From contig NZ_JMKI01000026.1 in assembly GCF_000712295.1 (NCBI RefSeq), positions 62,001 to 126,000 of the forward strand: a stretch of 64,000 bases of DNA. Reading direction: 5' to 3'. Every line of letters starts with the position of its first letter. The stretch's first letter is position 1. The position numbers were made by a program, and so were the translations under genes. This document shows positions 1 to 64,000 of this stretch, piece after piece. The notes below the pieces were generated by a model, which ran no database searches, was not told where the DNA came from, and saw only the letters and a program-made list of their open reading frames with translations. Source of the DNA: Synergistes jonesii (GTDB lineage: Bacteria; Synergistota; Synergistia; Synergistales; Synergistaceae).

Positions 1-19
1 TTCGCCGCAGGCTGCCGCC

Positions 20-1228
20 TTACGGTTTTTTCAGAGTGCATTTTACTCTCAGCGGCCCTTCGCTGTAAATATCTCTTTCGGTAACTATTTCCAGCGAAAG
101 CGCTTCTTTCGTCTGCTCTATGCTGTCTAGGACCGCGATGAATTCTCCCGTGTCCGTAGAGCCTACGTTTCCGGTGAGCGGGTCGCGCATGACTCCGTCT
201 CCGGCTGCTTTTTGATTAAGCGAGCGCAAGGCCCGGAAAACTGTCTCTTCGATTTCCTGTCGCGGCGTGCCTGGTTCAAAGGTGTGTGTATAAAGGGTTT
301 TGCCTTCGCTGTAGACGAGCGATGAGCGATGAGTCTCGATCTGGGCGCTGACCGCTTCGCCCGCGACGGCGTTGCCGAGGGCCGTCAGTCGCATCAGCCA
401 GCGTCCGGGATTGCGCGTCAGGATGCTGCGCACGGCAATTATCGAATCCTCGGTCACCTCCGGCAGCATTATCCTTTCGGCGTCCCTTATGCCGAAGCGA
501 TAGGCCAAAAGGGCGCGCGCTTCGCGGCGCAGCCTCTCGATATATTCGCCGACCTGGGCTTCTGTTATCGGCGTTCCCGTTATGACGGCCTGAGCCAGTA
601 TTTCGTCGGAGAAGGCTGCGATTCTGCCTTCACGAAGGCGCTGCAGGCCGGACTTCAGCGCCTCGGCTTCTTTTTTGAGCGAGCCGATCGACGCTTCAAG
701 CTTTTTGCTTTCGGAGAGCAGCTTTTCGTTTTCCTTTTGCAGAACCGCTTGTTCTGCGCGCGTCTTGTCGCGCATCGCCGTCATCGCCGAGAGCTTCGCG
801 CGAGTCTCTGCGAGATTTTTCGTGCCCTCTTCGAGCTGCCTTTCAACGGAGCGCAGCTCCTCTTCCTTTTCGGAGAGGTCGCCCCTGCTCTGGAAGAGGT
901 CTATCTCCATGCGCCCTATCGTCTCTTCGTTTTTCTTCAGTTCTTCGCGCGTCGACAGCAGCTGACGCTGTATGACCTGCATGCTGAATAGAGCGGTGCG
1001 CACCTGTTCGGACGCGACGCTCAGTGTGAAAATTGTCGCGAGAGCTATCCCGACGCCCGTGAAGACGGAAATTATACGCGACGTATATCTCGGACGGAGC
1101 TTTAAAAAGGTTATGCGCTTTTTGCCGAGCTTCATGCCGATGATGTCGCCGGCCCATGAGACGAGCGCGCTGACTATTATTAGAGCCCCTATCAGTACCC
1201 AGTTTATATCGTGAAATATCTCGAACAA
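20..1228 (-). CDS. DUF3084 domain membrane protein with coiled coil
   Basis: A 402-residue protein of the DUF3084 family, whose function is not established. Two N-terminal hydrophobic segments (about residues 10-28 and 50-72) are followed by a long heptad-rich coiled coil (about 75-205, many Glu/Lys/Arg/Leu) and a C-terminal domain predicted to lie outside the membrane. The start is a TTG preceded by GAGGTAG on the minus strand; a TATAAT-like hexamer (reverse complement at 1282-1287) lies a little further upstream. It is transcribed alone, divergently from nothing in view, and its stop is 19 bases from the window edge. Family assignment rests on the typical membrane-coil-globular architecture and length. 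Confidence 0.82.
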   Translation of the reverse strand: MFEIFHDINWVLIGALIIVSALVSWAGDIIGMKLGKKRITFLKLRPRYTSRIISVFTGVGIALATIFTLSVASEQVRTALFSMQVIQRQLLSTREELKKNEETIGRMEIDLFQSRGDLSEKEEELRSVERQLEEGTKNLAETRAKLSAMTAMRDKTRAEQAVLQKENEKLLSESKKLEASIGSLKKEAEALKSGLQRLREGRIAAFSDEILAQAVITGTPITEAQVGEYIERLRREARALLAYRFGIRDAERIMLPEVTEDSIIAVRSILTRNPGRWLMRLTALGNAVAGEAVSAQIETHRSSLVYSEGKTLYTHTFEPGTPRQEIEETVFRALRSLNQKAAGDGVMRDPLTGNVGSTDTGEFIAVLDSIEQTKEALSLEIVTERDIYSEGPLRVKCTLKKP

Positions 1229-1347
1229 TTAGCTACCTCGCAACAAAATAATTTGCGTAACCGAAAAATATTTCTGTTTCTATTATAACAGAGAAAGGGC
1301 GCAAAGAAGCGCGCGGAAAAGATGCTGAGCGCGCCGTTTTGTCGTGT

Positions 1348-2561
<1,214 letters not shown>

Positions 2562-2565
<4 letters not shown>

Positions 2566-3296
2566 GCGGCCCCGCCTCCTTCGGCGCGCCGCGCCTGCGT
2601 AAGCGTACGCCTTCTGTCGTTTACCTCGTCCTTTATTATCACTCCGTCGCGGAAGTGAAGTATGCGCTTCGCATACTGCGCGACGTCCGGTTCGTGGGTG
2701 ACGAGTATTATCGTCATGCCCTCGTCGTTGAGGCGGCAGAAGAGCGCCATTATTTCGTCGCTCGTCTTTGAATCGAGGTTGCCGGTGGGCTCGTCGGCCA
2801 TCAATATCTCGGCGCGGTTCACTATCCCGCGCGCGATCGCCACGCGCTGCTGCTGCCCGCCTGAAAGCTGCGTAGGCTCGTGATATATGCGCTCCGAGAG
2901 GCCCATCTCGATCAACGCCTCTTTCGCCTTCTCGTGGCGTTCTTTTCTCGGCACGCCCGCGTAGAGCAGAGGAAGCTCGACGTTTTCCAGAGCGGTCGTC
3001 TTCGAGAGCAGGTTGAAGCCCTGAAAGACGAAGCCGATCATGCTGTTCCTCATATGGGCGAGTTCGTCTCCGTCCATATCCTCGACGCTCTGGCCTCCGA
3101 GATAGTACTCGCCCGACGTCGGCCGGTCCAGGCAGCCGAGTATATTCATCGTGGTGGATTTGCCGGAGCCAGACGGCCCCATCATAGCAACGAACTCTCC
3201 GCGCTCGACGCTGAGGTTGACGCCGTGAAGGATTTCGACCTCGTCGCCGCCGAGCCGGAAGCTTTTTCTTATATCCTTAAGCTCAACTAGCGGCAT
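2562..3296 (-). CDS. ABC transporter ATP-binding protein, MacB/LolD type
   Basis: A 244-residue ATPase with all canonical motifs: Walker A GPSGSGKST (about residue 39), signature LSGGQQQR (about 143), Walker B followed by DEPTGNLD, and an H-loop THE. The lengths and sequence style match the LolD/MacB/YknY branch that pairs with FtsX-type permeases. It lies between the adaptor gene (one-base gap) and the permease gene (four-base overlap), so the three are probably translated together. It should power the MacA-TolC pump of this operon from the cytoplasmic side. Confidence 0.93.
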
Positions 3297-3297
3297 T

Positions 3298-4494
3298 TTA
3301 TTTTCCCTCTTTCGGCACGATTATGCCGGTAATGACATTTTCACCTTCGCCGACGCCCGAGAGTATTTCGGTGTTCTGTCCGTCTGTGATGCCCTTTTCT
3401 ACTTCCACCTTGACCGGCTTTTTCTTTTCGAGCCGGTAGACCGCCGGCTGCGTGACCTCCGCCACGGTCTGTTTGTGATCGCCCGGGCCGGGCATCCCTC
3501 TATCCGAGGCCTCTTTATTGTCTGAGGGCTTGAAGCGGAACGCGCTGTTGGGTACGGTGAGGACACCTTTGCGGCTTTCGAGTATCAGCGATACGTTCGC
3601 CGTCATGCCGGGCAGAAGCTTGCCGTCTGGGTTTGAGAGCTTGACAACGACCGTGTAGGTGACGACGTTGTCGTTAGTCTCAGGCGAGAGGCGCACCTGC
3701 GTCACTTTGCCCGCGAATTTTTCGTTAGGGTAGGTGTCGACGTTGAAGGTAGCTTCCTGTCCTTCGCGGACGCCGCCTATGTCGGCTTCGTCGACATTGA
3801 CTTCGACCTGCATCTGCGTCAGGTCGCGCGCTATCTCGGCGATGGAGGGCGTCTGGTAGCTTGCCGCCACGGTCTGTCCCTCTTCGACGTTCTTAGCTAC
3901 GACGACGCCGTCGACGGGCGAATATATTTTCGTATAATTAAGGTTTATGCGAGACTTCCGCAGTGCGGCGGCCGATTGGGAGACCTTTGCCTCAGCCGCC
4001 GTCAGGCTTGCCTTGGCCTTGAGCCACGCGCTCGTGTCGGCGTCGACGTCGCTCTTGGCTATCAAGTCGCGCCTTGCGAGTTCCTGAGTGCGCACGAGGT
4101 TTTTCGCCGCGACGTCGAGCTCCGCCTTCACATTCGCTACGTCGGCGCGCGCCGACGCAAGCGCCGCTTCATACTGCGCGACCTCCGCCGCCTGCGTGTC
4201 GGAATCCATCAGCGCTATCAGCTGTCCCTGCTTAACACGGCTGTTGTAATCGAAGTATAATTCCTTGATGGTGCCGGATATCTGGGTGCCGACGTCGACG
4301 GTCTCGACCGGGTTGAGCGTCCCCGTCGCCTGTATCGTAGACAAAATGTCTCCGCGCGTTACCGGAGAGGTTTTATACTGTATCTCCGTTTTGCCTGACG
4401 ATATGTAATAGTAGCCGCCCGCCGCGGCGGCAATAACGAAAAGCGCCGCCGTGAGCTTCAGCGCTCTGTTTTTTTTCGTCTTACCGTTCCCCAT
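3298..4494 (-). CDS. periplasmic adaptor (MacA-like membrane fusion protein)
   Basis: A 398-residue membrane fusion protein. Residues 10-30 form an N-terminal anchor; then come the split biotinyl-lipoyl domain (GTLNPVETVDVGTQISG near residue 57 and SPVDGVVVAKNVEEGQTV near 190), an alpha-helical hairpin rich in Ala and Lys between them, a beta-barrel and a C-terminal membrane-proximal domain. Such proteins bridge an inner-membrane transporter and an outer-membrane TolC channel. The start overlaps the end of the tolC-type gene by 14 bases and the stop is one base before the ATPase start, consistent with a tightly coupled operon. Confidence 0.92.
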   Translation of the reverse strand: MGNGKTKKNRALKLTAALFVIAAAAGGYYYISSGKTEIQYKTSPVTRGDILSTIQATGTLNPVETVDVGTQISGTIKELYFDYNSRVKQGQLIALMDSDTQAAEVAQYEAALASARADVANVKAELDVAAKNLVRTQELARRDLIAKSDVDADTSAWLKAKASLTAAEAKVSQSAAALRKSRINLNYTKIYSPVDGVVVAKNVEEGQTVAASYQTPSIAEIARDLTQMQVEVNVDEADIGGVREGQEATFNVDTYPNEKFAGKVTQVRLSPETNDNVVTYTVVVKLSNPDGKLLPGMTANVSLILESRKGVLTVPNSAFRFKPSDNKEASDRGMPGPGDHKQTVAEVTQPAVYRLEKKKPVKVEVEKGITDGQNTEILSGVGEGENVITGIIVPKEGK

Positions 4495-5752
4495 AATTCA
4501 ATCCTCCAATTGCTTTTTCAAGATCAAGCCGCGCGGCTTTGCAGTCATACAGCGCGAGCACTCTCTTTGCCGACGCCGACGCATAGCTGTCGACCGCGTC
4601 GGATATTTCCAGGTTGTCTCCTACGCCGGCCGCGTAGCGGCCTTCGGCGAGGTCGAGAGTCGCCTTGGCCGAGCGCTCGGCTTCCGTCGATGAGGCCAGC
4701 GATTCTTTTGCTTCGCGCAGAGCTTCCCAGGCCTCGCGCACCTCGAGCGCGACGCTGTTCGAAAGGCTCCTAAGCTCGGCCTGAGCCGTTCTAAGCTCCG
4801 CCTCCGCCTGTTCTATATTGCTCTTCGTAAGGCCTCCGTCGGTGATGGGCACGGAGAGGGATATCTTCGTGCTCCATTCGCCGTCTTCGAAGGGAGAGGA
4901 AGCGCCCAGGCCGTAGCCGGCCGACGCCGAGAGCGACGGGGAAAGGCCCTTCATCTGCACTGTGAGGTTCGTCTTGGCGTATTCGACGCGCTTTTGCTTC
5001 GCGGCGAGCTCGGGGCGCCCCTGCTGAGCCCTTTTCGCCGCCTCTTCGAGCGACATGTCCCACTCCTGGTAGTCGAGAAGGTCTTCGACGGCGCCTATTT
5101 CGCGCATCGGCTCGCCCATCGCGTTCGCAAGCTCGGCGCGGAACTTGGCCATCGAGGCCTGCGTCTGCACGACGGCGAGCTTCGACGACGCGAGATCCGC
5201 CTCGGCCTTCGTCACTTCGATCTTGGCCTTTGTGCCGACTTCATAATACGAGCGCGCCCATTTCAAGCGCTTCTCAAAGTTGTCACAGCGCGTCTGTGCG
5301 ACCTGGTTTTCGCGCGTCGCGCGGTTCAATCCGTAATAAGCCAGACAGACGTTCCGCACTACCGTATCGCGCTGGGCCAGCAGATCGGCTTCAGCCGCCT
5401 CCGTCGAGAGCTTGGCGCCCGCGACCCTCGCCTCACGCCGCCCCCAGTCGCTTATCGACTGTTCGGCGCTGACGTTGGTGGAGTAAGAGCCGTCGTTGTT
5501 TTCGTTCGTCAACCCCGTGCCGCGTCTCGTGTAGCTTGTGCCGGCCGATAGCTGAAGCCGCCCCGTAGACGCGGCCTTTCCTATGGCGGCGCGCTGCGCC
5601 GCGATCTTTTCGCCGTATGCCGTGAGATCGGGATTTTTGCTCATGGCTTCCGCCAGGCATTCGCTGAGCATCAGAGTCTCGGCCCAGGCTGCGCCGGCAA
5701 AGAGAGCCGCTATCGCGAAAGCCGCCGGCCACTTAAAAATTTTGATTTTCAT
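4481..5752 (-). CDS. TolC-family outer-membrane efflux protein
   Basis: A 423-residue TolC-family protein with a clear signal peptide (basic start, hydrophobic core, cleavage expected after GAAWA near residue 24). Two outer-membrane-factor repeats are visible as long amphipathic helices rich in Ala, Glu and Lys interrupted by short strands (for example TGLTNENNDGSYSTNVSAEQ near residue 75 and the SASAGYGLG segment near 275). It forms a trimeric channel through the outer membrane and periplasm. Its presence is the strongest sign in the window that the host is diderm. The start ATG follows AAGGGGAG. It sits between the kinase and adaptor genes. Confidence 0.92.
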   Translation of the reverse strand: MKIKIFKWPAAFAIAALFAGAAWAETLMLSECLAEAMSKNPDLTAYGEKIAAQRAAIGKAASTGRLQLSAGTSYTRRGTGLTNENNDGSYSTNVSAEQSISDWGRREARVAGAKLSTEAAEADLLAQRDTVVRNVCLAYYGLNRATRENQVAQTRCDNFEKRLKWARSYYEVGTKAKIEVTKAEADLASSKLAVVQTQASMAKFRAELANAMGEPMREIGAVEDLLDYQEWDMSLEEAAKRAQQGRPELAAKQKRVEYAKTNLTVQMKGLSPSLSASAGYGLGASSPFEDGEWSTKISLSVPITDGGLTKSNIEQAEAELRTAQAELRSLSNSVALEVREAWEALREAKESLASSTEAERSAKATLDLAEGRYAAGVGDNLEISDAVDSYASASAKRVLALYDCKAARLDLEKAIGGLNYGER

Positions 5753-5765
5753 GGAGCACTCCCCT

Positions 5766-7154
5766 TTATTCGATATCCTTGCGCGGTACTTTCAGCGTGA
5801 AGCGGCTTCCTTCGCCGGCTTTGCTTTTTACCGATATAGTCCCGCCGTGCGCGTCGATTATCGCCTTCACTATCGCGAGCCCTATCCCGAGACCGCCGCT
5901 CGCTCTCGCGCGGGACACGTCGGTTCTGTAAAATCTTTCGAATATATACGGCAGGTCCTTATCTGAAATCCCGATGCCGCTGTCTTGCACCTCGACCGTG
6001 AAATCTCCGCCCTCCTTCTTCATCGTGACGGAGACCTCGCCGCCCGCGTCGGTATAGCGCAGCGCGTTTGATAGAAGATTCTCTATCGCCTGGCGGATCT
6101 TTCCGGCGTCGACGACCGCGGCTACGTCGACCTCTACCTCGCGCTTCAGCGTCACTCCCTTGTTTTTGTAAAGAGGGTCGAAGACGAGCGCGGCCTTTTC
6201 TATGATCTGAGAGACGTCGACCTTTTCGAGCGCGAGAGCATGTCCGGCGCTTTCTATGCTCGTCAGCCTTTCGACCTCCTTGATAAGCTGTGAAAGGCGG
6301 TCGACTTCGCTGACGGTAAGGCGTATCCTCTCCGGAGTCGGCTGCCATACGCCGTCCTCTATCGCTTCGAGGTGAGATTTTATTATCGTCACCGGGTTGC
6401 GCAGCTCGTGGGCCACGTCGCTCAGCAGCCTGCGGCGAAGTTTTTCCTGCGCTTCGAGCGTGCTGCCGAGGCGGTCGACGCTATCGATGAGGATCGATAA
6501 TTCCGTTATGTCGGATTCCATCTTGTCTTCTATCTGATAGTTTCCGCGGCTGATCTGTTGTGCGCGCTTCGCCGCGTTGAGCACCGGGCGGCTTATCCTG
6601 AAAGCCATGAAGAAGGCTATCGCGCCGGCCGTCACGAGCATGAAGGCCACCGCGTAGTACATGATGCGGTTGAACTTTCTGAGGAAGGCTCCCTCGGGGC
6701 TGAAATTGAATGGGACGCATAAGAAGCGCAGCCCGCCGACGCGGCGGCCGTCGATCAGTATGTCGCGGTTGCTGACGATCAGCTCTTCTTTTAGAATCTC
6801 CGGTTCATTCTCTTTGCTTTTGCCGCGTCTCTTTTCGCGCTTCGACATCCTGCTGTAGGTGCGCACCTCGCCGCCGTCTTCGTCGGTAAGCTGCACAGTG
6901 ACCATCGGCCAGCGCAGGAAATCCGCGTCCATCGGCAGAAGCGCGCAGATGTCCCATGAGCCGCTCTGAACATACAGCGCCGCGAATAGCTCCGCGATCT
7001 CAGATTCGTTTTCGCGCAGCCTTTCGGACGCGAAATTTCTGAACTGCATGTCGAGCAGCTCGGAAATAGCCGTCGGTATAATCAGCATACAGACGATGAC
7101 GATCACCATATACTGGAATATCAGCTGCGTCCGCAGCGAGCGCTTCACGCTCAT
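5766..7154 (-). CDS. sensor histidine kinase with HAMP domain
   Basis: A 462-residue transmembrane kinase. Helices at about residues 10-32 and 166-188 flank a periplasmic sensor region of roughly 130 residues; a HAMP segment follows. The phosphoacceptor His is in the DVAHELRNP motif (about residue 250), and the ATP-binding domain shows the N box (ENLLSNALRYT), DSGIGI, the FERFYR segment and GGLGIGLAI. It should phosphorylate the regulator encoded just upstream, whose stop codon overlaps this ATG. The genes downstream encode an efflux pump, so the pair probably controls pump expression in response to an envelope or drug signal (inference). Confidence 0.93.
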   Translation of the reverse strand: MSVKRSLRTQLIFQYMVIVIVCMLIIPTAISELLDMQFRNFASERLRENESEIAELFAALYVQSGSWDICALLPMDADFLRWPMVTVQLTDEDGGEVRTYSRMSKREKRRGKSKENEPEILKEELIVSNRDILIDGRRVGGLRFLCVPFNFSPEGAFLRKFNRIMYYAVAFMLVTAGAIAFFMAFRISRPVLNAAKRAQQISRGNYQIEDKMESDITELSILIDSVDRLGSTLEAQEKLRRRLLSDVAHELRNPVTIIKSHLEAIEDGVWQPTPERIRLTVSEVDRLSQLIKEVERLTSIESAGHALALEKVDVSQIIEKAALVFDPLYKNKGVTLKREVEVDVAAVVDAGKIRQAIENLLSNALRYTDAGGEVSVTMKKEGGDFTVEVQDSGIGISDKDLPYIFERFYRTDVSRARASGGLGIGLAIVKAIIDAHGGTISVKSKAGEGSRFTLKVPRKDIE

Positions 7155-7837
7155 TTCGAGACGTCCGAAATTTTATATCCGAAGCCGTGCACCGTGCGGA
7201 TGTATCCGTTGTCGTGCTCCGCGTCGCAGAGCTTCTTTCTGATATTTTTTATATAGCTGTCTATCGATCTCTCGAAGCCCTCGTACTCGTAGCCGAGCGC
7301 GTAGGTGATGAGGTCGTCGCGGCTCCACGTTTTTTCAGGGCGCGAAGCCATCTTCGAGAGAATCATGAATTCATTGCGCGTCAGCGATATTTCCTCGCCG
7401 TTCTTCTTAACGGTGAAATTCTGCGGGTCGATCACGAGAGAGCTGCCGACCTTGATGAGACCGGTCGACGCGCCCTCCTCGCCGCCCCTCCTTAGATTCG
7501 CTCGGATGCGTGCCATCAGGATCCTCGGCGAGAAGGGCTTTACGATATAATCGTCGGCGCCGGCGTCGAGCCCCGCGACGATGTCGTCCTCGCCGCTCTT
7601 TGCAGTCACCATGATTATCGGCGCGTTCGATTTGCGGCGAATCTCCGTGCAGACGTCGGCGCCGGCCATGCCCGGCAGCATCAGGTCGAGCAGCACAAGG
7701 TCGAAATTGCCCGAATTGAACATCGCGAGCCCCGTCACGCCGTCCCCCGCAATCTCGGCGCTGTGCCCGTCGCGCTCGATATACGCCTTCTCGACCTCGG
7801 CTATCGCGCGTTCATCCTCTATTATCAAAATATTCAT
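7151..7837 (-). CDS. response regulator, OmpR/PhoB type
   Basis: A two-domain regulator: receiver domain (acidic pair EDE near residue 9, phosphoacceptor Asp in DLVLLDLMLPG near residue 52, Lys in YIVKPF) followed by a winged-helix DNA-binding domain (LTRNEFMILS and the SIDSYIKNIRKKL recognition region) ending in a typical VHGFGYK. I chose ATG at 7837 giving MNILIIEDE; an upstream in-frame TTG at 7843 has better spacing to AGGAAAG and is an alternative. It is the first gene of the six-gene efflux operon and probably regulates the operon itself. Confidence 0.93.
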   Translation of the reverse strand: MNILIIEDERAIAEVEKAYIERDGHSAEIAGDGVTGLAMFNSGNFDLVLLDLMLPGMAGADVCTEIRRKSNAPIIMVTAKSGEDDIVAGLDAGADDYIVKPFSPRILMARIRANLRRGGEEGASTGLIKVGSSLVIDPQNFTVKKNGEEISLTRNEFMILSKMASRPEKTWSRDDLITYALGYEYEGFERSIDSYIKNIRKKLCDAEHDNGYIRTVHGFGYKISDVSK

Positions 7838-7906
7838 CTCCAACCGCCGCTTTCCTCATTAATTTCGTCAATTATATTCCAAATGCGCGAAGCGCTCTCA
7901 TTATCC

Positions 7907-7937
7907 AGGCCGAAAACTGCAGCGATGTTTTCGGCCT
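7907..7937. repeat. 11-bp inverted repeat upstream of the two-component operon
   Basis: AGGCCGAAAAC at 7907-7917 is exactly complementary to GTTTTCGGCCT at 7927-7937 with a 9-base spacer. It lies about 65 bases upstream of the response regulator start, inside a gene-free stretch of about 370 bases (7838-8206) in which I see no other coding signal. It may be an operator for the regulator or the remains of a terminator; no T-run follows on either strand. Confidence 0.6.
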
Positions 7938-8163
7938 CCTGTTGGGTTTATGGAAGAAGCGGCGCCAAAGGAGCGTAAGCCGTATCTTCTTCGCACCGTC
8001 AAAGCTGCCCGATGCGTTACGTAAAGGATATCAGGCGGCTGTGAATATTCTATGAACTAAATATGTGAATTTTATGACGGGATGATAAAATTTTCACTAT
8101 AAGGCGACGGGACGAAATTTCGAAGCGCCTCCGGCGAAGGGGAGTGCAATTTTCGTGTTTTTC

Positions 8164-8192
8164 TTGACACTCAGAGCGTTGATTGCTATACT
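8164..8192 (+). promoter_or_regulatory. promoter of the tRNA-Cys gene
   Basis: TTGACA at 8164-8169 and TATACT at 8187-8192 are separated by 17 bases, and the tRNA begins 15 bases after the -10 box. Consensus fit and position make this a convincing sigma-70 promoter. Confidence 0.82.
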
Positions 8193-8206
8193 TCTCCCTG
8201 TTGTAC

Positions 8207-8280
8207 GGCGGCATAGCCAAGTGGTAAGGCAAGGGACTGCAAATCCCCCATCCCCAGTTCGAGTCTGGGTGCCGCCTCCA
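8207..8280 (+). tRNA. tRNA-Cys (GCA anticodon)
   Basis: A 74-base cloverleaf: acceptor arms GGCGGCA (8207-8213) and TGCCGCC (8270-8276) pair perfectly, the D arm contains GTGGTAAGGC, the anticodon loop CTGCAAA carries GCA, and the T arm contains the GTTCGAGTC sequence. Discriminator T and an encoded CCA complete the gene. Confidence 0.97.
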
Positions 8281-8300
8281 CAGTTAAATTTCGTTAAACT

Positions 8301-8335
8301 GAAACCCCGCCGTATGTCACAGAGGGGGTTTTTTG
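8301..8335 (+). terminator. terminator after tRNA-Cys
   Basis: AACCCC (8303-8308) pairs with GGGGGTT (8324-8330) and is followed by a run of T. It lies about 25 bases after the tRNA CCA end. Confidence 0.6.
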
Positions 8336-8498
8336 ATTCTCTTCGCGCGCCCGACGTAGCATCAGCGGCTTAAATGCCGGGAGTTGCGTCTCTCGGCTGT
8401 TCGGTGACGACGACGTTTCCTCGCCTGCCCCAAATCGGCCGTTACCCTTCGCTATCCTTATACCCCTTGCGTAGACGTGAAGAATAACTTATCCGCAC

Positions 8499-8528
8499 TT
8501 GAACGATTCCGCACGTTTCCGTTATACT
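8499..8528 (+). promoter_or_regulatory. promoter upstream of the acetyltransferase-like gene
   Basis: TTGAAC at 8499-8504 and TATACT at 8523-8528 with an 18-base spacer, about 30 bases upstream of the next start codon. Confidence 0.55.
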
Positions 8529-8559
8529 TTTTCCTGTATTTTTATTGAGATAAGGGGGA

Positions 8560-9306
8560 ATGCGTTTGAATCTATTCAAAGAGAACAACTCTCTCAAGAT
8601 ATTTATCAGACGTCACCGCGCGGACGGCGCGGCGCAGATCGAAAAATGTGAACTTTGCAGGCTTGGACCGAAGGATATTGAAGATACGGCAACTCTTCAC
8701 AACAAAGTCGCGAACGGGCTTTCGCATGAAATATTCGTACCAAGTCCATATGAGGAAATAGAGCGCTTCCTCGGAGGCGAAGGTCTGGCCGTCGGCATAC
8801 GCAGCGGGGACAAACTTGTAGCGGCGCGGACGGTGAAGATGAGCTGCGCGTGGGCGAACGAGGCCGCCGAGGAATACGAGATGGATTTCGGCGCCGACGA
8901 GTTTCCGGCCGTCACCGGCTTCTGCGTCGTCGACTGGGCGTATCGCGGCAACAACGTACAGTATCTGACGCAGTACCTTGTCGAGGACATTGTTTCGAGA
9001 GAACACACTTCGCTCGTGACGACCGTCTCGCCGAAGAACATTTTCAGCTTGAACAACATCCTTGTCTGTAATTTCAGAATCATCGGGCTTAAAGCGGTCT
9101 ACGGCGGCTATCTGCGCTACGTACTTAAAAAAGATTTCAGGCCGTCGCTGCTGCCTATCTGGACGCACGGGCACAGGCAGATTAACATCAGGGACAAGGC
9201 GGCGCAGATAGAAGCGATAGCGGAGGGATACGCCGGTTATAAACTCGTACGCAAACACACGAGCGGCTTTCATATACTATATGCGAAGGTGGCGGCGGAA
9301 GCATAA
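8560..9306 (+). CDS. GNAT-like acetyltransferase, function unknown
   Basis: A 248-residue soluble protein. Residues about 35-200 look like an acyl-CoA N-acyltransferase (GNAT) fold: alternating helices and strands, a central strand FCVVDWAYRGNNVQYLTQYL resembling the region before the acetyl-CoA loop, and a later LNNILVCNFRIIGLK. No classic Q/RxxGxG/A loop is obvious, so the assignment is tentative. The listed ATG is only one base from AAGGGGGA; an in-frame TTG at 8566 is better spaced and may be the real start. It is a single gene between tRNA-Cys and the Trp T-box; nothing in context tells its substrate. Confidence 0.6.
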   Translation: MRLNLFKENNSLKIFIRRHRADGAAQIEKCELCRLGPKDIEDTATLHNKVANGLSHEIFVPSPYEEIERFLGGEGLAVGIRSGDKLVAARTVKMSCAWANEAAEEYEMDFGADEFPAVTGFCVVDWAYRGNNVQYLTQYLVEDIVSREHTSLVTTVSPKNIFSLNNILVCNFRIIGLKAVYGGYLRYVLKKDFRPSLLPIWTHGHRQINIRDKAAQIEAIAEGYAGYKLVRKHTSGFHILYAKVAAEA

Positions 9307-9466
9307 AAGTTTTGCCCGTTTTGACCGGAGGCATCCAAAAAATCTTTCTGCGGCGTGGATTCTGACGCGATATAATTCTCTGAGAGAAAAAACATTTACA
9401 AAGCGTTAAAAACTGCCCGATTATCATTTTTGTCGCAGCGCGAAATAAAAATTTTTAAATCAGGGG

Positions 9467-9495
9467 TTGACAAACTCAAAGAGCTGCTGTATCCT
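9467..9495 (+). promoter_or_regulatory. promoter of the tryptophan T-box operon
   Basis: TTGACA (9467-9472), a 17-base spacer and TATCCT (9490-9495) precede the T-box leader. Confidence 0.7.
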
Positions 9496-9540
9496 CTCGC
9501 ACAAGTTGAATATCAAAACCGATGAGGCGGAGATAAAGTT

Positions 9541-9789
9541 TCCGGATGCGCCTTACAGAGAGCGGGGTTGCTGAGAAACCGCGGGAGATGCTGGGAGACA
9601 AATGGACCGCCGAGGGTGCGCGGAAAAGGGGTATCCTGAGTATGGCGCAACGCAGGCGCAGCGTGAAAGGCGCGGGAGCGTGATAGCGCTCTTCGAGCGG
9701 GCCGTTTGTGCGGCCAATGAGGGTGGCACCGCAGATAAGTGAAAATCTGTCCTTCGATATGAGCGATTCATATCGAAGGACAGTTTTTT
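9541..9789 (+). promoter_or_regulatory. T-box riboswitch, tryptophan specific
   Basis: Stem I shows the AGAGA kink-turn strand (9557-9561) followed by GCGG, which pairs with CCGC (9607-9610) before CGAG. Just 5' of CCGC, in the position of the specifier loop, is AAUGGA, giving a UGG (Trp) specifier at 9603-9605. The T-box itself, AATGAGGGTGGCACCGC, is at 9716-9732; the base after UGG is C, which would pair with a G discriminator, as tRNA-Trp has in bacteria. A strong terminator follows. Uncharged tRNA-Trp binding should stabilise the antiterminator and switch on the transporter operon downstream. Confidence 0.93.
9747..9789 (+). terminator. T-box regulated terminator
   Basis: CTGTCCTTCGATATGA (9747-9762) pairs perfectly with TCATATCGAAGGACAG (9768-9783) around a 5-base loop and is followed by six T. 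This is the terminator that the T-box antiterminator must outcompete. Confidence 0.93.
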
Positions 9790-9828
9790 ATAGACAGAAG
9801 CCAGAACAGACAAGATCAGAAAGGACAG

Positions 9829-10434
9829 ATGAGAATGAACGGCAAAGAAATTAAGGCGGCAAATGAGAGAACGGTGGCGGCAGAGAAAAAGGCGGCGGGG
9901 GCGGGGCTTTCGGTATCGCAGATTATGCTCGTCGCGCTGCTGCTTGCGTCGGGCGCGGTGATGAAGTTTTTCATCGGATCGATATTTTCGGCGGGCATGA
10001 AGCCGAACTTCATCATCGCGATGTACTGCCTGGCGATACTTCTCGTAAAACCGAAGCTTAAGGATGCGCTCATCATTGGGCTGCTCGCAGGAGCGGTCTG
10101 CCAGTTTTTTCCTGGCACTCCTTACCTTAACTTCCCGAGCGAGGCGGCGGGAGCGGCAGTGATGGCGCTTTTCGTGATGGCCGGGCGCCGCGCCGGCGGG
10201 GCTCTGATGCCCGCGCTGTCGACGTTCGTTTCGACGGTGGTGAGCGGCGGCGTTTTCATGATTCTACTTTACGCACTTTTCTTCTCAGGCGGAAGCAGAG
10301 TTCCGGCCCCTCTTGCGCTATTTCTCGGAATAATCTTCGGCACTGCCGCAGTCAACGCTCTCATCGTGCAGCTCCTCTACCTGCCGGTAGCGGCGGCGAT
10401 GCGCATCCGTGCCGACGTAAAGAAGGAGCACTGA
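9829..10434 (+). CDS. trpP: ECF transporter S component, TrpP-like tryptophan uptake
   Basis: A 201-residue integral membrane protein with about five or six hydrophobic segments after a charged N-terminus of some 30 residues. The GMKPNFIIAMYCLAILL segment (about residue 56) and the LKDALIIGLLAG that follows resemble TrpP, the predicted tryptophan-binding S component of energy-coupling-factor transporters. The Trp-specific T-box immediately upstream supports this substrate independently. Start: ATG 9829 (or 9835) after AAGGACAG. Genes for two ATPases and the T component follow at once, so this is a dedicated (group I style) ECF transporter, whereas the Firmicute TrpP proteins I know of are usually encoded alone. 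Confidence 0.85.
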   Translation: MRMNGKEIKAANERTVAAEKKAAGAGLSVSQIMLVALLLASGAVMKFFIGSIFSAGMKPNFIIAMYCLAILLVKPKLKDALIIGLLAGAVCQFFPGTPYLNFPSEAAGAAVMALFVMAGRRAGGALMPALSTFVSTVVSGGVFMILLYALFFSGGSRVPAPLALFLGIIFGTAAVNALIVQLLYLPVAAAMRIRADVKKEH

Positions 10435-10436
10435 CG

Positions 10437-11273
10437 ATGATTCGCATCGAGAATCTTTCGTTCATCTATGAGGGCAGTGAGAAAAAAGCTCTCAGCTCCC
10501 TTTCGCTGCACATTCCGAAGGGCTCTTTTGCCGGCGTGACCGGCGCAAGCTGTTCAGGCAAGAGCACGCTTCTGCGAGCGGTTGCGGGAATAGTGCCTCA
10601 CTTCATGCGCGGGAGGTTCTTCGGCGCGGTGAAGGTTAACGGCGTCGACACACTTGACACCTCGCCGCAGAAGCTTGCTGCGACAGTCGGTTTCCTCGGC
10701 GAGGATATCGAAAGTCAGATGATCTGCGAAACGGTCGAAGAAGAAATTCTTTTCGGGCTTGAGAACTTCGCCGTTCCGCACGGCGAGATAGAAGGGCGCA
10801 TCGAAAGGGTTATGGAAATGTTTTCGCTCGCGCCGCTGAGGAAAAGAAAAATATCGTCACTCTCCGGCGGTCAGAGACAAAAAACTGCCCTTGCCGCCGT
10901 GATAGCGCTTTCGCCGCAGCTGCTCATACTTGACAATCCTTCGGCGGAGTTGGATCCGGTGGCTACCGAGAGCCTTTACGAAGCGCTTTCAGCTCTCAAT
11001 TCGCGCGGCGTGACGATAGTGACGGCTGAACAGAAGCCGGGAATCCTCTGCCGCTTCGCGACGCATATGACGGTGATGTCCGAGGGTCGCGCGGTACTGA
11101 ACGGCAGCGCGCAGCAGGTGATGGACGAAACGGAGCTTCTGAGGAGCGCCGGCGTCATGCTCCCACGCAGGGCCGAGCTGAGCGGGCGACTCGCCGCCGA
11201 GGGGCTCTACAGAGGAGGAACGCCGCTTAACATACCGAGTGCTGCGGAAATGATAAGGGGAATGGCGCAATGA
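10437..11273 (+). CDS. ECF transporter ATPase with degenerate catalytic residues
   Basis: A 278-residue ABC ATPase of the EcfA/CbiO type. Walker A is GASCSGKST (about residue 38) and the signature LSGGQRQK (about 142) is perfect. However, after Walker B the usual catalytic Glu is replaced: the sequence reads LILDNPSAELDP where family members read DEPTxxLDP, and at the H-loop position it reads TAEQKP rather than an EHD/THD-type motif. Its own ATP site should therefore bind but hydrolyse poorly, while its signature can serve the partner's site. It starts three bases after trpP and overlaps the second ATPase by four bases. Confidence 0.9.
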   Translation: MIRIENLSFIYEGSEKKALSSLSLHIPKGSFAGVTGASCSGKSTLLRAVAGIVPHFMRGRFFGAVKVNGVDTLDTSPQKLAATVGFLGEDIESQMICETVEEEILFGLENFAVPHGEIEGRIERVMEMFSLAPLRKRKISSLSGGQRQKTALAAVIALSPQLLILDNPSAELDPVATESLYEALSALNSRGVTIVTAEQKPGILCRFATHMTVMSEGRAVLNGSAQQVMDETELLRSAGVMLPRRAELSGRLAAEGLYRGGTPLNIPSAAEMIRGMAQ

Positions 11274-12085
11274 AGGTAATCGAATTCAAAAACGTATCCT
11301 ACGGCTGCGGAGAGGGGAATCTTCTGACGGACGTATCGTTCGGCATACAAAAGGGCTCCTTTACCGCGCTCGCCGGAGAAAACGGCGCCGGCAAATCGAC
11401 GCTCTGTCGTTTGGCTGCCGCGCTGCTTCGTCCCGTCAGCGGAGAAGTCATTAGCAACGGCTTAAGCACGTCAAAAGAAAAAACGGCCCGCTTCGCCGCG
11501 TTCACAGGCTTTCTCTTCCAGAATCCCGACCGGCAGATATGCCGTTCGACCGTCCGCGAAGAGATGGCCTTCGGCCTCAAATACACAGCTCTCGGCGGCA
11601 GGGAAGCGGAGCTCGCGCTCTCGGAGACGATCGAAGAGTTCGGCTTCGCGCCTGAGCGGGAGATATTCAGCATGACCCGCGGCGAGCGCCAGATGCTTGC
11701 GCTGGCTTCCGTACTCGTGCGCAAGCCGGAAATACTCGTAGCGGACGAGCCGACGTCCGGACTCGACGCCCGCCAGTACGCCGTCGCCGCCGAGAAGCTC
11801 AAGGAGGCGCGCAGACGCGGCGCTACCGTTCTCATGGTCACGCACGATATGGAACTCGCCGAGGAGACGGCCGACGAAATGCTCGTCGTAGCTGGCGGCA
11901 GAATAACGGCGCACGCGCCAGTAGAGGAGATTTTTTCCGACCGCGCGCTGATGAAAAGATCTTCGCTGCGGCAGACGGAGATACGCGAGATCGCCGCGCT
12001 GCTCGGCGGAGACTTCGCGAAAGCCGCCTCGGCCTACGAGATGGCCGAGATAATAAAAAATAAGCGGAAGAGGATGGTGGCGTAG
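11270..12085 (+). CDS. ECF transporter ATPase, catalytic partner
   Basis: A 271-residue EcfA-type ATPase. It keeps Walker A GENGAGKST (about residue 38), Walker B with DEPTSGLD and an H-loop THD, but its signature is altered: MTRGERQ stands where LSGGQRQ is expected (about residue 139). Paired with the preceding gene product it gives one fully canonical composite site (this Walker A/B plus the partner's LSGGQ) and one degenerate site. The coding region overlaps its neighbour upstream and abuts ecfT downstream. Confidence 0.9.
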   Translation: MKVIEFKNVSYGCGEGNLLTDVSFGIQKGSFTALAGENGAGKSTLCRLAAALLRPVSGEVISNGLSTSKEKTARFAAFTGFLFQNPDRQICRSTVREEMAFGLKYTALGGREAELALSETIEEFGFAPEREIFSMTRGERQMLALASVLVRKPEILVADEPTSGLDARQYAVAAEKLKEARRRGATVLMVTHDMELAEETADEMLVVAGGRITAHAPVEEIFSDRALMKRSSLRQTEIREIAALLGGDFAKAASAYEMAEIIKNKRKRMVA

Positions 12086-12844
12086 ATGGATGGGCTTTTT
12101 GAATGCACCGACAGTGACGGCCTTATATACAGAATCAATCCGTCGGTTAAGTTGATCATCGCGTTCGCCGCGGGCATGTCGGCCTTCGCCGTCAAAAGCG
12201 TCGCCGGAGCGCTCTTCATAGCGGTTCTCACCATCTTAGCGGCGGCGCTTTCCGGCCTCGGCAGAAAAGCCCTGTCTATGGCGCTGCTGCTCGCGAAGAT
12301 ATCGACTCTCCTCTTTCTGATTCAGCTGCTCTGCGCTGGAGGAGGAAATGTGATATTCAGGGCTGGTCCGCTAAGGATAACGGACGAGGGCGTTTTCTTC
12401 TCTCTGCTGATGGTCGCGAAGCTCATCGCGGCGTCGCTGCCCCTTATGCTCGCTCTTTCGGCGACGAAACGCGGCGACCTCGCCAACTCTCTCGTGCAGA
12501 ACTGCCGGCTGCCATACAAATACGCTTTCGCGCTCACGGCGACGCTTAAATTTATACCGGCTCTTGCCGGGGAAATGGCGCAGATCATGGAGGCTCAGCG
12601 CGCCCGCGGCGTGGACTTCGACGTACGCAATCCGCTGAAGAAGGCGGCGCTTGTCGCGCCTCTCTGCCTGCCCCTAATGCTCTCCTGTGTCCGCCGCACG
12701 GAAAACAGCGCGATCGCGGCTCAGCTTCGCGGCTTCGAACTTCGCAGGCGCGACAGCGGATACAAAAAATATCCGATAGGGATAAAGGACGCGTCCGCCG
12801 CAGCGCTCAGCGCCGTCGCGCTCGTTTTCGCGTTTATGCTCTGA
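12086..12844 (+). CDS. ecfT: ECF transporter transmembrane component EcfT
   Basis: A 252-residue membrane protein of the EcfT/CbiQ family. About five hydrophobic segments are visible (for example residues 22-60, 70-90, 105-130 and the C-terminus), and the cytoplasmic coupling region includes the typical Ala-Arg-Gly pattern in EAQRARGVDF (about residue 170) and a second Ala-x-x-Arg-Gly in AAQLRGF (about 210). These coupling helices contact the two ATPases. It begins immediately after the stop of the second ATPase and ends the T-box operon. Confidence 0.92.
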   Translation: MDGLFECTDSDGLIYRINPSVKLIIAFAAGMSAFAVKSVAGALFIAVLTILAAALSGLGRKALSMALLLAKISTLLFLIQLLCAGGGNVIFRAGPLRITDEGVFFSLLMVAKLIAASLPLMLALSATKRGDLANSLVQNCRLPYKYAFALTATLKFIPALAGEMAQIMEAQRARGVDFDVRNPLKKAALVAPLCLPLMLSCVRRTENSAIAAQLRGFELRRRDSGYKKYPIGIKDASAAALSAVALVFAFML

Positions 12845-12867
12845 CTTGGGTGCTGCCGCTCTACGCG

Positions 12868-12933
12868 ATGCTGATGGTAGTCGGTGCTGTAGGATTGTTG
12901 ATAGCTACGTTCATAAAGCTCGGTCCGTTCTGA
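12868..12933 (+). CDS. possible 21-residue hydrophobic peptide
   Basis: An ATG-initiated frame of 21 codons encodes a single hydrophobic stretch ending in IKLGPF, shaped like a one-helix membrane microprotein; an upstream GTG at 12850 would make it 27 residues. No good ribosome binding site is visible, and the stop codon lies inside a perfect inverted repeat. It could equally be the remains of an EcfT C-terminus in another frame. Not recognised. Confidence 0.25.
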   Translation: MLMVVGAVGLLIATFIKLGPF

Positions 12934-12941
12934 ACGGACCG
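12921..12941. repeat. 10-bp inverted repeat after ecfT
   Basis: CGGTCCGTTC and GAACGGACCG flank a single T. No T-run follows, so it is an atypical terminator at best; it may be an operator for the GntR-type regulator gene downstream. Confidence 0.6.
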
Positions 12942-13096
12942 CCCTAAGCGGGGTGCGTTAAGGCGGTGGGCGCGCAGAGTTCGTTCCTATGAATTTTTTG
13001 CGCAGCCTGCCGCCTTGTATTTATTTGCGGAAATATTTTATAATAAACTCAAGAAAACGGGGAGCATAAAAACTACAAGTTCGTTGGAGGAGCGAA

Positions 13097-13768
13097 ATGC
13101 CTAATATCATAAAAGTGCCGACACTCGGGGAGCTGGCTTATGAAAGCATAAAAGCGCAGATACTGTCGTGCAGGATACTTCCGGGCGAAAAAATAAACAT
13201 CGATCAGTACTCCGCGGAGCTTGGGGTCAGCACGACGCCGGTGCGTGAAGCGCTGTCGAAACTTCAGAAGGAGGGGCTCGTGCAGTACGTGCCGCGGATG
13301 GGATGGAAAATATCGAAGATATCGAAACAGGAATTCCGCAAGCTGCAGGAAGTAAAATCGCTGTTGGAAATAACGCTCGCCGAGCGAGCGCTGCCGTTCA
13401 TAAAGAGCAGCGACATTCCGCAGCTGACCGCCCTCAACAATCAAATGAAGGATTTGGCGAACTCCTTCGCCGGAGGCAAGCCTGACCTTGAGAAACTGCT
13501 TGAAGCCAACGACCTCTTCCATATGTACATCTTCAGATTCTACAATAACGACATCATGATAGAGATACTTCAGCAGACGTGGAACAACCTCAGATACGCG
13601 AGGCTCATCTGGATATCGTCGCAGGAATTCTTCGATAAGTTCTACGACGAACACAACGCCATCATCGACGCGATAAAGAACAAGGACCGCGACGAGCTTC
13701 GCAGCGCTGTGGAAAAACATCTGCACTGCGGGCTCGGCTACATGGAAGAGTGCCTGGAAGATAAATAA
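13097..13768 (+). CDS. GntR-family transcriptional regulator, FadR/FCD subfamily
   Basis: A 223-residue regulator. The N-terminal winged helix (about residues 8-75) contains the GntR hallmark sequence around LGVSTTPVREALSKLQKEGL, and the C-terminal all-helical FCD domain (about 85-215) carries the Asp/His ligand pattern (ANDLFHMYIF, the DEHNAIIDAI segment and VEKHLHCGL). FCD regulators usually respond to small organic acids through a bound metal. The ATG follows GGAGGAG at 13085-13092. It is a single gene; no target is evident in the window. Confidence 0.9.
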   Translation: MPNIIKVPTLGELAYESIKAQILSCRILPGEKINIDQYSAELGVSTTPVREALSKLQKEGLVQYVPRMGWKISKISKQEFRKLQEVKSLLEITLAERALPFIKSSDIPQLTALNNQMKDLANSFAGGKPDLEKLLEANDLFHMYIFRFYNNDIMIEILQQTWNNLRYARLIWISSQEFFDKFYDEHNAIIDAIKNKDRDELRSAVEKHLHCGLGYMEECLEDK

Positions 13769-13945
13769 CCGCTGAGCTCATAGAAAGGTGAAGCCGGCTT
13801 CGCCTCGTCCAATACGCGCGAAGAGAGGCAGAAATGGCAAGGCTTCTCGTCGCTTTTTTGCAGAAATTGATGCGTCGTCCTTAGCTTCGATTTATCGCGT
13901 TTAGTTTTGCCATTGAGAAAAAAGCAAATTCTTTTCATAAAAATA

Positions 13946-13974
13946 TTGACGAATACTGACCAAAGATATATAAT
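13946..13974 (+). promoter_or_regulatory. ctsR promoter with overlapping CtsR-like operator
   Basis: TTGACG (13946-13951), 17 bases, TATAAT (13969-13974) form a strong promoter. The stretch TTGAC-N6-TGACC (13946-13961) resembles, in reverse orientation, the tandem GGTCAAA-type heptamers that CtsR binds, and it overlaps the -35 box, which fits autorepression. The match to the second heptamer is imperfect. Confidence 0.7.
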
Positions 13975-14021
13975 CCAATTTGTAAAATTCATGCGGGAGA
14001 TATTTTCCCGATGAAACGGGA

Positions 14022-14516
14022 GTGAAGACTGTGTCGGCATCGAGCCTTACGAGCAAGATAGAAGAGTATATCGAACAGCTTCTCGAAGAAAATGGGAGCG
14101 GTGCTATCTCTTTGAGGAGGAAAGATCTGGCCGAGCTCTTTGAATGTGTTCCGAGCCAGATAAACTACGTTCTGCGCAGCAAATTTGCGCCGGAAAACGG
14201 CTTCCTTGTGGAAAGCCAGCGCGGCGGCCACGGCTATATCCGTGTCGTGCAGCTGACGTTCAAAAACTGCGACGAGGAGGTCACTCACATCCAGGACCTT
14301 ATCGGCAGCCGCACTTCGGAGCAGGAGTCGAAGCGGCTTCTGATGAACTTGCAGAACAGGAAGCTTTTATCTGCCCGCGAGCGGCTGTTGATAGAAGTCG
14401 CGCTCCGCAGTCAGGATGAAAACGGCAGGGCTCTTTTCGACGTTTCGATTCACAAGCGCGAAATAATGAGAGCGGCCCTGCTGAAAAAATTACTTACGAG
14501 CCTTGCGCTCAGTTAG
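14022..14516 (+). CDS. ctsR: CtsR repressor of heat-shock genes
   Basis: A 164-residue CtsR homologue. The N-terminal winged helix contains RKDLAELFECVPSQINYVL and the glycine-rich wing RGGHGYIRV, in which the family usually has RGGGGYIRI; the C-terminal half is the dimerisation domain. CtsR represses clp genes at normal temperature and is released on heat or protein stress. It heads the ctsR-mcsA-clpC operon, 11 bases before mcsA. The listed start is a GTG/ATG region just upstream of VSASSLTSKIEEYI; GGGAG precedes it. Confidence 0.92.
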   Translation: MKTVSASSLTSKIEEYIEQLLEENGSGAISLRRKDLAELFECVPSQINYVLRSKFAPENGFLVESQRGGHGYIRVVQLTFKNCDEEVTHIQDLIGSRTSEQESKRLLMNLQNRKLLSARERLLIEVALRSQDENGRALFDVSIHKREIMRAALLKKLLTSLALS

Positions 14517-14527
14517 GGGGCGGCACC

Positions 14528-15043
14528 ATGTTGTGCGACCAGTGTAAAGTTAAGCGCGCTGAGGTACACCTTGTTACTGTTATCAACGGAGAACGCTGTA
14601 TACGACATCTATGCCGCGAATGCGCCGAAAACAGCCTGCGTACCGACGACGTATCGAATTTGATGAGGCTTTCATTTTCTCTCGAAGGCCTTATGGGTAT
14701 AGAAGAAGCGTTCAAAGAATTGGTTTTGCCCGCTCTACGCGGCGTTCAGCCGCAGGCAAAACAGCCGCGTCTATGCCCGCATTGCGGAGCGGAACTGCCC
14801 AGCTCAATGTTTGAAAGCACGCCGATGGCCAAGCCGGCGCGAGTACAGAAGAAGATGACGCTTGAGGAGGAGATCGCCGATCTGACGCGCAAGATGCAGA
14901 AGGTTGTAAAAAACGAAAATTACGAACTTGCCGCAAAGCTGCGCGACAGAATATCCGAGCTGAAAAACCCGGCTTTGGAAAAAGATGCGGCGGAAAATGG
15001 AACGGCGCAGGAAGGAGAAAGCCCGAACGACAATGAGGCCTGA
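14528..15043 (+). CDS. mcsA: McsA-like zinc-finger/UVR protein
   Basis: A 171-residue McsA homologue with paired CxxC motifs (CDQCK and CRECA near the N-terminus, a CPHCG further on) and a C-terminal UVR motif (ENYELAAKLRDRI). In Firmicutes McsA activates the arginine kinase McsB and modulates CtsR and ClpC. Here the mcsB gene that normally lies between mcsA and clpC is missing: clpC begins 11 bases before the mcsA stop. McsA may therefore work only as a zinc-dependent CtsR/ClpC modulator in this organism, unless mcsB is elsewhere. Confidence 0.9.
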   Translation: MLCDQCKVKRAEVHLVTVINGERCIRHLCRECAENSLRTDDVSNLMRLSFSLEGLMGIEEAFKELVLPALRGVQPQAKQPRLCPHCGAELPSSMFESTPMAKPARVQKKMTLEEEIADLTRKMQKVVKNENYELAAKLRDRISELKNPALEKDAAENGTAQEGESPNDNEA

Positions 15044-17507
15044 TTTCACCGAAAGAGGCAAGCGCGCCTTTCAGATAGCTCAAGACGAAGCTCTGAGAAT
15101 GGGGCATGAGGTCGTCGGCACGGAACATATCCTGCTGGGGCTTTTGCTCGACGGAGATACCTATATTCTGCGCCTTCTTGCAGAGTACGGCCTTACGGCA
15201 GACGCCCTTGTAAAGGAAGTAGAAAAATACGCCGGAGCCGGTACTCCGCGTGAAGAGAAGGTCGACCTTCCGATGAGCGACCGCGCTAAGCTCGTTATGT
15301 CTCTCGCGGTGCGTGAAGCGGCGCGCATGAGGGTCGCCTACGTTGGAACGATTCATATCTTCCTCGCCCTGCTCGCCGAGGAGGAGGGAATGGCTGCGCG
15401 CCTGCTTTCCGCTCACGGCCTGAACCTTGAGGACTGCCGCAAATTTTTTGCGGCCGAGACGGAGGGAGACACTCAGGAACGGGAAGAGCCGCAGGATGAG
15501 CCGCGTTTCGAATGGCAGCCTCCGCGTCAGCCGTCGGTCGTCCAAAAGACGCCGATGCTCGACCAGCTTGCTATAGACCTCACGCAGATGGCGAGAAAAA
15601 ACGAGCTCGATCCGGTCATAGGGCGATCAAAGGAAATCCGCCGCGTCGTGCAGATATTGTCCCGCCGCACTAAGAACAACCCCGTGTTGATAGGCGAGCC
15701 GGGAGTCGGAAAGACGGCCGTAGCGGAGGGGCTCGCCCAGAAGGTGGTCAACGGCGACATACCGGAGATACTGAGGGGCAAGCGCGTGATGCAGTTGAAC
15801 GTGGCGAACCTCGTCGCCGGCACTAAATACCGCGGCGAATTCGAAGAGCGCATGAGACGCCTCGTACATGAGATACGCGAGTCGAAAAACGTGATTCTCT
15901 TCATAGACGAAATACACACGATAGTCGGAGCAGGCGGGGCTGAAGGAGCTGTCGACGCGGCGAACATCTTGAAGCCGAGCCTCGCGCGCGGAGAATTCCA
16001 AGTGGTCGGTGCGACGACGATCAGCGAGTATCGCAAATACATCGAAAAGGACGCGGCGCTGGAAAGGCGTTTCCAGCCCGTGCAGGTCGACGAGCCCACC
16101 GAAGAGGAAACTGTGCAGATTCTAGCGGGGTTGCGCGACAGATACGAGGCGCACCACGGCGTGAACATAACGGATGCGGCGCTCGAAGCCGCAGCGTCGC
16201 TGTCGAAGCGCTATATAACCGACCGTTTTCTGCCCGACAAGGCTATAGACCTTATCGACGAAGCGTCGGCCCGCGCGAGGATAAACACGCTCGAGCTGCC
16301 GGACGATATAAAGGCGCTCGAACGCAATATCGAGGGGATACGCAAGGAAAAAGAATCCGCCGCGGCGCGTCAGGAGTTTGAAAAGGCGGCGCTGCTGCGC
16401 GACGAAGAGCGCAAAACAAAAGAGCGCTACGAGGAGATGCGCAGGGAGTGGACTCAGGCGCAGAGCCGGATAAAGCCGGACATCAGCGCGGAGAACATCG
16501 CCTCGATAGTCTCGGAAACGACCGGCATACCGGTGACTCAGCTCACGGAGGAGGAGAGCCGCAGACTTCTGCACATGGAGGAGGAGCTGCGCACGCGCCT
16601 CGTCGGACAGGACGAAGCGCTCTGCGCCGTGGCGCGTGCGGTGCGCCGTTCAAGGAGCGGCATGAAAGACCCTAAGCGCCCCGTCGGGAGTTTCCTCTTC
16701 CTCGGGCCGACCGGCGTAGGCAAAACGGAACTCGCACGTTCACTCGCGGAATTCCTTTTCGGCAGCGAGGACGCGATGATTCGCATGGACATGAGCGAAT
16801 ACATGGAGCGCCACGAGGCGGCGAAACTGATAGGCGCGCCGCCGGGCTATGTCGGCTACGAGGAAGGCGGCAAGCTGACAGAAGCGGTGCGCAGGAAGCC
16901 TTACTCGGTCGTTCTTTTCGACGAGATAGAAAAGGCCCACCCGGACGTATTCAACATAATGCTCCAGCTGCTCGAGGATGGGCGCCTTACCGACGGGCAC
17001 GGGCACGTCACCGACTTCAGGAACTGCGTCGTGATAATGACGAGCAACGTCGGCGTTTCCGACGGCATGGGAGGCCGTGCTCTCGGCTTCGGAAGCAGGG
17101 ACGAAAGAAGCGACGCGGACATGCGCAAGATGCGCGAGACGATACTGGAAGCCGCGAAGAAGACCTTCCGTCCGGAATTCCTGAACCGCATCGATGAGAT
17201 ACTCGTATTCTCCCCCCTCGGCAGGCCCGAGCTGCTGAAGATCGTCGACATAATGCTCAAAGACGTCATAAAAAGGGCGAACGGCAGCAATATAGAAGTC
17301 GTAGTAGACGATTCTGCGAAAGAGCTTATCCTCGACAAGGGCTACAATCCGAAATATGGAGCGCGCCCGCTTCGCCGCACGATACAGAAGATGATCGAGG
17401 ACGAAATATCCAACAGGATGCTCGAAGGCGGAATTTCCGCGGAAGACAAGATAACTATAAAGCGCAGCGGTGAAAGTTTCGATTTCACGGTCGGCGCGAA
17501 AAAATAA
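15033..17507 (+). CDS. clpC: ClpC-type AAA+ unfoldase
   Basis: A protein of 824 residues with the full class I Clp/Hsp100 design: two N-terminal Clp_N repeats (about 1-145), AAA+ domain 1 with Walker A GEPGVGKT and Walker B LFIDEIH, a middle domain containing a UVR-like [15 protein letters not shown]+ domain 2 with GPTGVGKTE and [10 protein letters not shown], and a C-terminal D2-small domain ([11 protein letters not shown]). It unfolds proteins for ClpP. I chose ATG 15033, after AAGGAGAAA, because [20 protein letters not shown] is the family's normal beginning; a longer frame from 14985 is not needed. Confidence 0.97.
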
Positions 17508-17559
17508 AATAAAGATCCGGGGATGCGGAAAGCGCATCATTCGGCGATAATCAAGAAAT

Positions 17560-17600
17560 GCTCCCGATCATCGGAATCGATAGATGATTGGGAGCAAACT
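17560..17600 (+). terminator. probable terminator after clpC
   Basis: GCTCCCgATCATC (17560-17572) pairs with GATGATtGGGAGC (17583-17595); a short T-containing stretch follows. It lies about 50 bases past the clpC stop and separates the operon from the cluster downstream. Confidence 0.5.
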
Positions 17601-17659
17601 TTATACCCGCTATCAAGTTTTAGTTTCCTGTTACTTTCAAATAAAAGCCAGAGATATTA

Positions 17660-17708
17660 TTGACATATGCCGAAAACTATGATAGGCTAAACCTGAAAAT
17701 GACATATG
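17660..17708 (+). promoter_or_regulatory. promoter region of the Fe-S cluster operon with repeated TGACATATG
   Basis: TTGACA at 17660-17665 with TAGGCT 17 bases later could be a weak promoter. TGACATATG occurs twice, at 17661-17669 and 17700-17708; the second is part of the palindrome GACATATGTC. The pair may be an operator for the DUF134 regulator encoded in the operon. Confidence 0.45.
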
Positions 17709-17743
17709 TCATAAATTCGATTGAGGCGGAGGAGGTGAAAACC

Positions 17744-17980
17744 ATGTCTAGAATGGATGGAACAGGTCCGATGGGACTGGGAGCAAGAACCGGTTTAGGC
17801 CGTGGGGCTTGTGCAGGCAATCCCAGCTTGAGGAAAGGAATGCAGTTCGGACACGGCTTTGGCCGCCGTATGGGGTTATGCCGAATGCTACCAGGAAGCA
17901 CGAAAGATTGTCTGCTGGCTCGAAAAAGCTTGCTTCAGGAAGCTTTGAATGCCGTCGAACAGGAATTAGCAAAGATGTAA
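17744..17980 (+). CDS. DUF5320 family small Gly/Arg-rich protein
   Basis: A 78-residue protein with the family's N-terminal signature MSRMDGTGPMGLGARTG, a Gly/Arg/Cys-rich middle and a short C-terminal helix (LLQEALNAVEQELAKM). Members of this family are of unknown function and are found beside NifX-like and MinD/Mrp-like genes in anaerobes, as here. ATG 17744 follows GGAGGAGGTG. It is the first gene of the cluster and is intact. Confidence 0.82.
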   Translation: MSRMDGTGPMGLGARTGLGRGACAGNPSLRKGMQFGHGFGRRMGLCRMLPGSTKDCLLARKSLLQEALNAVEQELAKM

Positions 17981-18036
17981 GCTGATTGCAGCGGCATAGG
18001 GGGTCGCTCCTGTGCCGCTGTGACAGGAGGTGAACC

Positions 18037-18414
18037 ATGCCAAGACCGAAAAAGCGGCGAAAAGTTTGTTGTTTGCCGGTTCGTACTGAATTCGCACCGG
18101 TAGGCGAGCCTTTTCATTCGGGTGATGCAGTTATGATGACGGTGGACGAATATGAGGCGATTCGCCTTATTGACCACGAAGGATTCAACCAGGAGGAGTG
18201 TGCGGGTTATATGAACATCGCCCGCACAACCGCACAACAGATCTACAACGATGCCCGAAAAAAGCTGTCCATTTCACTGGTAGAAGGCAAGCCGCTCGTG
18301 ATCAGCGGAGGTGAATACCGGCTTTGTGAGGGCAACGAGCCATATTGCGGCTGCAGCGGGTGTCATCGTCACCGCCGTGGTCGGATGGAAACAACGGAAG
18401 GAGGAAACCAATGA
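18037..18414 (+). CDS. DUF134 (UPF0251) helix-turn-helix protein
   Basis: A 125-residue DUF134 protein: the family-typical basic start MPRPKKRRKVCCLP, a conserved DEYEAIRLIDHEG segment, a helix-turn-helix around CAGYMNIARTTAQQIYN (about residues 62-80) and a Cys-rich tail (CEGNEPYCGCSGC) that could bind a metal or cluster. Probably the local regulator. RBS ACAGGAGGTGAACC. The C-terminus overlaps the next start by four bases. Confidence 0.87.
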   Translation: MPRPKKRRKVCCLPVRTEFAPVGEPFHSGDAVMMTVDEYEAIRLIDHEGFNQEECAGYMNIARTTAQQIYNDARKKLSISLVEGKPLVISGGEYRLCEGNEPYCGCSGCHRHRRGRMETTEGGNQ

Positions 18415-18773
18415 AAATAGTGATTCCCGTAGATGAGAAAAAACCGGAAAGCAGCGTCTGTGTCTCCTTTGGCAGGGCACCTTACTTTATGCTGCACGAT
18501 ACCGAGGGAAAAACAACGGAATATATCGCCAATACTGCTGCCGAAGCACAGGGAGGTGCTGGGCTTAAAGCTGCGCAGCTTATCGTGGACTGCGGCGCCA
18601 ACGTTCTGCTCGCTCTCCGCTGCGGTCAAAATGCAGCAGATGTGCTGAATGCCGCCCAGATAAAGATCCATAAGGCCGAAGGGCTTAGAACTGCCGAAAA
18701 CCTTGCCGCCTTTCAAGAGGGAAAGCTTACACTTATGACCCAGTTTCAAGCAGGCTTTCACGGCCGCCAGTGA
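18411..18773 (+). CDS. NifX/NifB-C-like (dinitrogenase iron-molybdenum cofactor family) protein
   Basis: A 120-residue protein of the dinitrogenase iron-molybdenum cofactor (PF02579-type) family: it begins MKIVIPVDE, has the SFGRAPYFMLHD strand, GGAGLKAAQLIVDCGANVLL and ends soon after a short helix. Such proteins bind metal-sulfur clusters; the orange protein of Desulfovibrio is a relative. I chose ATG 18411 (after GGAAGGAGGAAACC) over a longer frame. It overlaps the ATPase gene downstream by four bases. Confidence 0.88.
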   Translation: MKIVIPVDEKKPESSVCVSFGRAPYFMLHDTEGKTTEYIANTAAEAQGGAGLKAAQLIVDCGANVLLALRCGQNAADVLNAAQIKIHKAEGLRTAENLAAFQEGKLTLMTQFQAGFHGRQ

Positions 18774-19609
18774 AGCTGGCGGTTTTAAGCGGCAAAGGCG
18801 GGACCGGAAAGACCTTTGTGTCGGTGAATCTGGCGGCAGCAGCAGGCAGCGCCACCTATATCGACTGCGACGTTGAGGAGCCTAACGGAAGGCTTTTTTT
18901 GAAGCCTGAAAGACTGACAAGCAAAACTGTCACCACTAAGCAACCCGCCTTTGACGCCGAGAAATGCACGGGCTGCCGCAAGTGCGTGGGCTTCTGCCGC
19001 TTTAACGCTCTGGTCTACGTAAAGGCCAAACCCATGCTTTTTTCAGAGGTATGCCACTCCTGCGGAGGGTGCAGGCTGCTTTGCCCATCCGGCGCGATAT
19101 CGGAGACAGAAAAGCCGGTGGGAGTCGTGGAGTGTGGAGAGAGCGGTGGCGTCCGCGTCGTCACCGGCTGTATGGATTTGGGCGAAGCGTCCGGCATTCC
19201 CATCATCAAAGCTGCGCTTGCCGAGGCATCCAATGCGGATGAACTGACCGTTATTGACTGTCCTCCAGGAAGTGCCTGCTCCGTGATGGAAAGCGTTCAA
19301 TCCGCAGATTATTGCCTGCTGGTGGCAGAGTCTACCGCCTTCGGCCTACATAATTTTAAGATGGTCTATGAACTGGTGAGATTACTTCATAAGCCCTGCG
19401 GCGTGGTCATCAACAAGGCAGACGGGGAATATATTGCGCTCGATATTTTTTGCCGGGAACACGGTATTCCCGTGCTGTGCTGCATCCCGTACAGTGAAAA
19501 GCTGGCTTGGCTGGGTGCGAGCGGCCAGATCGCAGCTCTTGCTGACAGCAAATACGCGAAACTGTTTCACAGCCTTCTCGACGATATCCGAAAGGAGGCG
19601 TGCGTATGA
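18770..19609 (+). CDS. MinD-type P-loop ATPase with inserted 2[4Fe-4S] ferredoxin domain (first copy)
   Basis: A 279-residue MinD/Mrp-superfamily ATPase. The deviant Walker A GKGGTGKT is at residues 8-15; an inserted ferredoxin domain (about 60-115) has CTGCRKCVGFC and CHSCGGCRLLCPS, eight cysteines for two [4Fe-4S] clusters; the switch region VIDCPPGSACS follows (about 163). In orp-type operons two such ATPases occur in tandem, as here. GTG start overlapping the NifX-like gene. Complete and without disruption. Confidence 0.92.
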   Translation: MKLAVLSGKGGTGKTFVSVNLAAAAGSATYIDCDVEEPNGRLFLKPERLTSKTVTTKQPAFDAEKCTGCRKCVGFCRFNALVYVKAKPMLFSEVCHSCGGCRLLCPSGAISETEKPVGVVECGESGGVRVVTGCMDLGEASGIPIIKAALAEASNADELTVIDCPPGSACSVMESVQSADYCLLVAESTAFGLHNFKMVYELVRLLHKPCGVVINKADGEYIALDIFCREHGIPVLCCIPYSEKLAWLGASGQIAALADSKYAKLFHSLLDDIRKEACV

Positions 19610-20487
19610 AAAAACTGCTGATCCTCAGCGGCAAAGGCGGTACGGGCAAGACCACTGTGGCTGCCGCTTTTATCGATTTCCTGAACGCGGAAGCCTTTGC
19701 CGACTGTGATGTGGATGCGCCGAACCTGCATTTGGTTGCAGGGATGAACACTCTGCCGGAACGCTGGGATTATTTCGGTTCTCAAAAGGCTTTCATTGAT
19801 CCCCCAAAATGCGTCGGCTGCGGGGCCTGTCTCGACAATTGCCGTTTTGACGCCATCGTGCTGCGAGACGGGATATGCGAGGTCGACGAATACGCCTGCG
19901 AAGGTTGCGGCGTATGTGAATATGTCTGCCCTCAAAGCGCCGTGACCATGAGCGATGACGTCGCCGGGGAACAGATGCTGTATAAAGACAGCCGCGTGTT
20001 TTCCACAGCGAAGCTCAAAATGGGCCGCGGAAACTCCGGCAAGCTGGTCACAGGAGTTAAAAAGGCCCTTATAAGTGCAGCACCGGATTCGGAGCTTGCC
20101 GTGATTGATGGATCCCCCGGTGTTGGCTGTCCGGTCATCGCTTCTGTCAGCGGAGTGAATCTGGTGCTCATTGTGGCCGAACCATCGCTCTCCGGTATCC
20201 ATGACATGGAGCGTATTCTGAAAACTGCAGTCATACTCATGGCGAAAGTCGCGGTCTGCGTTAACAAATACGATGTCTGTATGGAAAAGATGGAGGACAT
20301 CGAAAGATATTGCCGAGAAAAGAGCGTGCCCTTTGTAGGGCGGATCCCATTTGATAAGCAGGCATCTGCCACTATCAACGCAGGACACAGCCTTGCATCA
20401 GTTGACTGTCCGGCAAGGGATGCGCTCAGAGATGTTTTCAAGAACACTATCGCGCTGTTGAGAGAGGATAGCTATGTTGAATATTAA
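19606..20487 (+). CDS. MinD-type P-loop ATPase with inserted 2[4Fe-4S] ferredoxin domain (second copy)
   Basis: A 293-residue paralogue of the preceding gene with GKGGTGKTT at the N-terminus, ferredoxin motifs CVGCGACLDNC and CEGCGVCEYVCP (about residues 65-110) and IDGSPGVGCP as the switch/Walker B region. ATG 19606 follows AAAGGAGG at 19591-19598; the stop of the first copy overlaps it. The two ATPases probably form a heterodimer that delivers or reduces a cluster on the NifX-like protein (inference from orp operons). It is the last intact gene before the decayed half of the cluster. Confidence 0.92.
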   Translation: MKKLLILSGKGGTGKTTVAAAFIDFLNAEAFADCDVDAPNLHLVAGMNTLPERWDYFGSQKAFIDPPKCVGCGACLDNCRFDAIVLRDGICEVDEYACEGCGVCEYVCPQSAVTMSDDVAGEQMLYKDSRVFSTAKLKMGRGNSGKLVTGVKKALISAAPDSELAVIDGSPGVGCPVIASVSGVNLVLIVAEPSLSGIHDMERILKTAVILMAKVAVCVNKYDVCMEKMEDIERYCREKSVPFVGRIPFDKQASATINAGHSLASVDCPARDALRDVFKNTIALLREDSYVEY

Positions 20488-21245
20488 AGTTTTGCTGGAG
20501 AATACGCAGGTACGACCCCGACGCACTGACGGAGCACTGCTTGAGCCTGTATATCGAAACAGAACGCCATAAGCTCCTTTTTGATATGGGGCAGACCGAT
20601 CTGTTCGCGCGAAATGCCCGGACGCTTGGGGTCAATCTCAGCAATGTGGCATAGCGGTTCTTTCACACGGACACTATGATCACGGAGGTGGACTCCGCAT
20701 CCGCAGGTCATGGAGATCAATAAAAACGCGCCGATATATAAGCTGCCATGCCTTTGAGCCACATTATTCCGGTGCGGAACGTTATTATTGGCCTTGCCCC
20801 GGCGTTCAGCGGCGACCCGCGCTTTATATCTGTGGCAGATCACACGCGAATCGAAGATGAATTGGAGCTGTTTACCTGTAATAGCTCCCCGCGGCCGTAT
20901 CAAACGGACAGCGCTGGCCTGAATGCATCGCACAGACCAGGATTGACGCCGGACGATTTCCGGCATGAGCAGTATCTGCTGATTCGTGACGGCCCACGCA
21001 GGGCGCTTGTAAGCGGTTGCTCCCATAAATGGGTTCTGAACATCATGGAGTGGTTTCATCCTGATGTTTTGATTGGGGCTTTCACTTCATAAAACTGAAC
21101 CCTAATGGCGAGGGCAAGAAAAGGCTTGCATCTTGCATCTGCGGCGAAAAAACTGAGTTAGTATACTGCGTCTTTTTACATCTGCCACTGCGCAGGTGTG
21201 GAGCAATATGGTATTATCTAGCCAGCAGCGGTTAAGAAATCGTAC
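20474..21245 (+). pseudogene. MBL-fold metallo-hydrolase, broken
   Basis: Pieces of one metallo-beta-lactamase-fold protein are readable in shifting frames: MLNIKVLLENT at 20474, then LSLYIETERHKLLFDMGQTD, then IAVLSHGHYDHGGGL (the HxHxDH metal motif) near 20655, FEPHYSGAERY near 20745, a long stretch through VSGCSHK near 21010-21090, and finally FYICHCAGVEQYGI near 21175. At least five frameshifts separate them. The start overlaps the preceding ATPase gene, as an intact operon gene would. Clearly a decayed gene. Confidence 0.88.
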
Positions 21246-21263
21246 TGTGAGGAGGCATTTAGC

Positions 21264-22094
21264 ATAAGCGAAAACTGCTCGCATAACTGCTAGAGCTGCA
21301 ACGAGACTTACAACAAGAGGACGAAAGAGAGCCTTTTGGCAAGGCCACATGAGCTGAGCCATATCAAAAAGGTGATCAGCGTGGTCAGCGGTAAGGGCGA
21401 CGTGGGCAAATCCATTGTCATACCCCTGTTGGCGATGCTGGCACAGCGTGATGGGTTTGAGACAGCCATTCTGAATGCCGACATCACCGGCCCATCCATA
21501 CCCAAAGCGCTTGGCCTGCGCGAAAAGGCCTAGGGCAGCGAGTTTGGGCTTTAGCCGGTGAAAACCAAAATCGGGATTTCCATCATGTCGCTGAATCTGC
21601 TGACGGAAAATGAAACCAATCCGGTGGTGTGGCGCGGACCGCTTATCGCCGGAACGGCCAAGCAGTTCTGGGCGGACGTCATCTGGGGCGATGTGGATTA
21701 TATGTTCATTGACGTGCCGCCCGGAACCGGCGATGTTCCGCTCACGGTATTCCAGTCCATTCCTGTGGATGGCCCCACCATCGTTGCATCCCCGCAGGAA
21801 CTGGTAGGTATGATTGTGGAAAAAGCGATCAACATGGCCCAGATGATGCATATCCCCGTTTTCGCCCTGGTTGAGAGTATGAGCTGTATTACATGCCCGG
21901 ACTGCGGAAAGGAAATCCGCGTGTTCGGAGAAGGCCACATTGACGAAATCGCCGAAAAGCACGGCGTTCAGACTGTTGCCCGTTTGCCTATCGATCCCAA
22001 GCTGGCTGCCGCATGTGATGCCGGAAGGATCGAGCTGTTCGACGTCGGTTGGCTGGATGGCTTGATGAAGAAACTGGCATCGGAAAACAAATAA
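21264..22094 (+). pseudogene. Mrp/NBP35-type ATPase, broken
   Basis: An Mrp/ApbC-family ATPase that reads in a single frame but is no longer translatable: the expected ATG is ATA (21264), and in-frame TAG codons stand at 21291, 21531 and 21552. The N-terminal Cys-rich segment (SENCSHNC...CNET), the P-loop region, TAILNADITGPSIPK, FIDVPPGTGDVPLT and the CPDCGKE motif are all recognisable. Even the P-loop is altered (GKGDVGKS for GKGGVGKS). The 3' part (21558-22094) could be translated separately but would lack the nucleotide-binding loop. Confidence 0.9.
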
Positions 22095-22126
22095 AGGCGC
22101 GAGCCGAAATAATGGAGGATAACATT

Positions 22127-22516
22127 ATGAAAATCACTGTTGCAAGCATGGGAAACATGGTGGCCGGTCACTTCGGCCACTGCGAAAACTTCAATATCTA
22201 TGAGAGCTTAAGCGGCGTCGTGACCTAGGCGCAGAGCATCCCCAACCCCGAACACAAGCCCGGATTTCTACCGAATTTCCTCGGCGACATGGGCGTGGAG
22301 GTCATCATCGCTGGCGGCATGGACGACGGAGCTGTGGAGATATTCAATGAGCGGAATATCGAGGTCATCGTCGGCGCGCAGGGCGACGCAAAGGTCGCCG
22401 TGGAAAGCTATTTGCGAGGCGATCTCAAGTCCACGGATCCATCTGTCACGAGCATGAGCACGCGGATGAGTGCGGAGAAAAATAAGCGATATAGGGTATT
22501 TGAAGCCGCACTGTAA
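22127..22516 (+). pseudogene. second NifX-like (orange-protein type) gene, broken
   Basis: The frame starts well (MKITVASMGNMVAGHFGHCE, ATG 22127 after GGAGG) but meets TAG at 22226-22228, then resumes in frame with SIPNPEHKPGFLPNFLGDMG and IFNERNIEVIVGAQGDAKVA. A one-base loss near 22435 shifts the C-terminus: the other frame reads a His-rich CHEHEHADECGEK tail ending at TAA 22483-22485, the form expected for the family. One stop plus one frameshift make it a pseudogene of about 120 codons. Confidence 0.87.
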
Positions 22517-22539
22517 TTGCTGATGTACAGGAGGAGAAT

Positions 22540-22854
22540 ATGTTGAAAACCAAAATAATTACCAGCACACAGAAAAATACTATTGAACTTGTTAATCGCA
22601 GGATATGTGACAAGAGCGTTTCTGAAGCGCTTGGCAGGCGGGAATACACTGCATTAGGTCTATGTGAAGGATCGGTGGCAGACATCATTGTATCTTGTGA
22701 CATAGCTGAAAAGGCAGCCGACGTGATCGCAATTGAAATACAAGGCAATTGCCCGCAGCACATGGTATGCCTTGGTATATTCGGCAGTGTAGCCGCAGTC
22801 AAAACCGCTGTAAGCGCGGTGGATAAGCATTTTAACGGGAACGATCATGCCTAA
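22540..22854 (+). CDS. single-domain BMC (microcompartment shell)-like protein
   Basis: An intact 104-residue frame with a strong RBS (ACAGGAGGAGAAT before ATG 22540) among pseudogenes. From about residue 34 it resembles a bacterial-microcompartment shell domain: EYTALGLCEGSVADIIVSCD, the AEKAADV helix that follows, and a late strand-helix GIFGSVAAVKTAVSAV matching the BMC GDVxAVxxAv pattern. No other microcompartment genes are in the window. The first 30 residues (polar, basic) are outside the domain. Whether it assembles anything is unknown; the family call is by eye. Confidence 0.6.
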   Translation: MLKTKIITSTQKNTIELVNRRICDKSVSEALGRREYTALGLCEGSVADIIVSCDIAEKAADVIAIEIQGNCPQHMVCLGIFGSVAAVKTAVSAVDKHFNGNDHA

Positions 22855-22986
22855 AACTCTGATGTTCTGATGCCGTATCCATCGTGAACAAACACCATTA
22901 AAGTCATGTGGATGATGATTTTTCATGGACAATTTCTTCATGGCGGTTATAACAAGAATAGCAAGAAAACAAAGGAGGTTGATGCA

Positions 22987-23640
22987 ATGAAAAAATATAT
23001 CTGCTCCGTCTGCGGCTTCATCTATGACGAGGCAAAGGGCATCCCCGAAGTGAGTATTGCGCCGGGAACCAAGTGGAAAGACCTGCCCGACGACTGGTTA
23101 TGCCCCCTCTGCGGTGCGGCTGATGGCGAATTCAGAGAGCAGAGATCACAAGCGTCCATGAAGAAAACTCTGCACGTTATGGAAACTCCCACGGATATGG
23201 AAGGAGCTGACGCTGCTGGAGATGAGCATTCTCTGCTCCAATTTGGCACGGGGTTGTGCAAAACAGTACAAATCTGAAGAAGCCGCGTTGTTCACCGAGC
23301 TTGCCTGGTATTATAAAGCTGTGTCGGCTCTGGCGAATAATCCCTCGTTTGCGGGGCTGCTCAATCTCATAGAGAAAGACCTCGAAAACGGGTTCCCCGC
23401 AGCGAACCCGTCTAATCCGACCACAAGGATTGTGGGGTGCTGCGAGCGCTGATCTAAAGCGAGGAGGCCACGCGCATCCTTAAGTCTATGCTGACCCGCT
23501 ACGAAAAAGAGGGCGAAGCTATACTGGGGAATACCGGTGTATATGTCTGCACCATTTGCGGCTTTATGTTTGTGGGCGACAGCCCTCCACAAATCTGCCC
23601 TGTGTGTAAGGTTCCGAGCTGGAAGTTTGCTGCCTATGTC
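22987..23640 (+). pseudogene. rubredoxin fusion protein, broken
   Basis: It begins as a normal rubredoxin ([18 protein letters not shown] ... CPLCGA, ATG 22987 after AAAGGAGG). After about residue 68 the frame shifts, and the helical continuation ([20 protein letters not shown], about 23229 on) is in another frame; a further shift and a TAA (near 23453) precede SEEATRILKSMLTRYEKEGE and a second, rubrerythrin-like zinc/iron ribbon (VYVCTICGFMFVG ... CPVCKVPSWKF). Together these match a known rubredoxin-helical-rubredoxin fusion. The first rubredoxin domain alone could still be made as a 96-residue product. Confidence 0.82.
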
Positions 23641-23649
23641 TTTATGTTT

Positions 23650-23850
23650 GCCCTACCGGGGCGGCGGACACCGAAAACAGAATTATCGACGAGGACAAAT
23701 GCATCGGCTGTAGTGTCTGTGCCAATGCCAATGCCAATGCCAATGCCAATGCGTGTCCCAGCGGTGCCATCTCCATGGTACCAAAGGAGTTGCCGTCCCA
23801 ACAGCCTAAAGCCGATCTCGTCAAGGCGGCGCTGACCACGGTTTTTGACG
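23650..23850 (+). pseudogene. ferredoxin remnant with an expanded Ala-Asn repeat
   Basis: One frame reads ADTENRIIDEDKCIGCSVCAN, then further Ala-Asn pairs, then ACPSGAISMV: a [4Fe-4S] ferredoxin motif whose last spacing is stretched by four extra Ala-Asn units. No start codon with RBS is seen, and the frame runs on without a break into unrelated sequence, so it is a remnant and possibly fused to the permease remains downstream. Confidence 0.65.
23721..23750. repeat. GCCAAT hexanucleotide tandem repeat, five copies
   Basis: Five perfect GCCAAT units inside the ferredoxin remnant encode (Ala-Asn)5 where ferredoxins have a single Ala-Asn between cysteines three and four. Replication slippage is the likely origin. 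Confidence 0.97.
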
Positions 23851-24145
23851 GTACTGCTGATTATCTGCATGATGCTATCAATTTTGAACTAGGGAACGAT
23901 CTCGAAACTGCTGAGCAGCGGCTCCGGTGTTCTTGGTATAGCAATTGCGGCCGTCGTCAGCTCTATCACGCTCATCCCCCCCGGCTTCGTGGCCTTTCCA
24001 GCGGCTGTCAAACGCAACCTGTTAGCGCTGGTCTTTGCTGTCTGTGGCTCCTTTGCGATTGGAGGTATACTGGCATGAAAAAGCTGATTCCGGTTTTTTT
24101 ACTTGAGCATGTAGCTTGTACTATATTGTTGGAGGAAATCACATG
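23850..24145 (+). pseudogene. permease remnant and truncated following gene
   Basis: After a stretch resembling a permease N-terminus (TVFDGTADYLHDAIN), a frame at 23914-24078 reads GVLGIAIAAVVSSITLIPPG and FVAFPAAVKRNLLALVF, the hydrophobic core of a DUF318/ArsP-like permease with most of the protein deleted. Overlapping its stop, ATG 24075 starts MKKLIPVFLLEHV, a 23-codon frame that may be the stub of the small membrane gene often found next. Neither is likely functional. Confidence 0.5.
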
Positions 24146-24232
24146 AAGAAATGTGAGAAAATAGATTCAGGATTTGCCTTTTTGTGATAGCATATTGCGC
24201 GTTGGACAGAAAAATAACGGGAGGAATTTGCA

Positions 24233-25159
24233 ATGTCATTAGGGAAAAAATTTGCGTCCGGCGCCCTCGTCTTCTTTTCCGCCGCGGCGATAGCGGCGTC
24301 GGCCTTCGCGGCCGACAAGGATGAAACGGTTGTAACTGTCGGCTCGCAGTCTTTGAAACAGAGCGAGGTCCTGAGCCTGCTGCAGAACACAGCGGGAGAC
24401 AACGCGATGATGGTCGGCCTCATGCTTCAACAGTCGACGCTGCCGGAGCGCGTCGATATGGCCAAACAGATGGCCGACGCGATGCTCTTCGCCGAAGGCG
24501 CGAAGCGGAGCGGGATTTCGTCGCGCGGCGACGTCGCCCTCAAGATAAAATGGCAGGAAGTACAGATTCTCCTCGAAGCCTACCTTCAAGAGTTAAGCAA
24601 GAAGTGGGATATGGGCGAGAAGGCTCAGAAGGCTTATTATAATGAGAACAAGAGCGAATTCGTGCAGCGTCCGGCGGCTCATCTCCGCCACATAATGACC
24701 TCGGCGGAGAAGGATGCCGCCGACGTCATCCTCGACATCTACAAAAACAAGGACTTCGCAAAGGCCGCCGAGAAATACAGCCGCGACCCCAACACGGCGG
24801 CGCGCGGCGGAGACCTCGGATGGATGGAGAAGGGAGTCATGCCCGAAGAGATAGACAAGGCGATCGAGGGAGCGCGTGAAAAAACTCTCGTCGGCCCCGT
24901 TAAGACGGAGCTCGGATGGCATGTCGTCGAAGTCCTCGAACGCCGCGGCGAGAAGCAGCTCTCATTCGAAGAGGCCCAACAGGAAGTGATCCAGCGCATG
25001 CAACTGAGCTACGTCAACAAGGAACTCGAGAAGCTCAGGGAAAAGATCAATGTCAAAATAAACGAGAGGGCGCTTGAAAATCTCGCCGGCATTCCGGCCG
25101 CGCCGCTCGAAAAGACTCCCGGAGCCGCGGAGGAAAAACCCGCCGAGAAAAAAGACTGA
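24233..25159 (+). CDS. periplasmic parvulin-type peptidyl-prolyl isomerase (SurA/PrsA-like)
   Basis: A 308-residue secreted protein: signal peptide (cleavage expected after SAFA near residue 26), a SurA_N-like helical chaperone region (about 30-150), a parvulin rotamase domain (about 150-250; RPAAHLRHIMTS, GGDLGWMEKG, ELGWHVVEVLER) and a charged Lys/Pro/Glu tail. It should assist folding of exported or outer-membrane proteins. ATG 24233 has GGGAGG 10 bases upstream. It marks the return to resident-style codon use (ATA for Ile, GCG/GCC) after the decayed cluster. Confidence 0.93.
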   Translation: MSLGKKFASGALVFFSAAAIAASAFAADKDETVVTVGSQSLKQSEVLSLLQNTAGDNAMMVGLMLQQSTLPERVDMAKQMADAMLFAEGAKRSGISSRGDVALKIKWQEVQILLEAYLQELSKKWDMGEKAQKAYYNENKSEFVQRPAAHLRHIMTSAEKDAADVILDIYKNKDFAKAAEKYSRDPNTAARGGDLGWMEKGVMPEEIDKAIEGAREKTLVGPVKTELGWHVVEVLERRGEKQLSFEEAQQEVIQRMQLSYVNKELEKLREKINVKINERALENLAGIPAAPLEKTPGAAEEKPAEKKD

Positions 25160-25259
25160 CCGGCTTGCGGTGTGAAACAAGCGCCGGAGCGGAGGCTGAC
25201 GCAGCGCCGCTCCGATTTTTTACGCGCTCTCGGCGGGGTCGGGCGCCGCAGAATTTTGC

Positions 25260-25288
25260 TTGACAATTTTCAAGCAGCGTAGTATAAA
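25260..25288 (+). promoter_or_regulatory. promoter of the threonine T-box operon
   Basis: TTGACA (25260-25265), 17 bases and TATAAA (25283-25288) precede the T-box leader. Confidence 0.78.
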
Positions 25289-25319
25289 TTACGCCAACGA
25301 AGCCGATAATGACGTCGCG

Positions 25320-25557
25320 ATGATTGGGATAGTAAAGTTTATCTCCTTCACAGAGAGAGGGACGAAACGCTGAGAGTCCTTTGCAGGAGGGAATTTGAAT
25401 ACCACCCATGAGCGGATGCCGAAGCGCCTGCGATAAGGCATCGGGGTGCGCCCCTTATAGCGCGCACGAGAGCCGTCCTTGTGCGGCTGAAACGGAGTGG
25501 GACCGCGACAAATATAATGCCGCCTCTGTGCTTGATGCGCCGAGGCGGCGATTTTTT
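25320..25557 (+). promoter_or_regulatory. T-box riboswitch, threonine specific
   Basis: AGAGA (25352-25356) begins the kink-turn strand. On the 3' side of stem I the sequence GAAT-ACC-A-CCCA-TGAG (25397-25412) has the specifier-loop arrangement with ACC (Thr) at 25401-25403. The T-box is the GAGTGGGACCGCG stretch at 25495-25507. A terminator follows. The operon downstream begins with threonine synthase, which fits a threonine signal. The base after UGG is G, so pairing with the tRNA discriminator is less clear than in the Trp leader. Confidence 0.9.
25519..25557 (+). terminator. T-box regulated terminator
   Basis: GCCGCCTC (25519-25526) pairs with GAGGCGGC (25542-25549) and is followed by six T. 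Confidence 0.88.
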
Positions 25558-25590
25558 ATTTTGCGCTTACTGCGAGAAGGAGGAAGATTA

Positions 25591-26631
25591 ATGGGAGTTA
25601 TCGAAAGATACGCACAGCTTCTGCCTGTGACGGAAAGGACTCCGAGGGTCACGCTCGGCGAGGGCTCGACGCCCCTCGTTCGCGTCGGCAACATCAGCAG
25701 GATGCTCGGCATAGAGCTTTGGGCTAAGCTGGAGGGCTGCAATCCCTCCGGCTCCTTCAAAGACCGCGGGATGGTAATGGCGGTCGCCAAGGCGCTCGAA
25801 ACCGGAGCGAAGGCGCTCGTCTGCGCCTCGACAGGCAATACGTCGGCGTCGGCGGCGGCCTACGCGGCCGCGGCGGGGGTGCCCTGCTTCGTGCTGCTTC
25901 CGGCGGGGAAGGTCGCGCTCGGCAAGCTCGCCCAGGCTCTGATGTACGGCGCGACGGTCATCGCGGTAAAGGGAAATTTCGACAGAGCGCTGGAGATGGC
26001 GCGCGCCGCCGCGGAGCGCGAAGGCTTCGCGATCGTGAACTCGGTCAACCCGTACCGCCTCTGGGGGCAGAGGAGCGGAGCGTGGGAGATATGCGAGGCT
26101 CTCGGCGGAGCTCCCGACTGGCATGCGATTCCCGTCGGCAACGCCGGCAACATCAGCGCGTACTGGGCCGGCTACAAGCAGTATAAAGAGCTCGGAAAGA
26201 TCGACGGGCTGCCTAAGATGATGGGCTTTCAGGCCGCAGGCGCCGCGCCCCTCGTCACCGGCAGGCCATGCCCGAATCCCGAGACTGTGGCGACCGCTAT
26301 AAGGATCGGGAACCCGGTCAGCGCGCACCTTGCCAAAGAAGCCGTGGCGCAGTCGGGGGGGGAGTTCAACTCCGTTACCGACGAAGAGATTCTCGCCGCT
26401 CAGAAGCTCCTCTCGTCGAAAGGAGGGCTATTCGCCGAGCCCGCCTCCTGCGCGCCTCTTGCGGGGCTCATAAAGTTGAAAAAAGAGGGGCGGCTGCCCG
26501 ACGGCATCACGGCGGCTATGATACTGACGGGAAACGGGCTGAAGGATCCCAACACGGCCATGTCGCAGGTCGGGCGCCCGATAGAGATAGGCGACAGCCT
26601 TGACGAACTGTTGGAGGTGATGAAGGGGTGA
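25591..26631 (+). CDS. thrC: threonine synthase
   Basis: A 346-residue PLP enzyme converting O-phosphohomoserine to threonine. The PLP lysine is in NPSGSFKDRG (about residue 56), followed by the glycine/serine-rich phosphate site (CASTGNTSASAA, about residue 79) and the PVGNAGNISAYWAGYK region. Length and sequence match the short Bacillus-type enzyme. I chose ATG 25591 (AAGGAGGAAG upstream) because the longer in-frame extension lies inside the T-box leader. First gene of thrC-thrB-lysC-asd. Confidence 0.95.
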   Translation: MGVIERYAQLLPVTERTPRVTLGEGSTPLVRVGNISRMLGIELWAKLEGCNPSGSFKDRGMVMAVAKALETGAKALVCASTGNTSASAAAYAAAAGVPCFVLLPAGKVALGKLAQALMYGATVIAVKGNFDRALEMARAAAEREGFAIVNSVNPYRLWGQRSGAWEICEALGGAPDWHAIPVGNAGNISAYWAGYKQYKELGKIDGLPKMMGFQAAGAAPLVTGRPCPNPETVATAIRIGNPVSAHLAKEAVAQSGGEFNSVTDEEILAAQKLLSSKGGLFAEPASCAPLAGLIKLKKEGRLPDGITAAMILTGNGLKDPNTAMSQVGRPIEIGDSLDELLEVMKG

Positions 26632-27587
26632 ACCCTCTTATCACGCTGAGAGTGCCGGCGACGAGCGCAAACCTCGGTTCCGGCTTCGACGCGATAGGCA
26701 TGGCGGTCTCTTTATACAACATTTTCAAGGTGATGGAGATACTGCCGCGCGGAGAATATAAGATCGAGGCGCACGGAGAGGGGAGCCGCGAGCTTTCCCA
26801 ACCCAAGGCCAACCTCGTCGTGGCGGCCTACGAAGAGACTTGCCGCCGCTGGAATGTCGAAGGGCCGGGCTTTTCGCTCTGGTGCCACAACATCATCCCT
26901 CTCTGCCGCGGGCTCGGAAGCTCCGCCGGCGCAGTCGTGGCCGGAGTGCTGATCGCGAAGCACCTTACGGGGCATGAGGCGGACGACGACGAACTGCTGC
27001 GCGAGATGACGCTCATCGAGGGGCATCCGGACAACGTTGCGCCCTGCTATCTCGGCGGGATGGTCGTCAGCTGCTGGGATGGGAAGGACCTTCGCTACGT
27101 GAATCTTCCGGCGCTTCCCCCCGAGGTGCTCTGCGTAGCGGCCGTGCCGGACGAGCGGGTAAAGACCTCCGACGCGCGCGACGCCCTGCCGAAAGAGGTA
27201 GCCTTCTCGGACGCCGTCTTCAACGTCGGGCGCGCCGCTCTGCTTACAGCGGCCTGGGCTACAGGCAAATGGGATTATCTGAAATGGGGGATGGACGACA
27301 AACTGCATCAGCCATACCGCAGCAAGCTTTTCTCCGGCGGCGACGTGATATTTTCGCGCGTCCAGGAGCTGCCAGAATGCCTTTCCGTGGCTATAAGCGG
27401 CTCCGGCCCCTCTGTGATAGCCCTCGTCAGAGGCACTACTCACCGCGTCGCGGAGGCTATGTGCCGCACCTTTACGGAATACGGCGTCCGTTCGCAGTTC
27501 TTCGTCCTCGACGGCAGCGCGCAGGGCGCGCGCGTCGACCTGAGCATGGAGCTGCCGGACGCTTTGAAGAACGTGGGGGTGAAGTAA
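26628..27587 (+). CDS. thrB: homoserine kinase
   Basis: A 319-residue GHMP-family kinase that phosphorylates homoserine. The N-terminus RVPATSANLGSGFDAIG and the ATP-binding loop PLCRGLGSSAGAVVAG (about residue 91) are diagnostic, and AISGSGPSVIAL near residue 263 is the third GHMP motif. GTG start overlapping the thrC stop by four bases. The product feeds ThrC encoded just upstream. Confidence 0.95.
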   Translation: MNPLITLRVPATSANLGSGFDAIGMAVSLYNIFKVMEILPRGEYKIEAHGEGSRELSQPKANLVVAAYEETCRRWNVEGPGFSLWCHNIIPLCRGLGSSAGAVVAGVLIAKHLTGHEADDDELLREMTLIEGHPDNVAPCYLGGMVVSCWDGKDLRYVNLPALPPEVLCVAAVPDERVKTSDARDALPKEVAFSDAVFNVGRAALLTAAWATGKWDYLKWGMDDKLHQPYRSKLFSGGDVIFSRVQELPECLSVAISGSGPSVIALVRGTTHRVAEAMCRTFTEYGVRSQFFVLDGSAQGARVDLSMELPDALKNVGVK

Positions 27588-28820
27588 ATGGAATGGGAAA
27601 AATTACCTCTCACCGTCCTTAAGTTCGGTGGCTCGTCGGTCGCCGACTCAAATAGAATGAGGCACGTGGCGCAGATAGTTAAAAAAACACGCGAAGAAGG
27701 CTACCGCGTCGCGGTGGTAGTCTCCGCTATGGGAAACACCACAGACGAGCTTCTCGCGCTCGCGAGCGACGTCGCGACTGAAAAGGACGGGCGCGAAATG
27801 GATCAGCTGCTCGCAACGGGCGAACAGCAGAGCGTCGCGCTTCTTTCCCTCGCGATAAAGCAGCAGGGAATACCGGCTCAGTCCTTCACGGCGCTGCAGG
27901 CCGGGATAAAGGCTGAGGGCTTCCCGATGGAGGGACGCATCTACAGAATCGAACCGGAGGCGGTCGAACGCGCGCTGAACGAAGGCACGGTCGCCGTAGT
28001 AACCGGCTTTCAGGCTATAACGGACAACGGCGACGTGATCACCCTCGGACGCGGAGGCTCGGACCTCTCGGCCGTCGCCCTCGCCGCTTCGCTCGGCGCC
28101 GAGTCCTGCCGCCTGCTGAAAGACGTGACCGGCATCATGAGCGGGGACCCGCGCGTCGTAAAGAATCCAAAGAAGCTTCGCCAGCTTGGATTTGACGAGT
28201 GCATGGAGATGGCGGTGCAGGGCGCGAAGGTCCTGCAGGCCCGCAGCGTCGAAGTGGCGGCGCGCTATAACGTGCCGCTCTACGTCGGTTCAAGTTTTAT
28301 CGAAGAGGAGGGAACGTGGGTAATGAGCAACCCCGTAACAGAAGGATTAATTGTTAAAGCCGTGATACAGGATATGAAGGTGGCGAAGGTCGTGCTGCTC
28401 GGCGTTCCGGACATCCCGGGCGTCGCGGCGCGCCTCTTCGCGGAGCTCGCGGCGAAGGGAGTCGGAGCGGAGATGATCATCCAGAACAACATGCGCGGCG
28501 GTGTCAACGACATCGGCTTCCTCGTCAAGAAGACGAACCTTGAAGAGGCGAGCCAGGTCTGCCGCAAAATATGCCGCGAAATAGACGCGCAGGGCGTCTC
28601 CTTCGACACGGAGATCGCGCGCGTCTCGATAGTGGGCGCGGGCATCGCCAACCACCCGGAGATTCCCTCGAAGATGTTCAATATACTCGCGGAGGCCGGG
28701 ATCAACATAGAGATGATCGCGTCGACGGCGCTGGCGATCACCTGCATAGTCGGAAGCGCGCGCGCCGAAGACGCGGTAAGGGAGCTTCACGATCACTTTA
28801 TAGACGAGGTGGCCTTCTGA
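27588..28820 (+). CDS. lysC: aspartate kinase
   Basis: A 410-residue aspartokinase, the first step of the Thr/Lys/Met pathway. The kinase domain starts with VLKFGGSSVADSNRM, contains TGEQQSVALLS and TLGRGGSDLSAVALAA, and is followed by two ACT domains (about residues 265-405; VPDIPGVAARLFAEL and GAGIANHPEIPSKMF) that usually mediate feedback inhibition by Lys and/or Thr. The ATG is adjacent to the thrB stop. As in Bacillus type II enzymes an internal start could yield a separate ACT subunit, but I see no strong internal site. Confidence 0.95.
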   Translation: MEWEKLPLTVLKFGGSSVADSNRMRHVAQIVKKTREEGYRVAVVVSAMGNTTDELLALASDVATEKDGREMDQLLATGEQQSVALLSLAIKQQGIPAQSFTALQAGIKAEGFPMEGRIYRIEPEAVERALNEGTVAVVTGFQAITDNGDVITLGRGGSDLSAVALAASLGAESCRLLKDVTGIMSGDPRVVKNPKKLRQLGFDECMEMAVQGAKVLQARSVEVAARYNVPLYVGSSFIEEEGTWVMSNPVTEGLIVKAVIQDMKVAKVVLLGVPDIPGVAARLFAELAAKGVGAEMIIQNNMRGGVNDIGFLVKKTNLEEASQVCRKICREIDAQGVSFDTEIARVSIVGAGIANHPEIPSKMFNILAEAGINIEMIASTALAITCIVGSARAEDAVRELHDHFIDEVAF

Positions 28821-29818
28821 TGAGCGGTAAAAAAGTCGCCGTACTCGGCGCGACGGGACTCGTCGGCCGCGAAATGCTCAAAACGCTCGAGCAGAGAAAA
28901 TTTCCCGTTTCCGAATTGATTCCCCTCGCCTCACTGCGCTCGGCGGGGACAAAGATAAAATTCTGCGGCGAAGAATTGACGGTTCGCGCGGTAGATAAAG
29001 ATTCCTTCAAAGGCGCCGATATCGCTATCTTCTCCGCCGGCGGCGGGACTTCTAAGCAGTGGGCGCCGATCGCGGCCGCAAGCGGCGCGACGGTCGTCGA
29101 CAACAGCTCGGCGTGGCGCATGGACGAGGAGGTTCCGCTGATCGTTCCCGAGATAAACCCGGATGATAGATCGATGGCGAAGAAGGGCATCATCGCAAAC
29201 CCAAACTGCTCGACGATACAGGCCGTCGTCGTCCTTTATCCGCTGCACAGGGCCGCCGGACTCAAATATATAAACGTCAGCACCTATCAGTCGGTCGCAG
29301 GGACCGGCAAAGCGGCGCTCGATTCGCTGCGCGGCGGCTCGCTCGCGGCGCTGAAGGGCGAGGATTACCATGACGCCGTCTACCCGCACAATATAGCGTA
29401 CAACCTTCTGCCCCACATCGGCGCCTTCGACGACGAAGGAATATCCGAGGAGGAGTGGAAGATGGTGAACGAGTCGCGCAAAATCATGCACACGCCGGAA
29501 CTGCGCGTCAGCGGCATCACGGTGCGAGTTCCGATATTCCGCTGCCACGGCGAAAGCGTCACCGCGCAGTTCGAACGCCCGCTCGCGCCGGAGGAAGCGC
29601 GCGAAATACTCAAAGGCGCGCCCGGCGTCGTCGTTCAGGACGACCCGAAGAGGGCCGTCTATCCGCTGCCGAGAGAGACCGCCGGCGAGGACGACGTCAG
29701 AGTCGGGAGGATACGCCGCGACACGGGGCTCGACAACGCGCTCGCGATGTGGATAGTCGGAGACAATCTAAGAAAGGGTGCGGCCCTCAACGCCGTACAG
29801 ATAGCGGAGCTGCTTTAG
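28820..29818 (+). CDS. asd: aspartate-semialdehyde dehydrogenase
   Basis: A 332-residue enzyme reducing aspartyl phosphate to the semialdehyde. The NADP-binding motif GATGLVGREM is at the N-terminus, and the active-site cysteine is in NPNCSTIQ (about residue 130). A TYQSVAGTGKAALDSL segment and the RVPIFRCHGESV region match the family. ATG 28820 overlaps the lysC stop by one base; the longer frame upstream is within lysC and is discarded. Last gene of the Thr operon, followed by two terminators. Confidence 0.95.
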   Translation: MSGKKVAVLGATGLVGREMLKTLEQRKFPVSELIPLASLRSAGTKIKFCGEELTVRAVDKDSFKGADIAIFSAGGGTSKQWAPIAAASGATVVDNSSAWRMDEEVPLIVPEINPDDRSMAKKGIIANPNCSTIQAVVVLYPLHRAAGLKYINVSTYQSVAGTGKAALDSLRGGSLAALKGEDYHDAVYPHNIAYNLLPHIGAFDDEGISEEEWKMVNESRKIMHTPELRVSGITVRVPIFRCHGESVTAQFERPLAPEEAREILKGAPGVVVQDDPKRAVYPLPRETAGEDDVRVGRIRRDTGLDNALAMWIVGDNLRKGAALNAVQIAELL

Positions 29819-29845
29819 GGGCGTCCCTTCGCCCACGCAAAGATT

Positions 29846-29872
29846 CGGCCTCGCTTCGGCGGGGCCGTTTTT
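29846..29872 (+). terminator. terminator after asd (first hairpin)
   Basis: CGGCCTCGC (29846-29854) and GCGGGGCCG (29859-29867) enclose a TTCG tetraloop and are followed by five T. Confidence 0.87.
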
Positions 29873-29873
29873 C

Positions 29874-29914
29874 TCGGGCTGAGCTCCGCCCCTGCGCGGC
29901 TCAGCCCGATTTTT
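29874..29914 (+). terminator. terminator after asd (second hairpin)
   Basis: TCGGGCTGAGC (29874-29884) pairs with GCTCAGCCCGA (29899-29909), followed by five T. It backs up the first hairpin. Confidence 0.82.
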
Positions 29915-29986
29915 ATATCGGCGGTGCTGAGTTTATGATAAAATATAACGTGCGATAAAGTTTGCGGCAGAAGGAGAGGCGCTGTG

Positions 29987-30736
29987 ATGGAAATATATCG
30001 CAACCCGCGGAAGATAACAGAATATCTTACCGCTTGGATAAGGGAAAAATTCGGGAATGCAGGAATGAAAAGCGCAGTGCTCGGCATCAGCGGGGGCGTA
30101 GACTCCGCAGTGCTGGCTGCGCTCCTCGCGAGAGCGCTCGGAGCAGAGAACGTCATAGGAGTCATGATGCCGTGCCACAGCATGAGCATAGACGAAGAAT
30201 ACGCTGAACTTCTTGCAAAATCCCTCGGAATAAAAACTATAAAAACAGACCTTTCCGCGGCTTACGACGCCCTTACGGCCGAATACGAAAAATCCTTCGG
30301 CGGCTTAAGCGGGCTCGCCTACGCGAATATCAAGCCGCGCCTGCGCATGGCGACCCTTTACGCGATAGCCCAGCAAAGGAGCTGTCTCGTATGCGGCGGC
30401 GGAAATAAGGACGAGATCACGTTCGGATATTTCACCAAACACGGGGACTCCGGCGTCGACCTGCTGCCCCTCGCCGACCTCCTGAAGGGCGAGGTGTGGG
30501 CCGTGGCGAAATATCTCGGCGTCCCCCGGCAGATAATCGACCGCCCTCCTACCGCGGCCCTCTGGGAAGGGCAGACGGATGAAAAAGAGATGGGCGTCAC
30601 TTACGCGGAGCTCGACCGCTATATCGCAACGGGCGAAGCGAGGCCGGAAGTCAAGGAAAGAATCGAAAGAGCGAAAAGGTGCTCCGAACATAAAAGGGCA
30701 TTTGCCGCTATAGCAAAACTGCCCGAAAACCTTTAG
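29987..30736 (+). CDS. nadE: NAD+ synthetase, ammonia type
   Basis: About 249 residues, ATP-pyrophosphatase fold: GISGGVDSAVLAALLARALG (about residue 34) is the SGGxDS loop, and KPRLRMATLYAIAQ and the GGGNKDEITFGYFTKHGD segment are typical NadE motifs. No glutaminase domain is present, so free ammonia is the expected nitrogen source. It amidates nicotinate adenine dinucleotide in the last step of NAD synthesis. GTG 29984 or ATG 29987 can be the start (AAGGAGAGG upstream). Monocistronic. Confidence 0.94.
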   Translation: MEIYRNPRKITEYLTAWIREKFGNAGMKSAVLGISGGVDSAVLAALLARALGAENVIGVMMPCHSMSIDEEYAELLAKSLGIKTIKTDLSAAYDALTAEYEKSFGGLSGLAYANIKPRLRMATLYAIAQQRSCLVCGGGNKDEITFGYFTKHGDSGVDLLPLADLLKGEVWAVAKYLGVPRQIIDRPPTAALWEGQTDEKEMGVTYAELDRYIATGEARPEVKERIERAKRCSEHKRAFAAIAKLPENL

Positions 30737-30772
30737 CATCAATTTTTCAAATTATTCTATGAGGTGATTTTC

Positions 30773-31519
30773 TTGTCAGGACATTCACATTGGGCCGGAA
30801 TTAAACACAGGAAGGCGGCGCAGGACGCAAAGAAGGGCGTGGCTTTCCAGAAATTGGTCAAGGACATCATAGCGGCTGCGAAAGAGGGCGGCGGAGACCC
30901 GAACAGCAACTTCCGCCTGAAAGTCGCGGTGGAGCGCGCGAAGGCCGGAAACGTCCCCGTCGACAATATCGAACGCGGAATAAAGCGCGGAACTGGTGAG
31001 CTCGGCGGCCCGATGGAGGAAGTCTACTACGAAGGCTACGGACCGAATGGAGTGGCCGTTATGGTGCAGGCGATGACCGACAACAGGAACCGTACCGCGC
31101 CGGACATCCGCTCCCTCTTCACGAAGAGCGGCGGCGCCATCGGCGAAATGGGCTGTGTCGCATGGAACTTCGACCGCAGAGGCGTCATCGAGATTGCAGG
31201 CGAAGGCATCGACGAGGAGAGCCTTATGATGACGGCTCTCGACGCGGGTGCGGACGACCTGGAGGCGAACGAAGAGGGCTACGAGATATCGTGCGATCCG
31301 AACGTCCTATCACAGGTCGGCGAGGCGCTGAAAGGCGCCGGCTACAACATCGAGACGATGGAAGTCAGCATGATACCGAAAAACACGGTAGCGATAAGCA
31401 ACAAGTCGGACGCCGCTAAGATGCTCGCGATGGTCGAGCGCTTCGAGGAGCACGACGACGTCCAGGCCGTTTACGCGAACTTCGAGATACCGGAAGACAT
31501 ACTTGCAGAGATCGAATAG
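30773..31519 (+). CDS. yebC: YebC/PmpR-family protein (translation or transcription factor)
   Basis: A 248-residue YebC/TACO1-type protein: the N-terminus SGHSHWAGIKHRKAAQDAKK, NIERGIKRGTGEL and the MVQAMTDNRNRTAPDIRS segment are family hallmarks. YebC proteins were first seen as DNA-binding regulators and more recently as helpers of ribosomes at proline stretches. I chose TTG 30773 after GAGGTGATTTTC since it yields the normal MSGHSHW start; a GTG at 30764 is possible. It heads yebC-ruvC-ruvA-ruvB. Confidence 0.94.
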   Translation: MSGHSHWAGIKHRKAAQDAKKGVAFQKLVKDIIAAAKEGGGDPNSNFRLKVAVERAKAGNVPVDNIERGIKRGTGELGGPMEEVYYEGYGPNGVAVMVQAMTDNRNRTAPDIRSLFTKSGGAIGEMGCVAWNFDRRGVIEIAGEGIDEESLMMTALDAGADDLEANEEGYEISCDPNVLSQVGEALKGAGYNIETMEVSMIPKNTVAISNKSDAAKMLAMVERFEEHDDVQAVYANFEIPEDILAEIE

Positions 31520-31526
31520 CGGGATT

Positions 31527-32024
31527 TTGCGCGCTCTCGGCATCGACCCCGGGCTCGGGACTCTGGGCTACGGGGTCGTTTCGCAGTCGGGAAACGATCT
31601 GATCTGCGAGGCCTACGGCGTTATAAGGACATCGGCGAAGCTTTCGCTCTCCGCGCGGCTTTCCCGCCTTTACGACGGGCTGCGGGCCGTCGCGAAGGAA
31701 TTTCCGCCGGGCATGGTAGCGGTAGAAAAGCTCTTCTTCGGCCGCAACGTCACTACCGCGGAAATGGTCTGGCAGGCCCGCGGCGTCGTCCTTCTCTTCG
31801 CCGCTCAGCTCGGCTTCGAGCCATACGAGATAAAGCCGAGCGAGGTAAAGCTCGCGGTCTGCGGCTACGGCGGCGCCGAAAAGGCACAGGTGCAGGGGAT
31901 GGTGGCGCAGCTCTTAGGCCTTGAAAAGAATCCGAGCCCCGACGACGCGGCCGATGCGCTGGCGATCGCGATAGCGGGGATCGCCGTGAGAAGCTACGAC
32001 AGAAACATTATGAAAGGATACTGA
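31527..32024 (+). CDS. ruvC: Holliday junction resolvase RuvC
   Basis: A 165-residue RuvC. GIDPGLGTLGYGVV carries the first catalytic Asp, VEKLFFGRNVTTA the Glu, and SPDDAADALAIAIAG the C-terminal Asp pair. It resolves Holliday junctions with RuvAB encoded next. TTG 31527 is chosen as start (GCGGGA upstream); an earlier TTG at 31503 would overlap yebC. Confidence 0.94.
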   Translation: MRALGIDPGLGTLGYGVVSQSGNDLICEAYGVIRTSAKLSLSARLSRLYDGLRAVAKEFPPGMVAVEKLFFGRNVTTAEMVWQARGVVLLFAAQLGFEPYEIKPSEVKLAVCGYGGAEKAQVQGMVAQLLGLEKNPSPDDAADALAIAIAGIAVRSYDRNIMKGY

Positions 32025-32025
32025 G

Positions 32026-32625
32026 ATGATAAACTTTCTGCGGGGCACACTCGCCTCTATAGAAAAGGAGAGCATAGTCCTCGACGTCTCCGGCTTCGGC
32101 GTCGAGATCTACCCGACGAGGGCGCTGCTTGCGTCAGCGGCCCTGGGAGAGGAGATGAAATGCCTGGCGTACATGCAGATAAGCGACGCCGGGCTTTCTA
32201 TGTTCGGCTTCGCGTCGCAGGAGGAAAAAGATTTCTTCCTCGACCTGCTGCAGGTCAAGACGGTAGGAGGAAAGCTCGCGATAGCGCTTATGCGCTATCT
32301 CGACCTCGGCAGCATAATAGACGCGATAAGAAACGGCAACGTTTCGATGCTCTCCGTCCCCGGGCTCGGCGCGAAGCGCGCAGAGCGAATCTGCTTCGAG
32401 CTAAAGGCGAAAATAGAGAAGAAATTCGTCGGGCTCTCCGCTGTGGGAATATCGGCCGTGGCTTCCTTCGATTCGTCCGTCACGGACGCGCTGAGCGGGC
32501 TCGGCTTTTCGCACGGCGAATGCGCGCGCGCGATAGCTATGGCGAAGGCCCAGGCCGAGGACGACGTAAAATGGACCGAGGAGAGCCTGCTTAAGGCCTC
32601 TCTCGGCATTCTGCAGCGCAGATAG
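32026..32625 (+). CDS. ruvA: Holliday junction DNA helicase subunit RuvA
   Basis: A 199-residue RuvA: an N-terminal OB-fold (INFLRGTLASIEKESIVLDV), a central helix-hairpin-helix region (KTVGGKLAIALMRY and SVPGLGAKRAERICFELKAK) and a C-terminal domain that contacts RuvB (DALSGLGFSHGECARAI). ATG 32026 is one base after the ruvC stop. Confidence 0.95.
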   Translation: MINFLRGTLASIEKESIVLDVSGFGVEIYPTRALLASAALGEEMKCLAYMQISDAGLSMFGFASQEEKDFFLDLLQVKTVGGKLAIALMRYLDLGSIIDAIRNGNVSMLSVPGLGAKRAERICFELKAKIEKKFVGLSAVGISAVASFDSSVTDALSGLGFSHGECARAIAMAKAQAEDDVKWTEESLLKASLGILQRR

Positions 32626-32629
32626 GCGG

Positions 32630-33709
32630 ATGAAAATGGAAGATGAAAACAGGCAGCGGCACAAACTCATAGAGACGATGCGGCGCGAAAAAGAGGACGA
32701 GGTCGCTACGCTGCGCCCTCAGGAGCTGAACGACTTTATCGGACAGAGCGGACTTAAGGACAAACTGACGATATTCATGAAGGCGTCGCTGCAGCGCGGC
32801 GAGCCTCTCGACCACACGCTTTTCTACGGCCCTCCCGGCCTTGGAAAGACTACTCTCGCGGGCATCATCGCGAAGGAAATGAAGGGCACGCTGCGCATGA
32901 CGACCGGCCCCGCGCTCGAAAGGGCCGGAGATTTGGCGGCCATACTGTCGAACATACAGCCGAACGACGTGCTCTTCATCGACGAGATTCACAGGATGGC
33001 GCCGAACATCGAAGAAATACTCTATCCTGCGATGGAGGACTTTTCCCTTTCCATCATAGTCGGCAAGGGGCCGCTTGCGCGGAGCATAAGGCTCGCTCTG
33101 CCGAAATTCACGCTGATCGGCGCGACGACGCGCCTCGGCCTGCTTACGTCGCCGCTGCGCGCGCGCTTCGGGATAGTCGAGCAGCTTCACCTCTATTCGT
33201 CCGGGGAACTGACCGCCATAGTTAAGCGGGGGGCCGGCGTCCTCGGCGCGAAGATAGCCGACGACGCGGCAGAGGAGATAGGCCTGCGCTCGCGCGGGAC
33301 GCCGCGTGTCGCGCTGCGCCTGCTGCGCCGCGTCCGCGACGTCGCCGAGGTAAAAAAAGCTCCGTCCATAGAGCGCGGCCTCGCGCGCTACGCTCTTGAC
33401 ATGCTCGGGGTGGACCCTGAGGGGCTCGACGAAGGTGACAGGAAATTCCTGCGCGCGCTGGTCGAGCTTTTCGACGGCGGCCCGGTAGGGCTTTCGACTC
33501 TTGCCGCAGCCCTCAACGAGGACGGGCAGACGATAGAGGACATCTACGAACCCTATCTGATTCAAAAAGGGCTTCTCGAACGCACGCCGCGCGGACGCAG
33601 AGCGACCCGCAATACCTGGGACTATCTCGGCGTCCCGGTATCTCAGCACTTCATACAGCTGCAGAACAGCCAGCAGAGCCTCTTTCCGGCGGAGGATGAC
33701 GCGCAGTGA
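32630..33709 (+). CDS. ruvB: Holliday junction branch migration ATPase RuvB
   Basis: A 359-residue AAA+ motor. LRPQELNDFIGQ, the Walker A GPPGLGKTTLAGI (about residue 67), Walker B VLFIDEIHRM, sensor GATTRLGLLTSPLRARFG and the C-terminal winged helix (LLERTPRGRRAT) are all present. The last four bases overlap the following DUF2905 gene. Confidence 0.97.
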   Translation: MKMEDENRQRHKLIETMRREKEDEVATLRPQELNDFIGQSGLKDKLTIFMKASLQRGEPLDHTLFYGPPGLGKTTLAGIIAKEMKGTLRMTTGPALERAGDLAAILSNIQPNDVLFIDEIHRMAPNIEEILYPAMEDFSLSIIVGKGPLARSIRLALPKFTLIGATTRLGLLTSPLRARFGIVEQLHLYSSGELTAIVKRGAGVLGAKIADDAAEEIGLRSRGTPRVALRLLRRVRDVAEVKKAPSIERGLARYALDMLGVDPEGLDEGDRKFLRALVELFDGGPVGLSTLAAALNEDGQTIEDIYEPYLIQKGLLERTPRGRRATRNTWDYLGVPVSQHFIQLQNSQQSLFPAEDDAQ

Positions 33710-33927
33710 ATCAGATAGGAAAGATGCTCATAGCCGCCGGTCTTTTGCTCGCCGCGCTCGGCGTCTGCCTTATCGCCGCCGGCAAGCTTAACATACCGTT
33801 CGGAAAACTGCCCGGAGACATAACCTATCAGAAGAAAAATTTGACGGTCTTCGCGCCCTTCGGCACGATGCTATTTGTAAGCGTCATATTGACGCTGATA
33901 CTGAATATCTTTTCAAGGTGGAAGTAG
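33706..33927 (+). CDS. DUF2905 two-helix membrane protein
   Basis: A 73-residue protein with two transmembrane helices (about 5-25 and 48-68) joined by a short loop containing the family's GKLPGDI motif. Function unknown; often found beside ruvB and the spoIID/queA genes, as here. GTG start within the ruvB end. Confidence 0.85.
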   Translation: MNQIGKMLIAAGLLLAALGVCLIAAGKLNIPFGKLPGDITYQKKNLTVFAPFGTMLFVSVILTLILNIFSRWK

Positions 33928-35342
33928 TGAAAAAATTTATAATTATAACTTTGCTGTTCCTTTGCGCGCAGGCCGCGGAAGCCCGCGACATCTCCGTGCT
34001 GATACGGCAGGATGTCAGGCAGTGCTCCGTCGCTGGCACCTCTTACTATATAACCGTCGCCGACGGCGGCGTGACGCCCGAGATAACCGGAACCTTTTCG
34101 CTTTACGCGAACGGCGCGTCGCTTTCGGCCGGCTCCGTCAGCTACGCTATGCCGGCCACCGTTTCATCGCGGAATCCGATAACGATCGACGGAAAAAGCT
34201 ACCGCGGAAAGATAGTATTTGAAAGCGGCTACGGCGGCTTCAACATCGTAAACGTCGTCGACATGGAGGAATACCTGAAGGGCGTGCTGAAAGACGAGAT
34301 GAGCCCAGCCTGGCCCGCCGAGGCCTTGAAGGCTCAGGCCGTTCTCGCCAGGACCTTCGCATCCGGGTCAAAAAAACACGGCAGATACGACGTCTGCGAC
34401 AAAGTACACTGTCAGAGCTACAGCGGGACGAAGGGGGAGTCGGCTGCGATCGTCGACGCGGTGAATGCGACCGGCGGCGAAATTTTGAAATACGGCGGCG
34501 CTCCCGCCGAGATCTACTATTTCGCCGAGAGCGGCGGCTGCACCGCGTCGGCAAAATCGGCGTGGAACAAAAATCTGCCTTACCTTTCCGCGAAGCCGGA
34601 CCCTGTGCCGGTGAACGGGCCAAACGCCAAATGGCAGGCGGCTTTCACGATGCAGCAGATAGCTTCCCGCCTCGCGGCGGCCGGCGTCCCGGTGGGCTCG
34701 ATATCGTCGCTTGCACCCGCAGGGCGCGACGAAAGCGGGCGCGTGACGAGCATCGAAGTGACTGGCAGCGGCGGAACAAACGTCGTCGCCGCGGCGAAAT
34801 TCCGCGCGGCGCTCGGCGCCTCTGTGGTAAAAAGCACACTCTTCGAATTCTCCGCCGCCGGCGGCTATACGCCGCAGCTCAAGGCCACGCCTGCCGCGGC
34901 CGAGCCCAAGCCGCAGTACCGCGCGCCGACCGCGAAGGCAGACGTGGCGGCTATGCCGGAGAAGGACGAAGAAATACTCTACTGGATGGCGAGAAATAAA
35001 ATATTCACGATACAGGAACTCGTATCAATGATAGGCAAGGATAGCGAATATCCGAAATTCATCGCCGAGGGCAAGAGGCGCATGGCCGCTCGAGGACAGA
35101 CGGAGCCGCCCCAACAGGGCGCTGCGGCGCGTCAGCCGGCGGTTGCGCCGCAGGCCGACGCTTCGCCCCTTTCCAACGCCGCGGCCTCCGGCTACAGCGT
35201 GACGATCTACGGCCGCGGTTTCGGCCACGGCGTCGGTATGCCGCAGTGGACGGCCAAGGCGCTCGCCGAGAACGGCTGGAGCTACAAACAGATACTCGAC
35301 TACTATTTTCCCGGCACATCGCTTGAAAAAGACTGCTACTGA
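33927..35342 (+). CDS. SpoIID/LytB-domain secreted protein with large insertion
   Basis: A 471-residue exported protein. A signal peptide (cleavage near residue 20, AAEA) leads into a SpoIID domain: VDMEEYLKGVLKDEMSPAWP and EALKAQAVLARTFA with the catalytic-type Glu, then SYSGTKGE, and SESGGCTASAKSAW-like residues. The last SpoIID motif (GRGFGHGVGMPQW, about residue 432) is separated from the rest by about 110 residues rich in Ala, Pro and Gln that include a small helical segment. SpoIID enzymes are peptidoglycan lytic transglycosylases; outside spore formers they act on the cell wall. GTG 33927 overlaps the preceding stop and is preceded by AAGGTGGAAG. Confidence 0.88.
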   Translation: MKKFIIITLLFLCAQAAEARDISVLIRQDVRQCSVAGTSYYITVADGGVTPEITGTFSLYANGASLSAGSVSYAMPATVSSRNPITIDGKSYRGKIVFESGYGGFNIVNVVDMEEYLKGVLKDEMSPAWPAEALKAQAVLARTFASGSKKHGRYDVCDKVHCQSYSGTKGESAAIVDAVNATGGEILKYGGAPAEIYYFAESGGCTASAKSAWNKNLPYLSAKPDPVPVNGPNAKWQAAFTMQQIASRLAAAGVPVGSISSLAPAGRDESGRVTSIEVTGSGGTNVVAAAKFRAALGASVVKSTLFEFSAAGGYTPQLKATPAAAEPKPQYRAPTAKADVAAMPEKDEEILYWMARNKIFTIQELVSMIGKDSEYPKFIAEGKRRMAARGQTEPPQQGAAARQPAVAPQADASPLSNAAASGYSVTIYGRGFGHGVGMPQWTAKALAENGWSYKQILDYYFPGTSLEKDCY

Positions 35343-35343
35343 G

Positions 35344-36408
35344 ATGAGCGAAAAAACGCCGGACCTTTCCAAGACCGCGGCCTACGACTATTTTCTGCCG
35401 AAGGAGCTTATAGCCCAGGACCCGGCCGAGCCGCGCGATTCTTCGCGCCTGCTCGTCCTCCGCAGGGCGACGGGCGAGAGCGAAGATACGATTTTTCATA
35501 ACATCGTAAATTACTTACGCGAGGGAGACCTGCTCGTGATGAACGACACTAGGGTGCTGCCGGCGCGAGTCGAAGGCAGAAAAATAAACGAAAGCGGAGA
35601 AGGGGCTAAGGTAGAAATTTTTTTCCTTAACCCGGGCGCGCGGCATAATGAGTGGACGGCACTTGTACGTCCCGGCAGGAAGCTGTCCGAAGGCACAAAG
35701 GTCGCGCTCTCTGACGATTTTCGCGTAGCGGTGGGCGCGCGCCTCGAAGACGGACTGCGCACGATAATCTTTGGTGAAAGCGACGAGCCTTTAGCGCTGA
35801 TTCATAAATTCGGCCGGACACCCCTGCCTCATTACATAACTGAGACTCACGCCGACCCAGAGCGCTACCAGACGGTCTACGCCAAGCGCGAAAAAGAAAA
35901 TTCGGTAGCCGCGCCGACTGCCGGACTGCACTTCACGCCGGAGCTGCTGAAAAAACTCGAAGAGAGGGGCGTGCCGCATAAATTCGTGACGCTGCAGGTG
36001 GGGCTCGGCACATTCCGTCCGGTCAAAGCTGAGAACATTGCCGAGCATATAATGCATACGGAATTCTGCGAAGTCCCCGGAGATACGGCCGACGCGATAA
36101 AGGAGACTAAAGAGCGCGGCGGCCGCGTCGTCGCCGTAGGGACCACCGTCGTGCGCACGCTCGAGGCGTTCGCTCAGCGCTTCGGCGAAGTCCGCGGCGG
36201 CGCGCTGTCGACGAAGCTCTTTATCAATCCCGGCTACAGCTTCAAGGCGATAGACGCGCTTATAACGAACTTTCACCTTCCGATGAGTACGCTGCTGATG
36301 CTCGTATCGGCGTTCGGAGGCTACGAAACGACGATGCGCGCCTACCGCGAAGCGGTGGAGAAGCGCTACAGATTTTTCTCCTTCGGAGATTCCATGTTTA
36401 TCGAGTAA
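35344..36408 (+). CDS. queA: S-adenosylmethionine:tRNA ribosyltransferase-isomerase QueA
   Basis: A 354-residue QueA that transfers the ribosyl moiety of S-adenosylmethionine to 7-aminomethyl-7-deazaguanine in tRNA, making epoxyqueuosine. Motifs: YDYFLPKELIAQDPAEPRDSS, LLVMNDTRVLPAR, AAPTAGLHFT, LQVGLGTFRPV and the TNFHLPMSTLLMLVSAF region. I chose ATG 35344 just after the spoIID stop; the longer frame begins inside that gene. It ends the yebC-ruv run and is followed by a bidirectional terminator. Confidence 0.96.
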   Translation: MSEKTPDLSKTAAYDYFLPKELIAQDPAEPRDSSRLLVLRRATGESEDTIFHNIVNYLREGDLLVMNDTRVLPARVEGRKINESGEGAKVEIFFLNPGARHNEWTALVRPGRKLSEGTKVALSDDFRVAVGARLEDGLRTIIFGESDEPLALIHKFGRTPLPHYITETHADPERYQTVYAKREKENSVAAPTAGLHFTPELLKKLEERGVPHKFVTLQVGLGTFRPVKAENIAEHIMHTEFCEVPGDTADAIKETKERGGRVVAVGTTVVRTLEAFAQRFGEVRGGALSTKLFINPGYSFKAIDALITNFHLPMSTLLMLVSAFGGYETTMRAYREAVEKRYRFFSFGDSMFIE

Positions 36409-36456
36409 CGGCTGAGATAATAGTCTTATAAATAAGATAATATCATATTTATGCAC

Positions 36457-36494
36457 AAAAAAGGCGGATTTCTCCGATAGTCCCGCCTTTTTTG
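36457..36494. terminator. bidirectional terminator between queA and the aminotransferase
   Basis: AAAAAAGGCGGGA-like arm at 36457-36467 and CCGCCTTTTTT at 36483-36493 form a hairpin with A-run and T-run on its two sides, so it can stop transcription from both converging genes. Confidence 0.85.
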
Positions 36495-36504
36495 TCAACC
36501 TAAC

Positions 36505-37341
36505 TCAATCGCTGAGCCAGCGGCCTATATTCGCGAGGAAAAGCCTGTAAAGATGAGCAGCTACGGGCCCGGGCTTCCCGTTTCCTATCGTAGTGTCGCC
36601 TACGCGCACGACTGAAAGCACCTCGTTCACAGTTCCTGTGATGAAGGCCTCGTCCGCTCCGGCAAGCTCTTCGACCTTCGGACAGCGCTCTTCGATAACG
36701 AAGCCGTTTTCGCGCGCGAGAGTCAACACCACCTTCCGCGTAACTCCGTCGAGCACGCGTCCGACCGGCGCCGTAATTATCTTTCCTCCCCTGCAGAGGA
36801 AGAAATTATTCGTCATGGCCTCAGTGATCTCTCCGTCGGGCATATAGAGGGTTTCGTGATTGAGCCTATCCGCGCTTGATAGCGGGATGAGCGCGAAAAG
36901 ATAATTAGTGCTCTTACATAGCGGGTAAGGGCGCTCCATTCTGTTCGGCACGAGCACGGCGCCGCGCCTGTGCTCCTCCTCGGACGTCTTCGTGATAGCT
37001 CCGAAAATAACGAAAAAACGCGGCTCGGGGAACCTTCCCTTGTCGTTCACGTCGCCGCCTGTGATGAAGGGGCGGACGAGCCCTTCGTCGGGACAACCCT
37101 CCATCTTTACGCCGGCGCTGAAAATTTCCGGCAGCAGCGGCAGAACCTTCTCGGCCGCGATGCCGGCGCGCTTCGCGCTCTCGGCGAGACGCGCGAGATG
37201 CAGATCGGCGGCGAAAAGTTTTCTGTCGTAAAAGCGCACGGCCTCGAAGACCGCGACGCCGCGCTGCACCGCCATATCGGTAACGGGCAACCTGCATTTG
37301 GAAAGCTGGGCGAACTTTCCGCCAAGATAACAGATAGACAA
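36505..37341 (-). CDS. class IV aminotransferase (branched-chain / D-amino acid / PabC type)
   Basis: A fold-type IV PLP enzyme of 278 residues from TTG 37341, which has AAGGGAG upstream; the frame can be extended to 37434 but without a good RBS. Features: FEAVRFYDRKLFAADLHLARL, the PLP Lys in PLCKSTNYL, and EAMTNNFFLCRGGKI plus GVTRKVVLTLARENGF. Family members are branched-chain aminotransferases, D-alanine aminotransferases or aminodeoxychorismate lyases, and I cannot separate these by eye. Given the amino-acid theme of the region a branched-chain role is plausible. Confidence 0.85.
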   Translation of the reverse strand: MSICYLGGKFAQLSKCRLPVTDMAVQRGVAVFEAVRFYDRKLFAADLHLARLAESAKRAGIAAEKVLPLLPEIFSAGVKMEGCPDEGLVRPFITGGDVNDKGRFPEPRFFVIFGAITKTSEEEHRRGAVLVPNRMERPYPLCKSTNYLFALIPLSSADRLNHETLYMPDGEITEAMTNNFFLCRGGKIITAPVGRVLDGVTRKVVLTLARENGFVIEERCPKVEELAGADEAFITGTVNEVLSVVRVGDTTIGNGKPGPVAAHLYRLFLANIGRWLSD

Positions 37342-37544
37342 ATCAGTCACTCCCTTCTCAATGTGTGCAAAACAGCGGTGTCCCACCGGGCGATAACATT
37401 CGTTATTATACCTTATATCCGCAGCATGCCGCATTTGTTTAGCGTGAATTTATCGCCTATATAAACGGTTTACCTTTTGAAACACCTTGAATACGCGGCG
37501 GCAAAATTTCACGCCATAGTGGCTCTTTTCTCATAATACAGCCA

Positions 37545-37581
37545 AAGAGAAAAGGGTTTTCGGCAAAATCCGAAAACCCTT
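37545..37581 (-). terminator. terminator after tRNA-Pro
   Basis: On the minus strand AAGGGTTTTCGG (37581-37570) and CCGAAAACCCTT (37563-37552) form a 12-bp stem followed by TTCTCTTT. It lies just downstream of the tRNA. Confidence 0.8.
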
Positions 37582-37589
37582 GTTATTTT

Positions 37590-37667
37590 TGGTCGGGATG
37601 AGAGGATTCGAACCTCCGACCACCTGCACCCCATGCAGGTACGCTAGCCAGGCTGCGCTACATCCCG
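37590..37667 (-). tRNA. tRNA-Pro (GGG anticodon)
   Basis: Read on the minus strand: acceptor CGGGATG pairs with CATCCCG, the anticodon stem CCTGC/GCAGG holds loop ATGGGGT with anticodon GGG, the T arm contains GGTTCGAATCC, discriminator A and CCA are encoded (TGG at 37590-37592 on the plus strand). Confidence 0.97.
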
Positions 37668-37876
37668 TTCGCATGCGTAATATTACCGCGTCCCGGCGCT
37701 TTGGTCAAGTGAAAATTTATTTCCGCCGTAGCGGCGGCGCGTTTGACGCCTCTTAAGCGGCGCTTCGGCAAAAATAAATTTTTTACGCTGAACAGCCGAT
37801 GAAAGATTTGTTATAATCATCGTGAAGGGTGCGGCTGACGCGGCCTTGTACTTGCGCACGAAGAGAGTTGATCGAT

Positions 37877-38755
37877 TTGCTGAATGAAAGCAGAGGGTGC
37901 ATCATTATCACAGGAATGTCGGGGGCTGGAAAATCCTCGGCGCTCAACGTGCTCGAAGACCAGGGCTTTTACGCGATAGACAATCTGCCGCCGGCGCTCC
38001 TTCCCCAGCTCTTCGACATGCTTGAGAGCCACAGCTCCGCTGCGGACAAGGGCGTAGCGGCGGTCGTCGACGTCAGGAGCGAGGCGCTGCTCAACGACCT
38101 TTCTCAGGTAGTCGTCAAGCTGCACGAGAACGGAATCAAAACGAAGATCATCTTCATAGACTGCTCCGACGGCGACCTCGTCAGGCGCTATGAGACGACG
38201 CGCCGCAGGCATCCGCTCGCCGAGGGACTCACTATTCTCCAGGGAATCGAAAGTGAACGCGTGCGCCTGCAAAATATTATAAAAAATGCAGATATTGTCA
38301 TAGACACAACAGGGCTAAAACTGCCCGATTTCAAAAAGAGGCTTCTTGAGGCGACGGGAATGTCGGCCGAACAGCCGTCGATCATAATAAGCTCCTTCGG
38401 CTTTAAATTCGGAGCTCCGCAGGACGCAGATTTCATCATAGATGCGCGCTTTCTACCCAATCCCAACTACGTCGACGAGCTTCATTCTCTCTCTGGGAGG
38501 GACAAGCCCGTGATAAATTACCTGCAATCTTTCCCTGTGTTCGACGAATTCCTTTCACGCGCAAATTCGCTTTTCGAATACGTCTCTTCCGTCTACGGAG
38601 ATACGGGTAAGAAGCAGTTGCACATATGCGTCGGCTGCACCGGCGGGCGCCATCGTTCGGTCGCCGTCGCGGAGATGCTCGGCGCCTGCCTTAGGTCGGC
38701 GGGAAGGCGCGTCCGCGTGCAACACAGGGACATCGATAAGGGAAGCTTGAGATGA
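37877..38755 (+). CDS. rapZ: RapZ/YvcJ nucleotide-binding protein
   Basis: A 292-residue RapZ-family protein. Walker A GMSGAGKSS is near residue 13, followed by the AIDNLPPALLPQL segment; the C-terminal domain has HICVGCTGGRHRSV. In Escherichia coli RapZ binds GlcN6P and small RNAs; in Bacillus YvcJ is a GTPase-type protein of unclear role. TTG 37877 gives the usual short leader before IIITGMSG; TTG 37868 and a GTG at 37829 are alternatives. First gene of the conserved rapZ-yvcK-whiA trio. Confidence 0.93.
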   Translation: MLNESRGCIIITGMSGAGKSSALNVLEDQGFYAIDNLPPALLPQLFDMLESHSSAADKGVAAVVDVRSEALLNDLSQVVVKLHENGIKTKIIFIDCSDGDLVRRYETTRRRHPLAEGLTILQGIESERVRLQNIIKNADIVIDTTGLKLPDFKKRLLEATGMSAEQPSIIISSFGFKFGAPQDADFIIDARFLPNPNYVDELHSLSGRDKPVINYLQSFPVFDEFLSRANSLFEYVSSVYGDTGKKQLHICVGCTGGRHRSVAVAEMLGACLRSAGRRVRVQHRDIDKGSLR

Positions 38756-39876
38756 CGACGCTATCGTTCATATCGGCCTTTCTGGCGGCGTTTGCGCTCG
38801 GCGGCGCCTGCGCTTATTTCGCGTCGCGACGACGCGTCAAATTCATCAGGAAGCCGCCGGCGCCGCGCCATATCATGTCCAACGCGCTGGAATACAGGCT
38901 TTCGATGGGGCCTCGCGTCGTCGCGATAGGCGGAGGCACGGGGCTTTCGACTCTTCTGTCAGGCTTGAAAGGCTTTACGAGAAACATCACCGCCGTCGTC
39001 GCGGTAACGGACGAGGGGGGCAGTTCCGGCCGCCTCAGGCAGGAATGGGGCGTGCTTCCTCCCGGCGACATCCGCAACTGTATCGTCGCGCTCGCAGAAA
39101 ACGGCAGCGCGCTGACCAGCCTGCTGAATTACAGATTTGACAGGGGAGAGCTCAAAGGGCACAGCCTCGGCAATATCATCATCCTTGCCGCGACGGAGCT
39201 GATGGGCGACTTCCAGCGCGCGGTGCTCGAACTGAACAAGCTGCTCGCGATAAGGGGACAGGTGCTGCCGGTGACGACGGAGAACGTAGTGCTCAAAGGA
39301 AGAACCGCGGACGGAAATATCGTGACCGGAGAGCTTCAAGTCTCAGACAACGGCAGCAGGCTGACGGAGTTGTGGATCGAGCCGTCTGACGCCGAACCCG
39401 TCGATCCCGTGATAGCCGCCTTCGGCGACGCCGACGTGATAGTCCTGGGCCCCGGGAGCCATTTTACGAGCGTTATGCCGAACCTTCTGCTTCCCGGCGT
39501 CGCAAAGCTGCTCAAGGAGGCGACGGCGCCTATAGTCTATATCGCGAATTTGATGACACAGCCGAAGGAGACCGAAGGGATGAATATCCTCTCGCACATA
39601 GACTGGATAGCCGGAGTGCTCGGCCGCGTGCCGGATTACGTGCTGGCAAACGAGTCGGCTGTACCGGCGGAATTCATCTCGCGCTACGGGAAGATAGGCG
39701 CGGAACCGCTCTACCTTTCGGCGAAGGAAGAAAATTATCTCGAATCTCTCGGTTCGAAGGTGATATACGGGGATTACTGCGAGATAAGGAACGGAAAATA
39801 TCTGAGGCACAACGCGCAGAATCTTTCTGAGACGATAATGGAGATATCGCGCACAAGGCAGAAAGGCCTGGAGTAA
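38752..39876 (+). CDS. YvcK/CofD-like gluconeogenesis factor
   Basis: A 374-residue member of the YvcK (GluM) family. A short hydrophobic N-terminal segment (about residues 5-25) precedes the Rossmann-like domain with IGGGTGLSTLLSGLKGF, VTDEGGSSGRLRQEWG and HSLGNIIILAATELMGD. YvcK binds UDP-sugars and is needed for growth on gluconeogenic carbon sources and for cell shape in Bacillus. It overlaps rapZ by four bases. Confidence 0.94.
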   Translation: MTTLSFISAFLAAFALGGACAYFASRRRVKFIRKPPAPRHIMSNALEYRLSMGPRVVAIGGGTGLSTLLSGLKGFTRNITAVVAVTDEGGSSGRLRQEWGVLPPGDIRNCIVALAENGSALTSLLNYRFDRGELKGHSLGNIIILAATELMGDFQRAVLELNKLLAIRGQVLPVTTENVVLKGRTADGNIVTGELQVSDNGSRLTELWIEPSDAEPVDPVIAAFGDADVIVLGPGSHFTSVMPNLLLPGVAKLLKEATAPIVYIANLMTQPKETEGMNILSHIDWIAGVLGRVPDYVLANESAVPAEFISRYGKIGAEPLYLSAKEENYLESLGSKVIYGDYCEIRNGKYLRHNAQNLSETIMEISRTRQKGLE

Positions 39877-39882
39877 AAAGGT

Positions 39883-40782
39883 TTGAAGGGCGTAGGCGCT
39901 ATCTGGGACGAATGGGCGCAACAGCCTCCGGCCTCTCCGAGAGACGAAGCGGCCGGAATACTTGACGGCATACCCTCGGAAGAGAGAGCCGGAGAGACTT
40001 TTTTCACGACACCGCGCCTATTCGCGGTCAGGCGGCTCATGCGCCTTTGGGGCGAATGCGGCTGGGACGGCGCGGAGGAGCCGGGACTTTGCGTCATCCC
40101 CACGCGGCAAAAGGGCGGGGTGACTTTTTCGGCCGATGAAGCGGCGATGGAAAAGGTGCGGGCGGTGACGGCGCCGACCGCACGGCGCACGAGGAACTGG
40201 GGATGGGTGCGCGGCCTCTTCGGCGGCTGCGGCGCCCTCTATATCCCCAAGGCTGGCTACTATCTAGTGATGCGCGTCCCCGAAGGAAAAGGCTCGGCGG
40301 AAAGGATTCAGGCGATAATGCGCTCCTGCGGCTTCGACCTCGGAATCAGGAAGAGGGGAGAAAGCCGGGAAGTGACGTTGCGCGACCAGCAGCAGATCGT
40401 CACCTTCCTCTCGCGCATAGGCCTTGTAAAGACCGCGCTGGAGCTTGAGGAGACCTCGATATACCGTTCGATGAGGAATCACGCGAACAAGCTCGTCAAC
40501 TGCGACGCGGCGAACATCAACAAAAGCGTCGGCGCGGCGCGCGGGCAGATGAAGCTTATAGAAAAGATGGAGGAGCTTGGTATGCTCGACGACCTGCCGG
40601 AGCCTCTCTTAGAGCTCGTAAAGGCGAGAAAAAGGAATCCGAGCGTAACTTTAAAAGAACTTGGGCAAACTTTACCGAGACCAATCAGTAAAAGTACGGT
40701 AGAATATAGATGGCGGAAATTAGAGACTATGCTTGGCAAGCAGTTAAAGGAGGATGATGCCAATGTACTTGGGAAAGGCTGA
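39883..40782 (+). CDS. whiA: WhiA-type DNA-binding protein
   Basis: A 299-residue WhiA: a degenerate homing-endonuclease-like N-terminal domain (WVRGLFGGCGALYIPKAGYY) and a C-terminal helix-turn-helix (LKELGQTLPRPISKSTVEYR). WhiA regulates sporulation in Streptomyces and division/chromosome segregation in Bacillus. TTG start after AAAAGG. It follows yvcK by six bases and overlaps the start of the debranching enzyme gene. Confidence 0.9.
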   Translation: MKGVGAIWDEWAQQPPASPRDEAAGILDGIPSEERAGETFFTTPRLFAVRRLMRLWGECGWDGAEEPGLCVIPTRQKGGVTFSADEAAMEKVRAVTAPTARRTRNWGWVRGLFGGCGALYIPKAGYYLVMRVPEGKGSAERIQAIMRSCGFDLGIRKRGESREVTLRDQQQIVTFLSRIGLVKTALELEETSIYRSMRNHANKLVNCDAANINKSVGAARGQMKLIEKMEELGMLDDLPEPLLELVKARKRNPSVTLKELGQTLPRPISKSTVEYRWRKLETMLGKQLKEDDANVLGKG

Positions 40783-42742
40783 CGTTAACACCTATGACAA
40801 AGGCGCCGGAAGGGAATTTCTCGTCTCCAACGGGCGCGGGGGCTACGGCTTTTCAACAGTCATAGGTGCTAACACAAGAAGGGAACACGGACTTCTTGTC
40901 GTAAGGCCGGAAAACGAAAGACAGCACTCAGTTCTGGTAAGCAAAATCGAAGAAACAGTTTTTGACAGCAACAAAAAATATCAGTTATCGACAAACCGCT
41001 ACAGAGATCTGGTCTACCCGGACGGCTACAGATACCTGCAGGAATATCAGGGAAACCCGTTCCCGACCATGCTATTTGTAATTCACAGTATCCTCCTGAA
41101 AAAATCGATTTTTATGCCTCACGGAAAAGAATGCACGATAGTCAAGTATGAGCTGCTGGCAGCGCCGGGAAAAATCCGCCTCGACCTGCGTCCGCTCTTT
41201 GCCCACAGGAAAAACAGCGAGGTGTGCCTCGACTCCGGCAAAAACGTCTTCTCCGTCTCGTCCGACGACGCGCACGGCATCTGCGTGACGGGAAGGGGAC
41301 ATTCGAGCTGCTGCGCGGCTACGGCCGGAACGTGGGCGCTCAAACCACTCTGGTTCGAAAACCTTATCTACGAGCAGGACGACAACAGCGACGGGGCCTG
41401 CGTGGATCATCTATGGTCGCCGGGACTCATCTCCAACGAGATGTCCGAGGGCGATTCTGTTTACATGATCCTTTCCGAGAAGGCAGAGAAATTTACGCTT
41501 AAAGAGCTCGGTGAGATCGAAAGCGAAGCGGCGCAGAGATTTGAAGATATACTCGAACAGGCCAACATCCCGGCTTTCAGCAGCGCCGAACAGGACATGG
41601 TGGCGTCCTCCTATCACCTCGTCGACGACAGGCCGGAGAGCATAGCGCCGATCTACACGGGCTATCCGTCGGTCGACACGAAAGCCTCCGATACCTTCAT
41701 CGCGCTGCCGGGGCTGCTTCTTGCGACAGGCAGGGAAAAGACGGCGGCGAAGACTCTCAAATACTGGAGCGGCGTGGCGGAGTCGTGCGGCTGGGCGATG
41801 CCCGAAAAGCTCTCCGACGACGGCGAGCCGGAATTCGGCTGCATCGACTGCGGGCTATGGTTCGTCTACGCGGTCGACAAATATCTTTCGCACCACGCGG
41901 AAGCGGATCCCGACGACAGGAAAAGGCTCACGAAGGCGCTTTTCGCCGTGACGGACAAATATATTTTGGGAATCGAAGGGCTCGACGTCAAATGCGCCGA
42001 CAATATGCTCCTTCAGATGCTCGGCGCAGATCCGGCGCGCTACTGGATGAGCGCGGTGGCGGGCGAAGAAGTCGTAGTCCCGCGCTGCGGCTACCTCGTC
42101 GAAGTCAACGCGCTCTGGTACAACGCTCTGAAGTGCGCCGAAAAATATGCGCAGGCCAGTGGGAACGCGGAGTCGGCGGAGAGGTATAAAAATGCGGCGG
42201 AGAAGTGCGGAAAGTCCTTCTGCGATACCTTCTGGAGCTGCGATATGAACGGCCTGTACGATTACGTAGACCCTGAGACCTTCAAAGGCGACGGCGCGAT
42301 AAGGCCGAACCAGATATTAGCCGCTTCGCTGCCCTTCAGCCCTCTTTCTCCCGAAGCCGCACAGAGCGTCGTGCGCCTCTGCTGGAACACGCTCTACACG
42401 ACCTACGGACTGCGCACGCTCGACCCGCGCCATGATAAATTCAAGGGGCGCTCGGAGGGGCGTCTCGACCAGCGGCTGAAGGCGCGCTTCCGCGGAATGG
42501 CGTGGCCGTGGCTCTTAGGAGAGTTCATCACCGCCTATTTGAAATATAACCCGACGCGCAAGGATCTTGGCTGGGTGTTTATGCGCCCCTTCAATTCGCA
42601 TCTGCGCCACGGATGTCTCTGCGGCGTCGCGCAGCTCTTCGACGGCATAATGCCCTACAGGCCGCACGGAGACGTGCTTTCCGCCTGTGCGCTCGGCGAA
42701 CTGCTGCGCGTGCTTCATGAAAATCTCGAGCCGGACGAATAA
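40763..42742 (+). CDS. amylo-alpha-1,6-glucosidase / glycogen debranching-type enzyme
   Basis: A 659-residue enzyme of the GH133 type: an N-terminal beta-rich domain (EFLVSNGRGGYGFSTVIGAN, LVVRPENERQH) and an (alpha/alpha)6 catalytic domain (DTKASDTFIALPGLLLATG, ECGCIDCGLWFVYAVDK-like, VEVNALWYNALKCAEKYA, RPNQILAASLPFSPL). The C-terminus reads RDLGWVFMRPFNSHLRHGC, then LCGVAQLFDG. It removes alpha-1,6 branches from glycogen-like polymers. I chose ATG 40763 because AGGAGG (40748-40753) is nine bases away; ATG 40754 is directly adjacent to it. It may be co-transcribed with the metabolic regulators rapZ-yvcK-whiA. Confidence 0.9.
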   Translation: MYLGKADVNTYDKGAGREFLVSNGRGGYGFSTVIGANTRREHGLLVVRPENERQHSVLVSKIEETVFDSNKKYQLSTNRYRDLVYPDGYRYLQEYQGNPFPTMLFVIHSILLKKSIFMPHGKECTIVKYELLAAPGKIRLDLRPLFAHRKNSEVCLDSGKNVFSVSSDDAHGICVTGRGHSSCCAATAGTWALKPLWFENLIYEQDDNSDGACVDHLWSPGLISNEMSEGDSVYMILSEKAEKFTLKELGEIESEAAQRFEDILEQANIPAFSSAEQDMVASSYHLVDDRPESIAPIYTGYPSVDTKASDTFIALPGLLLATGREKTAAKTLKYWSGVAESCGWAMPEKLSDDGEPEFGCIDCGLWFVYAVDKYLSHHAEADPDDRKRLTKALFAVTDKYILGIEGLDVKCADNMLLQMLGADPARYWMSAVAGEEVVVPRCGYLVEVNALWYNALKCAEKYAQASGNAESAERYKNAAEKCGKSFCDTFWSCDMNGLYDYVDPETFKGDGAIRPNQILAASLPFSPLSPEAAQSVVRLCWNTLYTTYGLRTLDPRHDKFKGRSEGRLDQRLKARFRGMAWPWLLGEFITAYLKYNPTRKDLGWVFMRPFNSHLRHGCLCGVAQLFDGIMPYRPHGDVLSACALGELLRVLHENLEPDE

Positions 42743-42761
42743 AACAAATTGGCGCGAATTT

Positions 42762-42789
42762 ATGTCAAATGCAAAAATATATTTGACAT
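42762..42789. repeat. 9-bp inverted repeat upstream of gap
   Basis: ATGTCAAAT (42762-42770) and ATTTGACAT (42781-42789) are perfect complements with a 10-base A/T-rich spacer. The right arm contains TTGACA, a possible -35 box, so the repeat may be an operator for the glycolytic operon. Confidence 0.65.
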
Positions 42790-42816
42790 AAACGCGGATA
42801 GGTAGCAAAATCTATA

Positions 42817-42850
42817 AAAGAGGGATAAATTAGACGTTTATCCCTCTTTT
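42817..42850 (+). terminator. hairpin with T-run between debranching enzyme and gap genes
   Basis: AAAAGAGGGATAAA (42817-42830) pairs with TTTATCCCTCTTTT (42837-42850). It is symmetrical and ends in T, so it can act as terminator of the upstream gene or as an attenuator in the gap leader. Confidence 0.75.
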
Positions 42851-42867
42851 CACAAAGCATATCGTAA

Positions 42868-43911
<1,044 letters not shown>

Positions 43912-43914
43912 GAA

Positions 43915-45105
43915 ATGCGCTTGAAGACATTTTCCCGGCAGGACGTCGCCGGGAAGAAGGTCCTGGTAAGAGTGGACTTCAACGTACCGCTCGCAGACGG
44001 CCGCGTCAGCGACGATACGCGCATAAGGGCGCATTTGGCGACGCTCAACGAGCTGCGCGAGGCCGACGCGAAGATAGCGCTCGTTTCGCACCTCGGCAGG
44101 CCGAAGGGCGCCGTCAACATGAAATATTCGCTCGCACCCGTCGCGGAAGAGCTAGCAAAGCTGACAGGGTGGAAGGTTCGTTTCGTGCCCGACTGCATCG
44201 GCGCAAAGGTGGACGAAGCCGTAGCGTCGTGGAAGGATGGGGAAGTCCTGCTCCTTGAAAACGTGCGCTTCTATCCAGGCGAAGAAAAAAACGACGCCGA
44301 TTTCGCGAAAAAGCTGACAAGAAACTTCGACGCTTTCGTGATGGACGCCTTCAGTGCGGCGCACAGAGCTCACGCCTCGACGAGAGCCGCCGCGGAACTG
44401 TTGCCCTCCTTCTCAGGCAGGCTCATTGAGCGCGAAATCAAAATGCTCTCGGCCGCGCGCGACAATCCGAAAAAGCCGTTTGTGCTGATACTCGGCGGCG
44501 CGAAGGTTTCCGACAAAATAGCGGTCGTCGAGAACATGCTGAAGAAGGTCGATACGATTCTTATCGGCGGTGGTATGGCCTTCACCTTCCTCAAAGCGCA
44601 GGGCAAAGAAGTGGGGAAGTCTCTCTGCGAAAGCGAAAAGCTCGGCTTTGCTTCCGAAATGCTCGCTAAGGCGGCTGAGCTCGGCGTTAAGATACTCCTT
44701 CCCGTCGATGCCGTAGTGGCTTCGGAGTTCAAAGCCGATTCTCCGGCGTCGGTCGTTTCTACCGACGCTATCCCGACGGATCGGATGGGGCTTGATATAG
44801 GTCCCAAGAGCGCCGAGCTCTTCGCAAAGGAGATAGCGTCGGCGAAGACCGTGCTCTGGAACGGGCCGATGGGCGTCTTTGAGATGCCCGCGTTCTCTAA
44901 GGGCACCGAAGCCGTCGCCGGCGCTCTGGCGGAGGCGACTTCGAAGGGCGCCCTCACCGTTGTCGGCGGCGGCGATTCGGCGGCGGCCGTCGCTCAGTTC
45001 AAGATGGGCGACAAGGTCTCCCACGTTTCCACCGGAGGCGGCGCGAGCTTAGAGTTCTTCGAAGGCAAGAGCCTCCCGGGAATAGAACCTTACGTCATCG
45101 GCTGA
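43915..45105 (+). CDS. pgk: phosphoglycerate kinase
   Basis: A 396-residue PGK with RVDFNVPLADGRVSDDTRIR, LVSHLGRPKG, FVLILGGAKVSDKI, VLWNGPMGVFE and the C-terminal VGGGDSAAAVAQF and STGGGASLEFFEG motifs. It makes ATP from 1,3-bisphosphoglycerate. Directly downstream of gap, with a terminator after it. Confidence 0.98.
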   Translation: MRLKTFSRQDVAGKKVLVRVDFNVPLADGRVSDDTRIRAHLATLNELREADAKIALVSHLGRPKGAVNMKYSLAPVAEELAKLTGWKVRFVPDCIGAKVDEAVASWKDGEVLLLENVRFYPGEEKNDADFAKKLTRNFDAFVMDAFSAAHRAHASTRAAAELLPSFSGRLIEREIKMLSAARDNPKKPFVLILGGAKVSDKIAVVENMLKKVDTILIGGGMAFTFLKAQGKEVGKSLCESEKLGFASEMLAKAAELGVKILLPVDAVVASEFKADSPASVVSTDAIPTDRMGLDIGPKSAELFAKEIASAKTVLWNGPMGVFEMPAFSKGTEAVAGALAEATSKGALTVVGGGDSAAAVAQFKMGDKVSHVSTGGGASLEFFEGKSLPGIEPYVIG

Positions 45106-45124
45106 CAAGATCGAGCGTTGCGTT

Positions 45125-45155
45125 AAAAGGGCGGGCTTGTCCGCCCCTTTATTAT
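45125..45155 (+). terminator. terminator after pgk
   Basis: AAAGGGCGG and CCGCCCCTTT flank a short loop (45126-45150), followed by an AT-rich tail. Confidence 0.75.
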
Positions 45156-45247
45156 ATTTTCAGTAATGTCATATAATATAGATAGCGTTATATCATCTCG
45201 CTGCAAGTCGTATATTTTTGATAATATTACAAAGGAGAGTCGATAAA

Positions 45248-46033
45248 ATGCGCAGAAAATTTATCGCCGGAAACTGGAAGATGCACAACGGGCCGGCCGC
45301 GACGAAAGAATTCTTCGGTAAATTCGCCGCCGAGCTGAAGGGCTCACCGGAAGTCGAAAAGGCGATCGCGGAAGGGCGCGAAGAGGTAGCCTTCTTCGTC
45401 CCGGCGGTATCCCTGCTTACAGCCGTCGGCGAAAGCAAGGATACACCTCTGATAATAGGGGCGGAGAACTGCCACTGGGAGCCCAAAGGCGCGTTTACCG
45501 GAGAAACTTCGGTGCCGATGATCGCCGAAATAGGCGCCACGCATACGCTCGTCGGACACAGCGAGAGGCGCCACATATTCCGCGAGACCGACGAAGAGCT
45601 CAACAAGAAGATGCACGCGGCACTCGAAGGCGGCCTCAGCGCTGTGCTCTGCGTAGGAGAAACTCTCGAAGAGCGCGAAGCCAACAAGGCCTTCGAGGTG
45701 ATTAGGACGCAGTTCGTCGAAGGACTGAAGGGCGTCGACGCTGGGACGGTCGCCGAAAAAGTTATAATCGCCTATGAACCGGTGTGGGCGATCGGCACAG
45801 GCAAGACGGCAAGCGCCGGCGACGCCGAAGAAGTCTGCAGATATATACGTAGGCTCGCCGACGAGAGCTTTGGCTCCGAGGCCGCCGAGATGCTGATAAT
45901 ATTGTACGGCGGCAGCGTGAAGCCGGAGAACACGAAGGGCATCATGTCGCAGCCGGACGTAGACGGCGTGCTTGTAGGCGGCGCGTCGCTCAAGCCGGAA
46001 GTATTCATCGAGATAGTCAGGAACGCGTTGTAG
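45248..46033 (+). CDS. tpiA: triosephosphate isomerase
   Basis: A 261-residue TIM barrel enzyme. RKFIAGNWKMHNG at the start, VGHSERRHIFRETDEE (about residue 98, catalytic His), the active-site Glu in AYEPVWAIGTGKTAS and the C-terminal ILYGGSVKPEN and GVLVGGASLK segments identify it. ATG 45248 has AAAGGAGAG upstream; the longer frame from 45218 is not needed. Separate from gap-pgk by its own intergenic region. Confidence 0.98.
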   Translation: MRRKFIAGNWKMHNGPAATKEFFGKFAAELKGSPEVEKAIAEGREEVAFFVPAVSLLTAVGESKDTPLIIGAENCHWEPKGAFTGETSVPMIAEIGATHTLVGHSERRHIFRETDEELNKKMHAALEGGLSAVLCVGETLEEREANKAFEVIRTQFVEGLKGVDAGTVAEKVIIAYEPVWAIGTGKTASAGDAEEVCRYIRRLADESFGSEAAEMLIILYGGSVKPENTKGIMSQPDVDGVLVGGASLKPEVFIEIVRNAL

Positions 46034-46236
46034 TCCCGCAGACGAAGCCAAATGTGCCGCGCTCCTATTTCAGATTAATTATAATTAAAAGCGGATAAGT
46101 AAAACCTATGCGGCTCCTGCCGCCCGTCGCGCAGGGGCCGTTATTTGTTTATCAGCCATGTAATGGTAAAATAGCATGGTTGAAGTTCAAAATCCCAGAT
46201 ATGGGAAATATTCACACTATGAACGGGGGACTTCTT

Positions 46237-47616
46237 GTGGGAGAAAGAAAGCGTGAATCGCTGGGAAGCAGAATAGGGTTTATATTCCTCTCGGCAGGCT
46301 GCGCTATAGGGCTGGGGAACGTGTGGCGTTTCCCCTTTATCACAGGGCAGTACGGCGGCGCGGCGTTCGTGCTGATGTATATTCTTTTCCTGCTTCTGCT
46401 GGCGATGCCGATAATGGTGATGGAGTTCGCGGTAGGGCGCGCCTCTCAGAAGAGCATAGTAAAGTCCTTCACGGCTCTTTGTCCTCAGCACGGAGTATGG
46501 TCGCTGTGGGGCTACGTGGCGTGGGCGGGCAACTACGTTTTGATGATGTTTTATACGGTCGTTACCGGATGGATGCTCGCCTATACGTGGTATTCGGCTT
46601 CTGGACGCATGACGGGGCTTTCACCCGACGAAGTCGGCGGAGCGTTCGGCGCGCTGCTATCCTCTCCCGGCGCTCTGGCTTTCTGGCTCGCGCTCGCGGT
46701 ATTGATAGGCGCCGCCGTATGTTTCTCGGGGCTGCGCGGCGGCGTCGAGCGCGTGACGAAGGTCATGATGTGCGGGTTGCTTGCGATAATGTTCGCGCTG
46801 GTACTGCGCTCTGTAACGCTGCCCGGAGCCGCTAAAGGGCTGGAGTTCTACCTGAAGCCCGATTTCGGGCATCTCGTCGAGCACGGCATATGGACAAGCG
46901 TCTACGCGGCGATGGGACAAGCCTTCTTCACGCTGAGCATCGGCATCGGGAGCATGGCGATCTTCGGCAGCTACATCGGGCGCGACCGCTCGCTGGTGGG
47001 CGAGTCGATGATAGTCACGGCGCTGGACACGGCAGTGGCGATCACCGCGGGGCTCATCATATTCCCGGCATGCTTTGCCTACGGCATCAACCCAGGCGCT
47101 GGGCCGGGCCTGATATTCGTGACACTGCCGAATATGTTCAATCATCTGCCGCAGGGACGCTTCTGGAGCGCGCTCTTCTTCCTATTCATGAGCTTCGCCG
47201 CGCTTTCGACCGTCATAGCGGTCTTTGAAAATATCTTAGCAGGCTATATGGACAACTTCGGCTGGGAGCGGGGCAAGGCCGCAGTCGTCACGGGGATATC
47301 CGTCTTCCTGCTCGCGCTGCCGTGCGCCTTCGGCTTCAACATCTGGTCAGGCTTCCAGCCCTTCGGCGAAGGCTCGATGGTGCTCGACCTCGAAGACTTC
47401 ATCGTCAGCAACAATCTGCTGCCGATAGGGGCTCTCATCTATCTGCTTTTCTGCGTAACGCGCTACGGCTGGGGCTGGGAGAAATTCATAGAGGAAGCGG
47501 ACATGGGCGCCGGCCTGAAGGTCCCGTCGTTTCTGCGCTTTTACCTGACCTACATTGCGCCCTTTATAGTTCTGATAATCTTAGCGACAGGCTACTGGGA
47601 GAAGTTTATCAAATAA
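46237..47616 (+). CDS. sodium-dependent amino acid symporter (NSS/SNF family)
   Basis: About 459 residues with 11 or 12 transmembrane helices. The NSS hallmark AGCAIGLGNVWRFPFITG lies in helix 1, and unwound-helix residues appear again in FFTLSIGIGSMAIFGSY (helix 6). Bacterial NSS proteins (LeuT, MhsT, TnaT) import hydrophobic amino acids with Na+. GTG 46237 after ACGGGGGAC is my preferred start; ATG 46219 or 46201 are possible. Single gene followed by a strong terminator. The substrate is not evident. Confidence 0.93.
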   Translation: MGERKRESLGSRIGFIFLSAGCAIGLGNVWRFPFITGQYGGAAFVLMYILFLLLLAMPIMVMEFAVGRASQKSIVKSFTALCPQHGVWSLWGYVAWAGNYVLMMFYTVVTGWMLAYTWYSASGRMTGLSPDEVGGAFGALLSSPGALAFWLALAVLIGAAVCFSGLRGGVERVTKVMMCGLLAIMFALVLRSVTLPGAAKGLEFYLKPDFGHLVEHGIWTSVYAAMGQAFFTLSIGIGSMAIFGSYIGRDRSLVGESMIVTALDTAVAITAGLIIFPACFAYGINPGAGPGLIFVTLPNMFNHLPQGRFWSALFFLFMSFAALSTVIAVFENILAGYMDNFGWERGKAAVVTGISVFLLALPCAFGFNIWSGFQPFGEGSMVLDLEDFIVSNNLLPIGALIYLLFCVTRYGWGWEKFIEEADMGAGLKVPSFLRFYLTYIAPFIVLIILATGYWEKFIK

Positions 47617-47660
47617 CGTTATTAAAGACAGGCTTGCTGACGTCTCTGAATAGATAAGCG

Positions 47661-47709
47661 AAAAATAACGGCCTCTGTGCTGTAAAATAACAGAGGCCGT
47701 TATTTTTTT
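47661..47709. terminator. strong terminator after the symporter gene
   Basis: AATAACGGCCTCTG (47664-47677) and CAGAGGCCGTTATT (47691-47704) form a 14-bp stem; A-run and T-run on either side make it work in both directions. Confidence 0.9.
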
Positions 47710-48100
47710 GTATGGAGATGGCTTTTGTAAAAGACGTAAAAATCCAACCACAGACTTGCTTTTTTGCTTATTTACCATGGCCTTACAGTCTATACTCGAT
47801 ACGCATTTTGAGCTTATTTTGAGCTTAAGGTATGGACTGTAAGGCCATGGTATTGAAAGCTAAAAATATATTCCCATGGTCGCTGTCTTTTACTCTTTTT
47901 TTGTAATGTTGTATAACATATAGGAATGTTATAGGAAGCTCGATAAATTCCTAAAAACCGCCAATATCGGCATGCTGATTTTTGTCAGCAGATTTTACAT
48001 AACATAAGATAAATTATAGGACATTATATTAAATCTGCCGCAGCCACTTCCCCGGCTGGATTTATAGCTGAAAAGCTAAAGTGCGGCGCGGTGCACGTTA
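47710..48100. other. AT-rich gene-free region with structured repeats
   Basis: About 390 bases with no credible coding frame between two transcription units. It holds a 22-bp-arm hairpin (listed separately), a small hairpin TGCTGA-TTTTTG-TCAGCA around 47974-47992, and separated arms GCAGATTT and AAATCTGC (about 47988-48035). Its base composition is much more AT-rich than the flanking genes. I find no transposase or tRNA. Confidence 0.7.
47774..47851. repeat. long inverted repeat (22-bp arms, 34-base loop)
   Basis: ACCATGGCCTTACAGTCTATAC minus its last bases is repeated as the reverse complement: positions 47774-47795 pair with 47830-47851 with a single G-T wobble. The loop contains the 11-base unit TTTTGAGCTTA twice in tandem (about 47806-47827). 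This is far larger than an ordinary terminator. Confidence 0.92.
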
Positions 48101-49015
48101 CTATTTCGCGAAGCGCTTATAGACTGCCTCGTGATACGGCGTCGGCACGCCGGTCTGGCGTCCGAACTCCACCATCCTCCCGATGATGTGCCTGAGCTCC
48201 GTCTTATCCGCCGGTTTGCCGCTCGTCAGGTCTCTGTACAGCGAATTTATCGTTTCCGGCGCGAGCTTTGAAAATCCCTCTACAAACTTATCGACGTATT
48301 CTACCGGCATTTCGGAGCCTTTGGCCCTAGCGACCGTCACGATCTCTTCCGCGACTGAACGCAGGACTTTTTTGTAGCCTTCGTGTCCGCGCACTTCGCC
48401 GACGTTGCCGCCGTAATAGCATAGAACGACGCTGTTGCCGCACATCGAGAGATATTTTTTCCAGCTGTCGAGCGCGATGTCATCGGATATCTGCGTATCT
48501 ATGCCGGCGCCGTCGAGCGCCGAGGCCAGCTCGCCGAGCTTTTCCGGCCTGCTTCCGTCGCTCATGCCGAAGATTATCTTGCACTTCCCGTAGTTCTGCA
48601 CAACGTGCCCCGGTTCTTCGATATGGCTGAAAACCCAGATGATTCCGTCCGCAAGTATACAGCTCGGCAGAATGGGGCGCATGAACCCGGATATCTCGAC
48701 TCCGTTCAACAGAGGCACGACAATCGTGTCGCTTTCGATCATCGGAGCTATGCCGCGGCACATCGCTTCAAGGGCGTAGCCTTTGCAGCAGACAAATACC
48801 GCGTCCATCGCTCCAAGCTCTTCCGCATTATCAGAAGCGGCTTTAGGACGCGCGATAAAACTGCCCAGCGTTATCGAATCCACCTTCAGGCCGCCATTGC
48901 GTATCGCTTTAAGGTTTTCCCCGCGGACATAAAAGTAGGCGTCCGCGCCGCTCTTTGCGAGGGCTCCGCCGAGTATCCCGCCTATTCCTCCTATGCCTGC
49001 TACAGCTATCTTCAT
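48101..49015 (-). CDS. ketopantoate reductase-like (PanE/ApbA) dehydrogenase
   Basis: A 304-residue NAD(P)-dependent reductase: GIGGIGGILGGALAKSG at the N-terminus (GxGxxG type), LLNGVEISGFM with the Asn-Gly pair, and the helical C-terminal domain with DSWKKYLSMCGNSVV (the catalytic Lys region) and SLYRDLTSGKPADKTELRHI. The family makes pantoate from ketopantoate, but several paralogues act on other 2-keto acids, so panE is not asserted. Single gene, preceded by a terminator of the HIT operon. Confidence 0.87.
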   Translation of the reverse strand: MKIAVAGIGGIGGILGGALAKSGADAYFYVRGENLKAIRNGGLKVDSITLGSFIARPKAASDNAEELGAMDAVFVCCKGYALEAMCRGIAPMIESDTIVVPLLNGVEISGFMRPILPSCILADGIIWVFSHIEEPGHVVQNYGKCKIIFGMSDGSRPEKLGELASALDGAGIDTQISDDIALDSWKKYLSMCGNSVVLCYYGGNVGEVRGHEGYKKVLRSVAEEIVTVARAKGSEMPVEYVDKFVEGFSKLAPETINSLYRDLTSGKPADKTELRHIIGRMVEFGRQTGVPTPYHEAVYKRFAK

Positions 49016-49163
49016 TTATCTTCCGCCTCCGGCGATAGAATTATCTGACGTCAGAGCGGCTGATGGTGCGGCGGCGCGGCTCCTTCGGCAGATTCAGCTT
49101 CCTACAGCATAATTTTATATGCGCGCCCGGCGTTTGTAACGCTCGCGCGGGCGCGGAAGATAC

Positions 49164-49201
49164 AAAAACGGCCAGGCGCTTTGAAGCGGCACCGGGCCGT
49201 G
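49164..49201 (-). terminator. terminator at the end of the obg-HIT gene block
   Basis: Minus-strand ACGGCC and GGCCGT arms with an inner GCTT/AAGC stem, followed by TTTTT (plus strand AAAAA at 49164-49168), just after the HIT gene stop. Confidence 0.75.
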
Positions 49202-49218
49202 CAAGCCTTAGAGGTTTT

Positions 49219-49593
49219 TTACTTTTTGACTATATACCCCATCTTTTCGGGTATCACGCCGCGCACCCCGCCGAGCGGCGCTTCGCTGTCGCCCCTGTAT
49301 CTGGGAATCAAATGCATATGCGCGTGCATCACGGACTGCCCGGCGCAGCTGTTGCAGTTGACGCCGAAGTTGTAGCCGTCGGGACTGTATTTTTCTTCGA
49401 TCAGTTTCTTTCCCTTGTGGAGTAGCTCGAGCATCGCCGCTTCCTCTTCCGGCTTCAGATCGAAATAGTTCTGCACGTGCCTTTTCGGGATTATCAGCAT
49501 ATGCCCCTCGTTCACCGGCATAGCGTCGAATACCGCGTACGCCAGATCGTTTTCAAGCGCGTAGTCGTCAAGCCTGCAGAATATACATTCCAT
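49219..49593 (-). CDS. HIT-family nucleotide hydrolase
   Basis: A 124-residue HIT protein with an N-terminal CIFC zinc-type motif, MLIIPKRHVQNYFDL, and the catalytic triad SVMHAHMHLIPR near residue 90. Hint-type members hydrolyse nucleoside phosphoramidates. Last gene of the rplU-to-HIT block, three bases after rsfS. Confidence 0.92.
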   Translation of the reverse strand: MECIFCRLDDYALENDLAYAVFDAMPVNEGHMLIIPKRHVQNYFDLKPEEEAAMLELLHKGKKLIEEKYSPDGYNFGVNCNSCAGQSVMHAHMHLIPRYRGDSEAPLGGVRGVIPEKMGYIVKK

Positions 49594-49596
49594 CCG

Positions 49597-49962
49597 TCAT
49601 TCGTCCTTATCTTTGAATTTTTCCGTAGGCGCGTCTCCCCAGAGAGAGTCCAGTCTGTAAAAGTCGCGTCCTTCGCGGCTCAATATATTTACAATGAGAT
49701 CCCCGGCGTCTATAAGAGTCCATCTTGTGCTCGTCTCTCCTTCGACGCGGTAGCCGATTCCCATTTCGTCGAGCGCGTCCTTCGTGGTATCCTTCAGCGT
49801 TTTCGCGTTGAGTTCGGAGCGCGCGACCGCGACGATAAAGACGTCGGCAAATCCAGATACCTCGCTTAGGTCGTGCGCGCTGACTTCGACGGCGTGCTTG
49901 TCAAGGAGCGCATTTATCAGTTTCGTGTAAGGCGCGCAGAAATTTTTTTCCTCTTCCGACAT
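49597..49962 (-). CDS. rsfS: ribosome silencing factor RsfS
   Basis: A 121-residue RsfS/Iojap protein: HDLSEVSGFADVFIVAVARSE and the ETSTRWTLIDAGDLIVNIL region followed by REFYRLDSLWG-like residues. It binds ribosomal protein L14 and blocks subunit joining in starvation. I chose ATG 49962; GTG 49974 is four codons upstream. The nadD-LCP-rsfS order is common. Confidence 0.93.
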   Translation of the reverse strand: MSEEEKNFCAPYTKLINALLDKHAVEVSAHDLSEVSGFADVFIVAVARSELNAKTLKDTTKDALDEMGIGYRVEGETSTRWTLIDAGDLIVNILSREGRDFYRLDSLWGDAPTEKFKDKDE

Positions 49963-49986
49963 TGCGTTTATCACTCTCCGTTCTCA

Positions 49987-51420
49987 CTATTGATTGCCGT
50001 TCGTTATGCTTAACATATTATCGAGCAGTCTTACCAGTCTTTCGTAGTCGTGCCCCGCTATTATCGACGCGTAAAAGGCCTGCTTGCTCGGACGCACGAG
50101 GTTTTTCGGGATATCGAGCAGTTCGCCGAGTTTTTTGGCGCTCGTCTTGACTCCCTCGCCCGCGTTCGTCGGATACACGACGCAGGAATAGCGGTAGTCG
50201 AAATGCTTGGCGTTGCCGGAGTGCACTACGTCTACGCCGAGCTGCTGAAGGCGAGTCGCGACTTCGGAGCCGACGCCGGACTTCCCCACTCCGTTGAGCA
50301 CCGCCACGGCCTCGGGCATCGACTTTACAAGGCTTATTATATCCTCTCTCTCCGGCTTCCTGTCGGCCCTCTTTTTTGACGGCGAAGAATCTCCTGATGC
50401 TCCTACCGCGCTTTCGGCGCCGTCGGAGGATATATCGTCTCCGGCCGTCGAGAAATCTACCTGCCTTGCGTTCCTGCCGTTGCCTTCGGTCACGTCGCCC
50501 GAGACAAGCGCGTCTATCGAGGCGTTGAGAAAGGCCTTGGCCGCGTCCAAGTCGCCCTTCCAGTAGCTCAGATTATCGATCATGACAGGCTCCCCCGGAA
50601 GCACCGAGAAGAACATCCTTTCGCGGCCGAGCTCGTTCTGGATAAAGCCGGCGAGCTGGACGGCCAGAGTCGGCGACATGTCGGATCTGAAGATCTTCAT
50701 CGCCTGAGAGGCGAGCTCAGGAAATTTTATTATCACGCGCGGATCGTAGGCCTTTTTGATGACGGCCTTGATGAACTGCTGCTGGCGCTGTATGCGTCCG
50801 ATATCCCCGAGCGCGTCCTTCCGGAAGCGGACGTAGTTCAACGCCGCCCTCCCGTCGAGCAGCTGCTTGCCCGGCTGGAAGTTTATGTCGAGCTTGCCGG
50901 CCCTGTCCACGTAGCGCATCCTCTTCTGAATGTCGATCTCCACGCCGCCGAGCATGTCCACAAATTCGGGGAAGCTGTCGTAGTCTACTACGACGTAGTA
51001 AAGAATCGGCTCTTCCAGATATTTTTCCACCGTCGCCTTCATCAGGTCCGGGCCGCCGTACGCGAACGCATGGTTCAGCTTCTGCGTGCCGTGATGTGGA
51101 ATCTGCACTCTTGTGTCGCGCGGCAGCGATATCACGCGCAGGTCTTTGTCGTCTATGTCTATCGCTATGAACAAAATGGTGTCTGAGCGCCTCGAGCCTT
51201 CGACGTTATCCTCCCCCATCAGCAATATGTTGAATTTTCCCTGCTGCTTGAAAAGCTCAGAGTAGCTTAAGTCTTCCTTTTTCTTCGTTTCGTTTTCGAA
51301 AGCGGTCATTATATCGTCCTTTGTGGAGTGCCACGCGAAATAGATTCTCGCGGCGGCTCCCCCGCCTAACGCAAGAAGGCCGCAGAGGACGATTAAAAAC
51401 AAGCTCATAGGTTTTTTCAC
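49987..51420 (-). CDS. LytR-CpsA-Psr (LCP) family protein with LytR_C domain
   Basis: About 477 residues: a signal anchor (about 5-27), the LCP domain (about 65-225) with RRSDTILFIAID, the VISLPRDTRVQIP arginine motif, KLNHAFAYGG and DGRAALNYVRFRKDALGDIGRIQRQQ, then a Ser/Asp-rich linker and a C-terminal LytR_C domain (about 370-470, VAVLNGVGKSGVGSEVATRL). LCP enzymes attach glycopolymers to peptidoglycan, which in a diderm host must mean a different acceptor or polymer than teichoic acid. GTG 51420 follows GGGGGAG. Confidence 0.92.
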   Translation of the reverse strand: MKKPMSLFLIVLCGLLALGGGAAARIYFAWHSTKDDIMTAFENETKKKEDLSYSELFKQQGKFNILLMGEDNVEGSRRSDTILFIAIDIDDKDLRVISLPRDTRVQIPHHGTQKLNHAFAYGGPDLMKATVEKYLEEPILYYVVVDYDSFPEFVDMLGGVEIDIQKRMRYVDRAGKLDINFQPGKQLLDGRAALNYVRFRKDALGDIGRIQRQQQFIKAVIKKAYDPRVIIKFPELASQAMKIFRSDMSPTLAVQLAGFIQNELGRERMFFSVLPGEPVMIDNLSYWKGDLDAAKAFLNASIDALVSGDVTEGNGRNARQVDFSTAGDDISSDGAESAVGASGDSSPSKKRADRKPEREDIISLVKSMPEAVAVLNGVGKSGVGSEVATRLQQLGVDVVHSGNAKHFDYRYSCVVYPTNAGEGVKTSAKKLGELLDIPKNLVRPSKQAFYASIIAGHDYERLVRLLDNMLSITNGNQ

Positions 51421-51435
51421 CAAAGACTCCCCCGT

Positions 51436-52044
51436 CTAATTTATATAGAGAGATTTTTTTCTGATAAAGCGCTCGACCGCGGTAGGCACCATGAATTTGA
51501 TGCTCCTGCCGGTCTTTATGCGTTCGCGCAGCTCGGTGCTGGAGATCGCGAGAAGCGGAATCTCCAGCGGTATTATCCTCTCGCGGAGATCCTGCGGCAG
51601 CTCTTCCATCCTTTTGTGCGTGTAGCCGTAGCGGCTGACGGCTACAAAGCGGCAGAGCTGCATTATTTCCTCGGGATTTTTCCATGAGACTATGTCGAGC
51701 ACCGCGTCGAGCCCCGTTATAAAATAGAAGAGCACGCCCTCGTACTCCGGCATCGCGCGCAGCGTGCGGAGCGTATCGATGGTGTAGCTCTTTCCCGCGC
51801 GGTCGATCTCCACTCGTGATACGCTGAAGTATGGGCAGTTTACAGTGGCGAGTTCGGCCATTATATAGCGGTCTTCTGCCGACGTTACATGCTGCTTTCC
51901 TTTGTGTGGAGGCTGTCCGGTAGGAACGAATATCACCTCGGAAAGCCCCAGCGCCGCATGGGCCTCGTCGGCGGCGAGGAGGTGACCGTTATGTATCGGA
52001 TCAAAGGTGCCCCCCATGATTCCTATTTTGCGTCTTTCTGCCAT
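51436..52044 (-). CDS. nadD: nicotinate-nucleotide adenylyltransferase
   Basis: A 202-residue nucleotidyltransferase of NAD synthesis: GIMGGTFDPIHNGHL, VFVPTGQPPHK-like residues and the C-terminal ISSTELRERIKTG motif. I chose ATG 52044 because GGAG lies nine bases upstream; GTG codons at 52047 and 52059 are alternatives. It complements nadE found at 30 kb. Confidence 0.95.
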   Translation of the reverse strand: MAERRKIGIMGGTFDPIHNGHLLAADEAHAALGLSEVIFVPTGQPPHKGKQHVTSAEDRYIMAELATVNCPYFSVSRVEIDRAGKSYTIDTLRTLRAMPEYEGVLFYFITGLDAVLDIVSWKNPEEIMQLCRFVAVSRYGYTHKRMEELPQDLRERIIPLEIPLLAISSTELRERIKTGRSIKFMVPTAVERFIRKKSLYIN

Positions 52045-52088
52045 CACACTACGCTCCACTTTATCTTGTATCTTCCGGGCGCGGCCTT

Positions 52089-53495
52089 TCAGGCGTCAAG
52101 CCTGCTCGCCGTCTGCGAATCTCCGTCGGAAGGCCCGATATCCCCTTCGCCGTTCGCATATCCTGTATCTTCTTCGTCATCCTCCGGATAGTAGTCCGGG
52201 TAGAAATTGAATTCCTTGTATCCGATGCTCACGCTGTCGCCCGAAACCGCGCCTGCGGCCTCCAGCAGCTCTTCTACCTTGTACTTACGAAGCATGCGCG
52301 TAAAGCGCGCGAGGCTCTCCTCCTGTGTGAAGTCGCAGCGCTCGGCGAAGTTTTCCAGCTGCCTGTGCAGAATCCTGTAGCCGCCTCCGTGCATCGCTAT
52401 GATCTGTATTTTTGCGCGCTTCCTGTTCGGCGTGGTTTGGGGCGCTTTTTCTTCTATTGCGAAGAGCCTCACGCCGCTGTGCGGGCGCGGGTTGCTCTTC
52501 ACAAATTTTACTATCTCCTCCGCCGCGGCCGGTATGCCCTCTTCGGTCAGCGCGCTTGTGACGATCATCTTCGCTCCGGCTTTCGCGAGGTATCGGGAGA
52601 GCCTATCGAAGAGCTCTTCGGCGTTTTCTTCGCCGACCTCGTCAGACTTGTTCGCCGCCACTAAGAACGGACGCTTGTCAAGGGCGCCGTCGTATTTCCT
52701 CATTTCCTCGCGGATTATTTCAAAATCATTGATTATTTTATCATAATCGCCGCTTTCAAGGCTCAAAACGTGCACGAGCAGCCGCGTCCTTTCAACGTGG
52801 CGCAGGAATTCGAGCCCGAGCCCCCTGTTCTCGTGCGCGCCCTCGATAAGCCCCGGCAGATCCGCTATCACGATGTTTTCGTCGCCGGTGTCCAATACCC
52901 CGAGGTTAGGCGACAACGTCGTGAAGGGATAGTCCGCGATCTTCGGCTGAGCGTTTGAAATCGCAGCGAGGATGCTCGACTTGCCGGCGTTTGGAAGCCC
53001 TACGAGCCCGACGTCCGCTATAAGACGCAGCTCAAGGCGAAGCAGCATCTCCTCGCCCATCTCGCCCATCTCGCAGAAGCGCGGCGCTTTGCGCTTTGAG
53101 CTCGCGAAGTATCTGTTGCCGCGTCCGCCGCGTCCGCCGCGCGCCGCAACGAAGCGGTCGCGGGGCTCCACGAGATCCGCGCAGCCTTCGCCGGTTTCAG
53201 CGTCGTATATCAGAGTGCCGCAGGGCACGTAGACGACCTTGTCTTCGCCCGCCCGTCCGTTCTTCGCCGCCCCGCTGCCGTGCCCTCCGTTTTCGCCCTT
53301 TATATGGTGCATATATTCGAGGTCCGCGAGCGTCTGGAGGCTGTTCGTCGCTTCGAATATGACGCTTCCGCCGCGCCCGCCGTTCCCTCCGTCGGGGCCG
53401 CCGTACGGTTTGAAGCGCTCGCGCAGGAAGCTCATGCAACCGTTTCCGCCGCGCCCCGCTTTGACGGAAATACGCAGCGAATCAACAAATTTCAT
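52089..53495 (-). CDS. obg: Obg/CgtA ribosome-associated GTPase
   Basis: A 468-residue Obg. The glycine-rich N-terminal Obg fold (SVKAGRGGNGCMSF, GGPDGGNGGRGG) is followed by the G domain with GLPNAGKSS, FTTLSPNLGV, DLPGLIEGAHENRGLG and AANKSDE, and a C-terminal OCT domain (about 335-430). The tail is acidic. Obg acts in 50S assembly and stress signalling. Downstream of rplU-rpmA, as in many bacteria. Confidence 0.97.
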   Translation of the reverse strand: MKFVDSLRISVKAGRGGNGCMSFLRERFKPYGGPDGGNGGRGGSVIFEATNSLQTLADLEYMHHIKGENGGHGSGAAKNGRAGEDKVVYVPCGTLIYDAETGEGCADLVEPRDRFVAARGGRGGRGNRYFASSKRKAPRFCEMGEMGEEMLLRLELRLIADVGLVGLPNAGKSSILAAISNAQPKIADYPFTTLSPNLGVLDTGDENIVIADLPGLIEGAHENRGLGLEFLRHVERTRLLVHVLSLESGDYDKIINDFEIIREEMRKYDGALDKRPFLVAANKSDEVGEENAEELFDRLSRYLAKAGAKMIVTSALTEEGIPAAAEEIVKFVKSNPRPHSGVRLFAIEEKAPQTTPNRKRAKIQIIAMHGGGYRILHRQLENFAERCDFTQEESLARFTRMLRKYKVEELLEAAGAVSGDSVSIGYKEFNFYPDYYPEDDEEDTGYANGEGDIGPSDGDSQTASRLDA

Positions 53496-53522
53496 TTGTC
53501 CACCTCTTGACGCTGATCATCG

Positions 53523-53551
53523 AAAAAAAGGGGGCTCCTCAAGGGCCCCCG
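53523..53551 (-). terminator. terminator between rpmA and obg
   Basis: On the minus strand GGGGGC and GCCCCC form a stem with a short loop, followed by seven T (plus-strand A-run at 53523-53529). It may allow partial read-through from rplU-rpmA into obg. Confidence 0.82.
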
Positions 53552-53609
53552 ATAATTTCCCGCCGCCGGTTAGTAGTATGGATATCATATAACCAGCGTA
53601 ACGTTATTT

Positions 53610-53885
53610 TTATTCTACCTCTGCCGGCGCCTCGACGAGAGGCTCGACGGTTATATATTTGCGGTCGGCCTTTGTCTGGAAGCGGACCCTGCCCGGTACG
53701 AGGGCGAATATCGTGAAATCGCGTCCGAGGCCCGTGTGCCGCCCCGGATGGAACTTCGTGCCGCGCTGACGAACGATGATCGTCCCGGCGTTTACGAACG
53801 AACCGTCTCCGCGTTTGACGCCGAGATATTTAGGCTGACTGTCGCGACCGTTTGTAGAACTGCCCTGACCTTTTTTATGCGCCAT
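53610..53885 (-). CDS. rpmA: 50S ribosomal protein L27
   Basis: A 91-residue bL27: [20 protein letters not shown] and the [15 protein letters not shown] stretch are diagnostic. It begins directly with the Ala-His-Lys-Lys sequence and has no cleavable N-terminal extension of the Prp-processed Firmicute type; consistently, no prp gene lies between rplU and rpmA. Confidence 0.98.
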
Positions 53886-53909
53886 AATAAAATATCCTCC
53901 TGTGCAAAA

Positions 53910-54221
53910 CTAAGCGTTGATCGCTTCGATCTGGACGAGCGTGTACTGCTGCCTGTGTCCGCGGAACTTGCGATAGTTTTTCTTTCTGCGGTATTTGAAG
54001 ACGATGATCTTGTCCTCCTTGCCGCTTTCAAGAATCTTCGCCGTGACCTTGGCTCCTTCAACATAGGGCGTTCCGATTACCGCGCCGTCGTCTTTGCCGA
54101 GGAGAATGACCTTGTCAAACTCGACATTTGCGCCCTCTTCGGCGTGAATCTTTTCCACTCTGAACTTGTCGCCTTCGGCAACCCTGTATTGCTTTCCGCC
54201 CTGTTCGATTACTGCGTACAT
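53910..54221 (-). CDS. rplU: 50S ribosomal protein L21
   Basis: A 103-residue bL21: [18 protein letters not shown] at the start and [19 protein letters not shown] near the end. First gene of the rplU-rpmA-obg block. The 280 bases upstream (54222-54503) carry no convincing gene and probably hold its promoter and leader. Confidence 0.98.
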
Positions 54222-54503
54222 CTTGATTTTCCTCCTCCGCTGTATGCCAGGCAGCCAAAAGACATTTTAAGATTTTAAGGCCCGCACCAAGCGTATTCTA
54301 AAACTCGACCAGTATATGAAATAATCGTTGCGCTGTCAAGCTCGGACGATAATTCGTCTAAGCCCTTCTGCAACTTTTCAATAGATACGTTGCGCCGACA
54401 AAGCCGTATAAAAGAAATTCCTGAAATGAGGCAAAGATAATAATTGCGGACGAATGCAACGGTCTTCCGGCTCAACATGAAAATAGAAGATTCGTAACTG
54501 ATT

Positions 54504-55172
54504 TCATTCGGCGGGAGATGATCGACCGGGTTTTCTGGCGACGCAGTGCAACCTCATCCTTTTCCTTTTTTCAAGTTTTTCCACCGAAAAGCCGGCTAAG
54601 CGGCACATCTCTTTTATCTCGTTCGGGGTGTACATTTTCACATCGCCATATCCCGCAAGATTAAGGAGCGGCATTTCTACACGGGCGATGAACCATTGTA
54701 TCAATCTGTTATCTGAGGTGAATTCTCTCAATATCAACCGGCCCCCCGCCTTCAAACATCTGAAGGCGCCGTTGAAAAAAGCCTGCGGATTTGGATAGTG
54801 GTGCATACTTTGAGAGCAAATAATCACGTTGAAGCTGTTATCCGCGAAAGGGAGGTCTTCACAGTCGCCTATTACAAATTCAGCGTTCGGAAGATGCTTG
54901 GCCCGCGCCGCTTCAATCATCGTAGGAGTCAGATCGATGCCGGTATAAAGCCTGTCCGGATATTTTTCACTCAATAACGAAAGCATAGGCGCCGTGCCGC
55001 AGCCGGCGTCCAGCAGCGTTTGAAAATCCTCTTTCTCTATTTCTTCCAGGATATCGGGATAGTCGTGTCTGCACAGCTTATAAACGCCGGTGCTGTCGCT
55101 CTCGTATTTACTCGCCGCTCTCGTAAACTCCTTAATGGACAGCTCTTTGTACTGCCGACTCGTTTTTGCCAT
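54504..55172 (-). CDS. class I SAM-dependent methyltransferase
   Basis: A 222-residue methyltransferase from ATG 55172, chosen because GGGGAG lies six bases upstream; the frame is open further upstream to 55328. Motif I is LLDAGCGTAPML, the acidic loop YTGIDLTPTMIEAA, motif post-I GDCEDLPFADNSFNVIICSQ, and SMHHYPNPQAFF resembles UbiE/small-molecule methyltransferases. The C-terminal half (about 140-215) may bind the substrate, which cannot be inferred. It stands alone between rplU and a short unknown gene. Confidence 0.9.
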   Translation of the reverse strand: MAKTSRQYKELSIKEFTRAASKYESDSTGVYKLCRHDYPDILEEIEKEDFQTLLDAGCGTAPMLSLLSEKYPDRLYTGIDLTPTMIEAARAKHLPNAEFVIGDCEDLPFADNSFNVIICSQSMHHYPNPQAFFNGAFRCLKAGGRLILREFTSDNRLIQWFIARVEMPLLNLAGYGDVKMYTPNEIKEMCRLAGFSVEKLEKRKRMRLHCVARKPGRSSPAE

Positions 55173-55275
55173 TTCGCTCTCCCCTGCCCGCAGAGGCGTT
55201 AATCTCTTTTTTGCACCAGGCCCTGCACGGCATTTTGCCTCCATAGAAATACATTCTTCTTCATCTCTATTAATT

Positions 55276-55295
55276 AAGTTAGCAATAACTAACTT
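55276..55295. repeat. 7-bp inverted repeat upstream of the methyltransferase gene
   Basis: AAGTTAG (55276-55282) and CTAACTT (55289-55295) with a 6-base spacer, about 105 bases upstream of the methyltransferase start in an AT-rich stretch. Likely an operator for a dimeric repressor. Confidence 0.5.
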
Positions 55296-55448
55296 GATTA
55301 GATTAGCATTGCCTCTCTTGTTTGTCAAATTTCATCTGAATTTTTATCTTCAGCTTTTGTCTTGCTGCGCCACTTCCGTGCGTCTGCGGCGCCGAGCGGT
55401 AGATGCTATAATAGTCGGCGGACATCTCTTAGAGCGGAGGTTTCTCAA

Positions 55449-55637
55449 ATGGCGAAGCAGCAGCCGGAGGGCGTTTATCTTTACATAAATGACGGAGGAG
55501 AGCGTTTCATTACGATCGTAGACGCTTACGGCATCGCAAATATGCTGCCGTGGAAGCAGCGCGGAGAGACGGACAACATCATTGAAAAAAGCTGGAATTT
55601 GAGCGGAGACTTCATAAGGCTGAAAATTTCCGACTAA
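55449..55637 (+). CDS. 62-residue protein of unknown function
   Basis: A short intact frame: ATG 55449 with AGCGGAGG upstream. The product is about 62 residues, begins MAKQQPEGVYLYINDGGERF, contains Ile/Val strands and a Trp-Lys pair, and has no transmembrane helix or Cys motif. It resembles a small single-domain protein made mainly of strands. I do not recognise it. Codon use is like that of resident genes. Confidence 0.6.
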   Translation: MAKQQPEGVYLYINDGGERFITIVDAYGIANMLPWKQRGETDNIIEKSWNLSGDFIRLKISD

Positions 55638-55670
55638 AAAACACGGCGTCCGCCTGCCTGAGCGGACGCC
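55636..55670 (-). terminator. terminator after pgi
   Basis: GGCGTCCGC (55645-55653) and GCGGACGCC (55662-55670); on the minus strand the hairpin is followed by GTGTTTTTT. It can also slow transcripts of the short gene on the plus strand. Confidence 0.8.
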
Positions 55671-55698
55671 GCTTCGCTGCGCTTTTGAAATGACGCGT

Positions 55699-57051
55699 TT
55701 ATTTCACGGATATCTTTTCCGCGCTTATTTTTTCAAACCATTCGCGGACTTCCTCCGCGTCCTTTTCATAGCCCTTTCTTCCCATCAGCCCGTAGGTGTA
55801 TTTTTTGCCCTGTTCCACGCCGGGCTGGTCGAACGGGTCTATCCCCATAGCGCGCCCCGTCAGCGCCGTCAAATATTCGTAGAAGAAGATCAGCCCGCCG
55901 AGGCTTTCCGCGTCGAGCCTCTCCATCTCTATCCAGAGCAGCGGCCTGCCGCTCTTGACGATCGCTGCCGCCGTGCTCTTCGCCTCAAGGTTCAGCATCT
56001 CGCCTATTTCCTGCCCTTCGAGGTATTTCAGCGGCGCCAGTTCTTCTCGCTCGACCTTCGGCACCGCTACCTCGCCGCCGTGGTCGCCAAAGCAGATGAT
56101 GGTGAAGAATTTGTCGTCCGGCCCCTCCGTGTAGAGCTGTACCTGCGAGTGCTGGTCTATCGCGCCCAATGCGCGCACCGGCGTCGTGCCGAGGCCGTTT
56201 TTGCCGAGGCTTTCGGCCCACAGCTGGGCGTACCATTCGGCGAAGTAGGCCATCTTCGACGAATAGGGCATGATCACGGACATCTCTCTCTTTTCGCTTT
56301 CGTGGAGTATGTGGAGCGCCGCGGCCTTCATAGCGGGATTCCTGTCAAAATCCTTTTCCTCCGTCAGGAAGTTCCTCATTTCGCGCGCTCCGCGCAGCAG
56401 CGCTTCGACGTCTATCCCAAGGGCCGCGGCGGTCGCCAGCCCCGCGGGGCAGAGCACCGAATAGCGGCCTCCGACGGAAGCCGGAAGCTCCATCGAGCGG
56501 CAGCCGGCGGCCTTCGCGAAGGCGCGGAATATCCCCTTCTCGGGGTCCGTTATGACGAGGAGGTCCTCGTCGTTCTGCCCTTTTTTGATCAGTTCTTCGC
56601 GGAACCACAAGAACTGCGCCATAGTCTCGGCCGTCGAGCCTGATTTGCTGACGCCGACGAGGGCCGTGCGGCCGCTTCCCGCAAGCTCCATTATCGAACG
56701 CGCTTTGTCGGGGTCGGGGTTGTCCGCGAGGTAAAATTTCGGCCCTTTTGTTCTTTCGTTGTAAAAGCCGCCGAGCAGCGCCTGGTTGAGCATCAGATTC
56801 CCCAACGCCGAGCCGCCGATGCCCACCTGTATTATGCTGTCGTAGCCTGAGAGCCATTTCGCGGTTTTTTCGATCTCGCCCGCGCCGCAGTCGGGCAGCG
56901 CCATCCATCCGTGCCCCGGTATTTCGGCCGGCGTGCCCTTTAGCCAATCCATCGCGCCGCTCAGCCGTGCGCCGTATCTTTCCCTTAACGCCTCGGACGA
57001 CAGAGCGCTGCCTCCGAAAGAGGCGCCGAAGGAAAAGGAAATTTTTTTCAT
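55699..57051 (-). CDS. pgi: glucose-6-phosphate isomerase
   Basis: A 450-residue Pgi. VGIGGSALGNLMLNQAL, GVSKSGSTAETMAQF (sugar-phosphate binding), the FSVL-like SVGGRYSVLCPAGL and ALGAIDQHSQVQLYTEGP identify it. It interconverts glucose 6-phosphate and fructose 6-phosphate. I chose ATG 57051 because MKKISFSFGAS is a natural beginning and GGGACG is upstream; the longer open frame overlaps the glutaredoxin gene. Downstream of the glutaredoxin gene by 14 bases. Confidence 0.96.
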   Translation of the reverse strand: MKKISFSFGASFGGSALSSEALRERYGARLSGAMDWLKGTPAEIPGHGWMALPDCGAGEIEKTAKWLSGYDSIIQVGIGGSALGNLMLNQALLGGFYNERTKGPKFYLADNPDPDKARSIMELAGSGRTALVGVSKSGSTAETMAQFLWFREELIKKGQNDEDLLVITDPEKGIFRAFAKAAGCRSMELPASVGGRYSVLCPAGLATAAALGIDVEALLRGAREMRNFLTEEKDFDRNPAMKAAALHILHESEKREMSVIMPYSSKMAYFAEWYAQLWAESLGKNGLGTTPVRALGAIDQHSQVQLYTEGPDDKFFTIICFGDHGGEVAVPKVEREELAPLKYLEGQEIGEMLNLEAKSTAAAIVKSGRPLLWIEMERLDAESLGGLIFFYEYLTALTGRAMGIDPFDQPGVEQGKKYTYGLMGRKGYEKDAEEVREWFEKISAEKISVK

Positions 57052-57065
57052 GGCGTCCCTTGCCC

Positions 57066-57302
57066 TCAGCCGCTTATGCCGAGGGCGGCTTTGATCTCGT
57101 CGGGCTGGTAGCCGACGATGTACTTTTCGCCGATCTTCGTGACGGGCACGGCCATCGTCTTCGTTTTCTTTACAAGCTCCATCGCCGCATCGCGGTCGCC
57201 GGATATATCCATCGCCGTGTATTTTATCCCGAGACCGTCGAGAAGTTCTTCCACTTTCCTGCACCATGGGCAGCTTTTTGAAACATAAACGTTTACATCC
57301 AT
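57066..57302 (-). CDS. glutaredoxin-like redox protein
   Basis: A 78-residue thioredoxin-fold protein with SCPWCRKVEELL (CPWC active site) near residue 11, the cis-proline VPVTKIGEKYIVGY and a C-terminal helix. It resembles NrdH/glutaredoxin-type reductants. ATG 57302 follows AAAGGAG; GTG 57311 is three codons upstream. Co-directional with pgi. Confidence 0.92.
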   Translation of the reverse strand: MDVNVYVSKSCPWCRKVEELLDGLGIKYTAMDISGDRDAAMELVKKTKTMAVPVTKIGEKYIVGYQPDEIKAALGISG

Positions 57303-57552
57303 TTCTTTCACGCTCCTTTGCCGATATTATACAGCACGAAATGCGCCGGCATTATCAATATGACTGGAAGTTTTTCGCCGTTCGGTGACAATGTCACCCT
57401 TTAAGAGAAATATTTGCGTTTGGCGCAAAAAATTTGGAGTATACCACAAAATACAAAATTCTTTTATGGTTGGTTTGCCTATTTATGCCTATGAATATTG
57501 CATAATTTTCGAAATTGAGCTAAATTTAATAACGGTTTGCGGAACGGGAGAG

Positions 57553-57580
57553 ATATGGGCGTCTATGCCCATATATTTTT
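57553..57580 (+). terminator. terminator-like hairpin in the nfnA leader
   Basis: ATATGGGC (57553-57560) pairs with GCCCATAT (57567-57574) around a 6-base loop and is followed by ATTTTT, after which AGAGGAGG and the nfnA ATG come at once. A terminator placed directly before a ribosome binding site suggests attenuation or protection of the RBS. Confidence 0.7.
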
Positions 57581-57594
57581 AGAGGAGGTACATC

Positions 57595-58440
57595 ATGTTC
57601 AAAATAGTTTCAAAGCAGAAGCTCGCGCCGAAAGAGTTCGACTTTTGGGTCGAAGCGCCGCGCATCGCCGCTCACGCGAAGGCCGGACAGTTCGTCGTCC
57701 TTCGGGTCGACGACAACGGCGAGAGAATCCCTCTCACTATAGCCGACTACGACAAGGATAAGGGGCTCATCCGCCTTATCTTCCAGGTCGTAGGCAAGAC
57801 GACCGCCGCCATGTCCACCCTCAGCGCCGGCGACTGCCTAAGGGACATTTCCGGCCCTCTCGGAACTCCGAGCGAGATAGAGAATTACGGCACCGTCATG
57901 ATGGTCGGCGGCGGCGTGGGGATAGCCGCGCTCTACCCCATCATCAAAGCTCTGAAAGGGGCCGGCAACAAGGTCGTCACGATACTCGGCGGGCGCACGT
58001 CGAGCCTCGTCATCATGAAGGACGAATGCCGCAAATATTCCGACGAACTTATCGTAACGACGGACGACGGCTCCGAAGGGATGAGGGGCGTAGTCACCGA
58101 GGCGATGAAGATGGTAGTCGAGCGCGGCGACAAGGTCGACAGGTGCTGGTGCATCGGCCCCTCGATCATGATGAAGTTCGGCACGAAGGCCGCCAAAGAG
58201 CTCGGCCTGCCGATCTGGGTGTCGCTCAATCCGCTTATGGTCGACGGTACGGGGATGTGCGGCTGCTGCCGCGTAACGGTCGACGGCAAGATATTCTTCG
58301 CCTGCGTCGACGGCCCCGAGTTCGATGGGCACAAGGTCAACTGGGACGAGTTTATGAGCCGCCTCCGCCAGTATAAGGACGAAGAAAAAATCTCGATGGA
58401 AAAATTTGAAGCTGAAGTGGGTGAACAGACATGGCTGTAA
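57595..58440 (+). CDS. nfnA: NfnA-type ferredoxin:NADP+ oxidoreductase small subunit
   Basis: A 281-residue FAD/NAD-binding protein with a C-terminal [2Fe-2S] site: FQVVGKTTAAMSTLSAGDCL, GGGVGIAALYPIIKALKGAG, WCIGPSIMMKF and cysteines in GMCGCCRVTVDGKIFFACVD. This is the SudB/dihydroorotate-dehydrogenase-electron-transfer type fold. Paired with the next gene, whose start it overlaps by 10 bases, it makes the electron-bifurcating NADH-dependent ferredoxin:NADP+ oxidoreductase (NfnAB) of anaerobes. RBS AGAGGAGG. Confidence 0.93.
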   Translation: MFKIVSKQKLAPKEFDFWVEAPRIAAHAKAGQFVVLRVDDNGERIPLTIADYDKDKGLIRLIFQVVGKTTAAMSTLSAGDCLRDISGPLGTPSEIENYGTVMMVGGGVGIAALYPIIKALKGAGNKVVTILGGRTSSLVIMKDECRKYSDELIVTTDDGSEGMRGVVTEAMKMVVERGDKVDRCWCIGPSIMMKFGTKAAKELGLPIWVSLNPLMVDGTGMCGCCRVTVDGKIFFACVDGPEFDGHKVNWDEFMSRLRQYKDEEKISMEKFEAEVGEQTWL

Positions 58441-59843
58441 CATTCTCCAAACAGAAAACGCCGATAAAGGAACAGGATCCGCAGGTACGCAGAAGCAACT
58501 TCGAAGAGGTGTGCCTAGGCTATACGCTCGAAGAGGGCAAGATAGAGGCGGGGCGCTGCCTGCAGTGCAAAACTAAGCCCTGCATCAACGGCTGCCCTGT
58601 CAAGATAGACATCCCGGCGTTCATAAAATGCATCAGAGAGGGCGACATGCCCGGCGCCGCCGAGATCATGGACAAATACACGAACCTTCCCGCAGTCTGC
58701 GGCCGCGTCTGCCCGCAGGAGTCGCAGTGCGAGGGGCTCTGCACCGTCGGCAAGATGAAGGATTACGAGCCTGTGTCGATCGGAAAGCTCGAACGCCTCG
58801 TCGCCGACTGGAAGTACGCACAGAAGGATATTGCGCCTAAGGCCTACGCCGGCGAAAAGAAGGGCAGGGTCGCGGTAGTCGGCTCGGGCCCCTCCGGCCT
58901 CACGGTCGCTGGAGACCTCGCCAAGATGGGCTACGAGGTAAAGATATTCGAAGCCCTGCACGCCGCCGGCGGAGTCCTCATCTACGGCATTCCGGAATTC
59001 CGCCTTCCGAAGAAGATCGTAAAGATGGAGATCGAAGCGATGCAGAAGTTAGGCGTCGACGTCGAGACCGACGTTGTGGTCGGCAAGACGATAACGATGC
59101 AGGAGATAATGCGGGAATACGACGCCTGTTACATCGCCGTCGGCGCCGGCGCCCCGCACTTCCAGGGTGTTCCCGGCACGACGCTCAACGGCGTCTACTC
59201 CGCGTCCGAATACCTCACGAGAATCAACCTCATGCACGGCTATGAATTCCCGAAGTTCGACACGCCGGCGAAAAAGGCGAAGAAAGTCGTCGTAATCGGC
59301 GGCGGAAACGTCGCGATGGACGCCGCGCGTTCGGCAAAGCGTCTCGGGGCCGACGAAGTCACGATCGTATACCGCCGCTCGCTCGCCGAACTCCCCGCAC
59401 GCATCGAAGAATACCACCACGCGGTCGAAGAGGGAATCATCTTCAACTGGCTGACGAACCCGACGGAATACGTCGACGACGGCGAGGGCAAGCTGAAGGG
59501 GGTAAAGGTCATAAAGATGGAGCTCGGTGAACCCGACACCTCTGGACGCCGCCGTCCCGTTCCCGTCGAGGGCAGCGACTTCTTCATCGAAGCGGACTGC
59601 GCCATCGAAGCGATCGGCCAGGGCGCGAACAGGGTCCTCCTTTCGACGTTCCCCGAGCTGAAGCTCAACAAGAAGGGCTACATCGAAGCCGACGAGAAGA
59701 CGGGCGCGACGTCCGTACCAGGAGTCTTCGCTGGCGGAGACATCGTGACGGGCGCGGCGACGGTCATCCTCGCGATGGGCGCGGGCAAAGACGCCGCAGT
59801 GGCGATAGACAAGTACATCACCGAGAAAAAGGCCGCTAAGTAG
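58431..59843 (+). CDS. nfnB: NfnB-type / glutamate synthase small-chain-like subunit
   Basis: A 470-residue flavoprotein. The N-terminal domain holds two [4Fe-4S] clusters (CLQCKTKPCINGCP, CGRVCPQESQCEGLC), followed by FAD-binding GSGPSGLTVAGDLA and NADP-binding GGGNVAMDAARSAKRLGADE, and the C-terminal GVFAGGDIVTGAATVILAMGAG. Often annotated as glutamate synthase (gltA-like), but the adjacent nfnA gene points to NfnB. It couples NADH, ferredoxin and NADP+. Confidence 0.93.
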   Translation: MAVTFSKQKTPIKEQDPQVRRSNFEEVCLGYTLEEGKIEAGRCLQCKTKPCINGCPVKIDIPAFIKCIREGDMPGAAEIMDKYTNLPAVCGRVCPQESQCEGLCTVGKMKDYEPVSIGKLERLVADWKYAQKDIAPKAYAGEKKGRVAVVGSGPSGLTVAGDLAKMGYEVKIFEALHAAGGVLIYGIPEFRLPKKIVKMEIEAMQKLGVDVETDVVVGKTITMQEIMREYDACYIAVGAGAPHFQGVPGTTLNGVYSASEYLTRINLMHGYEFPKFDTPAKKAKKVVVIGGGNVAMDAARSAKRLGADEVTIVYRRSLAELPARIEEYHHAVEEGIIFNWLTNPTEYVDDGEGKLKGVKVIKMELGEPDTSGRRRPVPVEGSDFFIEADCAIEAIGQGANRVLLSTFPELKLNKKGYIEADEKTGATSVPGVFAGGDIVTGAATVILAMGAGKDAAVAIDKYITEKKAAK

Positions 59844-59867
59844 TCGGGCGTGCCTTTCGCAATAAGC

Positions 59868-59903
59868 AAAACTGCCCTTCACCGCGCGGTGAAGGGCAGT
59901 TTT
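59868..59903. terminator. bidirectional terminator between nfnB and the DUF501 gene
   Basis: AAAACTGCCCTTCACCG and CGGTGAAGGGCAGTTTT form a 17-bp perfect stem with a two-base loop at 59885-59886. It serves both converging transcripts. Confidence 0.93.
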
Positions 59904-59921
59904 GCTGCTGTCCTATTAATT

Positions 59922-60548
59922 TTATGGGCGCCGCTCGTTTGGACGCCCTCTCGGCCTCGCAGAGCAGCGGGCCTCTCCGCATTCGAGCGCGCCGAGCTTT
60001 TCTGCAAGCCAACGCCGCGCGGGATGTTCCCCCATCCCGAGCCATGTGGCGGTCTGAAGGTGCAGGCACTTAACGGCGTTAGGCGCGACGGAGGCGTCTA
60101 TGCCGCCGACGCCGAGCCGCGACAGCACATCAACAGCCTTCTTGCTCATCGGCGCCGTGAGCGAGGCGCCGGCCGCGCGCAGGCGCAGCGCGGCGTAATC
60201 TTTGTGCATTTTTCTCACCGCTTCGGGCGTCCGCTCGAATAATTTTTCAAGCTCCGCTATCAGCCGCGCGGCTTCGAGCTCTCCGCAACGACGGTCGAGG
60301 AAGGGGCATGTTAGCCAAAAGAGGGTCGGAAAGGGAGAGCCCGAGCGCGAGAGCGGAGAGGAAACTATGACCTGAGGAAAGCCGCTTTTGCAACGCTTCG
60401 CTACGGCGATCACGGAGGAAGCGTCGAACTTTCTCTTCTTCATCTGTTTTGCGAGGGATTCGACGTCGCTTTCGCTAACGCCGCTCCAAAAAGCCGGAAG
60501 AGATATCTCTTCCGGCTTAAGTTTTTTTTCTGGATCGCCGGCGGGCAC
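59922..60548 (-). CDS. DUF501 protein
   Basis: A 208-residue DUF501 family protein with the conserved KRCKSGFPQVIVSSPL and the TLFWLTCPFLDRRCGELEA segment; the function is unknown. The C-terminus is basic and Arg-rich. Its ATG lies two bases after the stop of the S1-domain gene, so the two are co-transcribed. Confidence 0.87.
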   Translation of the reverse strand: MPAGDPEKKLKPEEISLPAFWSGVSESDVESLAKQMKKRKFDASSVIAVAKRCKSGFPQVIVSSPLSRSGSPFPTLFWLTCPFLDRRCGELEAARLIAELEKLFERTPEAVRKMHKDYAALRLRAAGASLTAPMSKKAVDVLSRLGVGGIDASVAPNAVKCLHLQTATWLGMGEHPARRWLAEKLGALECGEARCSARPRGRPNERRP

Positions 60549-60549
60549 T

Positions 60550-60972
60550 TTATTTTTTCCCCTGCTGGCCGCCGGTCCTTCTTTTCGTGCCGCTGCGCTG
60601 CGCCTTGTTTTTGCTGTTCAGATCCGCCATTTTTTCAACGCTGAATTTGAGGAAATTCGTCAGCTTTTTTTCAAAGTCCTCTTCGCGGTGCGCCGGCTGG
60701 CGGACCTCCCTTGCCTGCAGCGCTTTTATTGAGAGGTCGATGCGGCCCTTATCGTCGATCTTGATGACCTTGGCTGTGACCTTCTGCCCTATATCGAGGA
60801 CGTCCTCTACTTTCTTCACGTAGTTCTGAGAGAGCTCGGAGATATGGACCATGGCCTTCTGCCCTGATTCAAGCCTCACAAACGCTCCGTAGGGCGCAAC
60901 GTGTTCCACCGTTCCGCTCACCGTTTCTCCTACGCTTACCGCGGGTACTGTCGCAGCCGCCTTCTCTGCCAT
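60550..60972 (-). CDS. S1-domain RNA-binding protein
   Basis: A 140-residue protein with one S1/OB domain (about residues 15-85): GETVSGTVEHVAPYGAFVRL, VHISELSQNYVKKVEDVLDI and KVIKIDDKGRIDLSIKAL. The C-terminal tail is basic (SGTKRRTGGQQGKK). It resembles YabR/YugI-type general stress proteins and the S1 domain of Pnp. RBS and ATG are clear. Paired with DUF501. Confidence 0.9.
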   Translation of the reverse strand: MAEKAAATVPAVSVGETVSGTVEHVAPYGAFVRLESGQKAMVHISELSQNYVKKVEDVLDIGQKVTAKVIKIDDKGRIDLSIKALQAREVRQPAHREEDFEKKLTNFLKFSVEKMADLNSKNKAQRSGTKRRTGGQQGKK

Positions 60973-61083
60973 TTGCTTCTTCTGACCTCCACAGTTATTT
61001 TAAAGAAAACATTTAATTCCACGCGACACGAAATTTAAACTCCGTACATTGTACCATATTTTTCCAGCGCTGCAATGTAAAGT

Positions 61084-61446
61084 TTATTTAACGGCCCTTT
61101 CGAGCGCTTCGATTACGCGTTCGGCCTGCATCGGCTTTATGAAGAAATCCGCCGCTCCGGCGCGGATAGCCTCGATGACCTGCGTCTGCTGGTTCATAGT
61201 GCTCGCCATCACGACCACCGCCTCGGGGTGTTCGCCTCTTATCTCTTTCAGCGCGGCGATGCCGCCCATATCCGGCATCGCAATGTCGAGCGTCACGATA
61301 TCGGGCTTGAGCTCGTCGTACAGGCGCACGGCCTCTCTACCGTTTTCGGCTTCGCCTGCGACTTCGTAGCCGTTCCTCAACAGTATATCCTTCAGCAGCA
61401 TGCGCATATGTATGGAATCTTCGGCGATAAGCACTTTTTTCTTCAT
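61084..61446 (-). CDS. CheY-like stand-alone response regulator
   Basis: A 120-residue single receiver domain: acidic pocket in KVLIAEDSIHMR, phosphoacceptor Asp in DIVTLDIAMPDMGG, the Thr/Ser position in VVMASTM and the Lys in FFIKPM. No output domain. It may signal to a flagellar motor or a histidine-kinase relay elsewhere. ATG 61446 after AGAGGGG; GTG 61455 is possible. It follows codY by about 20 bases on the same strand, so the two are likely co-transcribed. Confidence 0.92.
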   Translation of the reverse strand: MKKKVLIAEDSIHMRMLLKDILLRNGYEVAGEAENGREAVRLYDELKPDIVTLDIAMPDMGGIAALKEIRGEHPEAVVVMASTMNQQTQVIEAIRAGAADFFIKPMQAERVIEALERAVK

Positions 61447-61465
61447 CTGCGGCACCCCTCTCGCG

Positions 61466-62299
61466 CTATTTTGCGGCTATGCCGAGCTCTTCAAGGAAGA
61501 GCGGGCTCAGCACCTTGATATAAGTTCCCTTCATCCCCAGGCTTCTGCTTTCTATTATACTAGCGCTTCCAAGCTTCCTCAAAGCGTTGACTATAACGCT
61601 TCTCGTGACGCCGACGCGGTCCGCCACTTTGCTGGCGATCACTACGCCCTCTGGGCCGCCGAGGTCCTCTATTATATGGCGGACGGATTCTACCTCGGAA
61701 TAGGAGAGCGCGCGCATGGCCATCTGTACGACGAGGCGTTCGCGTCCGCGCTCTTCGATCGATTTGCCGCGGTCGTTCAGTATTTCAAGCCCGACCACAG
61801 TCGAAAGATATTCGGCGAGGACCAGGTCCCTCGTGTCGAAAGGACAGCCGAAGCGCGCGAGTATCAGAGTGCCGAGCCTCTCGCCGGCGCCGTTGATGGG
61901 AACTATCAGTACGTGCTTATTCGAATAGGCGCAGGGCTGATCGGCGTAGGCGCAGAGCCCGTGGTCGGTGTGGTTTAGCACCGATTCGTGGAACTGGTTG
62001 ACCTTTTCGGCATACTGAGCCGGCATAGAGCCCTTTATAAGAATGTCGGACATTATCGGGCAGTCGTATTCGCTGATCCATGCGTAGCCGAGGATTTTTC
62101 CCTCTTTATCTATAACGTAGACGTTGGCGGCCGACAGGTCCGACATAAGGCGCGAAAGTTTCGGGTAATCCGGCATAGCGTGGTCTTTTCTCGCCTGCAG
62201 CACGCGGCTGACGACTCTCGTCTTCTCAAGCAGATCCTGCATCGCAGACTGGTTCATTATCTTGGGTCTGTTCTCAATTAATTCCTTCGGTGTTTCCAT
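61466..62299 (-). CDS. codY: GTP- and branched-chain-amino-acid-sensing repressor CodY
   Basis: A 277-residue CodY. The N-terminal GAF domain (about 1-160) starts with MQDLLEKTRVVSRVLQ near residue 19 and includes LGYAWISEYDCPI; the linker EILNDRGKSIEERGRERLVV and the C-terminal winged helix ASKVADRVGVTRSVIVNALR (about 218-237) are diagnostic. It senses GTP and Ile/Val/Leu and represses amino-acid and nitrogen genes. In Bacillus it ends the topA-trmFO-xerC-hslVU-codY row; here hslVU is absent between xerC and codY. RBS AGGAGG. Confidence 0.96.
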   Translation of the reverse strand: METPKELIENRPKIMNQSAMQDLLEKTRVVSRVLQARKDHAMPDYPKLSRLMSDLSAANVYVIDKEGKILGYAWISEYDCPIMSDILIKGSMPAQYAEKVNQFHESVLNHTDHGLCAYADQPCAYSNKHVLIVPINGAGERLGTLILARFGCPFDTRDLVLAEYLSTVVGLEILNDRGKSIEERGRERLVVQMAMRALSYSEVESVRHIIEDLGGPEGVVIASKVADRVGVTRSVIVNALRKLGSASIIESRSLGMKGTYIKVLSPLFLEELGIAAK

Positions 62300-62347
62300 C
62301 TCGTAAAATGCCTCCTGATCTTCTTCTTATCCTATTTTCCTTCCGCA

Positions 62348-63268
62348 TCAGCCGTGAAAAATCACGTCAGCTTTTCTCTTTTCAAGCGCTATCGGATGTG
62401 CGTCCAGATAGCTTTTCTTCACCTGCTCGGTCGTTATCGCGAGGTAGCGCTGCGTGGCCGCGATGCTCTCGTGTCCGAGCATCTCCTGCACGAATCTCAG
62501 CGGCGCGCCCTTTTCCAGCATATGAGTGGCGCAGCAGTGGCGCAGCGTATGGGGCGTCACGCCGTGCAGCCCCACGCGCGCCGCCGCTCGCAGCACCACC
62601 CTGTCTACCGTGCGCACCGTGAGCCGCCCCTTGCCGTTGGCCGAAGGAAAGACGGGCGCCTTCGTATCGACGCAGCTGACGTCCCTCCACTCGGAAAGGT
62701 GCCTCTGCTGCGGAACGCCGAAGGGCACGAGGCGTTCCTTCGATCCCTTGCCCATTATCCGCAACATGCGCTCTTCAAGCTCTACCTTGTCCCAGTCGAG
62801 CCCGATCACCTCGGAGACGCGCAGCCCCGAGCCGTACATCATTTCAAGCAGAAGCCTGTCGCGCGCGAAGCTCTTCGATTTCTCGTCGAAGCCTTCGTTG
62901 ATAAGCTTCATAGTCTGCTCGAAAGAGAGCGCACGCGGGACGGCCTCGCTTTTTTTAGGACCTTTCAGCCCCAGCGAAGGGTCGCGATTCGCTTTTCCAT
63001 TCGCGAAAAGCCACGCCGTAAAGCCGCGCACCGCCGAAAGCCTCCTTGACGCGGAGCTCTTCGCTTCGCCGAAGCCAAGTATGCTGCTCAAAAATATCCT
63101 TATCGAACGAGTATCCACGTCGCGCACATTTACGATCTGCTGGTTTAAGAGGTATTCCTTGAAATGATTAAGGTCTACCCTGTAGTTTATCGTAGTGTGC
63201 TTTGACTTTCCCTGCGATTCCAGATATTCGATATATGATTCGATGCTTTCCGATATATCTTCTTTCAT
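62348..63268 (-). CDS. tyrosine recombinase of the XerC/XerD type
   Basis: A 306-residue recombinase with an N-terminal core-binding domain (about 5-95) and a C-terminal catalytic domain: Arg in MYGSGLRVSEVIGLDWD, the THTLRHCCATHMLEKG His/Arg motif, LGHESIAATQRYLAI with the nucleophile Tyr near the end. Position between trmFO and codY matches xerC of Firmicutes, so chromosome dimer resolution at dif is the likely role rather than mobile DNA. ATG 63268 is chosen although no RBS is visible, since a promoter ends seven bases upstream (see finding). Confidence 0.93.
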   Translation of the reverse strand: MKEDISESIESYIEYLESQGKSKHTTINYRVDLNHFKEYLLNQQIVNVRDVDTRSIRIFLSSILGFGEAKSSASRRLSAVRGFTAWLFANGKANRDPSLGLKGPKKSEAVPRALSFEQTMKLINEGFDEKSKSFARDRLLLEMMYGSGLRVSEVIGLDWDKVELEERMLRIMGKGSKERLVPFGVPQQRHLSEWRDVSCVDTKAPVFPSANGKGRLTVRTVDRVVLRAAARVGLHGVTPHTLRHCCATHMLEKGAPLRFVQEMLGHESIAATQRYLAITTEQVKKSYLDAHPIALEKRKADVIFHG

Positions 63269-63275
63269 GATGGGT

Positions 63276-63303
63276 ATTGTAGCAGGAAAATTGTAAATAT
63301 CAA
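63276..63303 (-). promoter_or_regulatory. promoter of the xerC-like gene placed for a leaderless transcript
   Basis: Minus strand: TTGATA (63303-63298), 16 bases, TACAAT (63281-63276), then seven bases to the ATG at 63268. Transcription should begin at or just before the start codon. Confidence 0.55.
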
Positions 63304-63460
63304 GGGAAATTTTAAGAAAATTCACAAGTAACTGTACAATGCGCACCATTTAACAAAGTTGTGCGGCATATGCGTATATGCGTTTTATTTTTATTCACGA
63401 GTATACTTTAAGTTATTTTACGGGATTCCGGTTGAAGACGCGCCTTGGCAGCGCGGCAAA

Positions 63461-64000
63461 TCAAAGGCTTGGGTCGTTTTTTTCGAAGAGCCCGGCGTTT
63501 CCCGCGATGAACTTTTCAAGCGCCGCGGCAGAGCGCGACGCGTAGGCCTGGCAACGTTCGGTGCGCTTATAGATTTTTCTGCCGGAGAGCTTGGGGAATA
63601 TTCCCAGGTTAACGTTCATAGGCTGGAAGGCCTCGGGCAGCGCGCTCTGAAGGTAATTTATCAGAGAGCCGACGGCAGTCTCGCGAGGGAAGGAGAAATC
63701 AGGCAGTCCGCGGATACCGGCATAGGCGAAGAGCGCGGCGGCGAGCCCCGTCGCCGTGCTTTCCATGTAGCCTTCGACGCCAGAGGCCTGCCCGGCTAAA
63801 TATAGGGCTTCGCGCCCGCGAAAGCGGAGTTTTGCGTCGAGCGCCTCGGGCGCGCATACGAAAAGATTTCTGTGCATGACTCCCTTGCGGACGAACTCCG
63901 CGTTACGCAGCGCGGGGATGAGGCGGAAGACCCTCTCCTGCTCCCCCCACTTCAAATTAGTCTGGAAGCCGACGATGTTGTAAAGAGTCCCCTCGTTGTT
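63461..64000 (-). CDS. trmFO: TrmFO, 3' part (folate-dependent tRNA m5U54 methyltransferase)
   Basis: The open frame reaches the window edge, so the N-terminus with the FAD-binding site is missing. The 180 visible residues begin NNEGTLYNIVGFQTNLKWGE and continue with AEFVRKGVMHRNLF and ALYLAGQASGVEGYMESTA, all diagnostic of TrmFO (formerly Gid). It methylates U54 of tRNA using methylenetetrahydrofolate and reduced flavin. It is followed downstream by the xerC-like gene after 192 bases. Confidence 0.93.
   Translation of the reverse strand, partial: NNEGTLYNIVGFQTNLKWGEQERVFRLIPALRNAEFVRKGVMHRNLFVCAPEALDAKLRFRGREALYLAGQASGVEGYMESTATGLAAALFAYAGIRGLPDFSFPRETAVGSLINYLQSALPEAFQPMNVNLGIFPKLSGRKIYKRTERCQAYASRSAAALEKFIAGNAGLFEKNDPSL

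Follow-up and report, generated by a model that had tools for sequence, protein, structure and literature searches.

A four-gene operon of Synergistes jonesii probably encodes a dedicated (group I) ECF importer for tryptophan, controlled by a T-box, in which the two ATP sites of the ATPase pair are unequal and ATP would be hydrolysed at only one of them. The operon occupies positions 9829-12844 of the DNA analysed here (a stretch of 64,000 nucleotides, hereafter the window), and comprises genes for a TrpP-like S-component, the ATPases EcfA1 and EcfA2, and the T component. These genes and the leader RNA upstream of them are:

9513..9757, + strand: T-box leader RNA (RF00230, 75.6 bits, E 1.2e-16, below the gathering score of 93)
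9603-9605, + strand: T-box specifier UGG (Trp), read from the sequence
9720-9732, + strand: T-box core AGGGTGGCACCGC, read from the sequence
9747..9789, + strand: intrinsic terminator hairpin of the T-box attenuator (16-bp stem, 5-nt loop, T6), from the sequence
9829..10434, + strand: EcfS, TrpP-like substrate-binding component, 201 aa (PF17099 TrpP, 39.9 bits, above the cut-off)
10437..11273, + strand: EcfA1, 278 aa (PF00005), with the nucleotide motifs of the degenerate site; Walker A Lys42, Asp166 and LSGGQ kept
11270..12085, + strand: EcfA2, 271 aa (PF00005), with the nucleotide motifs of the canonical site
12086..12844, + strand: EcfT, transmembrane coupling component, 252 aa (PF02361 CbiQ, 103.9 bits, cut-off 25)

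The genes for EcfA1 and EcfA2 overlap by 4 nt, and the presence of four subunits in one operon, with a single S-component, places the system in group I. EcfT carries the EAQRARG and LRGF motifs (alignment of 16 T components). The AlphaFold model of EcfS (pLDDT 78) resembles the S-components PanT, RibU, FolT and ThiT (TM about 0.5-0.63), and its Foldseek matches to solved S-components reach a probability of up to 1.00, yet with E values of 0.09 or worse. The EcfA1 model (pLDDT 91) has CbiO/EcfA as its top structural matches, with Z of about 30-33. The best NCBIfam models, TIGR04520 ECF_ATPase_1 for EcfA1 (178.9 bits) and TIGR04521 ECF_ATPase_2 for EcfA2 (169.6 bits), score below their equivalog cut-offs of 315 and 330, and by this score the two proteins are not equivalogs of the general EcfA1 and EcfA2; their membership of the ECF group is carried by the S and T components, gene order, fold and phylogeny. 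Upstream of the operon, an ORF of 248 aa (8560-9306) has no match in Pfam or NCBIfam.

The earlier note on this DNA had assigned the system to tryptophan, and this assignment gained support from the TrpP family match and the UGG T-box, from which we infer the substrate. In seven relatives, alignment to the T-box model shows the same architecture, and their specifier regions also contain UGG; the T-box core motif precedes the S gene in 50 of 87 loci, which supports reading the operon as a putative tryptophan importer induced by uncharged tRNA-Trp. The Rfam gathering threshold misses the T-box in the window and in most relatives, where lower thresholds detect it; Synergistota leaders score below this threshold of 93 (75.6 in the window, 74-91 in relatives), so that default annotation misses them. 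At family cut-offs, trpA, trpB and trpD are absent from the window's genome (99.85% complete), as well as from one congener, and are present in two other members of its clade (G137 and G138). The window's genome is therefore a predicted tryptophan auxotroph, which would require tryptophan uptake. We found no report of a tryptophan-specific ECF transporter in the open-access literature, and a description may exist elsewhere.

The residues on which the asymmetry of the two ATPases rests are:

10701..10703, + strand: EcfA1 Glu89 at the Q-loop Gln position (alignment; window clade only)
10860..10874, + strand: EcfA1 LSGGQ signature, residues 142-146, belonging to the canonical site (sequence)
10935..10937, + strand: EcfA1 Asn167 at the Walker B catalytic Glu position, in LILDNPSAELD, codon AAT (alignment)
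11031..11033, + strand: EcfA1 Gln199 at the H-loop His position, in VTAEQK (alignment; family-wide)
11672..11689, + strand: EcfA2 signature MTRGER, residues 135-140, partner side of the degenerate site (alignment)
11747..11749, + strand: EcfA2 catalytic Glu160, canonical, in VADEPTSGLD (kept in 84/84)
11843..11845, + strand: EcfA2 H-loop His192, canonical, in VTHD (kept in 84/84)

The Walker B region of EcfA1 reads LLILDNPSAELD, and the motifs described earlier for both proteins (LILDNPS for DEP, TAEQ for the H-loop His and a retained LSGGQ in EcfA1; DEPTSGLD, THD and MTRGER in EcfA2) are all in place. The alignment with other ECF ATPases is ungapped through the Walker B and H-loop of EcfA1, which rules out a catalytic Glu or His at a shifted position; it bears out the loss of the H-loop His and refines it, the aligned residue being Gln199 of TAEQK rather than the Ala. 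A further change, missing from the earlier list, is that of the Q-loop Gln to Glu89 (FLGEDIESQ, vs FQDIDSQ in the family). In the solved CbiO structure 5x40, the position aligned with Asn167 carries a Glu-to-Gln change. Arg137 of EcfA2 occupies the third position of LSGGQ. In standard ABC geometry the nucleotide motifs of one subunit and the signature of its partner form a composite site (PMC7756269), and every change would therefore fall in the same site: judging from the motifs, Asn167, Gln199 and Glu89 of EcfA1 combine with Arg137 of EcfA2 into one degenerate composite site, and the other site (EcfA2 Glu160 and His192 with EcfA1 LSGGQ) appears intact throughout, in agreement with the pairing proposed earlier. 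As Walker A Lys42 and Asp166 are retained in EcfA1, ATP binding at the degenerate site is plausible. The sharing of residues per site, the retention of ATP and one-site cycling are all drawn from established ABC architecture.

This asymmetry is exceptional among ECF importers, as had been suggested. We compared the pair with 112 ATPases of other ECF loci, taken from Synergistota and from 18 genomes of Bacillota, Spirochaetota and Lentisphaerota: all 112 keep the catalytic Glu and the Q-loop Gln, and 111 keep the His, with no H-loop Gln and no Arg or Lys at the third signature position in any of the 112 (Gly in 100, Phe or Tyr in 11, Gln in one). A third-position F or Y is seen in CbiO/YkoD-type ECF ATPases of otherwise canonical appearance. 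The two further ECF modules of the window's genome are canonical, and a general ECF trait, or a trait of the phylum or host, is ruled out by the canonical state of other ECF pairs; the asymmetric pattern belongs to the tryptophan family. Some individual departures were seen elsewhere. The second ATPase of a Treponema non-Trp ECF pair (L205, G197:C25:1-7000, 1396-2274) reads LTLDYTTKK in place of LSGGQ, a second, independent loss of an ECF signature, and a Peptococcaceae EcfA1-type ATPase (L175, G198:C21:15000-22500, 1714-2562) has Asn at the H-loop His (ILITNLIEE) with its other motifs intact. One ECF module of the window's genome (L167, G000:C36:188000-194500) is of CbiM/CbiQ/CbiO type, and is followed by ORFs that by eye resemble LarE, LarB and LarC (nickel-pincer cofactor genes).

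The tryptophan family is broadly distributed. Within Synergistota the S gene was found at the E cut-off in 22 of 188 genomes, one of them (G048) marginal, and an EcfA1 profile run against 84,980 species genomes recovered at least 80 loci, hosted, among the matches listed, by Synergistota, Spirochaetota, Bacillota, Lentisphaerota and one Desulfarculales MAG; the relatives are mostly MAGs, and their host labels carry some uncertainty. The order S-A1-A2-T holds in every locus of sufficient length, and natural EcfA1-EcfA2 fusions occur in two Treponema loci (L096, L113). Family counts refer to distinct loci among the matches listed (90 for EcfA1, 84 for EcfA2), read from alignment columns. EcfA1 has the H-loop Gln and LSGG in 90/90; its Walker B residue is Glu in 86 and Asn in four, and its Q-loop residue Gln in 85, Glu in four and Ala in one (L037, 290-1147, VFADVEAQ, which retains the catalytic Glu). 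EcfA2 has Arg at the third signature position, as well as the Glu, the His and the Q-loop Gln, in 84/84, and odd signatures occur in L060 and L106 (SRSERQ, with Ser at the fourth position, and SRGSRQ). The EcfA1 search had used a peptide pattern allowing Glu or Asn; recruitment bias from this source was set aside by an independent sample recruited through the S-component only, in which 11 strong S hits from 291 Clostridia genomes were followed in 11/11 cases by an EcfA1 with EQK and an EcfA2 with SRG or SKG. Lys also takes the third signature position in three deeper relatives, so the conserved EcfA2 trait is a basic residue there.

Asn at the Walker B position and Glu in the Q-loop of EcfA1 occur in the same four genomes, i.e., the window's, a congener (G172), and G137 and G138 from another genus of the same family, and this sharing across two genera rules out a single-genome accident or sequencing error. 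The changes appear, from their distribution, to be of two ages: EcfA1 His-to-Gln and the basic EcfA2 signature residue (Gly to Arg/Lys) are universal in the family and fixed across at least four phyla, and EcfA1 Glu-to-Asn and Q-loop Gln-to-Glu are seen, among the loci listed, in the four-genome clade of the window only. The earlier expectation of one co-conserved set of four changes within Synergistota consequently does not stand, in that the older pair spans several phyla and Glu-to-Asn is confined to one clade. The description of the degenerate site as dead is most apt for this clade; elsewhere in the family the site is perhaps only impaired.

Among known systems, one of the closest is the group II EcfAA'T module of L. 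delbrueckii (folate/cobalamin; PMC10368641), which shares the S, EcfA1, EcfA2 and T architecture, matching branches in the tree and, for the window's EcfA1 model, Z of about 30-32 to its chains, but which is a shared module with two canonical sites, whereas the window has a dedicated operon with one degenerate site. In that module a single Glu-to-Gln change at either site abolishes both ATPase activity and transport. During turnover, ATP remains at EcfA (EcfA1) and ADP is found at EcfA' (PMC10368641), which can be equated with EcfA2 because 8bms_B is the E171Q chain. The site lost in the window would therefore be the one that goes unhydrolysed there.

Nearest to the family in the joint tree, with long branches and weak nodes, are YkoD-type fused ECF ATPases, picked by sequence pattern only, which presumably serve a thiamin precursor. 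They share with it a Glu before the H-loop residue (EHR vs EQK) and a change at the third signature position of the second ATPase, which is aromatic (LS[FY]GQ) rather than basic; unlike in the window, their first ATPase retains the His, the catalytic Glu and the Q-loop Gln.

Outside the ECF group, TAP1/2, MRP1, CFTR and Pdr5 likewise have a changed Walker B Glu, H-loop and partner signature at one site with the other canonical (in Pdr5 by the same Glu-to-Asn change as in EcfA1; PMC7756269), but their membrane domains are unrelated, and they act as exporters or, in one case, as a channel. The earlier view of such asymmetry as an exporter feature was too narrow, as the fused ATPases of RbsA/NupO-type importers also have one degenerate ATP site (PMC11466899). 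Those are type II importers with a soluble binding protein and have lost the Walker A Lys, which the window's EcfA1 keeps.

The motif changes of the window clade could also stem from relaxed selection, the transporter being on its way to losing its function; the record of the clade offers some material for this. The four genomes group as a single clade (100), whose stem is long (EcfA1 1.18 and EcfA2 1.33 changes per column), three of the four have Cys or Arg in place of the typical Gly at one Walker A position, and G137 and G138 can make tryptophan. Random drift is nevertheless opposed by the sharing of identical changes among four genomes in two genera, and by within-clade dN/dS of about 0.08-0.19 in all four genes (dS being near saturation in the wider pairs), which are under purifying selection. 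EcfA1, at 0.13-0.19, is similar to its partners, which rules out a pseudogene. All four subunits, and not EcfA1 alone, diverged jointly on the stem (identity to others 0.42-0.54, vs 0.64-0.70 among others), the residues of the canonical site are intact, the T-box leader is retained, and the window's genome is itself a predicted auxotroph. These observations point to a machine that was altered but kept, and we regard decay as quite improbable.

A less improbable, though still unlikely, alternative is that the EcfA1 site remains active and hydrolyses slowly throughout the family, the two sites alternating at unequal rates; Gln199 would then position the gamma-phosphate, and the base would be a different residue. 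The catalytic Glu kept in most relatives speaks for this, as do an invariant Asp90 and a near-invariant acidic residue 198 in the Q- and H-loop regions of EcfA1; MRP1, moreover, tolerates His-to-Gln in the H-loop of its canonical NBS2 with wild-type-like transport, and NBS1 tolerates changes at the Glu position (PMC7756269). Given the retained Glu and the tolerance of NBS2, the EcfA1 site of the wider family may be slow or impaired rather than dead, and hydrolysis there may even be the family's rule. The window clade, however, has lost the Glu, the His and the Q-loop Gln together, and its partner signature is changed too. An active EcfA2-EcfA2 dimer, with EcfA1 as a structural or regulatory subunit, would be in keeping with the full set of nucleotide-side catalytic residues in EcfA2 and with the homodimeric CbiO-type ECF modules (5x3x/5x40), but is the most improbable of these alternatives: a homodimer would use the altered signature alone, while the LSGGQ of EcfA1 is conserved in 90/90, and the strict 1:1 synteny at every locus and the two natural A1-A2 fusions favour a 1:1 heterodimer. 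The joint tree places the family's EcfA1 and EcfA2 in one clade each (SH-aLRT 99), on the general-EcfA1 and general-EcfA2 sides respectively.

One-site hydrolysis in the window clade remains our best reading: since a single Glu-to-Gln change kills the L. delbrueckii module, the equivalent loss under selection would imply a one-site cycle, even though most listed relatives keep the EcfA1 Glu. EcfA1 and EcfA2 would pair head to tail as a heterodimer whose two ATP sites are unequal. The canonical site (Walker A/B and Q-/H-loops of EcfA2 with LSGGQ of EcfA1) would hydrolyse ATP and power each cycle, and the degenerate site (Walker A/B of EcfA1 with the TRGE signature of EcfA2) would bind ATP with little or no hydrolysis in the window's lineage, acting as an ATP-held contact. 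Binding of ATP would close the dimer and expel the empty S-component, and hydrolysis at the single active site would reopen it. Such a cycle is without experimental precedent in the ECF literature compared. It is possible, and we offer it only tentatively, that the whole subfamily, across at least four phyla, has been asymmetric ever since it arose, the EcfA1 site serving as an ATP latch and the EcfA2 site as the sole motor, and that loss of the first site went to completion in the window clade.

The degenerate-site design is already known in exporters and in RbsA/NupO importers; its occurrence in an ECF importer appears new, as we found no report of it in the open-access literature, and an earlier description elsewhere is possible. 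If the reading is true, the design of CFTR, TAP, MRP1 and Pdr5 would extend to ECF importers, and this importer would offer a ready-made system that separates ATP binding from hydrolysis in the release and re-docking of the S-component. The window clade would then represent a natural ECF importer without one working site, maintained under selection, in which one hydrolysis event per cycle can suffice.
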